This document shows positions 1-64,000 of a stretch of 64,000 bases of DNA, piece by piece. The number at the start of each line of letters is the position of its first letter. The stretch's first letter is position 1. A model generated the notes under the pieces. It saw only the letters and a list, made by a program, of their open reading frames with translations. It was not told where the DNA came from and made no database searches. The position numbers were made by a program, and so were the translations under genes. Source of the stretch: Sideroxydans lithotrophicus (GTDB lineage Bacteria; Pseudomonadota; Gammaproteobacteria; Burkholderiales; Gallionellaceae); the NCBI GenBank assembly GCA_020723185.1, contig DYJI01000005.1:1-64000 (forward strand), in the 5' to 3' direction.

Positions 1-1
1 C

Positions 2-784
2 AAGGAAGCCATCCTCTCAAGTTTTACGTGGTCCGAAAAGTCTGGAGCAGGTCAGGAGTTTGTGCAGATTGGGATGCCCGACACTTATTCGGTTCCAATT
101 GATGACACGCGAATATTTTTTGAAATGCCGGACATGGCAGGGTATGAAGCAAAGCTTGCAAAAGTAGTTAGCACGCGCAATGAAGCAAGTAACAAATATT
201 TGAAGATTAGCTACGGCCATTTCACGAAGCCGGGATTCCTATTAGGCAAGGGATTTTATTGGCTAGGTATTCCGTTGTTTGGTAGTTATGGAGGGATGGG
301 TATTACTGCCCAAATCCACATAATGTCCAGCGTGGAAACGCGCGCTGCTTTTGTTGACGATACATTCAAAGGCGACTTCAGCAAGCCTGCCGAACTACAA
401 GCCTATCTGGAGCGGAATCGGGGTGTTCCTGAACACTCGACTCCAGTTGAAGAAGTCATCATCAACGGACGCAAGTGGTATCGCTATTGGTGGAATTCAT
501 TTCTATATCCGGACGATCTAGTTGAACACTACTTTACTGGCTTGGCGCCCGATCGTTTTCTGGAAGTATATGTTCGGCAATATCCTGTTCCCTTTGTTGA
601 GAGCCGTTATCCGACTTACCCAACGGAAGATCGGATGCCGGGCTGGATGAAGGAGACGCATAAATTCAAGGAGCAGGTGATTCATTCCTTGCGCATCAGA
701 CACTCGGCGCGTGACGATGCGCGAGATTTATACGAGGTGGATGTGGCTACCGAGAAGAATGAAGCGCTGCCCGTGCCGAAATAA
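2..784 (+). CDS. hypothetical protein, 5' end truncated by the window edge
   Basis: Frame is open from base 2 (KEAILSSFTWSEKSGAGQEFVQIGMPDTYS...) to a TAA at 782-784; the listed Met at 62 is probably internal. No family recognised. Confidence 0.6.
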   Translation, partial: KEAILSSFTWSEKSGAGQEFVQIGMPDTYSVPIDDTRIFFEMPDMAGYEAKLAKVVSTRNEASNKYLKISYGHFTKPGFLLGKGFYWLGIPLFGSYGGMGITAQIHIMSSVETRAAFVDDTFKGDFSKPAELQAYLERNRGVPEHSTPVEEVIINGRKWYRYWWNSFLYPDDLVEHYFTGLAPDRFLEVYVRQYPVPFVESRYPTYPTEDRMPGWMKETHKFKEQVIHSLRIRHSARDDARDLYEVDVATEKNEALPVPK

Positions 785-789
785 CACTC

Positions 790-948
790 ATGCTTTGTCT
801 TTGTCGCCTGATCTTTTGTGTTTTGCTGGCCATCTCGCAACTGGCTTACGGCAATATTGCGCAAAGCACCAGCAGCAGCTACCGCGACGAACAAACCAGC
901 GGCCTGTTCAGCAACGGCGGCCTCAGCATCAGCCTGGGCAACAGCATA
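790..948 (+). pseudogene. remnant of a filamentous haemagglutinin/CdiA-type haemagglutinin repeat
   Basis: In-frame SSSYRDEQTSGLFSNGGLSISLGN resembles the (S)DEQSSGLFSGGGxSxxVG repeat of FHA/CdiA exoproteins; similarity stops at the RAYT flank (ataggggacagaccacgg). Confidence 0.5.
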
Positions 949-1010
949 AATAGGGGACAGACCACGGTTTTTGATACGATGCTTGTGGCTCTTTAGTGAG
1001 GAAAAACACC

Positions 1011-1739
1011 ATGCCTCGTCGCGCACGCCTCTCGATACCCGGTATACCGTGGCACATCATCCAGCGCGGCAACAATCGTTCGGTCTGTTTCCATGCCGAG
1101 GAAGATTACCAGCTCTACCTGCATTACCTCGATGAGTTCGCCGCCAGATTCGGCTGCGCCATCCACGCCTACGTACTGATGACCAATCACGTGCATTTGC
1201 TGCTGACGCCGCAACGCACCGACAGCGCCGCCTTGCTGATGAAGAACCTTGGTCAGCGCTATGTTCAATACATCAACCACACCTATCGGCGCAGCGGCAC
1301 CTTATGGGAAGGGCGGTTTCGTTCGTGCCTGACGCAGACGGAGGATTACGTGCTGGCGTGCTACCGTTATATCGAATTGAACCCGGTGCGTGCCGGCATG
1401 GTGATGCGTCCGCAGGATTATCGCTGGTCGAGCTATCATGCCAACGCGCTGGGGAAGGCGAGCCGTTTCGTTGTGCCGCAAGCGGAGTATCTGAGACTAG
1501 GGTGCGATGATGCAGTCAGGCAGGAAGCCTATCGAGCCTTGTTCAAGGCACATCTGGACGAAGAGGTGGTGGTGCAGATACGCAGCGCGACCAATGGCAA
1601 CTATGCGTTAGGCAGCGAGCGATTCCAGCAAGAGATCGGGGTGATGCTTGGCCGGCGGGCGGGCAGAGGGCAATCCGGCAGGCCGAGCAAAGGGGCTGTC
1701 CCGTCCAACCGTCCAAAACACTTTCCCCGTTCCGGCTGA
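1011..1739 (+). CDS. REP-associated tyrosine transposase (RAYT, Y1 transposase IS200-like superfamily)
   Basis: MPRRARLSIPGIPWHIIQRGNNRSVCF...YVLMTNHVHLLLTP...RYIELNPVRAGMV...YRWSSYHAN: characteristic RAYT motifs including HVHLLL. GTG at 996 is an alternative start. Confidence 0.92.
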   Translation: MPRRARLSIPGIPWHIIQRGNNRSVCFHAEEDYQLYLHYLDEFAARFGCAIHAYVLMTNHVHLLLTPQRTDSAALLMKNLGQRYVQYINHTYRRSGTLWEGRFRSCLTQTEDYVLACYRYIELNPVRAGMVMRPQDYRWSSYHANALGKASRFVVPQAEYLRLGCDDAVRQEAYRALFKAHLDEEVVVQIRSATNGNYALGSERFQQEIGVMLGRRAGRGQSGRPSKGAVPSNRPKHFPRSG

Positions 1740-1764
1740 ACCGAATTTTTCAACCCAAATCGCA

Positions 1765-1807
1765 GCCAGCGCTGTCGCTGGCAGTCGCTTCCATTCGTCA
1801 AATGGAA
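1765..1807. repeat. tandem perfect hairpins downstream of the RAYT (candidate REP/BIME-like unit)
   Basis: GCCAGCG-CTGT-CGCTGGC (1765-1782) and TTCCATT-CGTCA-AATGGAA (1789-1807). Confidence 0.45.
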
Positions 1808-1881
1808 ACTTTCGCCGATTTTCCTTCTGCAAAATCTGCATTTGCTGGTTTCTGTCCGTGCAACATCTCGGCAATCCGTAA

Positions 1882-2877
1882 TTACCGTGGACACCAACCC
1901 AGAGTATTCAAAGTTCGCCGGATGGTGATCAACATCACAAGTAATACCCTCTCAACATCCCATGCCTCGAACCAACGTACCGATTTAGGCGCACGGCGAA
2001 ACGGGTTGATTCCACGCCATGCCTCATCCGGCGTAAATCCGCCCAAATTTTGATGCGGGCGCACTGCGTTGTACCAGATACCGAAATCATTCAGCAGATA
2101 CGCCAGCGCATCGCGGGTGTCGACCTCAATCCGATCCATCTTCTGTTTCAGCGTACCGAACAATCGCTCGATGCGCCCATTCATCCACGGACAACCCGGC
2201 ACAGTGAATTGCTGCCTGATACCCGCAACCCGGCAGCCCCAGCGAAAAACCTTGCCACGAAACACGCTGGCATTGTCCGAACGAAGCGCACGCGGCACAC
2301 CGTATTTGCCGATGGCAAGGAACAAGTGACCAAGCAGCGTCCACGCATTCTGCCGTTTTAGTGTTTCCAGCATAAGCAGTCTGAGGCTGCCATGATCGAC
2401 AATGCCCAGGATGGCATACACATTTCCAGCAAGATCGCCTTTGCCTGTCATGTCGATGGCCTAGGTGTCATTGACCGGCACAGGACACGGCGATTTGTTC
2501 TTGATGTTCCGGCGCAACAATTCAATCTCATATCGGTGCTTGCGCAGCGTGTAGCTCACGTAGGATTTACCTGCCGTCATGTTGTCGCGGACGGCGTGCA
2601 ACCGGTTGAATAGCATCTCGACACTGCGGCATCCCTCGCCACTCAGCGCAGCCAGCCGCACCACCTCCTTAACCACCCAGGCAGGTTTTGCACGCGTACG
2701 ATGGGCGGGTTTCTTGTCCGCAATGCAAATGGGTTTTGGCAATTGAAACCGCCTGCGCCGGAATGGCCGCTGCCGGAATAAGACTAACAAGCCAAAGTGT
2801 CCATGGAGCAAGGCAAACCCAAAGCCCAGAAAGGAGAGCAGGGCGGGCAGGAGTGGCAGGGGTTGCAAAACATGCAT
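1882..2877 (-). pseudogene. DDE integrase-core transposase interrupted by an in-frame amber stop
   Basis: 2461..2877 (N-terminal part) and 1882..2451 (C-terminal part: IVDHGSLRLL...RSDNASVF...GCPWMNGRIERLFGTLKQK...YNAVRPHQNLGG) lie in the same minus frame, separated only by TAG-GCC-ATC-GAC-ATG. True N-terminus uncertain. Confidence 0.8.
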
Positions 2878-2985
2878 GGCGTGAAAACGCGGGATGGAGC
2901 TCGAAGTTTCGGAATCTATCGGGTGCCCGCCTGAAGGTGTATGGATCGCACGAGGTGCATATCCAACCTGACACGAACCTTGTGC

Positions 2986-3408
2986 CTACAGTTCCCAGGG
3001 ATTGAACAGCAGCGGATAGTAAGCAAAGTCCTGCACGTTGCGCGTGACAATGGTGAGGCCATGGCATTGCGCGGTGGCTATCAACAGCGAATCCATCAGC
3101 GGTTGCGGCTGGCCTGCGAGCTCTGTGCGCGCAGCGATTTGCGCCCAAGCATGCAGGATGGGTACATCCAGCGTCAGGATGCGCCCGGCAAATCGTTGTT
3201 CCACCTTACCCAGCCATGCAGTTAGTTTCTGGCTGCGGCGCGGTTCGACAGCGCGGAGCTTGAGGATGCCTTTTTCGATTTCGCCAATTGTAATCACGCT
3301 GAGATAGAGGCTGGTTTCATCCTGCTCGTCCAGCCAGGCGATGACGCGTTCCTCGGGGGTGCGCTTTGCATATTCAGAAAGCACACATGTATCGACTAGC
3401 CAACTCAT
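2986..3408 (-). CDS. PIN-domain ribonuclease toxin (VapC/FitB-like)
   Basis: MSWLVDTCVLSEYAKR...ITIGEIEKGI...PLMDSLLIATAQCHGLTIVTRNVQDF: PIN acidic residues; overlaps the antitoxin gene. Confidence 0.9.
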   Translation of the reverse strand: MSWLVDTCVLSEYAKRTPEERVIAWLDEQDETSLYLSVITIGEIEKGILKLRAVEPRRSQKLTAWLGKVEQRFAGRILTLDVPILHAWAQIAARTELAGQPQPLMDSLLIATAQCHGLTIVTRNVQDFAYYPLLFNPWEL

Positions 3409-3656
3409 AACTCAATGTTGCGCCCGGCGTCGAGGCTGCGTGCCAGGTCGAGATCTTCAATGCCGAGATCGGGTTGCAGCAGGGCGGCGGAAAGTTTGCC
3501 TTTGTGGCGCGTGAGGCGAACATATTGTTCCGCCGATACGACCACCGCCGTGGGCTTGCCATGCACGGTGACCACTTGGGCATCGCCGCCGGCTGCCAAT
3601 CTTATGAGTTGGCTGAAATTGCCTTTCGCTTCCTGCAATTGCCATTCGCTTCGCAT
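3405..3656 (-). CDS. Phd/YefM-family antitoxin
   Basis: WQLQEAKGNFSQLIRLAAGGDAQVVTVHGKPTAVVVSAEQYVRL is a Phd/YefM signature; immediately upstream of the PIN toxin with overlapping ORFs. Confidence 0.9.
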   Translation of the reverse strand: MRSEWQLQEAKGNFSQLIRLAAGGDAQVVTVHGKPTAVVVSAEQYVRLTRHKGKLSAALLQPDLGIEDLDLARSLDAGRNIEL

Positions 3657-3841
3657 GATGCCCTCCGTTAAATCTGGTCAGTCTGGGCAGAATTTAACAT
3701 GTTGCTTTCCGGTTGGCTATGCCTGCAATCTTTGACCGCCGTCTCTCGCGCCAACGGCTACAAGATAGCCAGAGCTATTCGTGAATAGTTACACGGGCCA
3801 AGTCATTCAGGCAGGATCGCGCCATGGTATTTGTTGCCGTG

Positions 3842-5545
3842 TTACCAATACAGCTCAACACTCCTTAATGCCTCTCCGCCCGAGGTGCCCCCAACTGTGA
3901 TCGCTTTACCGTTGTAGAGCAGCACAGTGGTGTGCTGGGTGCGCGCATGTATTGATGGTCCTGTGGTCGACCATGTTCCCGTGATGGGGTTGAAAAGTTC
4001 TCCGCTGGAGAGGGTGTTCTTTCCGCCTGCGCTGCTGCCGCCTGTTACGTAGACCTGCCCTGTGGGGAGCAATACGGCGCTGTGCAGGTAGCGCGCGTCA
4101 GTCATTTTCCCTGCCGATGTCCATTGCCCGCTTTCGGCATCGAACAATTCGGATGTGGCAAGGACGCCTTTGTCGTCCAGTCCGCCTGCGATCAATACGT
4201 TGCCATTGGGGAGCAGGGTCGCGGTGTGCAGGTGGCGCGGTGCCGATATATAGCCTGCGGGGTGCCATGTGCCTGTTTCTGCATCATATAGCTCTGCATT
4301 GCGGAGGCTGCCATTGGGGCCTGTGCCAGCCGCGATCAATACTTTGTTGTTGGGTAGCAGGGTGGCTGTGTGCTGTGTGCGGGCTGAGGATGGTTTGTTT
4401 GTGATACTCCATTTGCCTGTCGCCGGGTCATAAAGCTCGGCGCTTGCAAGAATGCCTTGTCCTGTCGCTCCGATGCCGCCCACTACGAGTACTTTGCCGT
4501 TGGGTAGCAGGGTGGTTGTGTGGTCGCGACGGGCGATGTTCAGGCTGCCTGTGATGACCCATCTTGAGGTGGTCGGGTCGAATAGTTCTGCACTGGCGAG
4601 GCGGGTAATACCTTCGCCGATGCCGCCGACGATCAGCACTTTGCCATTTGGCAGCAGGGTTGCGCTGTGGCTGTGTCGCGCCTGGTTGAGGGGGGCTGCG
4701 GCAGAAAATCTGCCGCTGGAGGCATCGTAAATCTCGGTATCGCTGATGCTGCCGTTGTCATTGGCGCCACCCGTGACCAGCAGATTCCCGTTGGCAAGCA
4801 AGGTGCTTGTGTGATTTCGGCGTGCGGTCGTGAGGGCAGCGCTGGCGACAGCAATTCCTTTGGAGGGTTGGCCGCAGATTATTTGAATGTTGCTGACGTT
4901 CGACTGCGATACGCTGCCTTTGCCATATGTCTGCGTGCAGGGTTGCTCATTTGGCGAGGCGGAGGCGTGAATGTCGTAGACGGCCTTGGGGATGAATTTG
5001 TTGGGCAAGGTGAACGTGTCGCCATCCGTGATGAACTCTTCGGATTTGCCGTTATTGCTTATTGAAAGCGTATTGCCCTCAGTCAGACCGCGGATATGCC
5101 CTCCGATGGAATAGCCCACGGTGATAGGTAGCGGTTCGGAGGTGATGCCATTCAGTTTGACTGTGAGTTGGGTAACGCCTGCACTGATGCCTTCTGCCTC
5201 GCCAGCGGCAATCCTGATGAGGCCTTTCTTGCTCGTGTGCCAACTTACCTTGGACAGGATGTTCTGGCTGGAGTCGTCGGAGTAGTGCCCGATGGCTTGC
5301 AGCGCTGTTTTTTCGCCTATGCCGAGGTATGCCTTGGTTGATGTCAGTTCAATGTGCTGAAGGGTGGCGGTCACAGGGAGCGCGGTGGCAGGAGGCGCAG
5401 CGGGTGTGGCAGTTTCGGGAGCAGTTTCGCGCGGTTGGGCGGCAGTGGCCGATGGTGGTGCCTTGCTGTGCTCTTCGCAACTGGCCAGGAATACGGCAAA
5501 GAAAAGCAAGGAAAGGCGAGCGGCTAAAGTAAGCGGCAGTGACAT
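3842..5545 (-). CDS. Kelch-repeat lipoprotein with a Big2-like domain
   Basis: Lipobox FLASC after a signal peptide; Ig-like segment (IELTSTKAYLGIGEKTALQAIGHYSDDSS); seven repeats of the AR..H..TLLPNGKVLI.GG form. Confidence 0.85.
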   Translation of the reverse strand: MSLPLTLAARLSLLFFAVFLASCEEHSKAPPSATAAQPRETAPETATPAAPPATALPVTATLQHIELTSTKAYLGIGEKTALQAIGHYSDDSSQNILSKVSWHTSKKGLIRIAAGEAEGISAGVTQLTVKLNGITSEPLPITVGYSIGGHIRGLTEGNTLSISNNGKSEEFITDGDTFTLPNKFIPKAVYDIHASASPNEQPCTQTYGKGSVSQSNVSNIQIICGQPSKGIAVASAALTTARRNHTSTLLANGNLLVTGGANDNGSISDTEIYDASSGRFSAAAPLNQARHSHSATLLPNGKVLIVGGIGEGITRLASAELFDPTTSRWVITGSLNIARRDHTTTLLPNGKVLVVGGIGATGQGILASAELYDPATGKWSITNKPSSARTQHTATLLPNNKVLIAAGTGPNGSLRNAELYDAETGTWHPAGYISAPRHLHTATLLPNGNVLIAGGLDDKGVLATSELFDAESGQWTSAGKMTDARYLHSAVLLPTGQVYVTGGSSAGGKNTLSSGELFNPITGTWSTTGPSIHARTQHTTVLLYNGKAITVGGTSGGEALRSVELYW

Positions 5546-5870
5546 GGAAGGACTTTCGTTAAGGATGCTGATGGAGCACACGAGGCCTGAGACGTGAAAA
5601 TCTGCGGCAGGATTCTACCTGCGCTGCTCGGGATTGTGCATGATGCCGGTGGGCGGTTAGGCTGGTTTGTCCCTGCCATCCTGCAAATTACGTGCAAATT
5701 CTGGATGGGACTCGGCTTTACGGCTTGCTCAAATGCCATCATTTGCGAATTTGAAAGGAACCTTTTCCGCATAGCTGGGCTGCATGTCGGCACTGCGACA
5801 TTGCAGGCAAACCCTGCTAGAATCGCGCCCTCAGAATTTTCTGATTCACAATAATCATTTGGAGAGAAGC

Positions 5871-6296
5871 ATGGCTGTCGAACGTACCCTTTCTATCATC
5901 AAACCCGATGCAGTCGCCAAGAACGTCATCGGTCAGATCTATTCCCGTTTCGAAGGTGCCGGTCTGAAGATCGTGGCGGCACGCATGGTGCAACTGTCCC
6001 GCGCCGAAGCGGAAGGCTTCTACGCCGTGCACAAGGCCCGTCCTTTCTTCAAGGATCTGGTGGATTTCATGATCTCCGGCCCGGTGATGATCCAGGTGCT
6101 GGAAGGCGAAGGCGCGATCCTGAAGAACCGCGACCTGATGGGCGCTACCGATCCGAAGAAGGCAGAAAAGGGCACCATCCGCGCCGATTTCGCTGACAGC
6201 ATCGACGCGAACGCGGTGCACGGTTCCGACGCGGCTGAGACTGCTGCTGTCGAGATCGCTTACTTCTTCCCGGCACTGAACGTCTATTCGCGCTAA
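5871..6296 (+). CDS. ndk: nucleoside diphosphate kinase
   Basis: [21 protein letters not shown]...[44 protein letters not shown]. Confidence 0.98.
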
Positions 6297-6305
6297 GCGA
6301 TTCAG

Positions 6306-7388
6306 ATGAAGCAAAACCTCCTCGATCTTGAACCGGCTGCGATGACCGCATGGTTCGCGGAACACGGCGAAAAACCGTTCCGCGCCAAGCAGGTGCTGCG
6401 CTGGATCTACAAGAACGGGGAGTCCGATTTCGATGCGATGAGCGATCTGGCGATCTCTCTTCGCGAAAAACTGAAGCAACTCGCCTGTATCCAGACGCCC
6501 AAGGTGATGCGCGAAGAGACCGCCACCGACGGTACGCGCAAATGGCTGCTGGATGTGGGGACGGGCAACGCGGTGGAGACCGTGTTCATCCCGGAAGAGG
6601 GCAGGGGGACGCTGTGTGTTTCGACGCAGGCGGGCTGCGCGCTGGATTGCGCGTTCTGTTCCACCGGCAAGCAAGGCTTCAACCGCAATCTGTCCACTGC
6701 CGAGATCATCGGCCAGGTGTGGTGGGCCAACCATGAACTTGGCAAGAACGAAGAAGGCAACTGGCCGGTCACCAATGTGGTGATGATGGGCATGGGCGAG
6801 CCTCTGCTGAATTTCGACAGCACCGTGAGCGCCTTGCGCCTGATGCTGGACGACCACTGTTACGGCCTGTCGCGCCGCCGTGTGACGGTGTCCACCTCCG
6901 GCGTGGTGCCGGCGATGGACCGGCTGCGCGAGGAATGCCCGGTCGCACTGGCGATCTCGCTGCATGCGCCGAATGATGCGTTGCGTAACGAGCTGGTGCC
7001 GATCAACCAGAAATATCCATTGAAGGAATTGATGGCCGCTTGCTTGCGCTATCTGGAAAAGGCCCCGCGCGATTTCGTGACTTTCGAATACGTGATGCTG
7101 GCGGGGGTGAACGACAGGCCGCAGGATGCGCGCGAGTTGATGGAGTTGGTGCGCGATGTGCCTTGCAAGTTCAACCTGATCCCGTTCAACCCGTTCCCGC
7201 AAGCGCCTTATCGCCGTTCGGATATGGAGACGGTGAAACGTTTCCGCGACATCCTGATGCAGGCGGACATCGTCACCACCATCCGCAAGGTGCGCGGCGA
7301 CGACATCGCGGCGGCCTGCGGGCAATTGGCGGGTCAAGTGCAGGACAAGTCGAAACGAACCCTACGCATGATGGAGGCAAGCCGATGA
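6306..7388 (+). CDS. rlmN: 23S rRNA/tRNA adenine C2-methyltransferase RlmN (radical SAM)
   Basis: [27 protein letters not shown] radical-SAM motif; [10 protein letters not shown]; gene order. Confidence 0.98.
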
Positions 7389-8125
7389 AGCCGTGGATGG
7401 TCTATCTTCTTGCATTGCTGCTGGCCGGATGTGCCGGAGGCGGTGTGCCGGACGAGAGGGCGCGCAGCAGTGCCAAGATCCATACCGAATTGGCTGCCTC
7501 CTACTTCGAGCGCGGCCAGTATTCCATCGCGCTGCAGGAACTGGGGGCGGCCATGCAGGCCGACGATTCCTATGCGCCGGCCTACAATGTGCGCGGTCTG
7601 GTGCGCATGACACTGCGCGAGGACGAACAGGCAGACAGGGATTTCCGCCGCGCCCTGAAGATCGATCCCCATAGCGCCTCCACGTTGAACAACTACGGCT
7701 GGTTCCTGTGCCAGCGAGGAAAGCCGAAGGAATCCATCGCAAAGTTCATGGATGCGTTGAAAGACCCGCTCTACAACACGCCCGATGTTGCGTATGCCAA
7801 TGCGGGTGTGTGCGCCATCAAGGCAGGTGATCTGGTTGCGGCGGAAAGTTTTCTGGAACGGGCGTTGATCCTGCACCCGGCCATGCCGGAAGCCCAGATC
7901 GGGCTGGCCGAACTGAACTACACCAGGGGGGACTACTCGATGGCCAAAGTCCACTTGATGCGTTTCATGCAAGTGTACGACGCGCTGACGCCCGAGCACC
8001 TGTGGCTGGCGGTCCGAGTCGAGCGCAAGGCGGGGGATCGCAATGCGGCGGCGAGTTATGCGTTGCAATTGCGCAAGCGGTTCCCGGATTCGCGCGAAGC
8101 GCAACTTCTGCAGGCGGGCGAGTGA
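7385..8125 (+). CDS. pilW: type IV pilus biogenesis/stability lipoprotein PilW/PilF (TPR)
   Basis: Lipobox [11 protein letters not shown] repeats, conserved position between rlmN and rodZ. Confidence 0.9.
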
Positions 8126-9183
8126 TGGCTGAGAACCAGAGTGAGACGAATCCGGAAGCGCAACAGCCGGCGTTGAGCGTCGGGGCGATCCTGCGCGCCG
8201 AGCGCGAGGCGCGCGGTCTGTCGGTGGAAGAGATCGCGGAGCGCGTCAAATTCAGTGTGCGCCAGGTGGAAGCCCTGGAGCATGACGATGTCGAGCATCT
8301 GCCGCAGGGAACCTTCCTGCGCGGCTTCGTGCGCAGCTATGCGCGCGTGCTCGGCGTGGACGAGGCCAGGTTGCTGGAAGCGACGCATACGCATACGGAA
8401 CATCATTTCGATGTGACGGATGTGCAGGCAGGCGGCGCTCCCCTGCCGGTCACGGGTGATGCGAGCCGTCGCAGCCGTTACCTGCTGCTGGGTGCTCTGG
8501 CTGTGGCGATCCTGCTGGCAGGTTTCATCCTGATGCGTCCTGCCCAGAAGACGCTTCCCGCCGTGGTCACAGAAGAGGGCGCAGTGGAACCCGTCTCTGC
8601 AGTCAGTGCCGCGCCGCTACAGCCGATAGAACCGGCACAGCCGGTCATGGCGCAATCGGCCGAGCCAGCAACAATCGCGGAAGTGCAGAAACCTGAGCCT
8701 GCAGCTGCGCCAAAAAAAATCGAACCAGCCAAGCCGTTGCCCATCGTCAAGCCGTTGCCAGTGACGAAACCGGTCGAAGCAGTCAAGCCGGCAGAAGTTC
8801 CGAAGCCCGTGGTTGCGCCCAAGCCAGTCGTCACCCCGACGGTTCCAGTGAGCAAGCCGGAGCCTGTTGCGCCAGCAGAAACCGAGGCACCAGCGCCTGA
8901 CACGCCTTCCAAACCTGAAGTACCACTAGCGCAATTGATGAAGCGCCCGATCCATATCGTGTTCAACGAAGATGCATGGATGGAGATCATCGACGTGAAC
9001 GGCGAGATATTGTTGTCGCGCGTCACGAAAGCGGGTGAGGAGAAGTGGATAGGCGGCGGACATCGTGCGCCATACAGTGTCTCCATCGGCAGACCGGGGG
9101 CGATCCGTATGTATTACCACGGCAAGGAAGTCGATCTGTCGAAATTCAACCCGGCTGGCGTCGCCAAGCTGGTTCTGGAGTAA
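8125..9183 (+). CDS. rodZ: RodZ-like HTH/TM cytoskeletal protein
   Basis: N-terminal HTH ([30 protein letters not shown]), single TM, Pro/Lys/Ala-rich linker, C-terminal DUF4115-like domain. Confidence 0.88.
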
Positions 9184-9188
9184 CACAT

Positions 9189-10411
<1,223 letters not shown>

Positions 10412-10415
<4 letters not shown>

Positions 10416-11677
10416 GTAATGCGTTGCAAGCCGTGAAAGGCATGAACGACATCCTGCCGGACGAGGCGGGGCTGTGGCTGTGGTTCGAGGATACCGTGCG
10501 CGAGTGGCTGGAAGCCTATGGCTACCGCAACATCCGCATGCCGCTGGTGGAGCCGACCGCGCTGTTCAAGCGCGCCATCGGCGAAGTCACCGACATCGTC
10601 GAAAAGGAGATGTACAGCTTCGAGGACAGTCTCAACGGCGACCAGCTCACGTTGCGTCCGGAGGGCACGGCTTCATGCGTGCGCGCCGTGCTGCAGCACA
10701 ATCTGCTGTATAACGCGCCGCAGCGTCTGTGGTATTCGGGCCCGATGTTCCGCCACGAGCGTCCGCAGAAGGGGCGCTATCGCCAGTTCCATCAGATCGG
10801 GGTGGAAGCGATGGGCTTCGGCGGGCCGGACATCGACGCCGAGCAGATCATCATGTGCGCGCGGTTGTGGAAGAAGCTGGGCATCCGCGATGTGACGCTG
10901 CAATTGAACACGCTGGGCGACAGCGTTTCCCGTCAGCGTCATCGCGACAAGCTGATCGCTTACTTCGAGGGGCACAAGGATGTGCTGGATGCCGATGCAC
11001 AGCGTCGTCTGTACAGCAATCCGCTACGCATCCTCGACACCAAGAATCCGGCCATGCAGGAGCTGGTGGGCAATGCGCCCAAGCTGATGGATGAACTGGA
11101 GGAAGATGCGGTCCAGCATTTCGAGGCGGTGCAGGCGATCCTGAAGCGTCATGACATTGCGTTCGAGATCAACCCGCGTCTGGTTCGCGGGCTGGACTAT
11201 TACAACCGTACCGTGTTCGAGTGGGTCACCACGCGGCTGGGTGCGCAGGGTACGATCTGCGCCGGCGGCCGCTTCGACGGGCTGATCGAGCAGATCGGCG
11301 GCAAACCGGCACCGGCCATGGGTTTCGCCATGGGCGTGGAGCGTCTGCTGGCGTTGCTGCAGGAAGACGGCATGACGCCGCCGCCCGCGCCGCTGGACGT
11401 GTACGTGGTGCATCAGGGCGATCAGGCACAGGTCATTGCCTGGCAAGCCGCCGAGCTGTTGCGCGATGCCGGTGTGCGCGTGCTGCTGCATTGCGGCGGC
11501 GGCAGCTTCAAGTCGCAGATGAAGAAAGCGGACGGCAGCGGCGCAGTGTGCGCGGTGATCGTCGGCGACGACGAGGCCGCCGCCGATGCGGTCACGCTCA
11601 AACCTTTGCGCGGTGGCGAACAGGAGCGTGTCGCACTCGCGGCATTGCAAAGCAAGATTGAAGAATTGATCAAGTGA
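10412..11677 (+). CDS. hisS: histidyl-tRNA synthetase
   Basis: [46 protein letters not shown] class II aaRS motifs. Confidence 0.98.
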
Positions 11678-11681
11678 GGGA

Positions 11682-12326
11682 ATGAGAATGTCAGAGTTGG
11701 ATCTACACGAACAGGAACAGGTCGATGCGCTCAAGGCCTGGTGGAAAGCGAACAGCAACTGGGTGTACGGGATCGTCACCGTCTCCCTGCTGGCTTTCGC
11801 CGGCAGCCAGTTCTGGAAACAGCATCAGGCCAGTCAGGCGGCCGGCGCAGCCAGTCTGTATGCCGAGGTGATGAAGCAGACCGCGAGCGGCGATGACAAG
11901 CGGATCGGTGATGCGGCGGACGCGCTGGCCGATCGCTTCGCTGCCAGCCCTTACGCGACCCGCGCACAACTGCTGGCTGCCCAGACCAGCCAGCAGGCAG
12001 GCGATGCGACCCGCGCCAAGGCCAGGTTATGGTGGGTGATCGAACATGCGGGTGAAGAGGGCGCGCAACATGTGGCCCGCCTCAGGCTGGTAGCCATGCT
12101 GCTGGACGAGAAACAGTATGAAGATGCGCTCAAGCATCTGGCTACCGCGCATCCGGCGACCTTCGATAGCGTATATGCCGATCTGAAGGGGGACGTGCTG
12201 AGCGCGATGGGCAAGACCGATGAAGCCCGCATCGCCTACAAGCAGGCATTGGACAAGTCAGAAGCACAGGCAGTCCAGCGTAACCTGATCCAGTTGAAAC
12301 TGGACGGACTGGGTAGCGCCAAATGA
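11682..12326 (+). CDS. yfgM: YfgM-like ancillary SecYEG translocon subunit
   Basis: Single N-terminal TM plus TPR-like periplasmic domain; located between hisS and bamB. Start may be 11688. Confidence 0.85.
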   Translation: MRMSELDLHEQEQVDALKAWWKANSNWVYGIVTVSLLAFAGSQFWKQHQASQAAGAASLYAEVMKQTASGDDKRIGDAADALADRFAASPYATRAQLLAAQTSQQAGDATRAKARLWWVIEHAGEEGAQHVARLRLVAMLLDEKQYEDALKHLATAHPATFDSVYADLKGDVLSAMGKTDEARIAYKQALDKSEAQAVQRNLIQLKLDGLGSAK

Positions 12327-13450
12327 CATTGCGTAACGTTAGTCTGCTGACTTGCGTGCTGGTGCTGGCCGCCTGCAGCAGCGACAAGGCAGGCGTCGAT
12401 CCGGCGAAGTTGATCGACTTCAAGCCGGCCGCGCAGATCCAGGTGCGCTGGCAGCAATCGCTGGGTGACAGCGGCATCAACGTGCTGACGCCGGGCGTCA
12501 CGCGTGAGGCGGTGTTCGGTGCCGACGAAAAGCATCTGTATCGCTTCGACCGCGACAGCGGCAAGCAGATGTGGCGCATCACACCCGGCTTCACAGTCTC
12601 CGGCGGTGTGGGCGCAGGCGCGGGGCTGGTGCTGGTCGGCGGTGACCAGGGCGAGCTGGCTGCATACGATGAGACGGACGGCACGTTGCGCTGGCAGGTA
12701 AAGGTTTCCAGCGAGGTGTTGAGTGCGCCGCAGATAGCAAGCGGTATCGTGGTGGTGCGCACCGGCAACGGCCGCATCGCGGGGCTGGATGCGCAGGACG
12801 GTAAACGCCTGTGGCTGTATGAGCGGGTAACACCTGCCTTGAGCGTGCGCAGCCACGCCGGTGTGGTCATCCGCAACGGTATGGTCTACGCGGGTTTCGC
12901 CGCAGGCAGGCTGGCAGCGATCGGTCTGACCAAGGGTATCGTGATCTGGGAAGCGGCCGTGTCGCAGCCGCGCGGCAACACCGAACTGGAGCGCATCAGC
13001 GACATCACCAGTTTGCCGGCGGCCGATGACCGGCAGGTTTGCGCCATCGCCTTCCAGGGCAGGTTGGCCTGTTTCGACGCGATCCAGGGCAACACACTGT
13101 GGACGCGCGAGATGTCCAGCGACAAGGGGCTGGCCCTGTTCGGGGGCTATCTCTATGTGACCGATGCGGACGGCAGCGTGTACGCGCTGGACAGAAGTAG
13201 CGGTGCCACATTGTGGAAGAACGACCAGCATGCCCATCGCCAGATGACTGCCCCTTATCCTGTCGAGAACTATCTGTTGATAGGCGACTTCGAAGGTTAT
13301 CTGCATGCGCTCGACACCCGCGACGGCAGCCTGCTGGCCCGCCGCAAGACGGATGGCAGCGCGATCCTTGCCGCCCCCGTGCTGATGGGGGACGGTGCCA
13401 TGGTTCAAACCAGCGACGGCGAGTTGCTGGCGATCTCGGTACAAAAGTGA
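12323..13450 (+). CDS. bamB: outer membrane assembly lipoprotein BamB
   Basis: Lipobox LAACSS; PQQ-like beta-propeller repeats; gene order hisS-yfgM-bamB-der. Confidence 0.95.
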
Positions 13451-14850
13451 TGCTACCCACCCTGGTTCTGGTCGGACGCCCCAACGTCGGCAAATCAACG
13501 CTTTTCAACCGCCTCACGCGCAGCCGTGATGCGCTGGTGGCCGACAAGCCGGGTCTTACGCGCGACCGTCATTACGGCCGCGGCCGGATCGGGGAACGGC
13601 CGTTCCTGGTGGTCGACACCGGCGGTCTGGAACCGGTGGCCAAGGAAGGCATCCTGTATGAGATGGCCAAACAGACGCGGCAGGCCGTGGACGAAGCCGA
13701 TCTGGTGTTGTTCCTGGTGGATGGGCGAGACGGTTTGACGCCGCAGGACAAGATCATCGCCACCCAGTTGCGCAAGACCGGCCGCCCGCTGATGCTGCTG
13801 GTGAACAAGGCCGAAGGCATGCAGCGCGCCCGTGTGACGGCCGATTTCCACGAGCTGGGGCTGGGCGAGCCCATCCCCATCTCGTCCGCGCATGGCGAGA
13901 ACGTGGCGGAGATGATCGAGATCGCGCTGGACGAGTTGCCTGCAGCCGAACCCGAAGTGGAAGAGAAGGCCCATCATCCCAAGCTGGCCATCGTAGGCAG
14001 ACCCAACGTCGGCAAATCCACGCTGGTCAACGCCATCCTCGGTGAGGAGCGCGTGATAGCCTTCGACCAGCCGGGCACCACGCGCGACTCCATCTATATC
14101 GACTTTGAGCGCGGCGGCAAGCAATACACCATCATCGACACCGCCGGCGTGCGCCGTCGCGGCAAGATCGACGAGGCCATCGAAAAGTTCTCGGTGGTGA
14201 AGACCCTGCAGGCCATCGAGGATGCCAACGTGGTGGTGCTGGTGGTGGACGCCAGCGACCAGATCACCGAACAGGATGCGCACCTGGCGGACTTCGTGCT
14301 GCAGGCCGGGCGCGCGCTGGTGCTGGCGGTGAACAAGTGGGACGGGCTGGACGATTACGCGCGCGACAGCGCCAAGCGCGACATCGACCGCAAACTGCAC
14401 TTCCTGGATTTCGCCAAGCAGCACTTCATCTCCGCGCTGAAGGGGACCGGTGTAGACAGTCTGCTGAAGTCGGTCGATCAGGCCTATACCGCCGCCATGA
14501 CGAAGATGCCGACCCCGCAACTCACGCGCGTGCTGGAAGCGGCAGTGGAGAAACAGGCCCCGCCGCGCAACGGGTCGTTCCGGCCCAAGATGCGCTACGC
14601 CCATCAGGGCGGCAGCAACCCGCCGCTCATCGTCGTGCACGGCAGCGCGCTGGAGAAGGTGCCAGCCAGTTACGTCCGCTATCTGGAACGGGTGTTCTGC
14701 GACGCGTTCAAGCTGCAGGGCACGCCGCTGCGCATCGAATTCAAATCCGGCAAGAACCCCTTCGCGGACAAGGCACCACGCCCCTTGACCGAAAGCGAAG
14801 AGCGCGCTGCCCACCGGGCACGCATCCGCGGACGCAAGAAATACGGATAA
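13450..14850 (+). CDS. der: ribosome biogenesis GTPase Der (EngA)
   Basis: Two G domains ([15 protein letters not shown] and [15 protein letters not shown]) and a KH-like C-terminus. Confidence 0.98.
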
Positions 14851-14856
14851 GCCGAC

Positions 14857-15576
14857 CTAGAGCTTGACGTTCAGTCCGGTCAACAACACGGTGTCGCTGT
14901 GCTTGACGCCCGCGCCGATATCACTGTTGTACTTGTTCTGCAAACTGATGGACAGTCCCATCGTGCTGTTCAGGCTGATCACCAGACTGCTGTCGAACAC
15001 GCTGCGGAACTCGCCTCCGGTCTGCGTGCTGGGGTAATAGCTCAGTTTCTGTTTGAAGCGTGTGTTCGGCGTCAGTGCATGGGTCGATTCCTCAGCCAGG
15101 ATCACCTCGCTGGTGCTGACCGTGCTGCCCGTCATCATGTTCGAACGGTTGTGCGACAGACCGCCGAACAGGTCGAAGGTGACATCCCCGTCTTGCAACA
15201 AGTGATAACCGAGACCGGCTCCCAGGCTGCTGCGCAGGTCCAGATTGGCCATCCGGTCCTGCTCGAACTCGAGCAGTCCGAAACCGAACAGGCGCGCACT
15301 CAAGTTATGGTCATAGCGGGTGCCCAGGCGAGTCTTGTCGGCACTGACCACACCCTGGCTCTTCCCATATAGCGCCGAGGCATAGGCGGACAGCTTGTTG
15401 GACTCCGTGGTCCGGGCCTCGTCGACGACAAGGGAATAGGTCGTTCCGTTGGTGTTGCCCGCGGAACGGGAGAAGGAGAGTGCGGCATTGCCTTGCCACA
15501 GATGGTCCCCTGTCTCTGCACAAGCGGGAGATGACAGGGATAATATGATGAGCAGACTGCGCGGGATGCGGTACAT
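14857..15576 (-). CDS. DUF481 family (YdiY-like) outer membrane protein
   Basis: Signal peptide; WQGNAALSFSRSAGNTNGTTYSLVVDEARTTESNKLSAYASALYGKS typical of DUF481. Confidence 0.85.
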   Translation of the reverse strand: MYRIPRSLLIILSLSSPACAETGDHLWQGNAALSFSRSAGNTNGTTYSLVVDEARTTESNKLSAYASALYGKSQGVVSADKTRLGTRYDHNLSARLFGFGLLEFEQDRMANLDLRSSLGAGLGYHLLQDGDVTFDLFGGLSHNRSNMMTGSTVSTSEVILAEESTHALTPNTRFKQKLSYYPSTQTGGEFRSVFDSSLVISLNSTMGLSISLQNKYNSDIGAGVKHSDTVLLTGLNVKL

Positions 15577-15753
15577 ATCGTTTCCTTGCGGTTATGAGTA
15601 TGGGATGAATACGGGGAGTGAGACAGGCCGGGAAGACGATCACCTCGCCCGCAAGAGCACCGATTCTATCGCGCGCGCTCTGCGCGTACACGAGTGGATG
15701 TGGCCGCCCGGTCGGTATTGCCCCATGCAGAGTCAGGCTTATAGTAAAGTTAC

Positions 15754-17682
15754 GTGCCTTCAATCCACCCATCTTTCTACATGTCGTACGACACTCCGGC
15801 GCAACGCAATACGACTCGTCTGCTGATCGGCTTGACCCTGTTGTTCCTGCTGGTCTGGCTGACTCCCTCTGTGGCGGTGCTGCGCGGTGTCCATATCATG
15901 CCGTTGCCGATGCACGTCGCCATGGAGACGTTCGCCATCGTGGTGGCGATGATGGTGTTCGGCATCACGTGGAACGCATATTCCCCCGAACGATCGGCGA
16001 ATACTGTGATCCTTGCCACCGGTTTCCTGCTGGTCGGGTTGCTCGACTTCGGGCACATGTTCTCGTTCGCCGGCATGCCGGAATTCGTCACGCCCAGCGG
16101 CCCCGAGAAAGCGATCCAATTCTGGTTGTCCGAGCGGTTCGCCGCTGCCGTGATCCTGCTGGTGGTCGCGATTCGCGCCTGGCAGCAGCCGCTGGCGCAT
16201 GAAAGGACACGCTATCTGCTGCTGGCCGGCAGTCTGCTGGGAGCCGGAGTGGTCTATTGGCTGGTGTTGTATCACCCTGATGTCTGGCCGCGCACCTTCA
16301 TAGAGGGGCAGGGACTGACCGGGTTCAAGATAGCAGCCGAATATTCCGTGATCGCCTTGCTGCTGGCGGCGGGTGCGATGTTCTACCGCCAGACCCGGCA
16401 GAATGACCGTGCCCAGGCGGACAACGCCTACCGGCTCGGTGCGGCATGCCTGGTCAGCGCGCTGGGCGAGCTGTGTTTCGTTTTGTACAGCGCGGTCAGC
16501 GATATCTTCAACCTGCTCGGCCACGCGTACAAAGTCATCGGCTACCTGTTCATCTACCGTGCGGTGTTCATCGAGAGCGTGCGGGAGCCCTATGTGCGCC
16601 TGGGTACGACGCAGGATGAGCTCGGGCGTTCGCAGAGGATGCTGCAGTCAATCCTGGACAACGTGCCGGTCAGGATATTCTGGAAGGACGAGGCGGGGCG
16701 CTATCTGGGTGTCAACAAGCGCCTGCTGGAAGATTTGGGAATGCAGGATGCACCGCAGATGATCGGCAAGACCGACTTCGACTTCCTGCCCGAGGAGCAG
16801 GCAGCCAGCTTCCACGCGGATGATATCGAGGTGATGCTCAATGGGCGCCCGAAACTGAATATCGAGGAACCGATGCGGCTGAAGGACGGCAGCGACGCCT
16901 GGCTGCTCACCAATAAGGTGCCGTTGCTGGGGCAGTCCGGCGAAGTGATCGGTGTGTTGGGTGCCTACAGCGACGTCACGCAATTGCGCAGTGCCGAACT
17001 TCGCCTGCAGGAAGCGAACAGACAGTTGCGCGAGCTGACCGTGCGGCGCGAGCAGGCGCGTGAGGAAGAACGCAAGCGCATCGCGCAGGACCTGCACGAC
17101 GACCTCGGCCAGATGCTGACCGGCCTGCGTATGGAGGTCGGTCTGCTGCGCATCCAGTACGGCGAGGAAAGGCCAGAATTGCTGCTGCCGCTGCAGGCGC
17201 TGAAGGAACAGATCGACGCCAGCATACAGGTGGTGCGCGATGTAGCAGCCCAGTTGCGCCCGGCCGTGCTGGATATGGGTGTGGCCTCCGCCCTGGAGTG
17301 GCAGGTCGCCGAATTCACCAGGCGCAGCGGCATCCCGTGCGGGCTGGTGCTCGACGAGCGGGATATCGGGCTGAGTGCCGAGCAGGCCACCACAATCTTC
17401 CGTATCGTGCAGGAATCGTTGACCAACATCATGCGCCACGCCCATGCCGGACAGGTCATGGTCAGGCTGCAGCACCGGGAAGATCATTGCCTGCTGCAGA
17501 TCGAGGACGACGGGGCGGGCTTCGATGCCGGACAGGCGCGCAAGAAGACGTTCGGCCTGATGGGGATGCGCGAGCGCGCGCTGGTGCTGGGTGGCGAGAT
17601 CGAGATCGACAGCGCCCCCGGCAAGGGAACGCGGATCTCGGTGCAGATCCGTTCATGCAAATGCGGGAGGAACCATGATTAG
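15754..17682 (+). CDS. MASE3-like membrane sensor / PAS / HisKA_3 histidine kinase (NarX-type)
   Basis: Multi-TM N-terminus, PAS domain, ERKRIAQDLHDDLGQMLTGLRMEVGLL phosphoacceptor, C-terminal HATPase. Start may be 15781. Confidence 0.9.
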   Translation: MPSIHPSFYMSYDTPAQRNTTRLLIGLTLLFLLVWLTPSVAVLRGVHIMPLPMHVAMETFAIVVAMMVFGITWNAYSPERSANTVILATGFLLVGLLDFGHMFSFAGMPEFVTPSGPEKAIQFWLSERFAAAVILLVVAIRAWQQPLAHERTRYLLLAGSLLGAGVVYWLVLYHPDVWPRTFIEGQGLTGFKIAAEYSVIALLLAAGAMFYRQTRQNDRAQADNAYRLGAACLVSALGELCFVLYSAVSDIFNLLGHAYKVIGYLFIYRAVFIESVREPYVRLGTTQDELGRSQRMLQSILDNVPVRIFWKDEAGRYLGVNKRLLEDLGMQDAPQMIGKTDFDFLPEEQAASFHADDIEVMLNGRPKLNIEEPMRLKDGSDAWLLTNKVPLLGQSGEVIGVLGAYSDVTQLRSAELRLQEANRQLRELTVRREQAREEERKRIAQDLHDDLGQMLTGLRMEVGLLRIQYGEERPELLLPLQALKEQIDASIQVVRDVAAQLRPAVLDMGVASALEWQVAEFTRRSGIPCGLVLDERDIGLSAEQATTIFRIVQESLTNIMRHAHAGQVMVRLQHREDHCLLQIEDDGAGFDAGQARKKTFGLMGMRERALVLGGEIEIDSAPGKGTRISVQIRSCKCGRNHD

Positions 17683-18304
17683 ACTGATGATTGCCGACGA
17701 CCACGCCATCGTGCGCGAAGGCCTGAAACAATTGTTCGCGCTGGTGGCCGACATCAAGGTGGTCGCCGCGGCGGTGAACGGTGCGGAGGTGCTCGACCTG
17801 TTGCGGAATAAGCCGGCCGACCTGCTGTTGCTGGACATGACCATGCCAGGCATCAGCGGGGTCGAGCTGATCGCGCGCGTCAAGGCGCAGAACCCGGAGC
17901 AAAAGATACTCGTGCTCAGTATGCACAACGAACCGCAGATCGCGCGGCGCGCACTGGCGGCGGGGGCCTCCGGCTACCTGACCAAGGACAGCGATCCGGA
18001 GGTGCTGCTGGCGGCCGTGCGCAAGGTGGCCGCCGGTGGCCGCCATATCGACGCCGGCCTGGTCGAGGCCATGGTGTTCGATGCCGGCGCCACCACCAAC
18101 AAGGCACCGCACGAACTGCTATCCGAGCGGGAGCTGCAGATCCTGCGCCTGCTGGTGCAGGGCAGGAGCGTCAACGATATCGCCGATGCGCTGGTCATCA
18201 GCAACAAGACCGTCAGCACCCACAAATCCAGATTGATGCAGAAACTGAACCTGGCCAACAACGCGGAGCTGGTCCGCTATGGTGTCGAGCACGCACTGAC
18301 CTGA
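17675..18304 (+). CDS. NarL/LuxR-type response regulator
   Basis: Receiver (MIRLMIADDHAIVREGLKQ...LLLLDMTMPG) plus LuxR HTH (LSERELQILRLLVQGRSVNDIADALVISNKTVSTHKSRLMQKL). Confidence 0.97.
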   Translation: MIRLMIADDHAIVREGLKQLFALVADIKVVAAAVNGAEVLDLLRNKPADLLLLDMTMPGISGVELIARVKAQNPEQKILVLSMHNEPQIARRALAAGASGYLTKDSDPEVLLAAVRKVAAGGRHIDAGLVEAMVFDAGATTNKAPHELLSERELQILRLLVQGRSVNDIADALVISNKTVSTHKSRLMQKLNLANNAELVRYGVEHALT

Positions 18305-18371
18305 TCCTCCCCGGGTCAGGAAATCCCGACCCCGACGCGTCACATCCCTACAGCAGATTCGGTCTTGCCTG

Positions 18372-19589
18372 ATGGATGCCGCCCTGAGGTGGCGGCATCC
18401 TGCGGTCACTGCTATCTACGATCGTACTGACATGCCGGCGGATGTTTCTCTCCTGGTCGCTTTGCTGCTCGGCATCGCGCTCTCATTGCTGTTCACCTAT
18501 CTCCTGCGTCACCCGGCTATCCGGGATGACACGGTCGCCACCCCTCGTTGCGACGGGTGCGCCCCCGTCGATTTCAAGGCGATGATCGAACGATCGCCAG
18601 ACACCATTTCCCGATACGACCGTGACGGCAGCCTGTGCTATGCCAATGCCGCTTTTCGCCGACTCGAACCGGACACGGGCGAGGGCGGCGAACGGTACGG
18701 CGGGGAGAATTTTCTACCGAGGCTGCGGGAGGTGATGGAAAGCCGGCGGGAGGATGAATATGAATGTACGTGGAAAACGCGGGCCGGGTGGCAGACCAGC
18801 CTCATCCGCATCGCTCCGGAGTTCGATGCCGATGGCGATGTCAGGGGGGCGATCAGTATCGGGCGCGATATAAGCGCGCTCAAGGAGACCGAGAACCGTC
18901 TGCGCGAGTCGCGTGAGCTGCTGCGGGAATTGAGTGTCAGGCGCGAGGTAGAGATGCGGCGGGTGCGCAAGGAAGCAGCACGCGAGATGCACGAGGATTA
19001 CGGTCAACGCCTGAGCATGCTGCGCATGAACCTCGTTCTGTTGCAGCACCAGTCGGTGAGGGATGATCCCGACGGGGTGGCACGGATAGGGGACTCGCTG
19101 CATCTGCTGGACGAGACCATCGCGCACATGCGCGAGATCGTTTCCGTCATCCATCCCTCGGTGCTGAACATGGCTGTCGCCCTGGCGCTCGAATGGCTGG
19201 CCGAGGAGATGCTGAGCGGATCCGGTATCCGCTACGAGGTCATGGTGACCGATGCTGCGGACGGGCTGGACGAGATGGTCACGGGCCTGGTGTACCGCCT
19301 GGTCCAGCATGCACTGTCGAATGTGGTCAGGCATGCGCAGGCGCAACGGGTGCGCATCGTGCTGGAGGGCAGGGGGGAGTGTCTGAGACTGGTGGTGAAC
19401 GATGACGGCAAGGGATTCGACCTGAACCGTGAGCGCAGGGATTCCTTGGGCCTGGTTGCCATGGAAGAGATCGCGAACATGCTGCACGGCGAGATCGTGT
19501 TCCTGAGTACGCCGCACCTGGGGACGGAGATCGAGGTCTGTTTCCCGCCGCAGGGGACTTCCGCACATCGTCCGGCTGCGACCGTGTAG
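18372..19589 (+). CDS. PAS / HisKA_3-like histidine kinase
   Basis: One TM, PAS (MIERSPDTISRYDRDGSLCYAN), REMHEDYGQRLSMLRMNLVLL, and HATPase boxes (LSNVVRHAQ, NDDGKGFD). Start may be 18432. Confidence 0.85.
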   Translation: MDAALRWRHPAVTAIYDRTDMPADVSLLVALLLGIALSLLFTYLLRHPAIRDDTVATPRCDGCAPVDFKAMIERSPDTISRYDRDGSLCYANAAFRRLEPDTGEGGERYGGENFLPRLREVMESRREDEYECTWKTRAGWQTSLIRIAPEFDADGDVRGAISIGRDISALKETENRLRESRELLRELSVRREVEMRRVRKEAAREMHEDYGQRLSMLRMNLVLLQHQSVRDDPDGVARIGDSLHLLDETIAHMREIVSVIHPSVLNMAVALALEWLAEEMLSGSGIRYEVMVTDAADGLDEMVTGLVYRLVQHALSNVVRHAQAQRVRIVLEGRGECLRLVVNDDGKGFDLNRERRDSLGLVAMEEIANMLHGEIVFLSTPHLGTEIEVCFPPQGTSAHRPAATV

Positions 19590-19742
19590 GGATATCCCTA
19601 GCCGGACTTTCATGCACGCCTACGCAATATTCAAGATTGCCTGATGTTCAGCCAGCGGCAGGGGATCCAAGATGGCTGTGTGTCTGAATGAATCGCATGG
19701 AGGCATTCTCGTGTCCAGGGTGCCGCGTAACTGGGAGGAAAG

Positions 19743-20951
19743 ATGAATAGAGAGACTGAATCGCTGGTCGGAGGGAGAGGCAACGCTGTCTGGCTGCCGC
19801 ACGCGATGCTGGGGGCAGCCGCCATCCTTGCCGTGTTCGCGTCTTCCGGGATCACCGGACAGGCAGCCATGTCTGCGGGGGTACTCCTGCTGGTTGCGCT
19901 GGCGACGGGCGCGATGAGCGTGCGTGGTCAGAACGCTTCCCGGCTCGCGACGGTGGCTGCGCTGCGTCGGCAAATGGATGAGGAGCTGGTGCAGGAGCGC
20001 CTGAAATATGTGGCCGGTCTGGATGAGGTCTGCGGTGAAGTGCTGCCGGTGTGGTCCGGGCAGATCGAGATGGCGCGTGCCCAGACCGAAGGTGCCATCA
20101 CCGATCTGTCCATGCGCTTCGCCAGTCTTTCGCAACGCCTGTCGGCAGCGGTGGATGCTTCCGGCGGGGAAGGTGGCGGGCAGGCCGGTCTGGTGACGTT
20201 GCTCAAGGACAGCCAGACAGAACTCAATTCCATCATCACCTCGCTGCGCGACGCGCTCGAAGTCAAGCGCGCCATGCTGGGCGAGGTGCAGGCGCTGGCG
20301 CGGTTCACCGGAGACCTGCAGAAGATGGCGCAGGACGTGGCCGACATCGCGGGCCAGACCAACCTGCTGGCCTTGAATGCCGCCATCGAGGCGGCGCGTG
20401 CCGGCGAGGTCGGGCGCGGTTTCGCGGTGGTCGCGGACGAGGTGCGCAAGCTGTCCAATCTGTCCGGTGAGACCGGCAAGAAGATGAGCGCCACCGTGGA
20501 CACCGTGAACAAAGCCATCGCATCCACGTTGCGCGTGTCCGAGCAGTATGCCCAGCAGGATGCCGAGATGGTGCAGAACTCGGAACAGACCATAGCGCAG
20601 GTGCTCAGACAGTTCGGTGATGCCACCTCTGCATTGTCCGACTCGACCGAGACGCTGCGCCACGAGAGTCAGGCCATCGGCGGGGAGATCGCCAACGTGC
20701 TGGTCGACCTGCAGTTCCAGGACCGTGTCAGTCAGATGCTGATGCATGTGCGCAACGACATGGACAAGCTGGACAGTCATCTGCGCGAGGGCGGGCAGGC
20801 GCGCGCTGCCGGCAATATCGGCGCACCGATGGATGCGCGCGCCTGGCTGAGCGAACTGGCGCAGACCTACACCATGCCCGAACAGCATGCCGCCCACGGC
20901 GGCGGCACCCCGGCGACAGCGGGCAACGATTCCGACATCACTTTTTTCTAG
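19743..20951 (+). CDS. methyl-accepting chemotaxis protein (short, two N-terminal TMs)
   Basis: [38 protein letters not shown] hairpin tip. Confidence 0.95.
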
Positions 20952-20962
20952 GAGGTTAGCAA

Positions 20963-21331
20963 ATGGCAAAGACGATATTGGTAGTGGACGATTCCGCATC
21001 CCTGCGGCAGGTGGTGAGCATCGCGCTGAAGGGGGCCGGGTATGACGTGATCGAAGCGTGTGACGGCAAGGACGCGCTGACCAAACTCACCGGGCAGAAG
21101 ATCCACCTCATCATCAGCGACGTGAACATGCCCAACATGGATGGCATCACCTTCGTCAAGGAAGCCAAGCAGAAGGCGGAATACAAGTTCACGCCGGTGA
21201 TCATGCTCACCACCGAAGCGGGCGAAGACAAGAAGCAGGCCGGTCAGGCCGCCGGTGCCAAGGCATGGGTGGTCAAGCCGTTCCAGCCGGCACAGATGCT
21301 GACCGCCGTCTCCAAGCTGGTATTGCCCTGA
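20963..21331 (+). CDS. cheY: CheY-like single-domain response regulator
   Basis: KTILVVDDSASLRQVVSIALKGAGYDVIEA...LIISDVNMPNMDG...AWVVKPFQP. Confidence 0.95.
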   Translation: MAKTILVVDDSASLRQVVSIALKGAGYDVIEACDGKDALTKLTGQKIHLIISDVNMPNMDGITFVKEAKQKAEYKFTPVIMLTTEAGEDKKQAGQAAGAKAWVVKPFQPAQMLTAVSKLVLP

Positions 21332-21360
21332 TACGAACGCAACAGTCACCGGAGCCCGAT

Positions 21361-21687
21361 ATGGCACAACAGGAAACATCAAAGATCGCGACCGCGCAGT
21401 TCGCCATAGAGGGCGAGATGACGATCTATCGCGCCGCCGAGTTGAAGCAGGTCATCCTGCCGCACATCGATCACGCCAATGTGATCGAGATCGACCTGTC
21501 CAAGGTGAGCGAGATCGACTCGTCCGGCCTGCAACTGCTGATCGCGGCCAAGCTGGAAGCCTCGATCCGCGACAAGCAGTTGCACTTCGTCGGCCACAGC
21601 AAGCCGGTGCTGGAGCTGCTGGACCTGTGCGACCTGGGAGGCTTCTTCGGTGACCAGGTCGTCATCTTTCCGCATGGCACGCATTAA
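21361..21687 (+). CDS. STAS-domain protein
   Basis: NVIEIDLSKVSEIDSSGLQLLIAAKLEA is the STAS signature; sits between cheY and cheA. Confidence 0.9.
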   Translation: MAQQETSKIATAQFAIEGEMTIYRAAELKQVILPHIDHANVIEIDLSKVSEIDSSGLQLLIAAKLEASIRDKQLHFVGHSKPVLELLDLCDLGGFFGDQVVIFPHGTH

Positions 21688-21696
21688 GGAACGGAC

Positions 21697-23862
21697 ATGG
21701 ACCTCGACGACGCACTCAAGACTTACATCATAGAAAGCCGCGAACTGCTGGAGCAGATGGAAGACGCGCTGCTGCGCATCGAGCAGGCACAGGACGACCC
21801 GGAGATCATCAACGCGATCTTCCGCGCGGCGCACACCATCAAGGGTTCGGCCGGCCTGTTCGGACTGGAATATATCGTCGCCTTCACCCATGTGGCGGAG
21901 AGCGTGCTGGACAAGGTGCGCAGCAACGAACTGCGCATCGATCCGGAACTGGTGGCGCTGCTGCTGGAATCGCGCGACCACATCGGTACGCTGGTCGAGC
22001 ACGCGGCACAGGGGGACGAACCCGATGCGGACAGCGATCGACAGGGAGCCGGGCTGATCGCCAGGCTGAACACCTACCTGGGCAACCCGACAGGGGAGAC
22101 CACCGCCCAGGGCGGCATGCCGGTCGAACATGCACCGCAGATCGAGCGTGAGGAGACGCACAGCGTGGCCACCGACAACTGGCATATCTCGTTGCGTTTC
22201 GGCAATGACACGCTGCGCAACGGCATGGATCCGCTGTCCTTCGTGCGCTACCTGAACACCTTCGGCCGCATCATCCAGATCGTCACCGTGGTAGAGGCGG
22301 TACCGCCGTTGTCGCAACTGGATGCCGAATCGTGCCATCTCGGCTTTGAGATCAGTTTCCAGACCGAGGCCGACAAGGCGACCATCGAGGGCGCGTTCGA
22401 ATTCGTGCGCGACGACTGTCTGGTCTACATCATGCCGCCGCACAGCAAGGTCGCCGAATATCTGGATCTGATTCGCGACCTGCCGGAAGAAGAGATGAAA
22501 CTGGGCGAGATGCTGGTCAAGTGCGGCACGCTGACGCGCGACGAGCTGGCAAAGGCGCTGCAGAAGCAGGTCGAGGAGCAGCGTCCCATCGGCGAGGTGC
22601 TGCTGGAGGACAAGATCGTGCGTCCGGAAGTGGTGGCCGCCGCGCTGGACAGGCAGAAGCAGGTAAAAGACAGCAAGTCGACCGAGAGCAGCCTCATCCG
22701 TGTCGATGCCGAGAAGCTGGACCAGCTGATCAACCTGATAGGCGAGCTGACCATCGCCAGCGCCGGCACCGCACTGGTGGCGCAGCGCGCCGGCATCTCC
22801 GAATTGCAGGAGGCGGCCTCCACCCTGTCGCGGCTGGTCGAAGAGGTGCGCGATTCGGCGCTGACCCTGCGCATGGTGCAGATCGGCGCCACCTTCAACC
22901 GCTTCCAGCGCGTGGTGCGCGACGTGAGCAAGGAGCTGGGCAAAGACATCGAGCTGGTCATCAGCGGTGCCGAGACCGAACTGGACAAGACCGTGGTGGA
23001 GAAGATCGGTGATCCGCTCACCCATCTGGTGAGGAATTCCATGGACCACGGCATCGAATCCGCCGAGGTGCGCATCGCCAACGGCAAGCCGGCCAGGGGC
23101 ACGCTGCGTCTGAACGCCTACCACGATTCGGGCAGCATCGTGATCGAGGTCGGCGACGACGGGGGCGGCCTGAAGAAGGACAAGATCCTGCAAAAGGCCA
23201 TCGAGCGCGGCCTGGTCGCGCCGGATGCGAACCTGTCCGACAAGGAGATCTTCAATCTGATCTTCGAAGCCGGCTTCTCCACCGCAGATACGGTGAGCAA
23301 CCTGTCCGGGCGCGGCGTCGGCATGGATGTGGTGCGCCGCAACATCAATGCCTTGCGCGGCAGTATCGACATCGAGAGCGTGCAGGGGCAGGGCACCACC
23401 ATGCGCATCCGCCTGCCGCTGACGCTGGCCATCATCGACGGTTTCCTGGTCGGCGTCGGTTCTTCGTCTTTTGTGATCCCGCTGGACATGGTGGTGGAGT
23501 GCATCGAATTGTCGGACGAGGACAGGCGCGCCGGAGAGGAGCGCAACTATCTGTCGCTACGCGGCCAGGTGCTGCCATACATGCGTCTGCGTGACACGTT
23601 CGATATCCGCGGCGACACGGTACGGCGCGAGAACGTGGTGGTGGTGCAGTACGGCAATGCGCGTGCGGGACTGGTGGTGGATGCGTTGCAGGGTGAGTTC
23701 CAGACGGTGATCAAGCCGATGGGTCGTATCTTCAGCCACGTCAATGGCATCGGCGGCTCAACCATTCTCGGCAGCGGCGAAGTGGCACTGATCCTCGATG
23801 TGCCGCGTCTGGTGCAGTTGGTGTCGACGCAGGCCGAAAAGAGCGGACTGGAACTGGCTTGA
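21697..23862 (+). CDS. cheA: chemotaxis histidine kinase CheA
   Basis: Hpt (AAHTIKGSAGLFGL), P3-P5 (HLVRNSMDHGIE, GVGMDVVRRNINALRGSIDIES), CheW-like C-terminus; contains an extra MshEN-like segment. Confidence 0.97.
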   Translation: MDLDDALKTYIIESRELLEQMEDALLRIEQAQDDPEIINAIFRAAHTIKGSAGLFGLEYIVAFTHVAESVLDKVRSNELRIDPELVALLLESRDHIGTLVEHAAQGDEPDADSDRQGAGLIARLNTYLGNPTGETTAQGGMPVEHAPQIEREETHSVATDNWHISLRFGNDTLRNGMDPLSFVRYLNTFGRIIQIVTVVEAVPPLSQLDAESCHLGFEISFQTEADKATIEGAFEFVRDDCLVYIMPPHSKVAEYLDLIRDLPEEEMKLGEMLVKCGTLTRDELAKALQKQVEEQRPIGEVLLEDKIVRPEVVAAALDRQKQVKDSKSTESSLIRVDAEKLDQLINLIGELTIASAGTALVAQRAGISELQEAASTLSRLVEEVRDSALTLRMVQIGATFNRFQRVVRDVSKELGKDIELVISGAETELDKTVVEKIGDPLTHLVRNSMDHGIESAEVRIANGKPARGTLRLNAYHDSGSIVIEVGDDGGGLKKDKILQKAIERGLVAPDANLSDKEIFNLIFEAGFSTADTVSNLSGRGVGMDVVRRNINALRGSIDIESVQGQGTTMRIRLPLTLAIIDGFLVGVGSSSFVIPLDMVVECIELSDEDRRAGEERNYLSLRGQVLPYMRLRDTFDIRGDTVRRENVVVVQYGNARAGLVVDALQGEFQTVIKPMGRIFSHVNGIGGSTILGSGEVALILDVPRLVQLVSTQAEKSGLELA

Positions 23863-23902
23863 AGCCTACAGAACGGAATTGAAGAAACTTCAGGAGAAGA
23901 AG

Positions 23903-24436
23903 ATGGGTGCATTGGTAAAGACAGACGGTCTGGTCGCACAGGTGCAGGCGGCCGAGATCCAGCAGTATCTGACGTTCACACTGGGCAGCGAGATGTTCGC
24001 GGTGGGTACGCTGAGCGTGAAGGAGATCATCGAATACGGTCAGCTGACCGAGGTGCCGATGATGCCGGACTTCATCCGCGGCGTGATCAACCTGCGCGGG
24101 GCGGTGGTGCCGGTGATCGACTTGTCGGCGCGCTTCGGCCGCAACGCCACCGAGATCACGCGCCGCACCTGCATCGTCATCATCGAGGTGCCGAGCGGCG
24201 AGGAGAAACAGGACATCGGTGTGGTGGTGGATGCGGTGAGCGAAGTGCTGGAGATCCCGGCCAGCGAGATCGAACCGGCACCGGCCTTCGGCGCCAAGAT
24301 CCGCACCGATTTCATCCACGGCATGGGCAAGGTCAACGGCAAGTTCGTGATCCTGCTCGACGTGGGCAAGGTGCTGTCGGTGGAGGAGATCTCCACGCTG
24401 GCCTCGGTGTCGGGGCAGGGCGCTTCGGCGCAATGA
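23903..24436 (+). CDS. cheW: CheW coupling protein
   Basis: [55 protein letters not shown]. Confidence 0.97.
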
Positions 24437-24479
24437 GTTTCCGGGTTTGCAGAATCCTAATTATCGAGAGAGGTGTGAA

Positions 24480-26108
24480 ATGTTCAAGGATATGAAGATA
24501 GGGGTGCGGTTGGGTCTGGGCTTCGGCCTGGTACTGGTGCTGCTGGCGGTGATCTCGGCGGTGTCGTTCATGCGTGTCGGCCAGATCAGCGGACAGATCG
24601 ACGACCTGGTGAACGACAAGTTCCCCAAGACGGTGATCGCCAACGACATCATCGACGATGTCAACACCATCGCGCGTGCGTTGCGCAACTCGCTGCTGGT
24701 CAACAGTGCCAGCGATAGACAGAAGGAACTGGATCGTGTCGAAAAGGCGCGGGTGGAGATCGTCGAGGGTTTCGACAAGCTGGAGAAGGTGATCCGCTCC
24801 GAAGAGGGCAAGAAGGCGCTGGCCAGGGCGCTGGATGCGCGCAAGGTGTTCGTGGCGGACCAGAACAAGTTCCTGGCGCTGCAGAAGGATGGCAAGCGTG
24901 ATGAGGCGATCGAATACATGGTGAACACGATGCGCAAGACGCAGGGTGAATATATCGCCGCCGTGGCCGAGCTCATCACCAACCAGTCCGTGCTGATGAC
25001 CAAGACCGGCGAAGAGGCCAACCAGGTCGCGGCACAGACCAAGACGCTGATCCTGACGCTGGGCATCGCTGCCATCGTCATCGCCGTGCTGTTCGCGGCC
25101 TGGGTGACGCGCAGCATCACCCGCCCGCTGAACGAGGCGGTCGGTGTGGCCAATAGTCTGGCAGGGGGTGATTTGACGGTACGCATCAAGGTCGAGTCGA
25201 AGGACGAGACCGGCCAACTGCTGGCTGCGATGCAGGAGATGACCGGCAAGCTGTCGCAGGTGATCGGCGAGGTACGCGGCTCGGCGGACGCGTTGTCCAG
25301 CGCCTCGGAAGAAGTGAGCGCGACGGCGCAGAGCATGTCGCAGGCTTCGAGCGAACAGGCTGCCAGCGTGGAAGAGACCTCGGCCTCGGTGGAGCAGATG
25401 AGTGCCTCCATCAACCAGAATGCGGAGAACGCAAAGATCACCAACGGCATGGCGGACAACGCTTCCACGCAGGCGAACGAGGGCGGCAAGGCAGTGAAGG
25501 ACACGGTGGCCGCGATGAAGAGTATCGCCGACAAGATCGGCATCATCGACGACATCGCCTACCAGACCAACCTGCTGGCGCTGAACGCGGCCATCGAAGC
25601 GGCCCGCGCCGGCGAGCACGGCAAGGGCTTCGCAGTGGTGGCGGCCGAGGTGCGCAAGCTGGCAGAGCGCAGCCAGGTAGCAGCGCAGGAGATCGGCGAA
25701 GTGGCCAAGGGCAGCGTAGACCTGGCGGAGAAGGCGGGCAAGCTGCTGGACGAGATCGTGCCGGCCATCACCAAGACCAGCGATCTGGTGCAGGAGATCG
25801 CCGCCGCTTCGGAGGAACAATCCTCCGGCGTGGGCCAGATCAACACCGCGATGAGTCAGCTCAACCAGATCACGCAGCAGAACGCGTCCTCTTCCGAGGA
25901 GCTGGCAGCGACCGCCGAAGAGATGAGCGGCCAGGCGGAGAACCTGCAGCAGCTGGTGGGCTTCTTCCGCGTGGACGGCGCGGCCTCGGCTCCGGCGGCA
26001 CGCGGCACCGGGAAACCCGCCACCGCGCCTGTCGCCAAAGCGAAGCCGGCCCAGCACAAACCGCTGGCCACGGCACAGGTGGATGAGAGCAATTTCCAGC
26101 GTTTTTAA
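24480..26108 (+). CDS. methyl-accepting chemotaxis protein (4HB_MCP-like sensor, HAMP)
   Basis: [37 protein letters not shown]...[41 protein letters not shown]. Confidence 0.96.
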
Positions 26109-26236
26109 GTAACCACTGGGTCAACCGGAAACGGTTGATCCCGGCCTGGTGTTTCCCCTGAAGAGATGCCAGCCCAGGATCGGATCATGTGAGTCCGGCC
26201 GGTTCGTTTCACCAAACACTATAACGGGAGAGAAGC

Positions 26237-28147
26237 ATGGATGCTTTGTTGGCACCGGGCATGGCCCTGATGGGACGCCTGAGTTACGCGCGCAAATTCG
26301 GACTGATCAGCCTGATCTTCATGCTGCCGATCGCGTTGCTCACCTATTTCTTCATCAACGAGGTCAACACAGGCATCAGTTTCGCAGAAAAGGAGCGGCA
26401 CGGCGTCGCTTATCTGGTGCCGCTGAAGGAGGTGCTGTCCGACATGCAGCAGCACCGTGGCATGGCGGCCGCCCTGCTGAACGGCGATAGTTCGTTCGCC
26501 GGCAAGCTGGAGGCGAAGCAGAAGCACCTGCAGGAACAGGCGGCGCGTCTGGATGCAGTGGATGTGCGGCATGGCGAGGAACTGGGCGTCTCCGCGCAAT
26601 GGCAGTCCATCAAGGCCGAGTGGGACGGGTTGCGCGGCAGAATCGGCGGCCTCACCCCCAAGCAGAGTTTCGAAGAGCATACTGCGATCATCGCCAGAGT
26701 GACCGCGCTGATGGTGGCGGTGGCGGACGGTTCCAACCTCACGCTGGATCCGGACCTGGACAGCTTTTACCTGATGGATGCCCTCGTCACCCGTCTGCCG
26801 ACGATGAGCGAGACGCTGGGCCAGGCACGCGCGGTGGGTTCCGGCGCGGCGGCTAAAGGCGGCGAGCCGGCGGTGGAGGTGCGCATCCGTCTGTCGGTGA
26901 TGGCGAATGGCGTTTCAGAATTGCTGTCGGCGGTCGAGCATTCGATTCACACCGCAGGCGGGGCTAGCCCGGAACTTGGCAGTCGTCTCGCGTCCGATCT
27001 GGAACAGGTGAGCACGGTGACCAAGTCTTTCCTGCAGACCATGGAGCAGCAACTGATCAAGGTTGATCGCGTCAGCATCGAGCCCAAAACCTATTTCGCC
27101 GAGTCGACCGCAGTGATCGACCAGGCCTTCAAGCTGTATGACAGACTGGCACCGGAGCTGGACGGGCTGCTGCAGGCACGCATCGACGGTTATGTATGGC
27201 GGCGCACGCTGGTGTTGGGTTTCCTCGGGGTGGTGCTGCTGCTGGCGTTCTACCTGTATGCCGGCTTCTACGGCTCGGTCACGCGCACCGTGTCCAGCCT
27301 GAACGGTGCCACCCGCGCCATGGCGGAAGGCTATCTGGACCAGCGCGCCGATGCCTCCGGCCGGGATGAGCTGTCCGAGGCGGCGCGCAACTTCAATTCG
27401 ATGACCGACAAGCTGGCACAGCTGATCGGCGAGGTACGCGGCTCGGCGGACGCGTTGTCCAGTGCCTCGGAAGAAGTGAGTGCGACGGCGCAGAGCATGT
27501 CGCAGGCTTCGAGCGAGCAGGCCGCTTCGGTGGAAGAGACCTCCGCCTCGGTGGAGCAGATGAGTGCCTCCATCAACCAGAACGCGGACAATGCCAAGGT
27601 CACCAACGGAATGGCCGAGTCGGCCTCGCGCCAGGCCAATCAGGGCGGTCAGGCGGTGCAGGAGACGGTGAACGCGATGAAGACCATCGCCGGCAAGATC
27701 GGCATCATCGACGATATCGCCTACCAGACCAACCTGCTGGCACTGAACGCGGCCATCGAAGCGGCGCGCGCCGGCGAGCAGGGCAAGGGCTTCGCGGTGG
27801 TGGCGGCCGAAGTGCGCAAGCTGGCCGAGCGTTCGCAGGTGGCGGCACAGGAGATCGGTGAACTCGCCTCCGGCAGCGTGAGCAAGGCGGAGCAGGCGGG
27901 CAAACTGTTGCAGGAGATGGTGCCCAGCATCAACAAGACTTCGGATCTGGTGCAGGAGATCGCCGCCGCCAGCAACGAGCAGAGCGCGGGCGCGGCGCAG
28001 ATCAATACCGCGATGAGCCAGCTCAACCAGATCACACAGCAGAACGCCTCCTCTTCGGAAGAGCTGGCGGCGACCGCTGAGGAGATGAGCGGCCAGGCGG
28101 AGAACCTGCAACAGCTGGTGGCTTTCTTCAAGCTCGGGAATGCGTGA
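26237..28147 (+). CDS. methyl-accepting chemotaxis protein with a large periplasmic domain
   Basis: Two TMs around a ~300 aa helical sensor domain ([13 protein letters not shown]...); HAMP; MCP signalling tip. Confidence 0.95.
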
Positions 28148-28150
28148 CCC

Positions 28151-28780
28151 ATGGATACAACGATAGACAGCGTCTGCTGCCTCCCGGTTGGTTCACCCGA
28201 CAGGATAGAACTGGATGCGGTAGTCGGTATCAATGAAGATATCAAGGAAGTCATGCGCATCGCCAACGGACTCAATCTGGCAGCGATCAACGCGATGCTG
28301 ATCGCCAAGAAGATCGGTGATGCCAGCAGCGGATTCAGTGTGGTTTCCGCCGAACTGCGCACTTTCAGCAGGCGCCTGAGCGAGGTGATGTCCCGACTGA
28401 TGGAGCTTGTGTCGGCGCTGGTGCGCGAGGTGGCGGGCATGATACGACTCGACAAGGCATTGTCGCTGCAGCAGGCGACACGCGCAGCCGCGACGCACTA
28501 TCCGCATTGGGAGGCGATGTGGCGGCGCAAGTCCGGGGAACTCGCCCGAAGCGGGGCGGCCGTCCTCGATTGTCGCGCCAATCTGACTTCCGCGCTGGCA
28601 CGCGCGGACAAGCTCTGTGTCATGGGGCAATCCCTTTCCTATTCGGCCAAGATCGAGTCGGTCTACGGCGGCGCTCAGGCGGGGGCATTGAAACATGTGT
28701 CGGAGGGGGTCGAGGCTTCCGTGCGCGAGATCCTGTCCACCCTGCAGAAACTGGCCGGTCAACTGGAAACGAAAAGATGA
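28151..28780 (+). CDS. soluble degenerate MCP-hairpin-like protein
   Basis: No TM; NEDIKEVMRIANGLNLAAINAMLIAKKIGDASSGFSVVSAELRTFSRRL aligns with the MCP tip [42 protein letters not shown]. Confidence 0.75.
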   Translation: MDTTIDSVCCLPVGSPDRIELDAVVGINEDIKEVMRIANGLNLAAINAMLIAKKIGDASSGFSVVSAELRTFSRRLSEVMSRLMELVSALVREVAGMIRLDKALSLQQATRAAATHYPHWEAMWRRKSGELARSGAAVLDCRANLTSALARADKLCVMGQSLSYSAKIESVYGGAQAGALKHVSEGVEASVREILSTLQKLAGQLETKR

Positions 28781-29520
28781 AAAAGACCACGACGATCTAT
28801 GAACAGGGCAGCCATCGCTGGCTGGCGGTGGCGCGCGATCCGGCCAAAAAGGATTTCCTGATCGATACCAATGAATATCTGGTGTTGAACGGCGAGCACG
28901 CGTTGCTCACCGACCCGGGCGGGATGGAGATCTTCCCGGCGGTGTTCTCTGCCATCAGTACCGAATTCGATCCGCGCAAGATCCAGTGGCTGTTCGCCTC
29001 TCACCAGGATCCGGACATCATCTCTTCTCTGTCGCTGTGGCTGGACTTCAATCCGGAGATACGCTGCTACCTGAGCTGGCTGTGGGGTTCCTTCGTGCCG
29101 CATTTCGGCGGCAACGATGAGACCTTCATCAGCATCCCGGACGAGGGGATGGAAATCCTGCTCGGCAATCTTCGACTGCAGGCCGTGCCGGCGCACTATC
29201 TGCATTCGTCCGGAAATTTCCAGTTGTACGACTGCAAGGCCAACATCCTGTTCAGTGGGGATGTGGGCGCAGCCCTGTTGCCTCCGGAGATGGACGGACT
29301 GTTCGTGCGGGACTTCGATCGCCATATCAAACATGCAGAGGGATTCCACCGGCGCTGGATGGGTTCTGCCGAAGCCAAGCTGGACTGGTGCGAGCGCGCC
29401 AGCCGGATGCGGATCGACCTGCTGTGTCCGCAACACGGTGCGATCTATCAGGGCAAGGATGTGCAGCGTTTCATCGACTGGTTCGCAGAGCTGCCGGTGG
29501 GCAGCGGTGTCGGTAGCTAG
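28777..29520 (+). CDS. stand-alone MBL-fold diiron protein, ODP/FprA-like (oxygen-binding diiron protein)
   Basis: FASHQDPDIISSL...VPAHYLHSSGNFQLYDCKANILFSGDVGAALLPP...CPQHGAIYQG metal-ligand pattern of flavodiiron beta-lactamase domains; no flavodoxin domain; overlaps the upstream stop (ATGA). Confidence 0.8.
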   Translation: MKKTTTIYEQGSHRWLAVARDPAKKDFLIDTNEYLVLNGEHALLTDPGGMEIFPAVFSAISTEFDPRKIQWLFASHQDPDIISSLSLWLDFNPEIRCYLSWLWGSFVPHFGGNDETFISIPDEGMEILLGNLRLQAVPAHYLHSSGNFQLYDCKANILFSGDVGAALLPPEMDGLFVRDFDRHIKHAEGFHRRWMGSAEAKLDWCERASRMRIDLLCPQHGAIYQGKDVQRFIDWFAELPVGSGVGS

Positions 29521-29534
29521 TGACGGGCGGTGGT

Positions 29535-29858
29535 ATGGAGATACGGGCTTACTGGCGCGCCGTCATCAGGCTGGGCAACGGCGGGGCCGTGCTGCAGGCG
29601 CGGACACAGCATGTGGGCAGGCACAAGGCGGTGCTCAGTGTCGGGCGCAATCTGCCGGCAGGTGGCCAGTGCGAACTGGCGTTGATGCCGCCCAGGGCGG
29701 AGCCGGAGGGTGAATCCCTGCAGGTGCGCGGGCGCGCCGAGATCGTGACCAGTGTGCTGGCTTCCGAACAATTCAAGATCACCGTGCGCTGGCTGGACAT
29801 GGATGAGAACAGCAAGCGGTTGCTGGAAGAGAAGCTCCAGGCTGCGAGCGGAAAGTGA
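29535..29858 (+). CDS. small PilZ-like protein
   Basis: MEIRAYWRAVIRLGNGG...GRHKAVLSVGRNLPAGGQCELALMPPR...VRGRAEIVTSVLASEQFKITVRWLDMD; beta-barrel-like pattern but canonical D/NxSxxG not obvious. GTG start at 29520 also possible. Confidence 0.5.
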   Translation: MEIRAYWRAVIRLGNGGAVLQARTQHVGRHKAVLSVGRNLPAGGQCELALMPPRAEPEGESLQVRGRAEIVTSVLASEQFKITVRWLDMDENSKRLLEEKLQAASGK

Positions 29859-29869
29859 GAACAGGCGAC

Positions 29870-30691
29870 ATGCATCCCCCAGTGTTGAGCGACAAAGAAT
29901 TCCGCCAGTTCCAGGAAATGATCTACGACATCGCGGGCATCAGCCTGTCGGATGCCAAGAAGCCGCTGGTGAGCGGGCGGCTGGCCAAGCGTGTGAGGGA
30001 ACACGGCGTCACCAGCTACGGGGAGTATTTCAGCATCCTGATGCTCAAGGATCAGCGCGCCGAACTGCAGGTCGCCATCGACCTGCTGACCACCAACGAG
30101 ACCTATTTCTTCCGCGAACCCAAGCATTTCGACCTTTTGCGCCAGCAGGCACCGTTGCTGCAGCGTGCCGGCAAGCCGTTCCGCGTGTGGAGCGCGGCAA
30201 GTTCTTCCGGAGAGGAAGCGTACACCATCGCCATGGTGCTGGCCGACGTGCTGGGCGACAGTGCGTGGGAGGTGGTCGGCTCCGATATCAGCACGCGCGT
30301 GCTGGAGACGGCGCGCAAGGGGCATTACCCGATGAAGCGCATCGAGGGGATACCGAAGCACTATCTGAGCAAGTTCTGCCTGAAAGGGGTGGGGCCGCAG
30401 GACGGCACCTTTTTGATCGACCGCAGCTTGCGCAGCCGCGTGTCTTTCCAGCAGGCCAACCTGAACGAGAGCCTGCCGAAGCTGGGCGAGTTCGATGTGA
30501 TCTTCCTGCGCAACGTGATGATCTATTTCGACATGGAGACCAAGCGCCAGGTGGTGGCGCGCATGCTGCCGCTGTTGCGACCGGGCGGATATTTCATCGT
30601 CAGCCATTCCGAGAGCCTGAACGGCATATCGGATGCGCTCAAGGTCGTCACCCCTTCCGTCTATCGCAAACCCGATGCACGCGAAACCTGA
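29870..30691 (+). CDS. cheR: chemotaxis protein methyltransferase CheR
   Basis: LTTNETYFFREPKHFDLL...RVWSAASSSGEEAYTIAMVL...VIFLRNVMIYFD. Confidence 0.97.
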   Translation: MHPPVLSDKEFRQFQEMIYDIAGISLSDAKKPLVSGRLAKRVREHGVTSYGEYFSILMLKDQRAELQVAIDLLTTNETYFFREPKHFDLLRQQAPLLQRAGKPFRVWSAASSSGEEAYTIAMVLADVLGDSAWEVVGSDISTRVLETARKGHYPMKRIEGIPKHYLSKFCLKGVGPQDGTFLIDRSLRSRVSFQQANLNESLPKLGEFDVIFLRNVMIYFDMETKRQVVARMLPLLRPGGYFIVSHSESLNGISDALKVVTPSVYRKPDARET

Positions 30692-31247
30692 GCATGTCAT
30701 CGAGATCTTCCTGCAGCCGGGTGATTTCTACTTCGGCGACAAGGACACGCGCATCCGTACCGTACTCGGTTCCTGTGTCTCCATCATCGCCTGGCATCCG
30801 CAGAAATTGATCGGCGGCATGTGCCATTACATGCTGCCCACGCGCGGCAAGAAATACGACGGCGAGCCGGATGGGAAGTATGCCGACGAGGCGATGGAGC
30901 TGTTCATGCGGGAGTTGCAGGCAACCGGGACCAAGCCCTCCGAGTATCAGGTGAAACTGTTCGGTGCCGGCAATATGTTCCCGCATGCCGGTCATCACGG
31001 CTGCACGCGCTGCACGCCGGAAGTCGCCTATTCCAAGCCTGACGGGGCATGCCCCAGAGTGCATTGCCGCAACCGTCAGGTCGCCTATCACTTGGTCCAG
31101 CAACACGGTTTCGCGATCCATGCCGAGCATCTGGGCGGACAAGGTCACCGCCAGTTGCTGTTCGATGTCTGGAGCGGCTACGCCTGGATGAAGCATGTAC
31201 CGGCCTCGGCACCGCTGTTCCCGATCAAGGAGATAACAAGAAGATGA
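30675..31247 (+). CDS. cheD: chemoreceptor glutamine deamidase CheD (Cys-rich variant)
   Basis: [29 protein letters not shown] retains the T/C/H catalytic pattern; insertion [30 protein letters not shown]. Confidence 0.93.
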
Positions 31248-32320
31248 GCAAGATACGCGTGTTGATCGTGGATGATTCCGCTGTGGTGCGGCAGGTGCTG
31301 ACCGCCAAGCTGTCGGCCGATCCGGCAATCGAGGTCATCGGTGCGGCATCGGATCCGGTGTTCGCGCTGGACAGGATGAACAAGGACTGGCCGGATGTGC
31401 TGGTGCTGGACGTCGAGATGCCGCGCATGGACGGCATCACCTTTCTGAAGAAGATCATGGCCGAGCATCCGACGCCGGTGGTGATCTGCTCCACGCTGAC
31501 CGAGAAAGGGGCAGAGACCACGATGCAGGCGCTGTCGGCCGGGGCGGTGAGCATCGTGACCAAGCCCAAGGTCGGGCTCAAGCATTTTCTTGAAGACAGC
31601 TCGGACAATCTGGTGGCCACCGTCAAGGCTGCGGCGCGCGCCAATCTGCGCCAGCCCAGCGTGAACAGTTGCCCGTTGCCGGTCGCCCCCAAGCTGACAG
31701 CGGATGTCGTCTTGTCCGCCGGCGCGGGCCATGCGATGGCGCAGACCACCGAGGCGGTGGTGGCCATCGGTACCTCCACCGGCGGAACGCAGGCGCTGGA
31801 AGCCGTGCTCACCAAGCTGCCGCGCGTGAGTCCCGGCATCGTCATCGTGCAGCACATGCCGGAGAAGTTCACCGAGGCGTTCGCCAACCGTTTGAACAGC
31901 ATCTGCCAGATCGAGGTGCGCGAGGCGAAGAGCGGCGACCGCGTGGTGCCGGGACTGGCGCTGATCGCGCCCGGCGGCAAGCACATGCTGCTCAAGCGCA
32001 GCGGCGCGCAATACCACGTGGACGTGGTGGACGGGCCGCTGGTGAACCGCCACCGGCCTTCGGTCGACGTGCTGTTCCGCTCCGCCGCCAAATGCGCCGG
32101 TGCCAATGCGCTGGGCGTCATCATGACCGGCATGGGCGACGACGGCGCGCGCGGCCTGAAAGAGATGCGCGAGGCGGGTGCCAGGACCATCGCGCAGGAC
32201 GAGGCCACCTGCGTGGTGTATGGCATGCCCAAGGAGGCGGTCAAGCTGGATGCGGCGGACCGCATCATGCCTTTGGGGGAGATCCCCCATGCCATAATGG
32301 CCGTGGCATCGGGCAGATAG
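31244..32320 (+). CDS. cheB: protein-glutamate methylesterase CheB
   Basis: Receiver ([16 protein letters not shown]) plus CheB esterase domain ([49 protein letters not shown]). Confidence 0.98.
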
Positions 32321-32379
32321 CTTGCCGCGAGGCGGCCGTTCAATGCCTTTTGTTTCGATGCAGATTTTTCCTTTCGCAA

Positions 32380-32411
32380 GCCGCCGTTTTCCAGTACAGT
32401 GGCGGCGTTTT
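32380..32411 (+). terminator. candidate rho-independent terminator after cheB
   Basis: GCCGCC(32380-32385)...GGCGGC(32401-32406) followed by TTTT. Confidence 0.4.
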
Positions 32412-32434
32412 AACCACACTACGAGCCGACTATC

Positions 32435-32665
32435 ATGAGTGCTAAAGGGCAACAATTACAAGACCCGTTTCTGAACGCTTTGCGCAAGGAACATGTGCAG
32501 GTCGCCATCTATCTGGTCAACGGCATCAAGCTGCAGGGGCAGATCGATTCGTTCGACCAGTACGTGGTGCTGCTGAAGAACACTGTCACCCAGATGGTCT
32601 ACAAGCACGCCATCTCGACCATCGTCCCGGCTCGCGCCATCTCCATCCCCTACGACGAGCAGTGA
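32435..32665 (+). CDS. hfq: RNA chaperone Hfq
   Basis: [59 protein letters not shown]. Confidence 0.99.
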
Positions 32666-33807
32666 TGTCCGAATCAACGACTGCACCCAATACGGCGGTA
32701 TTGGTCAGTCTTGATTTTGGCGCGCCGGACTACGCAGAGAGTCTGGAAGAACTCCGTTTGCTCGCGGAAAGTGCGGGCGTGACGGTGCTCGCCCTCATCG
32801 AAGGCAAGCGGCAGCGTCCCGATCCGGCCACTTTCGCCGGCAGCGGCAAGGTGGACGAGATCGCCGCCCGTGTCGAGGAGCTGGAAGCGCCGCTGGTGAT
32901 CTTCAATCACGACCTGTCCCCCGCGCAGATGCGCAACCTGTCGGCCAAGCTGCAGGCGCGGGTGATCGACCGCACCATGCTGATCCTGGATATCTTCGCC
33001 CTGCGCGCGCAAAGCCACGAGGGCAAGGTGCAGGTGGAGCTGGCGCAGCTCAAGTACCTGTCCACCCGTCTGGCCGGCATGAACATGGACATGGGACAGC
33101 AGAAGCATGCCGTCGGCGCGCGCGGTCCCGGCGAGACGCAGCTTGAGCTGGACCGGCGCAAGCTGGACAAGCGCGTGTACCTGCTCAACGACCGCCTGAA
33201 ACAGCTCAAGCGCCACCGGCAATTACAGCGCCGTGCGCGCAATCGGTCCGATGTGATGTCGGTGTCCATCGTGGGCTATACCAATGCCGGCAAATCCACT
33301 CTGTTCAACCGTATGACCAATGCCGGTACCTACGTCGCCAACCAGTTGTTCGCGACGCTGGACACCACCTCGCGCAAGCTGTTCCTGCAGGGTGACAGCC
33401 CTCGCCAAGTCGTGCTTTCGGATACGGTCGGGTTCATCCGGCATCTGCCGCACGGGCTGGTGGCGGCTTTCCGCAGCACGCTGGAGGAGACCGCGCAGGC
33501 CGATCTGCTGCTGCATGTGGTCGATGTGAACAGCCCGGAACGCAACGACCAGGTGGCCGAGGTGAACAAGGTCCTGAAGGAGGTCGGGGCGCAGGATATC
33601 CCGCAGATCGTGATCTATAACAAGATCGATCTGCAGGGCTTGGCACCGGACGTCAGGCACGACGAGTATGGTAATATCGCGGCGATCCATTTGAGTGCAA
33701 AGACTGGTGCAGGCGTGGAGGCGCTACGCGATGCCCTGGCCGAAGTACGTGATACGCCGCCCCGGCAAGCGGTTGCCGAAGAATGGCATCCGTTGAACGA
33801 TCATTGA
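32665..33807 (+). CDS. hflX: GTPase HflX
   Basis: GARGPGETQLELDRR...[18 protein letters not shown]...DTVGFIRHLPHGLVAAF. Confidence 0.97.
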   Translation: MSESTTAPNTAVLVSLDFGAPDYAESLEELRLLAESAGVTVLALIEGKRQRPDPATFAGSGKVDEIAARVEELEAPLVIFNHDLSPAQMRNLSAKLQARVIDRTMLILDIFALRAQSHEGKVQVELAQLKYLSTRLAGMNMDMGQQKHAVGARGPGETQLELDRRKLDKRVYLLNDRLKQLKRHRQLQRRARNRSDVMSVSIVGYTNAGKSTLFNRMTNAGTYVANQLFATLDTTSRKLFLQGDSPRQVVLSDTVGFIRHLPHGLVAAFRSTLEETAQADLLLHVVDVNSPERNDQVAEVNKVLKEVGAQDIPQIVIYNKIDLQGLAPDVRHDEYGNIAAIHLSAKTGAGVEALRDALAEVRDTPPRQAVAEEWHPLNDH

Positions 33808-33826
33808 TTTGAAAGTGTGAGGAATC

Positions 33827-35002
33827 ATGGGATTGAATGACCCGCAGTGGGGAAAGAACAACAGTGGCGGTCCGCCGGACCTGGAAGAGGTGGTGCGCAA
33901 CCTGAACCGCAAGATCGAATCCATCTTCGGTGGTCGCGGTAACACCGCCCCCAAATCCGGCGGTGGTGGCAATGCCGGTGGCGGTATGGGCATAGGCCTG
34001 ATCGCGCTGATCGTGGTCTTGATCTGGCTCGCCAGTGGTTTCTACATCGTGGACGAAGGTCAGCGCGGTGTGGTGCTGCGCTTCGGCAAACAGGTCGAGA
34101 CGACCGAGGCCGGTCCGCGCTGGCACCTGCCTTACCCGGTCGAGACGGTCGAGATCGTCCATCTGAGCCAGGTGCGCACGATCGAGGTGGGCTATCGCGA
34201 CAACGTGAAGAACAAGGTGCTGCGAGAGTCGCTGATGCTGACCGACGACGAGAACATCATCGACATCCAGTTCGCAGTGCAGTACTTCCTGAAAGATCCG
34301 GGTGCCTATCTGTTCAACAACCGCAATCCGGACGAGAACGTGCGCCAGTCGGCGGAGACCGCGATCCGCGAGGTGGTCGGTCGCAGCCGGATGGATTTCG
34401 TGCTGTATGAAGGCCGAGAAGAGGTCGCGGGGGAGACCACGCGCCTGATGCAGTCCATCCTGGACCGATACAATTCCGGCATCGTCATCAGCAAGCTGAC
34501 CATGCAGAACGCACAGCCGCCGGAGCAGGTGCAGGCCGCGTTCGACGATGCGGTGAAGGCGGGTCAGGACCGCGAACGCCAGAAGAACGAAGGCCAGGCA
34601 TATGCCAACGACGTTGTGCCGAAGGCGAAAGGTGCGGCAGCGCGACTGATGGAAGAGGCGGCAGGTTACAAGCAGAGCGTGATCGCCAATGCCGAGGGCG
34701 ATGCCAGCCGTTTCAAACAGATCCTGGCGGAATACGAGAAGGCTCCCAAGGTCACACGCGAGCGCATGTACATCGACATGATGCAGCAGATCATGACCAG
34801 CAGCAGCAAGGTGATGATCGACCAGAAGAACGGCAACGGCAGCCTGCTCTATCTGCCGCTGGATAAATTGATGCAGCAAACGGGCGCGATTCCCGCCCCG
34901 CAAGCAACCGGCAAAACCGCCGAGCAGGAGGCCCCGGTCTCGGAGTACATGCCGCAACGCGCGCGTGAATTGTTGATCGGCCGCGAACGGGAGGCACGCT
35001 AA
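33827..35002 (+). CDS. hflK: FtsH protease modulator HflK
   Basis: N-terminal WGKNNSGGPPDLEEVVRNLNRKI, Gly-rich segment, single TM, SPFH domain. Confidence 0.96.
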   Translation: MGLNDPQWGKNNSGGPPDLEEVVRNLNRKIESIFGGRGNTAPKSGGGGNAGGGMGIGLIALIVVLIWLASGFYIVDEGQRGVVLRFGKQVETTEAGPRWHLPYPVETVEIVHLSQVRTIEVGYRDNVKNKVLRESLMLTDDENIIDIQFAVQYFLKDPGAYLFNNRNPDENVRQSAETAIREVVGRSRMDFVLYEGREEVAGETTRLMQSILDRYNSGIVISKLTMQNAQPPEQVQAAFDDAVKAGQDRERQKNEGQAYANDVVPKAKGAAARLMEEAAGYKQSVIANAEGDASRFKQILAEYEKAPKVTRERMYIDMMQQIMTSSSKVMIDQKNGNGSLLYLPLDKLMQQTGAIPAPQATGKTAEQEAPVSEYMPQRARELLIGREREAR

Positions 35003-35881
35003 ATGAGTATGAAGATCAGAAATATGTTGGTGGGGACGATCATCGCCCTGATCCTGCTGAGCATGAGCACCTTCGTGGTGGATCAGCGTCAGGCTGCCAT
35101 CGTGTTCCAGTTGGGCGAAGTGATGCGGCTGGAGACGACGCCGGGGCTCAAGTTCAAGGTGCCGTTGCTGCAGAACGTGCGCTATTTCGACTCGCGCATC
35201 CTGACACTGGATTCTGCGGAACCGGAACGTTTCATCACGGCCGAGAAAAAGAACGTGCTGGTCGATTCCTACGTCAAATGGCGCATCTTCGATATCAAGC
35301 AGTACTACATCAGTGTGAGCGGCGATGAGGCGATTGCGCAGACCCGGTTGATGCAGACGGTCAATTCGGCCCTGCGTGAGGAGTTCGGCAAACTGACCAT
35401 CCATGACGTGGTGTCCGGCAAGCGCGATGAATTGATGCGCGTGGTGCAGGAGAAGACCGACGGCGATGCGCGCAAGATCGGTGTGGAAGTACTGGATGTG
35501 CGCCTGAAGCGCGTCGACTTCCCGGTCGAGATCAGTGGCTCCGTGTTCAGCCGTATGGAGGCGGAGCGCAAGCGCGTCGCCAACGAGCTGCGCGCGACCG
35601 GTAACGCCGAGAGCGAAAAGATCCGCGCCGATGCCGACAAGCAACGCCAGGTGATCCTGGCCAATGCCTACCGCGACGCGCAGAAGATCAAGGGTGAGGG
35701 CGATGCGAAAGCCACCGCCCTGTACGCTGCCGCCTTCGGCCGCAATTCTGAATTCTTCTCCTTCTATCGCAGCCTGGAAGCCTACAAGCAGACTTTCAAG
35801 GACAAGAACGATGTGATGGTGATCGATCCGAGTTCCGCTTTCTTCAAGTATCTGAAGAATTCCGGCAAGTCTGCACAGTAG
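35003..35881 (+). CDS. hflC: FtsH protease modulator HflC
   Basis: STFVVDQRQAAIVFQLGEV...SPFH domain, downstream of hflK. Confidence 0.96.
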   Translation: MSMKIRNMLVGTIIALILLSMSTFVVDQRQAAIVFQLGEVMRLETTPGLKFKVPLLQNVRYFDSRILTLDSAEPERFITAEKKNVLVDSYVKWRIFDIKQYYISVSGDEAIAQTRLMQTVNSALREEFGKLTIHDVVSGKRDELMRVVQEKTDGDARKIGVEVLDVRLKRVDFPVEISGSVFSRMEAERKRVANELRATGNAESEKIRADADKQRQVILANAYRDAQKIKGEGDAKATALYAAAFGRNSEFFSFYRSLEAYKQTFKDKNDVMVIDPSSAFFKYLKNSGKSAQ

Positions 35882-35887
35882 TGCGAG

Positions 35888-36073
35888 ATGCTCGATTTCT
35901 GGCTGGCGGCGCTGGGCTTGATGTTGGTGCTGGAGGGCTTGATGCCTTTCATCTTTCCCAAGCCCTGGCGCCAGACGCTGCGGAACCTGTCGCAGTGGCA
36001 TGACGGGCAGGTGAGGTTCCTCGGATTGACGCTCATGCTGAGCGGTTTGCTGCTGATCTACTGGATAAACTGA
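35888..36073 (+). CDS. DUF2065 small membrane protein
   Basis: LDFWLAALGLMLVLEGLMPFIFPKPWRQTLRNLSQ; conserved position after hflC. Confidence 0.85.
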   Translation: MLDFWLAALGLMLVLEGLMPFIFPKPWRQTLRNLSQWHDGQVRFLGLTLMLSGLLLIYWIN

Positions 36074-36075
36074 AA

Positions 36076-38567
<2,492 letters not shown>

Positions 38568-38593
38568 GCGGGTGCAGTCGGTGGAAAGAATGG

Positions 38594-38624
38594 ACACGCA
38601 TCGCGGGAGCGGTGCGTGTTTTTG
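38594..38624 (+). terminator. rho-independent terminator of purA
   Basis: ACACGCATCGC-GGGA-GCGGTGCGTGT (11-bp stem with one G-U) followed by TTTTGTTT. Confidence 0.8.
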
Positions 38625-38641
38625 TTTGAATAGTGTTCCGC

Positions 38642-38673
38642 AAAAACAAAAACGGCTCGCTTTCGCGAACCGT
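38642..38673 (-). terminator. rho-independent terminator of tRNA-Leu
   Basis: On the minus strand ACGGTTCGC-GAAA-GCGAGCCGT (one mismatch) followed by TTTTTGTTTTT. Confidence 0.75.
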
Positions 38674-38685
38674 CTTGTTCAATAT

Positions 38686-38770
38686 TGGTGCCCAGAAGAG
38701 GACTCGAACCTCCACACCTTGCGGCACACGGACCTGAACCGTGCGCGTCTACCAATTCCGCCATCTGGGC
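38686..38770 (-). tRNA. tRNA-Leu(CAG), CCA encoded
   Basis: Minus strand GCCCAGATGGCGGAATTGGTAGACGCGCACGGTTCAGGTCCGTGTGCCGCAAGGTGTGGAGGTTCGAGTCCTCTTCTGGGCACCA; acceptor stem pairs, loop TTCAGGT gives CAG, long variable arm. Confidence 0.95.
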
Positions 38771-38788
38771 AATGCAACAACGGCGCGC

Positions 38789-38817
38789 ACTTTAATTGCT
38801 ATAGGACTCTCTGTCAA
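38789..38817 (-). promoter_or_regulatory. sigma70-type promoter for tRNA-Leu with GC-rich discriminator
   Basis: Minus strand TTGACA-N17-TAAAGT followed by GCGCGCCG, about 18 nt before the mature tRNA 5' end. Confidence 0.7.
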
Positions 38818-41126
38818 TGACGAAAAAGAAAAAAAACATCCGCGAGCTCGATCCTTACCTGGAACGCGAACGCGAACAATACGAACATCCGCTGCCCAGC
38901 CGTGAATACATCCTGCAGATACTGGCGGAGAAGGGGGTCCCGCTGGAACAGGACGAACTGATCGCGTTGCTGCAGATCGAGCATGACGAGGAAGAACTGT
39001 TCATCCGCCGTCTGCGCGCCATGGAGCGCGACGGGCAGATCATGCGCAACCGCAAACGCGCCATCTGTGTGATGGAAAAGCTGGACCTGATCAAGGGCAA
39101 GGTGCAGGGCCATCCGGACGGATTCGGTTTCCTGATCCCGGAAGACGGCAGCGATGACCTGGTGTTGAGCGCCAAGGAGATGCACAACGCCTTGCACGGT
39201 GACACCGTGATGGCGCGTGTCGCGGGAGAGGACAGACGCGGTCGTCGCGAAGCCAAGATCGTCGAAGTGCTGGAACATGCCAACACCCGCGTGGTCGGCC
39301 GGCTGTATGAGGAGCACGGCATCCAGTTCGTGGTCGCCGAGAACCGCCGCATCAGCCAGGACTTCCTGGTGGCGGCGGGCGGTGCGGGCGGGGCCAAGGC
39401 CGGGCAGGTGGTCATGTTGGAGATCCTGCAACAGCCCTCCAAGCATGCGCAGCCTATCGGCCGCATCGTCGAAGTGCTGGGCAACTATGCGGATCCCGGC
39501 ATGGAGATCGAGATCGCGCTGCGCAAGCACGATCTGCCCAACGAGTTCCCGCACGACGCGAAACATCAGGCCGAGCGTTTCGCACCCGAAGTGCAGCCGG
39601 CGGACTATGCCGGTCGCGAAAGTGTGAAGCACCTGCCGCTGGTCACTATCGATGGAGAGACGGCGCGCGACTTCGACGATGCGGTGTATTGCGAGCCTAG
39701 CGGCAGCGGCTTCCGGCTGGTGGTCGCCATCGCCGACGTGAGCTCGTATGTGAGATCGGGTGACGCGCTGGATACTGAAGCGATCAATCGCGGCAACTCG
39801 GTGTATTTCCCGCGCCGTGTTATTCCCATGTTGCCGGAGGAACTGTCCAACGGTCTGTGTTCGCTGAATCCCAACGTGGATCGCTTGTGCATGGTGTGCG
39901 ATATGCAGATCAGCGCTGAGGGCGAGATCGGCAAATACCGTTTCTATCCCTCGGTTATGTTTTCGCATGCGCGCCTGACCTATACCCAGGTGGCCGATAT
40001 GCTGGCCGATCCAAAGGGCGAAAACGCACAGAAATATGCCGAGGTGTTGCCGCACATCAACAATCTGTACCGTCTGTTCCAGACACTGCTGCACGCGCGC
40101 GAGAAGAGGGGAGCTATCGATTTCGAGACGGTCGAGACGCAGATGATCTTCAACGACCAAGGCAAGATCGAAAAGATCGTGCCGGTGATCCGCAACGATG
40201 CGCACAAGCTGATCGAGGAATGCATGCTGGCGGCCAACGTGTGTGCGGCGGATTTCCTCAAGGAGCACAAACATCCTGTGCTGTACCGCGTGCATGAAGG
40301 CCCGACACCGGAGAAACTGGAAACGGTGCGCGAGTTCTTCAAGGAATTTGGCCTGCAACTGGGCGGCGGCGATGATCCCCAGGCTTCCGACTATTCGGCC
40401 CTGCTGAAGCAGATCAAGGGCCGTCCCGATGCCGGCTTGCTGCAGACGGTGATGCTGCGTTCGCTGCGCCAAGCCGTGTATGCACCGGACAACAACGGCC
40501 ACTTCGGCCTCGGCTACGAGGCCTATGCGCATTTCACCTCGCCCATCCGCCGCTATCCCGACCTGCTGGTGCACCGCGCCATCAAGGCCGTGCTCGAAGG
40601 CAAACAGTACAAGCCGAAACTCAAATGGGCCGAGTTGGGGGTGCACTGTTCCATGACCGAGCGCCGTGCCGACGACGCGACGCGCGACGTGGAAGCGTGG
40701 CTCAAGTGTTTCTATATGCGGGACCACCTGGGCAGCGTATTTGTCGGAACCATATCCTCGGTCACCGGCTTTGGCCTGTTCGTGTCGCTGGACGATCTGT
40801 ATGTCGAGGGTCTGGTGCACGTGTCCGAACTCGGCGCGGACTATTACCACTTCGACGCCACCAAACATCAGATGCTGGGGGAGCGCACCGGCAAACGTTA
40901 CCGCCTCGGCGACCGGGTCAAGGTGAAGGTGGTGCGCGTGGATATGGAAAGCACCAAGATCGACTTCGTGCTGGAAGGGGAGCCGCAAACCAGCGGAACA
41001 AATGAATCCGGTGTGGATGTGGGTGCCTGGGGTGGTGCCAAGAAGAAACCGGTGAAGGCTGCGCCGTCCGAGAAGCATGCGAAGCCAGCCGGCAAGAGCG
41101 GCAAGGGAGCGAAGCGTCATGGCTGA
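38817..41126 (+). CDS. rnr: ribonuclease R
   Basis: [54 protein letters not shown]-terminal S1 domain and basic tail. Confidence 0.98.
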
Positions 41127-41862
41127 GTCACGCATCATCCACGGCTTCCACGCCGTCACCGCGCGCATACGCCAGAACGCCGACAGCGTATTCGAGATAT
41201 ACATCGACTCGCAGCGCAAGGACCCGCGCGCGAGGGATCTGCTCAAGCTGGCGGAGAGCAACGGCGTACGGGTGATCCAGGCGGATGCCAAGCGGCTCGA
41301 CGGTATGGCGGGCAATGCGCGCCATCAGGGCGTCGCCGCCCGCGTCGATGCGGCGCAGAAGGTGCAACATCTGGACGATGTACTGGAAACGCTGACCGAG
41401 CCGGCGCTACTGCTGGTACTGGACGGTGTGCAGGACCCGCATAACCTGGGCGCGTGCCTGCGAAGTGCCGATGCCTTCGGCGTGCACGCTGTGATCGCCC
41501 CCAAAGACCGGGCAGTGGGTATCAATGCCACAGTGGAGAAGGTCGCCTGCGGCGCGGCGCATACCGTGCCCTTCATCACCGTGACCAATCTGGCCCGCAC
41601 TCTGCGCGAACTGCAGGAACGAGACATCTGGGTGGTCGGCATGGACGGGGACGCCGAAACCACACTGGGCGAGGTCAAGCACAAGGGCGCGATCGCGCTG
41701 GTTCTGGGCGCGGAAGGCGAGGGCATGCGCCGCCTGACGCGCGAGACCTGCGATCAACTGGCGCGCATCCCGATGCTGGGCAGTGTGGAGAGTTTGAACG
41801 TCTCGGTCAGCACCGGCATCTGCCTGTACGAAGCCAGAGCGATGAGGACAGCGGGGAACTGA
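41119..41862 (+). CDS. rlmB: 23S rRNA (guanosine-2'-O-)-methyltransferase RlmB
   Basis: SpoU motifs [28 protein letters not shown]...[18 protein letters not shown]...[15 protein letters not shown]. Confidence 0.97.
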
Positions 41863-41867
41863 TCACC

Positions 41868-42092
41868 ATGAGCGACACCATGCAGAAATACGATTTCTCG
41901 ATACGCACCCGGGACGGGCAGCATATCGTCAGCGTGGTGATATCAGGCCGTGACCAGCAGGATGCCGAGCGCAAGCTGAATCAGATGTACCGCTATTGCG
42001 AAGTACTGACCTGCGAGATCCGCAAACAGGAAGACCACCGGCCGCAGCAGGCGATCTCGGTGGAAGACATCATCACGCTGATCTCGAAATGA
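41868..42092 (+). CDS. conserved small hypothetical protein
   Basis: 74-aa ORF (MSDTMQKYDFSIRTRDGQHIVSVVISGRDQQDAERKLNQMYRYCEVL...) just after rlmB. Confidence 0.65.
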   Translation: MSDTMQKYDFSIRTRDGQHIVSVVISGRDQQDAERKLNQMYRYCEVLTCEIRKQEDHRPQQAISVEDIITLISK

Positions 42093-42093
42093 C

Positions 42094-42861
42094 CTATTCG
42101 ATGAAGCCGTCGGCCAGCAGCTCGTCGAGCAGCGCATCGTAATCCTGCGCCCCGCGGCTGGTCGGGGCGTGTTCGAAGATGGTCTTGTTCAGGGCAGGGC
42201 TCTCGGCCAGGCTCACGTTCTCGGCGATACAGGTCTTGCACACATCCGCGCCGAACAACGCTTGCGCCTGTTCCAGCACGTCCCACGCCATGCGTCGTCG
42301 GCGGTCGAAGCGCGTGAGCAGGTAGCGGCGGGCGACTCGTCTTTTCAGAACAGGTTCGAGTGCATTGAGCGTCTTCTCGATCTGTTTGGCACCCTGCAGT
42401 GAAAGATGGTCGGCCGAGATCGGCACCACCAGTCCGTTGCTGGCGAAGATGGCATTCAGCGACATGACGCCGATCAGGGGGCTGCAATCCATGATCAGGG
42501 GGTTCTCAGCCGAGCCGAAGCGTTCCGCCTTGATCGCCGAATTGAGACGGTTCACCACGTTGAATCCTTTGCCGTAGAGCACGTCGACCTTGGCCAGTTC
42601 GTTGTGTGAAGGGATCAGCGTGATCCCGCTGTCCGAGGTGCGCAGCAGATCGCGCAGCGGGCGGTTGAGCTGGAACAGGGACAGCAGCGTCTCGTGCCCG
42701 TTGCGCGCGACAGTCCCGGTGATGGAGCTGAATTGGGCTTGCGGGTCGAGGTCGAAGGCGTGCGGCTGGCGGCCACGCTTGTGCAGTGCGGCCGCAAGGT
42801 TCAGTGCAGTGGTGGTCTTACCGACGCCGCCCTTCTGGTTGAATACGGCAATGATGCTCAT
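42094..42861 (-). CDS. orphan ParA-family ATPase
   Basis: MSIIAVFNQKGGVGKTTTALNLAAALHKRG deviant Walker A; no ParB nearby. Confidence 0.93.
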   Translation of the reverse strand: MSIIAVFNQKGGVGKTTTALNLAAALHKRGRQPHAFDLDPQAQFSSITGTVARNGHETLLSLFQLNRPLRDLLRTSDSGITLIPSHNELAKVDVLYGKGFNVVNRLNSAIKAERFGSAENPLIMDCSPLIGVMSLNAIFASNGLVVPISADHLSLQGAKQIEKTLNALEPVLKRRVARRYLLTRFDRRRRMAWDVLEQAQALFGADVCKTCIAENVSLAESPALNKTIFEHAPTSRGAQDYDALLDELLADGFIE

Positions 42862-42867
42862 GGATGA

Positions 42868-43365
42868 TTAGCGCAACAGCTCCTCGATCTTGCGATTGGC
42901 CTGCTGCAGCTTGCGGAACAGCGCATTGAGCAGCGCCTTGTCCATATAGCTGCGGCTCTCTTGCGTCAATCTCCCGATATCGGCTTTCTTGATCTCGGCG
43001 GCGATCACCTCGCCCTCGGCGATCACGGTGGCCGAGCGCGAAGCAGCCTCGCCGGCGAAGAAGGTGCTTTCGCCTATGCATTCGCCGCTATGGATGACTG
43101 CCACCTCGTTGTCGCGCACATGCACGCTGGCGCGGCCGAACAGGATGACGAAGAACGAGCTGATCTCTTCGCCTTCCAGAGTAAGTTTGTCGCCTTGTAC
43201 GAAGGTGTGGATGGTCGCCAGTTCAGCGATGGGGCGCAATTGCTCGCTGGGGATAGGATCGAAGAAAGAGCACTTTCGTATCTCGTTGAAACTGTCCGAA
43301 GCGACATCGTCGAGACGCTGGGTGAAGCTGGCCAGGCTGGCCTGTATCGCATCAATCTCATCCAT
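42868..43365 (-). CDS. cyclic-nucleotide-binding-domain protein
   Basis: FFDPIPSEQLRPIAELATIHTFVQGDKLTLEGEEISSFFVILFGRASVHV...GECIGESTFFAGEAASRSATVIAEGE. Confidence 0.85.
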   Translation of the reverse strand: MDEIDAIQASLASFTQRLDDVASDSFNEIRKCSFFDPIPSEQLRPIAELATIHTFVQGDKLTLEGEEISSFFVILFGRASVHVRDNEVAVIHSGECIGESTFFAGEAASRSATVIAEGEVIAAEIKKADIGRLTQESRSYMDKALLNALFRKLQQANRKIEELLR

Positions 43366-43456
43366 TGGAACCCCCGCTGGTATTTACGTTTGCGCGCAAC
43401 TTATCACATGCCGCACGCCCTGTCTTGAGTCCCGTGCTTGCGTTAGACTTCACGGC

Positions 43457-44308
43457 ATGAGAATCGACCATCCCTGGCAACAGGAAAAATTGCTGGAATC
43501 GCTCCCTTTACTGCCCTTGAGCGCACAGATTTCCCGTCTGCCGTCTGATCGCTTTCCCGGTCTGCAGGATTTGAACGAGCTGCTTGCGCACGAAACGGAT
43601 GAGGTGCGTGTCAGGAATGGCAAGGCACTGCGTTTCGTTCCTCAGGATCACGGCAAACTGCCGTTCGAAGCCCAATATGAGCCGCGCTGTTATCTTCATG
43701 GTGAGGTGCAGTCGCGCGAGAATAATTGGCATGATCTCTTCAATGCCCTGGTCTGGCTGGCGTTCCCGTCCGCCAAGCGGGCGATCAACGTCCGTCACTA
43801 TGCCGCACTCACGTCGGTGCGGCAGGGGACAGGGCGTAGCGAGCGCGGTGCTATACGCGATATGAATACCTTGTTCGACGAATCCGGCGTGGTCGTGCCC
43901 TATGCGGATGAAGGCATGGCCGATCTGTTGCGCGGTTTTTCCTGGAAACAACTGTTCTGGCTGAGACGATCCGAGATCGGCCTCAGCATGGATTTCTATC
44001 TGTTCGGCCACGGCCTGTATGAAAAGGTGCTGAATCCCTACATCGGCCTCACCGGGCAGGGGTTGTTGCTGAAAGTGGATCGTGCCTTCTTCGATCTGCC
44101 ACTGCCGCAGCGCCTGCAAAGGCTGGATGAATCGATCGCCCGCTATCTGGACGATCCGGCGCATTGCATGACGACACATGAGCTGACCCCCGTGCCGCTG
44201 CTCGGCATACCGGGTTGGGCGGCAGAGAACGAGCATGAGGAATATTATGAGGACACGCGCTACTTCCGTCCCGGCAGGCGCATTCATTCAGAGAGGAGCG
44301 CAACGTGA
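43457..44308 (+). CDS. DUF3025 family protein
   Basis: NNWHDLFNALVWLAFPSAKRAINVRHYAAL...LTPVPLLGIPGWAAENEHEEYYEDTRYFRPGRR. Confidence 0.85.
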   Translation: MRIDHPWQQEKLLESLPLLPLSAQISRLPSDRFPGLQDLNELLAHETDEVRVRNGKALRFVPQDHGKLPFEAQYEPRCYLHGEVQSRENNWHDLFNALVWLAFPSAKRAINVRHYAALTSVRQGTGRSERGAIRDMNTLFDESGVVVPYADEGMADLLRGFSWKQLFWLRRSEIGLSMDFYLFGHGLYEKVLNPYIGLTGQGLLLKVDRAFFDLPLPQRLQRLDESIARYLDDPAHCMTTHELTPVPLLGIPGWAAENEHEEYYEDTRYFRPGRRIHSERSAT

Positions 44309-45054
44309 AGCAAGCTGTCTGGATCTTCCTGCTATGGCTGATATGGGGTGCTATGCGTGTGTCTGCATCGGAAATGTTCGATAGTCGCCTGCAGGGGGAT
44401 GTCGGACTGGCGAGCTATTCCACGCGCGCCATCGTCGAGGGCTCACAGGCTGAGCTGTCTGTCCTGCCGTATCTGGATTTCACCTATGAGCGTTTCTTTG
44501 CGCGCGTGGATACCTTTGGTTACAAGGCGAAAAAGATCGGTTATGGGTGTCTGGAAGTTATCGCAAGGTTCAATCAGGATGGATTCAGAACGGATACTCC
44601 TGCGTTGAACGGACTATCCACGCGCCAGTCTTCCTTGCCGGTCGGACTGGGGACGTTGCAAGTGACGCCACTGGGCGGTGTGTTCTTCAATGTGTTCCAC
44701 GATATCAACAAGTCCCGAGGCGATTGGGCCGAATTGATCTACGGAGCAAAGTTCAAGGCCTCAGGCGTGGTGTTCTATCCAATGCTCGGGTTCGACTATC
44801 AATCGGCCGCTTACACGGGCTATTACTATGGTGTGTCGGCACAGGAAGCGATCGGCAGTCCTTTCGCCAGTTATGCACCAGCCTCGGCCGTCAATGCCTT
44901 CATCGCGCTGATCATGGATGTCGGTCTGGGCCGGAACTGGCATCTGAATGCCTATGTTCGGCATAAGCGGCTGGACGATTCGATCTACCGGAGTCCAATC
45001 GTCACGCAGCGCTATCTGGATACCGCCTATCTGGCTTTGAGTTATCGCTACTGA
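44305..45054 (+). CDS. MipA/OmpV-family outer membrane protein
   Basis: Signal peptide and beta-rich sequence (QGDVGLASYSTRAIVEGSQAELSVLPYLDFTYERFFARVDTFGYK) of the MipA type. Confidence 0.65.
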   Translation: MKQAVWIFLLWLIWGAMRVSASEMFDSRLQGDVGLASYSTRAIVEGSQAELSVLPYLDFTYERFFARVDTFGYKAKKIGYGCLEVIARFNQDGFRTDTPALNGLSTRQSSLPVGLGTLQVTPLGGVFFNVFHDINKSRGDWAELIYGAKFKASGVVFYPMLGFDYQSAAYTGYYYGVSAQEAIGSPFASYAPASAVNAFIALIMDVGLGRNWHLNAYVRHKRLDDSIYRSPIVTQRYLDTAYLALSYRY

Positions 45055-46343
45055 CGGAGGAGTGATCGTGTGCAGTTGATGCCACTCATCACCGCGCCTT
45101 CGAGGGTCGCCGGATATGCGCCAGCCGTGTAGTCGCCGGCCAGCAACACGCGGGGCAGGGCGGTCTGTTGGGCAGGGCGTTGCAGGTTGGGCGCACAGCA
45201 GAAGGTCGCGCGTTTCTCGGCAATGACCTTGCGCCAGAGCGGTACGTCAACGATGCCGAATTCCTCGCGCAACTCCACGACTACTTTCTCCGCCAGTGCT
45301 TCCTGATCCAGTTGCTGATGGATACCTTCCGCGCTGATCACGGCTGCCAGCAGCCCGTGCTGTCCGGCGATGCTGCCCTTGTCGAACAGCCACTGGCTGA
45401 AGCGCTGGTGCAGGCCGATCATGGGATGTGGCAGCCGCACTTGCGCGGGATATTGCAGATACACGGTATAGATAGGCTGTTGCTCCAGCGCGGCGATCTG
45501 TCGCACCGTATCCGCCAGCTCAGGCAAGGGGCGCAACAGTCTTTCGGCGACTGCAGGGGAGGCTGCGCAGATCACATGGCTGAAACGATGCGTGCCTTGT
45601 GCGGTCTGTAATGCGATTCCGTCGCCATCGGGAACGATGGCTTCCACAGCGCAAGATAGATTCACTTTGCCGCCATGCCGTTCGACATAGGCTGCAGCAC
45701 GCTGCGGAAACAGCGATGTGAAATCCACGCGTGGCAACAGCATGTCGCTATCGGCACGCTTGCGGTTCAGTGCATCGCGCAACACGTTCAGCAGTACCTG
45801 TGCGGAGGCCTTGTGGATAGGCGTGTTCAGTGCGGCGATGGTCAACGGTTCCCAGAATTTGAGCGTCAGCGCGTCATCTTGCCCGTGCAGCCTGAGCAAT
45901 TCAGCTACCGTCATGTCCTGCGGCAAGCGGAAGTCCATGCCGCGCAAGGCGAGCATGAAGCGGGCAGCCTTGATCCTTTCGTGCCAGCTCAGTCCTTTGG
46001 CATTGAGCAATGCGAGCAGCAGATGCAGCGGAGCAGGCAAGCGGGGCGCGCGCAACTCGAGGTGGTGATGCAGGTCGAGCTGCAAAGGCAGGCGCAGGAA
46101 ATCGCGTTCGATATCGCCGCCGACCCGTTCGATCAGCCGCAGCGTCTCGCGGTAACAGCCGAGTAACAGATGCTGGCCGTTGTCGAGTTGCGTGTCGTGG
46201 TAAACGACACCACGCGCGCGCCCGCCCAGCTGCTTGGCGCTCTCGAATACGGTGACGGGAATATCGGCGGCGGCGAGCTTGGCGGCAGCCGCCATACCGG
46301 CATAGCCGCCGCCGATGATGCCGACCTTCAATTCTGCAGCCAT
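45048..46343 (-). CDS. hpnE: hydroxysqualene dehydroxylase / squalene-associated FAD-dependent desaturase HpnE
   Basis: VGIIGGGYAGMAAAAKLAAADIPVTVFESAKQLGGRARGV; adjacent to hpnC and hpnD. Confidence 0.93.
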   Translation of the reverse strand: MAAELKVGIIGGGYAGMAAAAKLAAADIPVTVFESAKQLGGRARGVVYHDTQLDNGQHLLLGCYRETLRLIERVGGDIERDFLRLPLQLDLHHHLELRAPRLPAPLHLLLALLNAKGLSWHERIKAARFMLALRGMDFRLPQDMTVAELLRLHGQDDALTLKFWEPLTIAALNTPIHKASAQVLLNVLRDALNRKRADSDMLLPRVDFTSLFPQRAAAYVERHGGKVNLSCAVEAIVPDGDGIALQTAQGTHRFSHVICAASPAVAERLLRPLPELADTVRQIAALEQQPIYTVYLQYPAQVRLPHPMIGLHQRFSQWLFDKGSIAGQHGLLAAVISAEGIHQQLDQEALAEKVVVELREEFGIVDVPLWRKVIAEKRATFCCAPNLQRPAQQTALPRVLLAGDYTAGAYPATLEGAVMSGINCTRSLLRQ

Positions 46344-47161
46344 GCCTTGATGGCGAGCCACAGCTTGTAGGCGGGCCCCAGCGAGACGCGTTCTTTCAAT
46401 ACATGGCAGCCGCTACGCTCGACCTCGTCCAGCACGGCGCGATAGATGGCGGCCATGATCAGTCCGGCACGCTGCGACTTGCGGTCGGCTGCCGGAAGGT
46501 GGCTGAACGCCTGCTGGTAATAACGGCGTGCCCGTTCGATCTGGAACGCCATCAGCTTATGGAAGGCAGCGCTCTCTCTCGCGTTGAGGATGTCGGCTGC
46601 GGTCACGCCGAACTGTTGCATCTCGTCCATCGGCAGGTAGATGCGATTGCGGCGCGCATCTTCGCCCACGTCGCGGATGATGTTGGTGAGCTGGAAGGCG
46701 ATGCCGAGGTCGTGTGCGTATTTCAGGGTCTCACGGTCGGTGTAACCGAAGATCTCGGCCGACAGCAGACCGACCACAGAGGCGACGCGGTAGCAATACA
46801 GTTGCAGCGACTTGAAATCGGCATAGCGTGGCTGGTCGAGGTCCATCTCCATGCCGTCGATGATCTCCAGCAGGTGTTCTTGCGGCAACTGGTAGCGCGA
46901 GACGACCGGCACCAGCGCCTGACACACCGGATGGGTCGGCTTGCCGCCATAGATCGCCGCCACTTCATTGCGCCACCAGTTGAGCGTGGTGCGCGCGACA
47001 TTGGCATCCGAACATTCGTCCACCACGTCGTCGACTTCGCGGCAATAGGCGTACAGCACCGTCATGGCCTCGCGCCGCTCCTTGCTCAGGATGCGGAAGC
47101 TGCTGGTGAAGCTGGAGCCGCTCTGTTTGACCTTGTCCAGGCAGTATTCGTAGGGATTCAT
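46328..47161 (-). CDS. hpnD: presqualene diphosphate synthase HpnD
   Basis: Squalene/phytoene synthase motifs (YAYCREVDDVVDE, QLTNIIRDVGEDARRNRIYLPMDEM). Confidence 0.93.
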   Translation of the reverse strand: MNPYEYCLDKVKQSGSSFTSSFRILSKERREAMTVLYAYCREVDDVVDECSDANVARTTLNWWRNEVAAIYGGKPTHPVCQALVPVVSRYQLPQEHLLEIIDGMEMDLDQPRYADFKSLQLYCYRVASVVGLLSAEIFGYTDRETLKYAHDLGIAFQLTNIIRDVGEDARRNRIYLPMDEMQQFGVTAADILNARESAAFHKLMAFQIERARRYYQQAFSHLPAADRKSQRAGLIMAAIYRAVLDEVERSGCHVLKERVSLGPAYKLWLAIKAWLQN

Positions 47162-47167
47162 TGTGCT

Positions 47168-47977
47168 TCAGAAGGGGGCGGATCTGGCCAGCATGATAAC
47201 CCAGTCGTAAGGCTTCAAAACCGGGCGCTTGTTGAACATGTCGTAGTCTGCGGATTCGAGTTTGTCGAGGATGCGCAGCCCGCCCTGGATGATCATGCGC
47301 ATCTCCAGACCGATGCGTCCGCTGAGGATGCTGCCCAGCGGTTTTCCAGACAGCATCAGCGTGCGCGCGCGATCCACTTCGAACTTCATCAAGGCGCGCC
47401 AGTTGTCATCAAAGCGGCCCTCGGCGATCTGTGCCTCGCTCACGCCGAAGCGGGCAAGGTCTTCCTGCGGCAGGTAGACGCGGCCTATCGCCCAATCCTT
47501 GGCGACGTCCTGCCAGAAGTTGATCAGTTGCAGCGCGGTGCAGATGGCATCGGAATACGCGATGTTCACCGGCGTGGCTTCTTCATACAGATGCAACAGC
47601 AGATTGCCCACCGGATTGGCCGAGCGGCGGCAGTAGTCCAGCAGTTCGTCGTAATCGTCGTAACGTTTCTTCACTACATCCTGCGAGAAGGCGTCGAGCA
47701 GATCATGCAAGGGCTGCATGGGCAAGGCATGCGCCTGTATCTCACCGGCGAGATGCTGGAACAACGGCAGGAACGGTTTCTCACCGTTGGCGATATGCGT
47801 CAGCTCATCACGGAACTCGTCCAACTGTCGCAGGCGCTCATCATCACTCAGCTCACCTTCGTCGGCGATGTCGTCCGCCGCGCGGGCGAAGTGATAGATG
47901 GCCGCCACCGGCTTGCGCAAGCGGCGGGGCATGAGAATGGAGGCGACGGGAAAATTCTCGTAGTGGTCTACGGACAT
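47168..47977 (-). CDS. hpnC: hydroxysqualene synthase HpnC
   Basis: ENFPVASILMPRRLRKPVAAIYHFARAADDIADEG...QLINFWQDVAKDWAIGRVYLPQEDL. Confidence 0.93.
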   Translation of the reverse strand: MSVDHYENFPVASILMPRRLRKPVAAIYHFARAADDIADEGELSDDERLRQLDEFRDELTHIANGEKPFLPLFQHLAGEIQAHALPMQPLHDLLDAFSQDVVKKRYDDYDELLDYCRRSANPVGNLLLHLYEEATPVNIAYSDAICTALQLINFWQDVAKDWAIGRVYLPQEDLARFGVSEAQIAEGRFDDNWRALMKFEVDRARTLMLSGKPLGSILSGRIGLEMRMIIQGGLRILDKLESADYDMFNKRPVLKPYDWVIMLARSAPF

Positions 47978-48882
47978 CAAGGAAGATCGTTCTTGTGCAA
48001 AAGGAATACGAATTCACCACCCGCCGTGACATCCAGCCAGGTGAAGGGGATATCCGGATAGGCAGCTTCCAGCACATCTCGGTTGTGTCCGATCTCGACC
48101 ACGAGGATGCCGTTCTCGGTCAGGTGCTCGCCAGCCTGCTGCAGGATGATGCGTGTGGCATCCAGTCCGTCCGTGCCGCTACCGAGCGCCAGTTCCGGCT
48201 CGTGCTTGTATTCCTGCGGCAGTGCGGCGACGGATGGCGCGTCGACATAGGGCGGGTTGCTGATGATGAGATCGTACTTGCGGCCTTCCAGCTTGGCGAA
48301 CAGGTCGGATTCGATCAGTTCGATGCGCTCGTCCAGGCCGTAGTCGGTGACGTTGTATTGCGCCACATCCAGTGCATCCGCCGACAGATCGACCGCATCG
48401 ATGATGGCATGCGGGAAGGCTTCCGCCGCCAGGATGGCCAGACAGCCGCTGCCGGTGCACAGGTCCAGCACGCTGTTCACCTGCTCGGCATCCTCGATCC
48501 AGGGGAACAGGCGTTCTCGCAGCAGCTCGGCAATGAAGGAACGCGGCACGATGACGCGTTCATCGACAAAGAAGGCGTGATCCCCCAGCCAGGCTTGCTG
48601 GGTAAGATAGGCGGCCGGTACGCGCTGGGTCACGCGTTTCTCGATGATGTTGAGCACTTCATAGATCTCGGACTGCGTCAGCCGCGCATCCAGGAACGGT
48701 TCCAGCTGGTCGAGCGGCAGGTGCAGCGTGTGCAGGATCAGGTAGGCGGCCTCGTCCTGCGCGTTCTCGCTGCCGTGGCCGAAGAACAGTTTGGCCTCGT
48801 TGAAGCGGCTGATGGCGAAACGGAAGCAGTCGCGCACCGTCCTGAGCGAGGTGCTGGCCTCGGAAAAATGATTGATGTCCAT
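47977..48882 (-). CDS. prmB: ribosomal protein L3 N5-glutamine methyltransferase
   Basis: VLDLCTGSGCLAILAAEAFP...DLIISNPPYVDAPSVAALPQEYKHEPELALGSGTDGLD. Confidence 0.95.
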   Translation of the reverse strand: MDINHFSEASTSLRTVRDCFRFAISRFNEAKLFFGHGSENAQDEAAYLILHTLHLPLDQLEPFLDARLTQSEIYEVLNIIEKRVTQRVPAAYLTQQAWLGDHAFFVDERVIVPRSFIAELLRERLFPWIEDAEQVNSVLDLCTGSGCLAILAAEAFPHAIIDAVDLSADALDVAQYNVTDYGLDERIELIESDLFAKLEGRKYDLIISNPPYVDAPSVAALPQEYKHEPELALGSGTDGLDATRIILQQAGEHLTENGILVVEIGHNRDVLEAAYPDIPFTWLDVTAGGEFVFLLHKNDLP

Positions 48883-50562
<1,680 letters not shown>

Positions 50563-50563
<1 letters not shown>

Positions 50564-51741
50564 CAGGAATCGGAACCGGGCATCTCGATGTTCAGCTTGA
50601 TGCTGTCGAAGCTGGCAGCTGCCGGAGCATGGGCCGGTGTCTGCGATGGGTGTTCCGCAGGATCGAACGCTTTCATCTTGCTGGTCACGGAATAGTCGAT
50701 CAGCGAAGACAGGTTGCTGGCCGAGTCGGCGTTCTTCAGGGCTTCTTCCTTGGTGATCTGTCCCGACTTGAACAGCTTGTACAAGGCCTGTTCGAAGGTC
50801 TGCGAGCCGTGCGACACGCTCTGTTCGATCGCCTCGCGGATCTTCTCGATCTGGTCGTTCTTGATCAGGTCGGCGATCAGCGCGGAGTTGAGCAACACCT
50901 CCACGGCGGGCACCAGCTTGCCCTGTGTGTTGCGCACCAGTCGTTGCGAGATCACCGCGCGCATGCACATCGCCAGGTCGGACAGGATGCTCTGCCGCGC
51001 GTCATACGGGAAGAAGTTCACGATGCGGTTGAGCGCGTGGTAGCTGTTGTTGGCGTGCAGGGTAGACAGGCACAGGTGGCCGGTCTGGGCAAAGATCAGC
51101 GCGTGTTTCAAGGTGTCGCGGTCGCGGATCTCGCCGATCATCAGAACATCAGGCGCTTCGCGCATGGCAGAGATCAGCGCATTGCCATAATCCTCGGTAT
51201 CGGTGCCGATCTCGCGCTGGTTCACGATGGACTTGCCGTGGTGGAACATGTATTCCAGCGGGTCCTCGATGGTCAGGATATGGCCGCTCTGCGTGCGGTT
51301 GCGATGTTCCAGCATGGCGGCCAGCGTGGTGGACTTGCCGGAACCGGTCGCGCCGACCATCAGCACCAGACCGCGCTTCTCCATGATGAGCTCTTTGAGC
51401 ACCAGTGGCAGGTGCAGGTCCTCGATGTTCATGATGTTGTTGCGCACATAGCGGATGACGACGGCGATGCTGCCGCGCTGGCGGAACACGTTGACGCGGA
51501 AGTTGCCGATCTCGGGCACGCGGAAGGAGAAGTTCATCTCCATGTGCAGCTCGAAATCGGAGATCTGCTCCGGTGTCATCATCTCGTAGGCGATCTGCTT
51601 GATCTGCTCGTCGGTCAGCTTCTGCTGGTTGACCGGCATCAGGATGCCGTTGATTTTGATGTTGATCGGTGCGCCGACGGAGAAGAACAGGTCGGATGCC
51701 AGTTTGTCTGCAGCCAGTTGCAACAGCGGTGTGACGATCAT
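50563..51741 (-). CDS. pilU: type IV pilus retraction ATPase PilU
   Basis: LVLMVGATGSGKSTTLAAMLEHRN...HILTIEDPLEYMFHHGKSIVNQREIGTDT; PilU-type N-terminus (ADKLASDLFFSVGAPINIKINGIL). Confidence 0.93.
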
Positions 51742-51766
51742 GTTCTTCTCCCCCGGTGGAGTGGGT

Positions 51767-52588
51767 TTAGATGCCGCGCAACAGTTCGTTGATACCGGTC
51801 TTGCCCAGTGTCTTGGCATCCACCTTCTTCACGATCACCGCGCAGTACAGGCTATGCGTGCCGTCCTTCGAAGGCATGCTGCCGCTGACCACGACGGAAC
51901 CGGCCGGCACACGACCGTAGATGATCTCGCCGGTCTCGCGGTCGAGGATCTTGGTGCTCTGGCCGATGAACACGCCCATGGAGATGACCGAGCCTTCCTC
52001 TACGACCACGCCTTCCACGATCTCGGAACGCGCGCCGATGAAGCAGTTGTCCTCGATGATGGTGGGGTTGGCCTGCACCGGTTCCAGTACGCCGCCGATG
52101 CCGACGCCGCCGGACAGGTGCACGTTCTTGCCGATCTGCGCGCAGGAACCGACGGTGGCCCAGGTGTCGACCATGGTGCCTTCATCGACGTAGGAACCGA
52201 TGTTGCAGTAGGAAGGCATCAGCACCACGTTCTTGGCGATGTACACACCGCGACGTGCGGCTGCCGGCGGCACCACGCGGAAGCCGCCTTCGCGGAATTC
52301 CTTGGAGTTGTAGTCGGCGAACTTGGAAGGCACCTTGTCGAAATAGTTTGTGAAGCCGCCCTTGATGAAGGCGTTGTCCTCGATGCGGAACGACAGCAGC
52401 ACGGCCTTCTTCAGCCATTGATGGGTGACCCATGCACCGTTGATCTTCTCGGCCACGCGCAGCTTTCCCTGGTCCAGGTATTCGATGACGGTGTTGATCG
52501 ACTCCTTGAGCTGGGCATCCACATTGCGCGGGGTGATCTCGGCGCGGCGTTCAAAGGCTTCTTCGATGATGGCTTGCAATTGGGGCAT
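51767..52588 (-). CDS. dapD: tetrahydrodipicolinate N-succinyltransferase
   Basis: [23 protein letters not shown]...left-handed beta-helix; [31 protein letters not shown]. Confidence 0.98.
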
Positions 52589-52601
52589 GGTTTTTTCCTG
52601 G

Positions 52602-53792
52602 TTAGAGTTTATTGGTGAATTCGGCGATGCGGCGTACGGCTTCCCGCGTCTCGTCCAGTCCGGCGACCAGTGCCAGACGGATGAAATCCGCGCCGGGATT
52701 GATCCCATGCGCTTCGCGTGCCAGGAAGCTGCCGGGCAACACGGACACATTATAGTCGCGGTAGAGCTGTTGCGCGTAGGCTGTATCGGCGATGGGCGTG
52801 CGGATCCACAGGTAGAACCCCGCATCCGGTCTGCTCACCGGTAACACCGGGCTGAGTTCCTTGATGGCCAGTTCGAACTTCTCGGCATACAGACGACGGT
52901 TCTCCATCACGTGTATTTCATCGTTCCACGCGGCGATGGTTGCGGTTTGCACGGCGGGATTCATGGCACAGCCGTGATAGGTCCGGTACAGCGCGAACCT
53001 TTCCAGCACGGCGGCATCGCCCGCCACGAAGCCGGAGCGCAAGCCCGGCACGTTGGAGCGTTTGGACAGGCTGGAGAACACCACCAGGTTGCGATAGTCG
53101 CTGCGACCGAGTAGCTGCGCGGCTTTCAGGGCGCCGAGCGGCTGGTCGTCGCCGAAGTAGATCTCCGAATAGCACTCGTCGGCGGCGATGACGAAGCCGT
53201 AACGGTCACTCATCTCGAACAGGGTCTGCCATTCGGCCAGCGGCATCACGCGGCCGTTCGGGTTGCCCGGCGAGCATACATAGATGAGCTGGGTGCGCTG
53301 CCAGACTTTTTCGCTCAGATGTGTGAAGTTCAGCGCATAGTTGTCTTCTGGCAGTGTATTGAGGAAGTGCGGTGTCGCGCCCCCCAACAGCGCCGCGCCT
53401 TCATATATCTGGTAGAAGGGATTGGGACAGACCACGACCGGATCCGGCTTGCTGCGGTCGATCACGGCCTGCGCGAAAGCGAACAACGCCTCGCGGCTGC
53501 CGTTCACCGGCAACACCTGTGTCTTCATGTTCGGGGTCGGGACTTGGTAACGTCTGTGCAACCATGAGGCGATCGCCAGACGCAGCGCGTTGCTGCCCGC
53601 CGTCGTGGGATAACTCGCCAGACCATCCAGTCCCCCGATCAGCGCATCCCGGATGAACTGCGGCGTGGGGTGCTTGGGTTCGCCGATGTGCAGGCTGACC
53701 GGATCGAGTGACGAATTTGCGTTGACTTCACCGAACAGCCTGGTCAGTTTCTGGAAAGGGTAAGGTTGGAGCTTGTCTAGATATGGGTTCAT
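52602..53792 (-). CDS. dapC: succinyldiaminopimelate transaminase
   Basis: Class I/II aminotransferase ([36 protein letters not shown]) directly upstream of dapD. Confidence 0.95.
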
Positions 53793-54127
53793 CAGCGAGC
53801 CGGCATGGAGAGAATCTTTCGGACTGCGGGATTATATTCGTCACCTGCGCGTGCTGCCAAAAATATCGCTTGATCCGCTCTGCAACTTGGCAAGATCGAG
53901 TGCTGTAGTGGTGCAATCTTCCGGTCATGTCTCTCGGAGATAATCAACTGGCAGGTGATGCGGATCGCTTGAGCGATCGAGGCAATACCTTGGGGATGGC
54001 GGTTAGATAGCTCCAAAGAGGCATATCTGTGAGCGGAGCATGGCCATAGAATGACCGCAATGCAGTCGCGCGGCATCAAGTGGGTCCGATTCAGTCATCG
54101 CCGCATCGTGTCTATCAGGAGAAAGTC

Positions 54128-54676
54128 ATGTTGAAACTGTTTGGGGGATTTGCAGCGGGTGTACTGGCAGTCGCTGTGCTTGCGTATGTCTTCATGGGAA
54201 GTCTGATGTTCCGTGAGATCGAGAGTCCGTTCGGGGTCGAAGAAACGGTCGCGCGCATCCAGCACAATATCCAGAAGGTGGGTAATGGCTGGGCGCTGTC
54301 CGGTTTGCGTAACCCGGGCAAGGCTGTCGAGTCTTCCGGGGGGAATGTGTTGCCGGTGATCATGGTCGAGGCGTGCAGTACGAAATATTCGGCACCGATA
54401 CTGAAGGACGATTCGGTGCGCTTCCTGTCCATCCTGATGCCTTGCAAGGTGTCGGTGTACAAAAAGAACGACGGCAAGACCTATATCGGCATGATGAATG
54501 CCAGCCTGATGGGCAAGATGTTCGGTCCCATGGTGGGTGATGTGATGGGCAAGGTTGCTGAGGACCAGGCCAAGTTCGTGCTGTTCGATCCCAATGAGCC
54601 GGCACCATCCATGATCAAAACGGCCCCGCCGGGAGCCAGCGGAGCAGGGGGGGCAAGCGCCGCCGGAGGCTGCTGA
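54128..54676 (+). CDS. DUF302-like membrane-anchored protein
   Basis: N-terminal TM, then SPFGVEETVARIQHNIQKVGNGWALSGLRNPGKAV...VEACSTKYSAPILKDDSVRFLSILMPCKVSVYKKNDGKTYIGMMNASLMGKMFG. Confidence 0.8.
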   Translation: MLKLFGGFAAGVLAVAVLAYVFMGSLMFREIESPFGVEETVARIQHNIQKVGNGWALSGLRNPGKAVESSGGNVLPVIMVEACSTKYSAPILKDDSVRFLSILMPCKVSVYKKNDGKTYIGMMNASLMGKMFGPMVGDVMGKVAEDQAKFVLFDPNEPAPSMIKTAPPGASGAGGASAAGGC

Positions 54677-54713
54677 GCAAGTTCGTCATCTCCACCGTAG
54701 TGAAAGAACCGGA

Positions 54714-56339
54714 ATGAACATACCTACTATCAGAACGGCCCTGCTTGCGATGTGTGGGGCTACGCTCGTGTTGACGACGTCCTTGGGTTTGGCGGTTGCC
54801 AAGGCGGTCGAATCCGATGCACAGAATGCGGCAGCGGCCGGCAGAATGTCGACTGCCGACCACAGCAAGTTCCCCGAGTTGGACCGCGTATTCAAAACCG
54901 GGCCGGAAGTGACCCAGGCCTGCCTGATCTGCCATACCGAAGCAGCGCGACAGGTGCAGCACACCAAACACTGGACCTGGCAGTCGAAGGATCCCAAGAC
55001 GGGGCAGGTACGGGGCAAGAAGAACATCATCAACAACTATTGCACGGCGGTCGTCTCCAACGAGAAGGATTGCATGGCCTGTCATGCCGGCTATGGCTGG
55101 AAGGACCAGAGTTTTGATTTTTCTGTGCAGAAGAACGTCGATTGCCTGATCTGCCATGATGGGACAGGCACTTACCGCAAGTTGCCTGGTTATTCGGGGC
55201 ACCCGGTGTACAAGCGTGTCGAGTTCCCGCACGGTTCCGGCAAGTTCGTCGAAGCGGTCGATCTGCGCAAAGTCGCACAGAGTATCCAGTTGCCGACCCG
55301 CTCCAACTGCGGTTCCTGCCACTTCTTCGGTGGGGGTGCCAATGGGGCGAAACACGGCGACATGGACAGTTCCCTGCAGCATCCGGGGCGCTATCTGGAC
55401 GTACATATGGACGAAAAAGGCCTGAACTTCAGCTGCACGACCTGCCATGCCACGAAGCGACACGAGATAACAGGTAGCCGCTACAACATAGAAGCGGCGC
55501 GTACTGGCGAGGCGGCGATACGCGGCAAGTCTGATGAGAATCCGGCAGCCTGCCAGGCCTGCCACAGCAACAAGCCGCACCATCAGGCACGACTCGATCA
55601 GCATACCGACCACATCGCCTGCCAGACCTGTCACATCCCGGAGTTCGCGCGCAATGACATAGGCACCGAGTTGAGTTGGGACTGGTCCAAGGCCACCACC
55701 ATGGGGCCGGATGGCAAGCGCATGGTGCGCAAGGACAGCGCCGGGCGACGCGCTTTCGATTCGCAAAAGGGCGAATGGAAGTGGGAGTCGTATGTCATTC
55801 CAGAATACCGCTGGTTCAACGGCACGTCCACCTACAAGGTGATAGGTGACAAGATCGACCCGAGCAAACCGGTGCAACTCAGTGAGGTGGGCGGCGGGCC
55901 GGAGGATCCGGAATCACGCATCTGGCCGACCAAGGTGCATCGCGGCAAGCAACCTTACGATACGGTCAACATGACGCTGACCGTGCAGCATACCGGCGGC
56001 GAGGATTCGACCGCACTGTGGCACAACTATGATTGGCAGAAGGCAATCGGCACCGGCATGAAGGCAGCCGGACTGCCTTATAGCGGCAAGTTCGATTTCG
56101 TCGAGACCGAGTTGACCTGGCCGATCACGCACATGGTCGCACCCAAGCAGGATGCGCTGAGTTGTGAGCAATGCCACAGCAAGAACGGGAGGCTCAAGGA
56201 TATCGAAGGCATCTATATGCCGGCACGCGACGGCAGTCGCTGGCTGGACATAATCGGCTGGGCACTGGCATTGCTGACCTTGATCGGCGTTGTGGTGCAC
56301 GGTGCGATCCGTGTGGTGAACAGCAGGAAGGCAGGGTGA
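54714..56339 (+). CDS. octahaem c-type cytochrome, octaheme tetrathionate reductase (OTR) family
   Basis: Signal peptide, eight CxxCH motifs (CLICH, CMACH, CLICH, CGSCH, CTTCH, CQACH, CQTCH, CEQCH), C-terminal TM anchor. Confidence 0.9.
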   Translation: MNIPTIRTALLAMCGATLVLTTSLGLAVAKAVESDAQNAAAAGRMSTADHSKFPELDRVFKTGPEVTQACLICHTEAARQVQHTKHWTWQSKDPKTGQVRGKKNIINNYCTAVVSNEKDCMACHAGYGWKDQSFDFSVQKNVDCLICHDGTGTYRKLPGYSGHPVYKRVEFPHGSGKFVEAVDLRKVAQSIQLPTRSNCGSCHFFGGGANGAKHGDMDSSLQHPGRYLDVHMDEKGLNFSCTTCHATKRHEITGSRYNIEAARTGEAAIRGKSDENPAACQACHSNKPHHQARLDQHTDHIACQTCHIPEFARNDIGTELSWDWSKATTMGPDGKRMVRKDSAGRRAFDSQKGEWKWESYVIPEYRWFNGTSTYKVIGDKIDPSKPVQLSEVGGGPEDPESRIWPTKVHRGKQPYDTVNMTLTVQHTGGEDSTALWHNYDWQKAIGTGMKAAGLPYSGKFDFVETELTWPITHMVAPKQDALSCEQCHSKNGRLKDIEGIYMPARDGSRWLDIIGWALALLTLIGVVVHGAIRVVNSRKAG

Positions 56340-56343
56340 TGAA

Positions 56344-56946
56344 ATGACAGTCGAGAGGATCTACGTATTCAAGAAGTTCGAACGTTTCTGGCACTGGTCT
56401 CAGGCTTTGCTCATCATCTTCATGCTGCTCACCGGCTTCGAGGTGCATGGCAGCTACCATCTGTTCGGTTTCGCGGATGCTGTGGCGATGCATACCGTCG
56501 CCGCCTGGACGCTGGTGGGGCTGTGGGTGTTCGCCATCTTCTGGCATTTCACGACCGGGGAGTGGAAGCAGTACCTGCCGACCACCGAGAAGGTCGTGGC
56601 GATGATCCGCTTTTACTCGGTGGGTATCTTTCAGGGCGCGCCGCATCCTTATCGCCCGACCGTCTTGAAGAAACACAATCCCCTGCAACGGCTCGCCTAT
56701 CTGGGTGTGCTGCTGTTCATCGGCCCCTTGCTCTGGATCACGGGCTGGTTCTACCTTTTCTTCGGGGATTGGAAGGCTTGGGGCGTGGATGGCTTGCTGT
56801 CGCTGGAGTGGGTCGCGTTCTTCCATACGGCGGGGGCGTTCATGATGCTGGCATTCCTCATCGCGCACATCTATCTGACCACTACCGGACATACCCCCTT
56901 GTCCCACATCAAGGCCATGATCACCGGTTGGGAAGAGGTCGACTGA
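56344..56946 (+). CDS. cytochrome b561-type (thiosulfate reductase cytochrome b-like) membrane subunit
   Basis: Four predicted TMs with conserved His (FERFWHWSQALLIIFMLLTGFEVHG, MHTVAAWTLVGLWVFAIFWHF, HTAGAFMMLAFLIAHIYLTTTGHT); 4 nt after the cytochrome c. Confidence 0.9.
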   Translation: MTVERIYVFKKFERFWHWSQALLIIFMLLTGFEVHGSYHLFGFADAVAMHTVAAWTLVGLWVFAIFWHFTTGEWKQYLPTTEKVVAMIRFYSVGIFQGAPHPYRPTVLKKHNPLQRLAYLGVLLFIGPLLWITGWFYLFFGDWKAWGVDGLLSLEWVAFFHTAGAFMMLAFLIAHIYLTTTGHTPLSHIKAMITGWEEVD

Positions 56947-57094
56947 CCTGTACCAGTTCCAATACTGATCTGATGATCAGATACGCTGGCATGTACGTTA
57001 TCGGGACGGTCTCCGCCTGCCGTCCACATTAGGCTGTGTGATAATCAACGCAAGTCGAGGCATCGTTTCGATAGGACGCTGACAGGGGCGGGAA

Positions 57095-57973
57095 GTGACT
57101 GCAAAGAAAAACGTCGTGCCGGTAGCAGGCTTGTTGAGCGGTGCATTGGTGTGGGGATTGATCTGGTATCCCTACCGGGTGCTGCAGGACGCCGGCATAT
57201 CGGGTGCTTTGGCCACCGGACTGACCTACGGTTTCGCCATGCTGTGCGGCTCATTCATCCTGCCGCGCCTGTGGCGCGAACGTGCGTCGCTGGGCGGCTG
57301 GGCCTTGCTGCTGGTGTTCAGTGCGGGCTGGGCCAATCTGGGATACGTGCTGGGCATGCTGCAGGGCGAGGTGATGCGCGTGCTGCTGCTGTTCTATCTC
57401 GCGCCGGTGTGGACCGTTCTGTTCTCGCGCTGGCTGCTGGGCGAGCGCCTCGACCGCCATGGCTATGCCATCGTCGCGCTGTCGCTGGGCGGTGCGGTGG
57501 TGATGCTGTGGACGCCGGAGCTGGGCCTGCCGATCCCGCAGAATGTGTCGGAATGGCTGGGCCTGACTGCCGGCATGGGCTTCGCGCTCTCCAATGTCGT
57601 CTCGCGCCGCTCCTCCCATCTGTCGGTGGAAGTCAAATCGTTCAGCCTCTGGCTGGGTACCCTGGTGCTGACCCTGCCGTTCCTGTGGTGGCAGGGTGGC
57701 GTGTCTCAGCAACTGGCGGTCGTCCCGGCCGGGTTCTGGGGATTGCTGCTGTTGATGGGGCTGGTGCTGTGCGCCACCAGCTTCGCCGTGCAATACGGTG
57801 TCTCACATATCCCCGCCAATCGTGCGGTGGTGCTGTTCTTGTTCGAGCTGGTGGTCGCCGCCGCCGCAGCCTGGGTGCTGGCCGGCGAACGCATGGACTG
57901 GCGTGAGTGGGTGGGGGCGGCACTCATCGTCTCGGCTACCCTTCTGTCTGGCAGGGTGCACCGGGACGAATGA
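57095..57973 (+). CDS. EamA/DMT-family transporter
   Basis: Ten hydrophobic segments with EamA repeats (LLLFYLAPVWTVLFSRWLLGERLDRHGYAIVALSLGGAVVML). Confidence 0.88.
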   Translation: MTAKKNVVPVAGLLSGALVWGLIWYPYRVLQDAGISGALATGLTYGFAMLCGSFILPRLWRERASLGGWALLLVFSAGWANLGYVLGMLQGEVMRVLLLFYLAPVWTVLFSRWLLGERLDRHGYAIVALSLGGAVVMLWTPELGLPIPQNVSEWLGLTAGMGFALSNVVSRRSSHLSVEVKSFSLWLGTLVLTLPFLWWQGGVSQQLAVVPAGFWGLLLLMGLVLCATSFAVQYGVSHIPANRAVVLFLFELVVAAAAAWVLAGERMDWREWVGAALIVSATLLSGRVHRDE

Positions 57974-57998
57974 GTCCTTAGCGGTTCTCTTGATTGTT

Positions 57999-59048
<1,050 letters not shown>

Positions 59049-59117
59049 GATTCTTTCTCCTTTGAAAAAATACGATGAAGCGGGCAACGGATCAGGGATT
59101 CCATGTTACTCCTCCGA

Positions 59118-59123
59118 TATAAT
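59118..59123 (+). promoter_or_regulatory. candidate -10 box upstream of purT
   Basis: Perfect TATAAT 33 nt before the purT ATG; no good -35. Confidence 0.3.
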
Positions 59124-59156
59124 TCCGGCATTCATATTCATCGTCTGGAACCGCTC

Positions 59157-60365
59157 ATGCAAGCCGCCATCCTTGGTACACCGCTGTCACCGTCCGCCAC
59201 CAAAGTCATGCTGCTGGGCAGCGGCGAGCTTGGCAAGGAAGTCATCATCGCGTTGCAGCGGCTGGGGGTGGAAGTCATCGCGGTGGACCGTTACGAGAAC
59301 GCACCGGGACATCAGGTGGCGCATCGTGCGCATGTCATCAATATGGCGGACGGTGCCGCTTTGCGTGCATTGATCGAGAAAGAGCAGCCACAGATCATCG
59401 TGCCGGAGATCGAGGCCATCGCCACCGACATGCTGGTGCAGATCGAGAGCGAAGGGCTGGCGCGGGTCATTCCGACGGCCAGAGCTGCCAAACTCACCAT
59501 GAACCGGGAAGGCATACGCCGTCTGGCGGCAGAGACACTGTGGCTGCCGACTTCACCGTACAGGTTCGCCGACAGCCTGGAAGAACTACAGGCGGCGATC
59601 GACGGCGGCATCGGCTATCCCTGCATCGTCAAACCGGTGATGTCCTCTTCCGGCAAGGGGCAGTCGAAAGTGGATGGCCCGGATGACGTGAAGAAGGCAT
59701 GGGACTACGCGGCCAGCGGTTCGCGCGTGGACCAGGGGCGGGTGATCGTGGAAGGTTTCATCGACTTCGACTACGAGATCACGCAACTGACCGTGCGCGC
59801 ACTGGGGGTGGGAGGGGAGATCGAGACGCATTTCTGCGCCCCCATCGGTCATGTGCAGGTGCACGGCGACTACGTCGAGAGCTGGCAGCCGATGGTGATG
59901 TCCGAGGTCGCTTTGCAGCGCTCGCGCGAGATCGCGAAGCAGGTCACCGACGACCTCGGCGGTCTCGGCCTGTTCGGCGTCGAACTGTTCGTGAAGGGCG
60001 ACCGCGTGTGGTTCTCAGAAGTCAGCCCGCGTCCGCACGACACCGGCATGGTGACCATGTGCACACAGCGCTTCAACGAGTTCGAGCTGCATGCCCGCGC
60101 CATCCTTGGCCTGCCGGTGGATGCGTCGTTGCGCGAGTCCGGTGCGTCGGCTGTCATCTATGGACAGATGGATGAAAAGGGCATCGCCTTCAAGGGTGTG
60201 GCAGAGGCTTTGCGTGTGCCGGGCGCGGACATCCGCCTGTTCGGCAAGCCGGAAGCTTTCACGCGCCGCCGCATGGGGGTGGCGCTGGCCACCGGCGACG
60301 ATACCGATGAGGCCCGGCAGCGCGCCAAGATGGCAGCAAGCAAAGTCGTTCCGTTCAAACCATGA
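59157..60365 (+). CDS. purT: formate-dependent phosphoribosylglycinamide formyltransferase
   Basis: [50 protein letters not shown]-grasp motifs. Confidence 0.98.
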
Positions 60366-60736
60366 TCCTGGGCATCCATCACGCCACCTTCATCAGCAGC
60401 GACTTGGCACGTTCGCGCGGATTCTATGAGGGGTTGCTGGGATTGCAGCCCGATCCCAAACGTTCGCTGATGAGCTTTGACGGTGTGTGGTACGACGTGG
60501 CACCGGATCAGCAGATCCATCTGATGGTGTTGCCAGATCCGGACGCGGGTGTGGAACGTCCGCTGCATGGCGGGCGCGACCGTCATGTGGCGTTCATGGT
60601 GCGAGATGTGAAGGCCCTGGCCGCGCATCTGCTGGCGGCTGGTGTCGCATTCACCCTCAGTCAGTCGGGACGCAGTGCTTTGTTCTGCCGCGATCCGGAC
60701 GGCAATGCACTCGAGTTCGTTCAAGCACGATCATGA
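60362..60736 (+). CDS. glyoxalase/VOC family protein
   Basis: [32 protein letters not shown]...[12 protein letters not shown]...[12 protein letters not shown]. Confidence 0.88.
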
Positions 60737-61872
60737 CTTCCGGTACAGACTCTGCAGTCAGCCCCAGGACCTGGTATCAGGCGGCGTGCCAGCGATCCGG
60801 GATCGTTTGCGATGCGCCTCAGCTCGCTGCGATCGAGCAACTTGAGGACCTGTGGAACCAGTTGATCGAGTTCAAACAGAAGCGTAACCAGTTCCTGGGG
60901 CGCAGCTTGCTGAGTCCGGATGTACCCAAGGGGCTCTATATCTGGGGCGGTGTGGGGCGCGGCAAGACCTTCCTGATGGACGGTTTCTACGAGTGCCTGC
61001 CATACAAACGCAAACGGCGCATCCATTTCCACCATTTCATGCTCGAAGTGCATCACGAGATGAAGCGGCTGGCACACGAGCGCGATGCGCTGATCGCGCT
61101 GGCCGACCTTATCGCGCAGTCGACCCGTTTGTTATGCCTGGATGAGTTCCATGTTGACGACATCGCCGATGCGATGATCCTCGGCCGCTTGTTGGGAGCA
61201 TTGTTCGAGCGCGGTGTGGTATTGCTGACCACCTCCAACATCGAGCCGGACGCGCTTTATCTGCACGGCCTGCAGCGGCAGAACTTCTTGCCGGCTATCG
61301 CGCTGATCAAGCGCGAGCTGAAGGTGTTGCATCTGGATAGCGAGACGGATTACCGCCTGCTGCAGATGGAACGCGATCCGTTGTTCATGTTCGGCGAGGT
61401 TGAGGAGAACGAAAGGCAGCTGGCCTCATTGTTCGATCGTCTGACGGCAGGTGCCGGTTCGGAAGCGCAGTCCGTTCAGGTTCGCAACATCCGTATACCG
61501 GCGCGTCGTGTCGCGCGTGAAGTGGTGTGGTTCGATTTCGCTGAGCTATGCGGTGGCAACCATGACCAGTCGGATTATCTTGATATCGCGCATCGCTACC
61601 CGACGGTGCTTGTCTCCGGTATCCCGCAGTTGACTGCCGAGAACGGAGCCGCCGCACGCAGGTTCACCTGGTTGATCGACGTGCTGTACGACAACCATGT
61701 GAAGCTGGCTGCCAGCTTTGCGGTGCCACTGGAGGGGTTATATGCGACGGGCAGGCATGACAGCGAAGCGCAACGCATCGCCAGCCGCCTGGCCGAGATG
61801 CAGACCCGGCATTATCTGGAGCTGCCGCACCGTAGTCGCGGTGCGGCATTGACTGGGGCTGAAGGAGCCTAG
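60733..61872 (+). CDS. zapE: cell division protein ZapE (AFG1-like ATPase)
   Basis: KGLYIWGGVGRGKTFLMDGFYECLP...RLLCLDEFHVDDIADAMILGRLLGALFERGVVLLTTSNIEPDALY. Confidence 0.95.
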   Translation: MTSGTDSAVSPRTWYQAACQRSGIVCDAPQLAAIEQLEDLWNQLIEFKQKRNQFLGRSLLSPDVPKGLYIWGGVGRGKTFLMDGFYECLPYKRKRRIHFHHFMLEVHHEMKRLAHERDALIALADLIAQSTRLLCLDEFHVDDIADAMILGRLLGALFERGVVLLTTSNIEPDALYLHGLQRQNFLPAIALIKRELKVLHLDSETDYRLLQMERDPLFMFGEVEENERQLASLFDRLTAGAGSEAQSVQVRNIRIPARRVAREVVWFDFAELCGGNHDQSDYLDIAHRYPTVLVSGIPQLTAENGAAARRFTWLIDVLYDNHVKLAASFAVPLEGLYATGRHDSEAQRIASRLAEMQTRHYLELPHRSRGAALTGAEGA

Positions 61873-62249
61873 TTGCCTTGCGCGAGCCGGGTGTCGTGCG
61901 CCTTTTGGCACTCCACATAGGCTGCAGTCAAGGTGTCATCGGCCTGAGCGGCGATCTCTGCCGGGATCGTGAATTGGCCCGGTTTGCGCTTGACCGGCTT
62001 GCGGTTCGCCGTCAGGAAGTCTTCCTTGGCCTGATCTGCCGTTGCCTTGCAGGTGTTGAAAGCATCCGCCAGTTCCGCTTCGAACTTGGCTCTCGCCGCC
62101 GCGCGGGCTGCCGCCTCGGCGCGCGCCTGGATCATCTCCTGTCGCGCTTGCTCCGCAAGCATCTGCTCCTGCTTGTTCAAATGATCCAGATATAACCATG
62201 CACCTGCAGTCAGCACGATCAGAACGACGGCAATCACTTTCTTCAGCAT
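61869..62249 (-). CDS. hypothetical membrane-anchored coiled-coil protein
   Basis: N-terminal TM (LKKVIAVVLIVLTAGAWLYL) then Ala/Glu/Gln-rich helix. Confidence 0.65.
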   Translation of the reverse strand: MLKKVIAVVLIVLTAGAWLYLDHLNKQEQMLAEQARQEMIQARAEAAARAAARAKFEAELADAFNTCKATADQAKEDFLTANRKPVKRKPGQFTIPAEIAAQADDTLTAAYVECQKAHDTRLAQGN

Positions 62250-62308
62250 TTACAGATCCTCCGGAGGGTTTGGTCAGGTGCGCGCATCATAGCTTGTTTT
62301 TCGTAAGG

Positions 62309-63343
62309 TTATGGGGCGGGATTGGGGTAGTGCTGGTGTGTCGTTTCGATGGCGGCCAGCGTCTCTTCAGTCAGCGTCACTTCTGCACTATCCAGGTTCT
62401 CTTCCAATTGCTGCAGTGTCGTCGCGCCCAGGATGACGCTACCGGTGAAGCGGCGCGTTCTGGCAAAAGCCAGCGCCAGCGTGGCTGGTGTCAGGCCCGC
62501 TTCCTGCGCGATGCGCACATATTCCTTTGTCGCGGCAGGGACATTCGTTTTGTTGTAGCGCTGGCCGAAGCCGGGGAACAGGGTGATGCGGCCATGCGCA
62601 CGGGGATCGGCAAGATATTTTCCGGTCAGCCAGCCGAAGGCCAGAGGACTGTAGGAGAGCAGTCCGACCTGGCTGTGATGGCAGACCTCGGCCAGCCCGG
62701 CTTCGAAAGTGCGGTTGAGCAAGCTGTAGGCGTTCTGGATGCTGACGATGCGCGGCAAGCCGAGCTGTTCGGCGCAGCGCACGAACTCCATCACGCCCCA
62801 TGGCGTCTCGTTGCTCAAGCCGATGTGGCGCACCTTGCCGGTTTTGACCAGTTCCCCCAGTGCGTGCAATTGCTCGGCGACCGCGGTGGCTTCGCGCTCT
62901 TGTGTGGCATCGTAACTGGTAGCACCGAACATCGGCACATAGCGGTCCGGCCAGTGGATCTGGTACAGGTCGACGTAGTCGGTCTGCAGGCGTTTGAGGC
63001 TGCCCTCGATGGCGGCATGTATGTGTTCCCTGTTGACGCGCGGACCGCCGCGTATCCAGCTGAAACCGCGTGCCGGGCCGGCGATCTTGGTGGCGATGAC
63101 CAGCTTGTCGCGCGGCTGCCGTTTAAGCCAGTTGCCGATATAGGTTTCCGTGCGGTGCACCGTCTCGGCGCGCGGCGCGACCGGATACATCTCGGCGGTG
63201 TCGATGAAGTTCACGCCTTGTGACACCGCATAATCGAGTTGGCTATGCGCGTCTGCCTCAGTGTTCTGCTCGCCGAAGGTCATGGTGCCCAGGCACAGGG
63301 CGGAGACCTTCAGGTCGCTACTGCCGATGATGCGATATTCCAT
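62309..63343 (-). CDS. aldo/keto reductase (Tas-like)
   Basis: MEYRIIGSSDLKVSALCLGTMTFGEQNTEADAHSQLDYAVSQGVNFIDTAEMYPV. Confidence 0.93.
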   Translation of the reverse strand: MEYRIIGSSDLKVSALCLGTMTFGEQNTEADAHSQLDYAVSQGVNFIDTAEMYPVAPRAETVHRTETYIGNWLKRQPRDKLVIATKIAGPARGFSWIRGGPRVNREHIHAAIEGSLKRLQTDYVDLYQIHWPDRYVPMFGATSYDATQEREATAVAEQLHALGELVKTGKVRHIGLSNETPWGVMEFVRCAEQLGLPRIVSIQNAYSLLNRTFEAGLAEVCHHSQVGLLSYSPLAFGWLTGKYLADPRAHGRITLFPGFGQRYNKTNVPAATKEYVRIAQEAGLTPATLALAFARTRRFTGSVILGATTLQQLEENLDSAEVTLTEETLAAIETTHQHYPNPAP

Positions 63344-63347
63344 GGAT

Positions 63348-63767
63348 TCAGCCGCGCGTGTTGGACTGGCTGTGGAAACTGCTCAGTTCTACACGGGGTG
63401 CGGGCTGCCAACCCGGTTTGCGGTGTTCGGCCACGACGTTGGTGAAGATGCCGCCGCGCACATAGAACTTGGCGGTCAGGCGCATGAAGCGCGGCTGGGT
63501 AGCGGCCACCAGGTCGTCCAGGATGCGGTTGGTCACGTCCTCGTGGAAATGGCCTTCCTCGCGGAACGACCACATATAGAGCTTCAGGCTCTTCAATTCC
63601 ACGCATTGCTGGTCGGCGATGTAATCCAGGATCAGTGTGGCGAAGTCGGGTTGGCCGGTCTTGGGGCAAAGGCAGGTGAATTCAGGGATCTCCATGTGGA
63701 TGTGGTAATCACGTCCGGGCTGGGGATTGGGGAAAGTCTCCAGTGTCTTGGCTGGTTTGGTGGTCAT
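63348..63767 (-). CDS. queF: NADPH-dependent 7-cyano-7-deazaguanine reductase (unimodular QueF)
   Basis: [58 protein letters not shown]. Confidence 0.97.
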
Positions 63768-63830
63768 TGTTGGTGGCCCTTGGGAGTTCAGTTAGAATGC
63801 GGCGCATTATAACGTCTACCCGTCTGCAAA

Positions 63831-64000
63831 TTGCGCCTTAGCCAGATCAAACTCGCCGGTTTCAAGTCCTTCGTCGATCCCACCCACATCTCGCTGCCCG
63901 GGCAGCTGGTGGGCATCGTCGGGCCGAACGGCTGCGGCAAATCCAATGTGATCGACGCGTTGCGCTGGGTGCTGGGAGAATCGCGCGCTTCGGCCTTGCG
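63831..64000 (+). CDS. smc: chromosome segregation ATPase SMC, N-terminus (truncated by window end)
   Basis: From TTG at 63831: (M)[56 protein letters not shown], the SMC Walker A; absent from the supplied ORF track. Confidence 0.93.

Follow-up and report, generated by a model that had tools for sequence, protein, structure and literature searches.

The window analysed here, 64,000 nucleotides of Sideroxydans lithotrophicus DNA (contig DYJI01000005.1, positions 1 to 64,000), carries a chemosensory operon whose genes follow the order MCP-cheY-STAS-cheA-cheW-MCP-MCP-(MCP-like)-ODP-cheR-cheD-cheB. Immediately upstream of this block, at positions 15754-19589, lie genes for a MASE3-PAS histidine kinase, a LuxR-type response regulator and a second PAS histidine kinase (18372-19589). 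The features of the operon and of its CheA are as follows.

19743-20951, + strand: chemoreceptor (MCP), opening the conserved block
20963-21331, + strand: CheY-like receiver
21265-21687, + strand: STAS-domain protein, immediately before cheA; translation probably starts further downstream than the ORF does
21697-23862, + strand: cheA, 721 aa, P1-P2-MshEN_N-P3-P4-P5
21712-21969, + strand: P1 (Hpt) of CheA, residues 6-91
22180-22434, + strand: P2 of CheA, about residues 162-246, ferredoxin-like fold predicted
22498-22569, + strand: MshEN_N-like module of CheA, motif I, residues 268-291, KLGEMLVKCGTLTRDELAKALQKQ
22570-22584, + strand: module spacer between the motifs, VEEQR, 5 residues
22585-22656, + strand: MshEN_N-like module of CheA, motif II, residues 297-320, PIGEVLLEDKIVRPEVVAAALDRQ
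22657-22698, + strand: connector linking helix 4 of the module to P3, residues 321-334
22687-22863, + strand: P3 dimerisation domain, residues 331-389
23011-23424, + strand: P4 ATPase/kinase domain, residues 439-576
23440-23817, + strand: P5 CheW-like domain, residues 582-707
23798-24436, + strand: CheW; translation here, too, probably starts further downstream than the ORF does
24447-26108, + strand: chemoreceptor, 4HB_MCP-HAMP-MCPsignal
26237-28147, + strand: chemoreceptor, HAMP-MCPsignal
29855-30691, + strand: CheR
30633-31247, + strand: CheD
31049-32320, + strand: CheB

The Pfam models Hpt, H-kinase_dim, HATPase_c and CheW (P1, P3, P4 and P5) all match CheA above their cut-offs. The P2 match falls below its cut-off (17.4 versus 23 bits), and in the AlphaFold model this region adopts a ferredoxin-like fold. 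The distance between P2 and P3 markers is 99 residues here versus 51 in E. coli CheA, which thus has no room for the module described below. An earlier note on this DNA had claimed a 24-5-24 residue motif between P2 and P3. Translation of positions 22498-22656 (+ strand; residues 268-320) returns exactly the two 24-residue units and the 5-residue spacer listed above, and the Pfam domain boundaries place them where the note had put them.

The same note had likened this segment to MshEN, and profile comparisons made in both directions agree with it. The NCBIfam model NF053729 (MshE-related c-di-GMP motif), which describes the general domain and is not CheA-specific, matches CheA at 47.2 bits (cut-off 38, E 1.4e-12), and the alignment covers the full profile, with all 53 positions matched (1-53/53); this match is far beyond chance. 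In the other direction, a profile of the CheA modules finds PilF (1.2e-22), PilB (6e-11) and MshE (5HTL, 8e-7) in the PDB, all of them c-di-GMP-binding ATPases. Conservation of the insertion in orthologues holds as well, NF053729 matching 51 of 51 sampled modules with E <= 0.01. Two other candidates for the segment were rejected: DUF4388, a Pfam match below cut-off over about 30 residues of motif I only, and the fumarase C-terminus, a weak Pfam match that is likewise under its cut-off.

A whole-genome profile search finds the NF053729 cut-off passed at three places only, this CheA and two others, the latter in ATPase-sized frames of 577-586 residues with Pfam MshEN (PF05157) directly after. 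Because the PF05157 match in this genome starts where the NF053729 match stops, PF05157 corresponds to the C-terminal subdomain of MshEN; and since PF05157 finds no match in CheA, only the N-terminal, ligand-binding half of MshEN (MshEN_N) is present there. The C-terminal alpha/beta subdomain (MshEN_C) is absent, and P3 begins about 14 residues after the module.

AlphaFold predicts four helices for the module (residues 269-276, 281-294, 298-304 and 310-331), following the ferredoxin-like P2. In a fragment model helix 4 continues towards P3 with confidence dropping, and in the model of full-length CheA (pTM 0.46) it is broken at residues 332-337. A Foldseek search with the P2-plus-module model gave no MshEN among the 50 matches listed; these were weak, ferredoxin-like and dominated by P2, and so constitute no test of the module. 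The spacer between the motifs ranges from 5 to 23 residues in relatives and is mostly longer than 5, and 14 residues separate Q320 from R335 in 83 of 101 relatives. We infer that a fixed connector to P3 combined with a free loop between the motifs fits a module that transmits conformational changes to P3.

In MshE, as Wang et al. 2016 describe (PMC5013675), the guanines of c-di-GMP are held by the backbone NH of Gly at position 3 of the motifs. Two three-Leu clusters and the position-24 Gln of either motif, which reaches the ribose and phosphate, add further contacts, and Arg at position 1 stacks on guanine. We counted the equivalent residues in 97 non-redundant module-bearing CheAs, a set biased towards retaining the module since these relatives were retrieved through it. 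The position-3 glycines, G270 and G299 in CheA (Gly11 and Gly40 of MshE), are present in 97/97 and 96/97 relatives, and the position-24 glutamines, Q291 and Q320 (Gln32 and Gln61), in 97/97 each. The cluster Leu10/54/58 of MshE corresponds to L269/V313/L317 and the cluster Leu39/25/29 to I298/L284/L288; these six positions are hydrophobic in 95-97 of the 97. All ten key contacts are kept together in 93 of the 97. The contact positions have a mean entropy of 0.68 bits; the remaining module positions average 1.85 bits (Mann-Whitney p 0.0005), and a set of twelve core or turn positions that make no contact averages 1.37 bits (p 0.02). The c-di-GMP contact residues are the most conserved residues of the CheA module. 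A second set, 16 relatives from the same clade retrieved with full-length CheA and aligned over P1-P5 (L014-L029), lacks the module only in L028 and L029; the other 14 conserve the two Gly and the two Gln throughout.

The earlier note had also remarked on departures from the MshEN consensus. Its statement that the second unit lacks the Gly is correct for the turn Gly at position 10 (G277 in motif I, Lys306 in motif II), which is not a ligand contact in MshEN motifs and which is Gly in motif II of 38 of 101 relatives, but not for the ligand-contacting Gly at position 3, which motif II keeps in its PIG triplet. Its suggestion that Lys and Pro at the first positions may alter binding is weakened by Thermus thermophilus PilF, where both residues occur in c-di-GMP-binding domains (PMC11731258). 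GSPII-B, whose motif I starts KLGE as in the CheA module, needs no Arg to bind c-di-GMP at a KD of 6 nM; GSPII-C, whose motif II starts PLGE, close to the PIGE of CheA, has an affinity about that of MshEN. The extended consensus allows Arg, Lys or Leu at position 1 (PMC11731258), which includes the Lys of motif I and leaves the Pro of motif II outside, though it is found in the binding GSPII-C. In MshE, mutating Arg9, Asp12 or Gln32 costs at most about fivefold, and G11L and G40I abolish ligand stabilisation. By this analogy, Lys268 and Pro297 probably do not spoil the c-di-GMP pocket. Of the module's deviations, only Lys306, which replaces the turn Gly, has no proven binding counterpart.

Comparison with other members of the family extends this picture. 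The Vibrio cholerae MshE domain (5HTL; PMC5013675) shares with the CheA module the two 24-residue motifs and the Gly/Leu/Gln contacts, and has the four-helix N-terminal half that is predicted for CheA; it differs in belonging to an ATPase rather than a histidine kinase, in having MshEN_C, and in having two stacking Arg for the Lys and Pro of CheA and a turn Gly in motif II. GSPII-B and GSPII-C likewise sit in a pilus ATPase, each with a C-terminal subdomain that the CheA module lacks (PMC11731258). MshEN_N alone (MshE residues 1-62) binds at 0.35 uM, no less tightly than the full domain (PMC5013675); in MshE the half that is present in CheA is thus enough for binding. In the non-binding XpsE, Gly11, Leu29, Gly40, Leu58 and Gln61 are changed, among others (PMC5013675), and all five of these positions are kept in the CheA module. 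A caution comes from GSPII-A of PilF, which keeps the fold and does not bind c-di-GMP, even when mutated to the full consensus in its native context (PMC11731258); as it is the context that makes this restored domain fail, motif conservation does not prove binding.

The retained contact residues, together with published binding by domains that carry the same Lys and Pro substitutions, argue for a c-di-GMP input to CheA. By analogy with these domains the module is likely to bind c-di-GMP, and if it does, an effect on CheA kinase activity would be very likely. That the module is an MshEN_N domain which provides CheA with a c-di-GMP input is, on balance, the reading we favour.

The module marks a CheA clade that is distinct from E. 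coli CheA. Scanning named genomes yielded 80 loci, of which 70 or more have a related CheA, in hosts including Sideroxydans, Methylobacter, Massilia, Rheinheimera, Shewanella, Vibrio and Nitrospirota MAGs, among others. In a survey of 370 genomes across the class, 38 places in 29 genomes scored at least 60 bits, in frames of 692-882 residues, before the next match fell to 51 bits; all 29 loci fetched from this survey were CheA. Within the genus the distribution is patchy, a full-length CheA match being found in 8 of 34 genomes, several of which are incomplete. In a P3-P5 tree, 40 of 41 sampled module-bearing CheAs fall on one side of a branch with 100/100 support, and E. coli CheA and module-less CheAs fall on the other. 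Three CheAs without the module, L028, L029 and L117, are nested among the module-bearing ones and are best read as cases of loss; in L117 the P2-P3 stretch is much shorter (54 residues versus 99). Apart from these, an MshEN_N module is clearly present between the P2 and P3 domains of L151, a CheA from the E. coli-type clade; this is apparently a separate gain.

A module-bearing CheA is usually encoded in an MCP-CheY-STAS-CheA operon, and the STAS gene adjoins cheA in 64 of 67 module-bearing loci. Sinorhizobium CheA is bound by a STAS protein, CheS, with an effect on CheY binding (PMC12654446), which makes the STAS protein a plausible partner of CheA here; it may possibly be a CheS-like partner or an anti-sigma antagonist output. 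The same observations suit the main alternative explanation, in which the module is an MshEN_N scaffold for docking or spacing, for example of the STAS protein, and has lost nucleotide binding in vivo. GSPII-A is a precedent for such a retained fold without binding, and other CheAs carry P2-P3 insertions: that of Vibrio, the LID, binds ParP (PMC7534058), and Agrobacterium fabrum CheA has 98 extra residues there (PMC12654446). Docking leaves unexplained why the ligand Gln and Gly are retained almost without exception while other surface varies, and we consider it unlikely, though to be taken seriously. Should binding nevertheless fail, the near-invariant contact residues would call for another explanation. 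A localisation role like that of the LID, which occupies the same place in Vibrio CheA, is very improbable, as the LID is described as a ParP-binding domain and not as MshEN, is reported only in ParC/ParP species (PMC7534058), and the CheA module matches MshEN in sequence with its conserved residues at the ligand contacts.

The preferred reading, a c-di-GMP input, suggests the following mechanism. Residues 268-320 would form a four-helix bundle of two 24-residue motifs with one c-di-GMP bound, placed between P2, where CheY docks, and P3, through which CheA dimerises, with helix 4 tied to P3 by the near-fixed connector. Binding of c-di-GMP from the cell-wide pool may order the bundle and the beginning of its first helix, and the ordered module would then shift the placement of P1 and P2 against the P3-P4 kinase core. 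Autophosphorylation or the transfer of phosphate to CheY could be tuned in this way, the STAS protein acting as a partner, and CheA would thereby integrate receptor signals with the level of c-di-GMP.

The 2.6 Mb of the genome contain 50 GGDEF and 24 EAL matches, a dense c-di-GMP network. GGDEF proteins are encoded in 35 of 35 surveyed module-bearing genomes, but since the domain is common in the class, this co-occurrence says little for a c-di-GMP input. Binding of another cyclic dinucleotide such as 3',3'-cGAMP instead, a preference that the first-position substitutions could bring about and for which weak cGAMP binding by MshEN is a precedent, is the least probable alternative, given that MshEN favours c-di-GMP by a large factor (PMC5013675) and GGDEF enzymes are plentiful in this genome.

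The earlier note knew of no such domain described inside CheA. A description does exist: Wang et al. 2016 list CheA among MshEN-associated proteins, naming the pairing in one sentence, and the main text does not give its place in CheA, clade, operon or pocket conservation (PMC5013675). Our literature search, which covered few subscription papers, found no experimental study of c-di-GMP binding by CheA. The MshEN-CheA pairing is thus known, and what is new is the conservation of the pocket, the clade, the operon and the link to the PilF variants. To our knowledge, the connections described so far between c-di-GMP and chemotaxis go by way of receptors, CheR or the motor. We regard as evenly balanced the broader proposal that the CheAs of this deep clade, spread over beta- and gammaproteobacteria and a few other phyla, serve as c-di-GMP receptors in their own right, with signalling gated inside the kinase. 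If this were true, the second messenger would act in the kinase itself rather than by those three routes, and through the c-di-GMP pocket of CheA the core of the array would read the biofilm/motility messenger directly.

As to the class of the chemosensory system, our guess is F8. Ancestral F7, considered for its STAS and cheD genes and its Vibrio and Shewanella members, was rejected on gene order and on the P3-P5 tree: stage 1 of F7 reads STAS-cheY-cheA-cheW-cheW-aer2-cheR-cheD-cheB (PMC7184735), whereas the order here is MCP-cheY-STAS-cheA-cheW-MCP-MCP-cheR-cheD-cheB and the CheA falls outside the E. coli-type clade. Nor is this the Flm pathway of Comamonas, a Tfp-class system described as c-di-GMP-independent.

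Positions 28151-29520, inside the operon, encode a short protein with an MCP signalling domain (209 aa, Pfam below cut-off) followed by an ODP-family protein with a diiron metallo-beta-lactamase fold. ODP proteins of chemotaxis clusters are described as iron/oxygen sensors, and one sensing iron or oxygen would suit a relative of iron oxidisers. An ODP homologue occurs in only three of the related loci (L046, L049 and L057).
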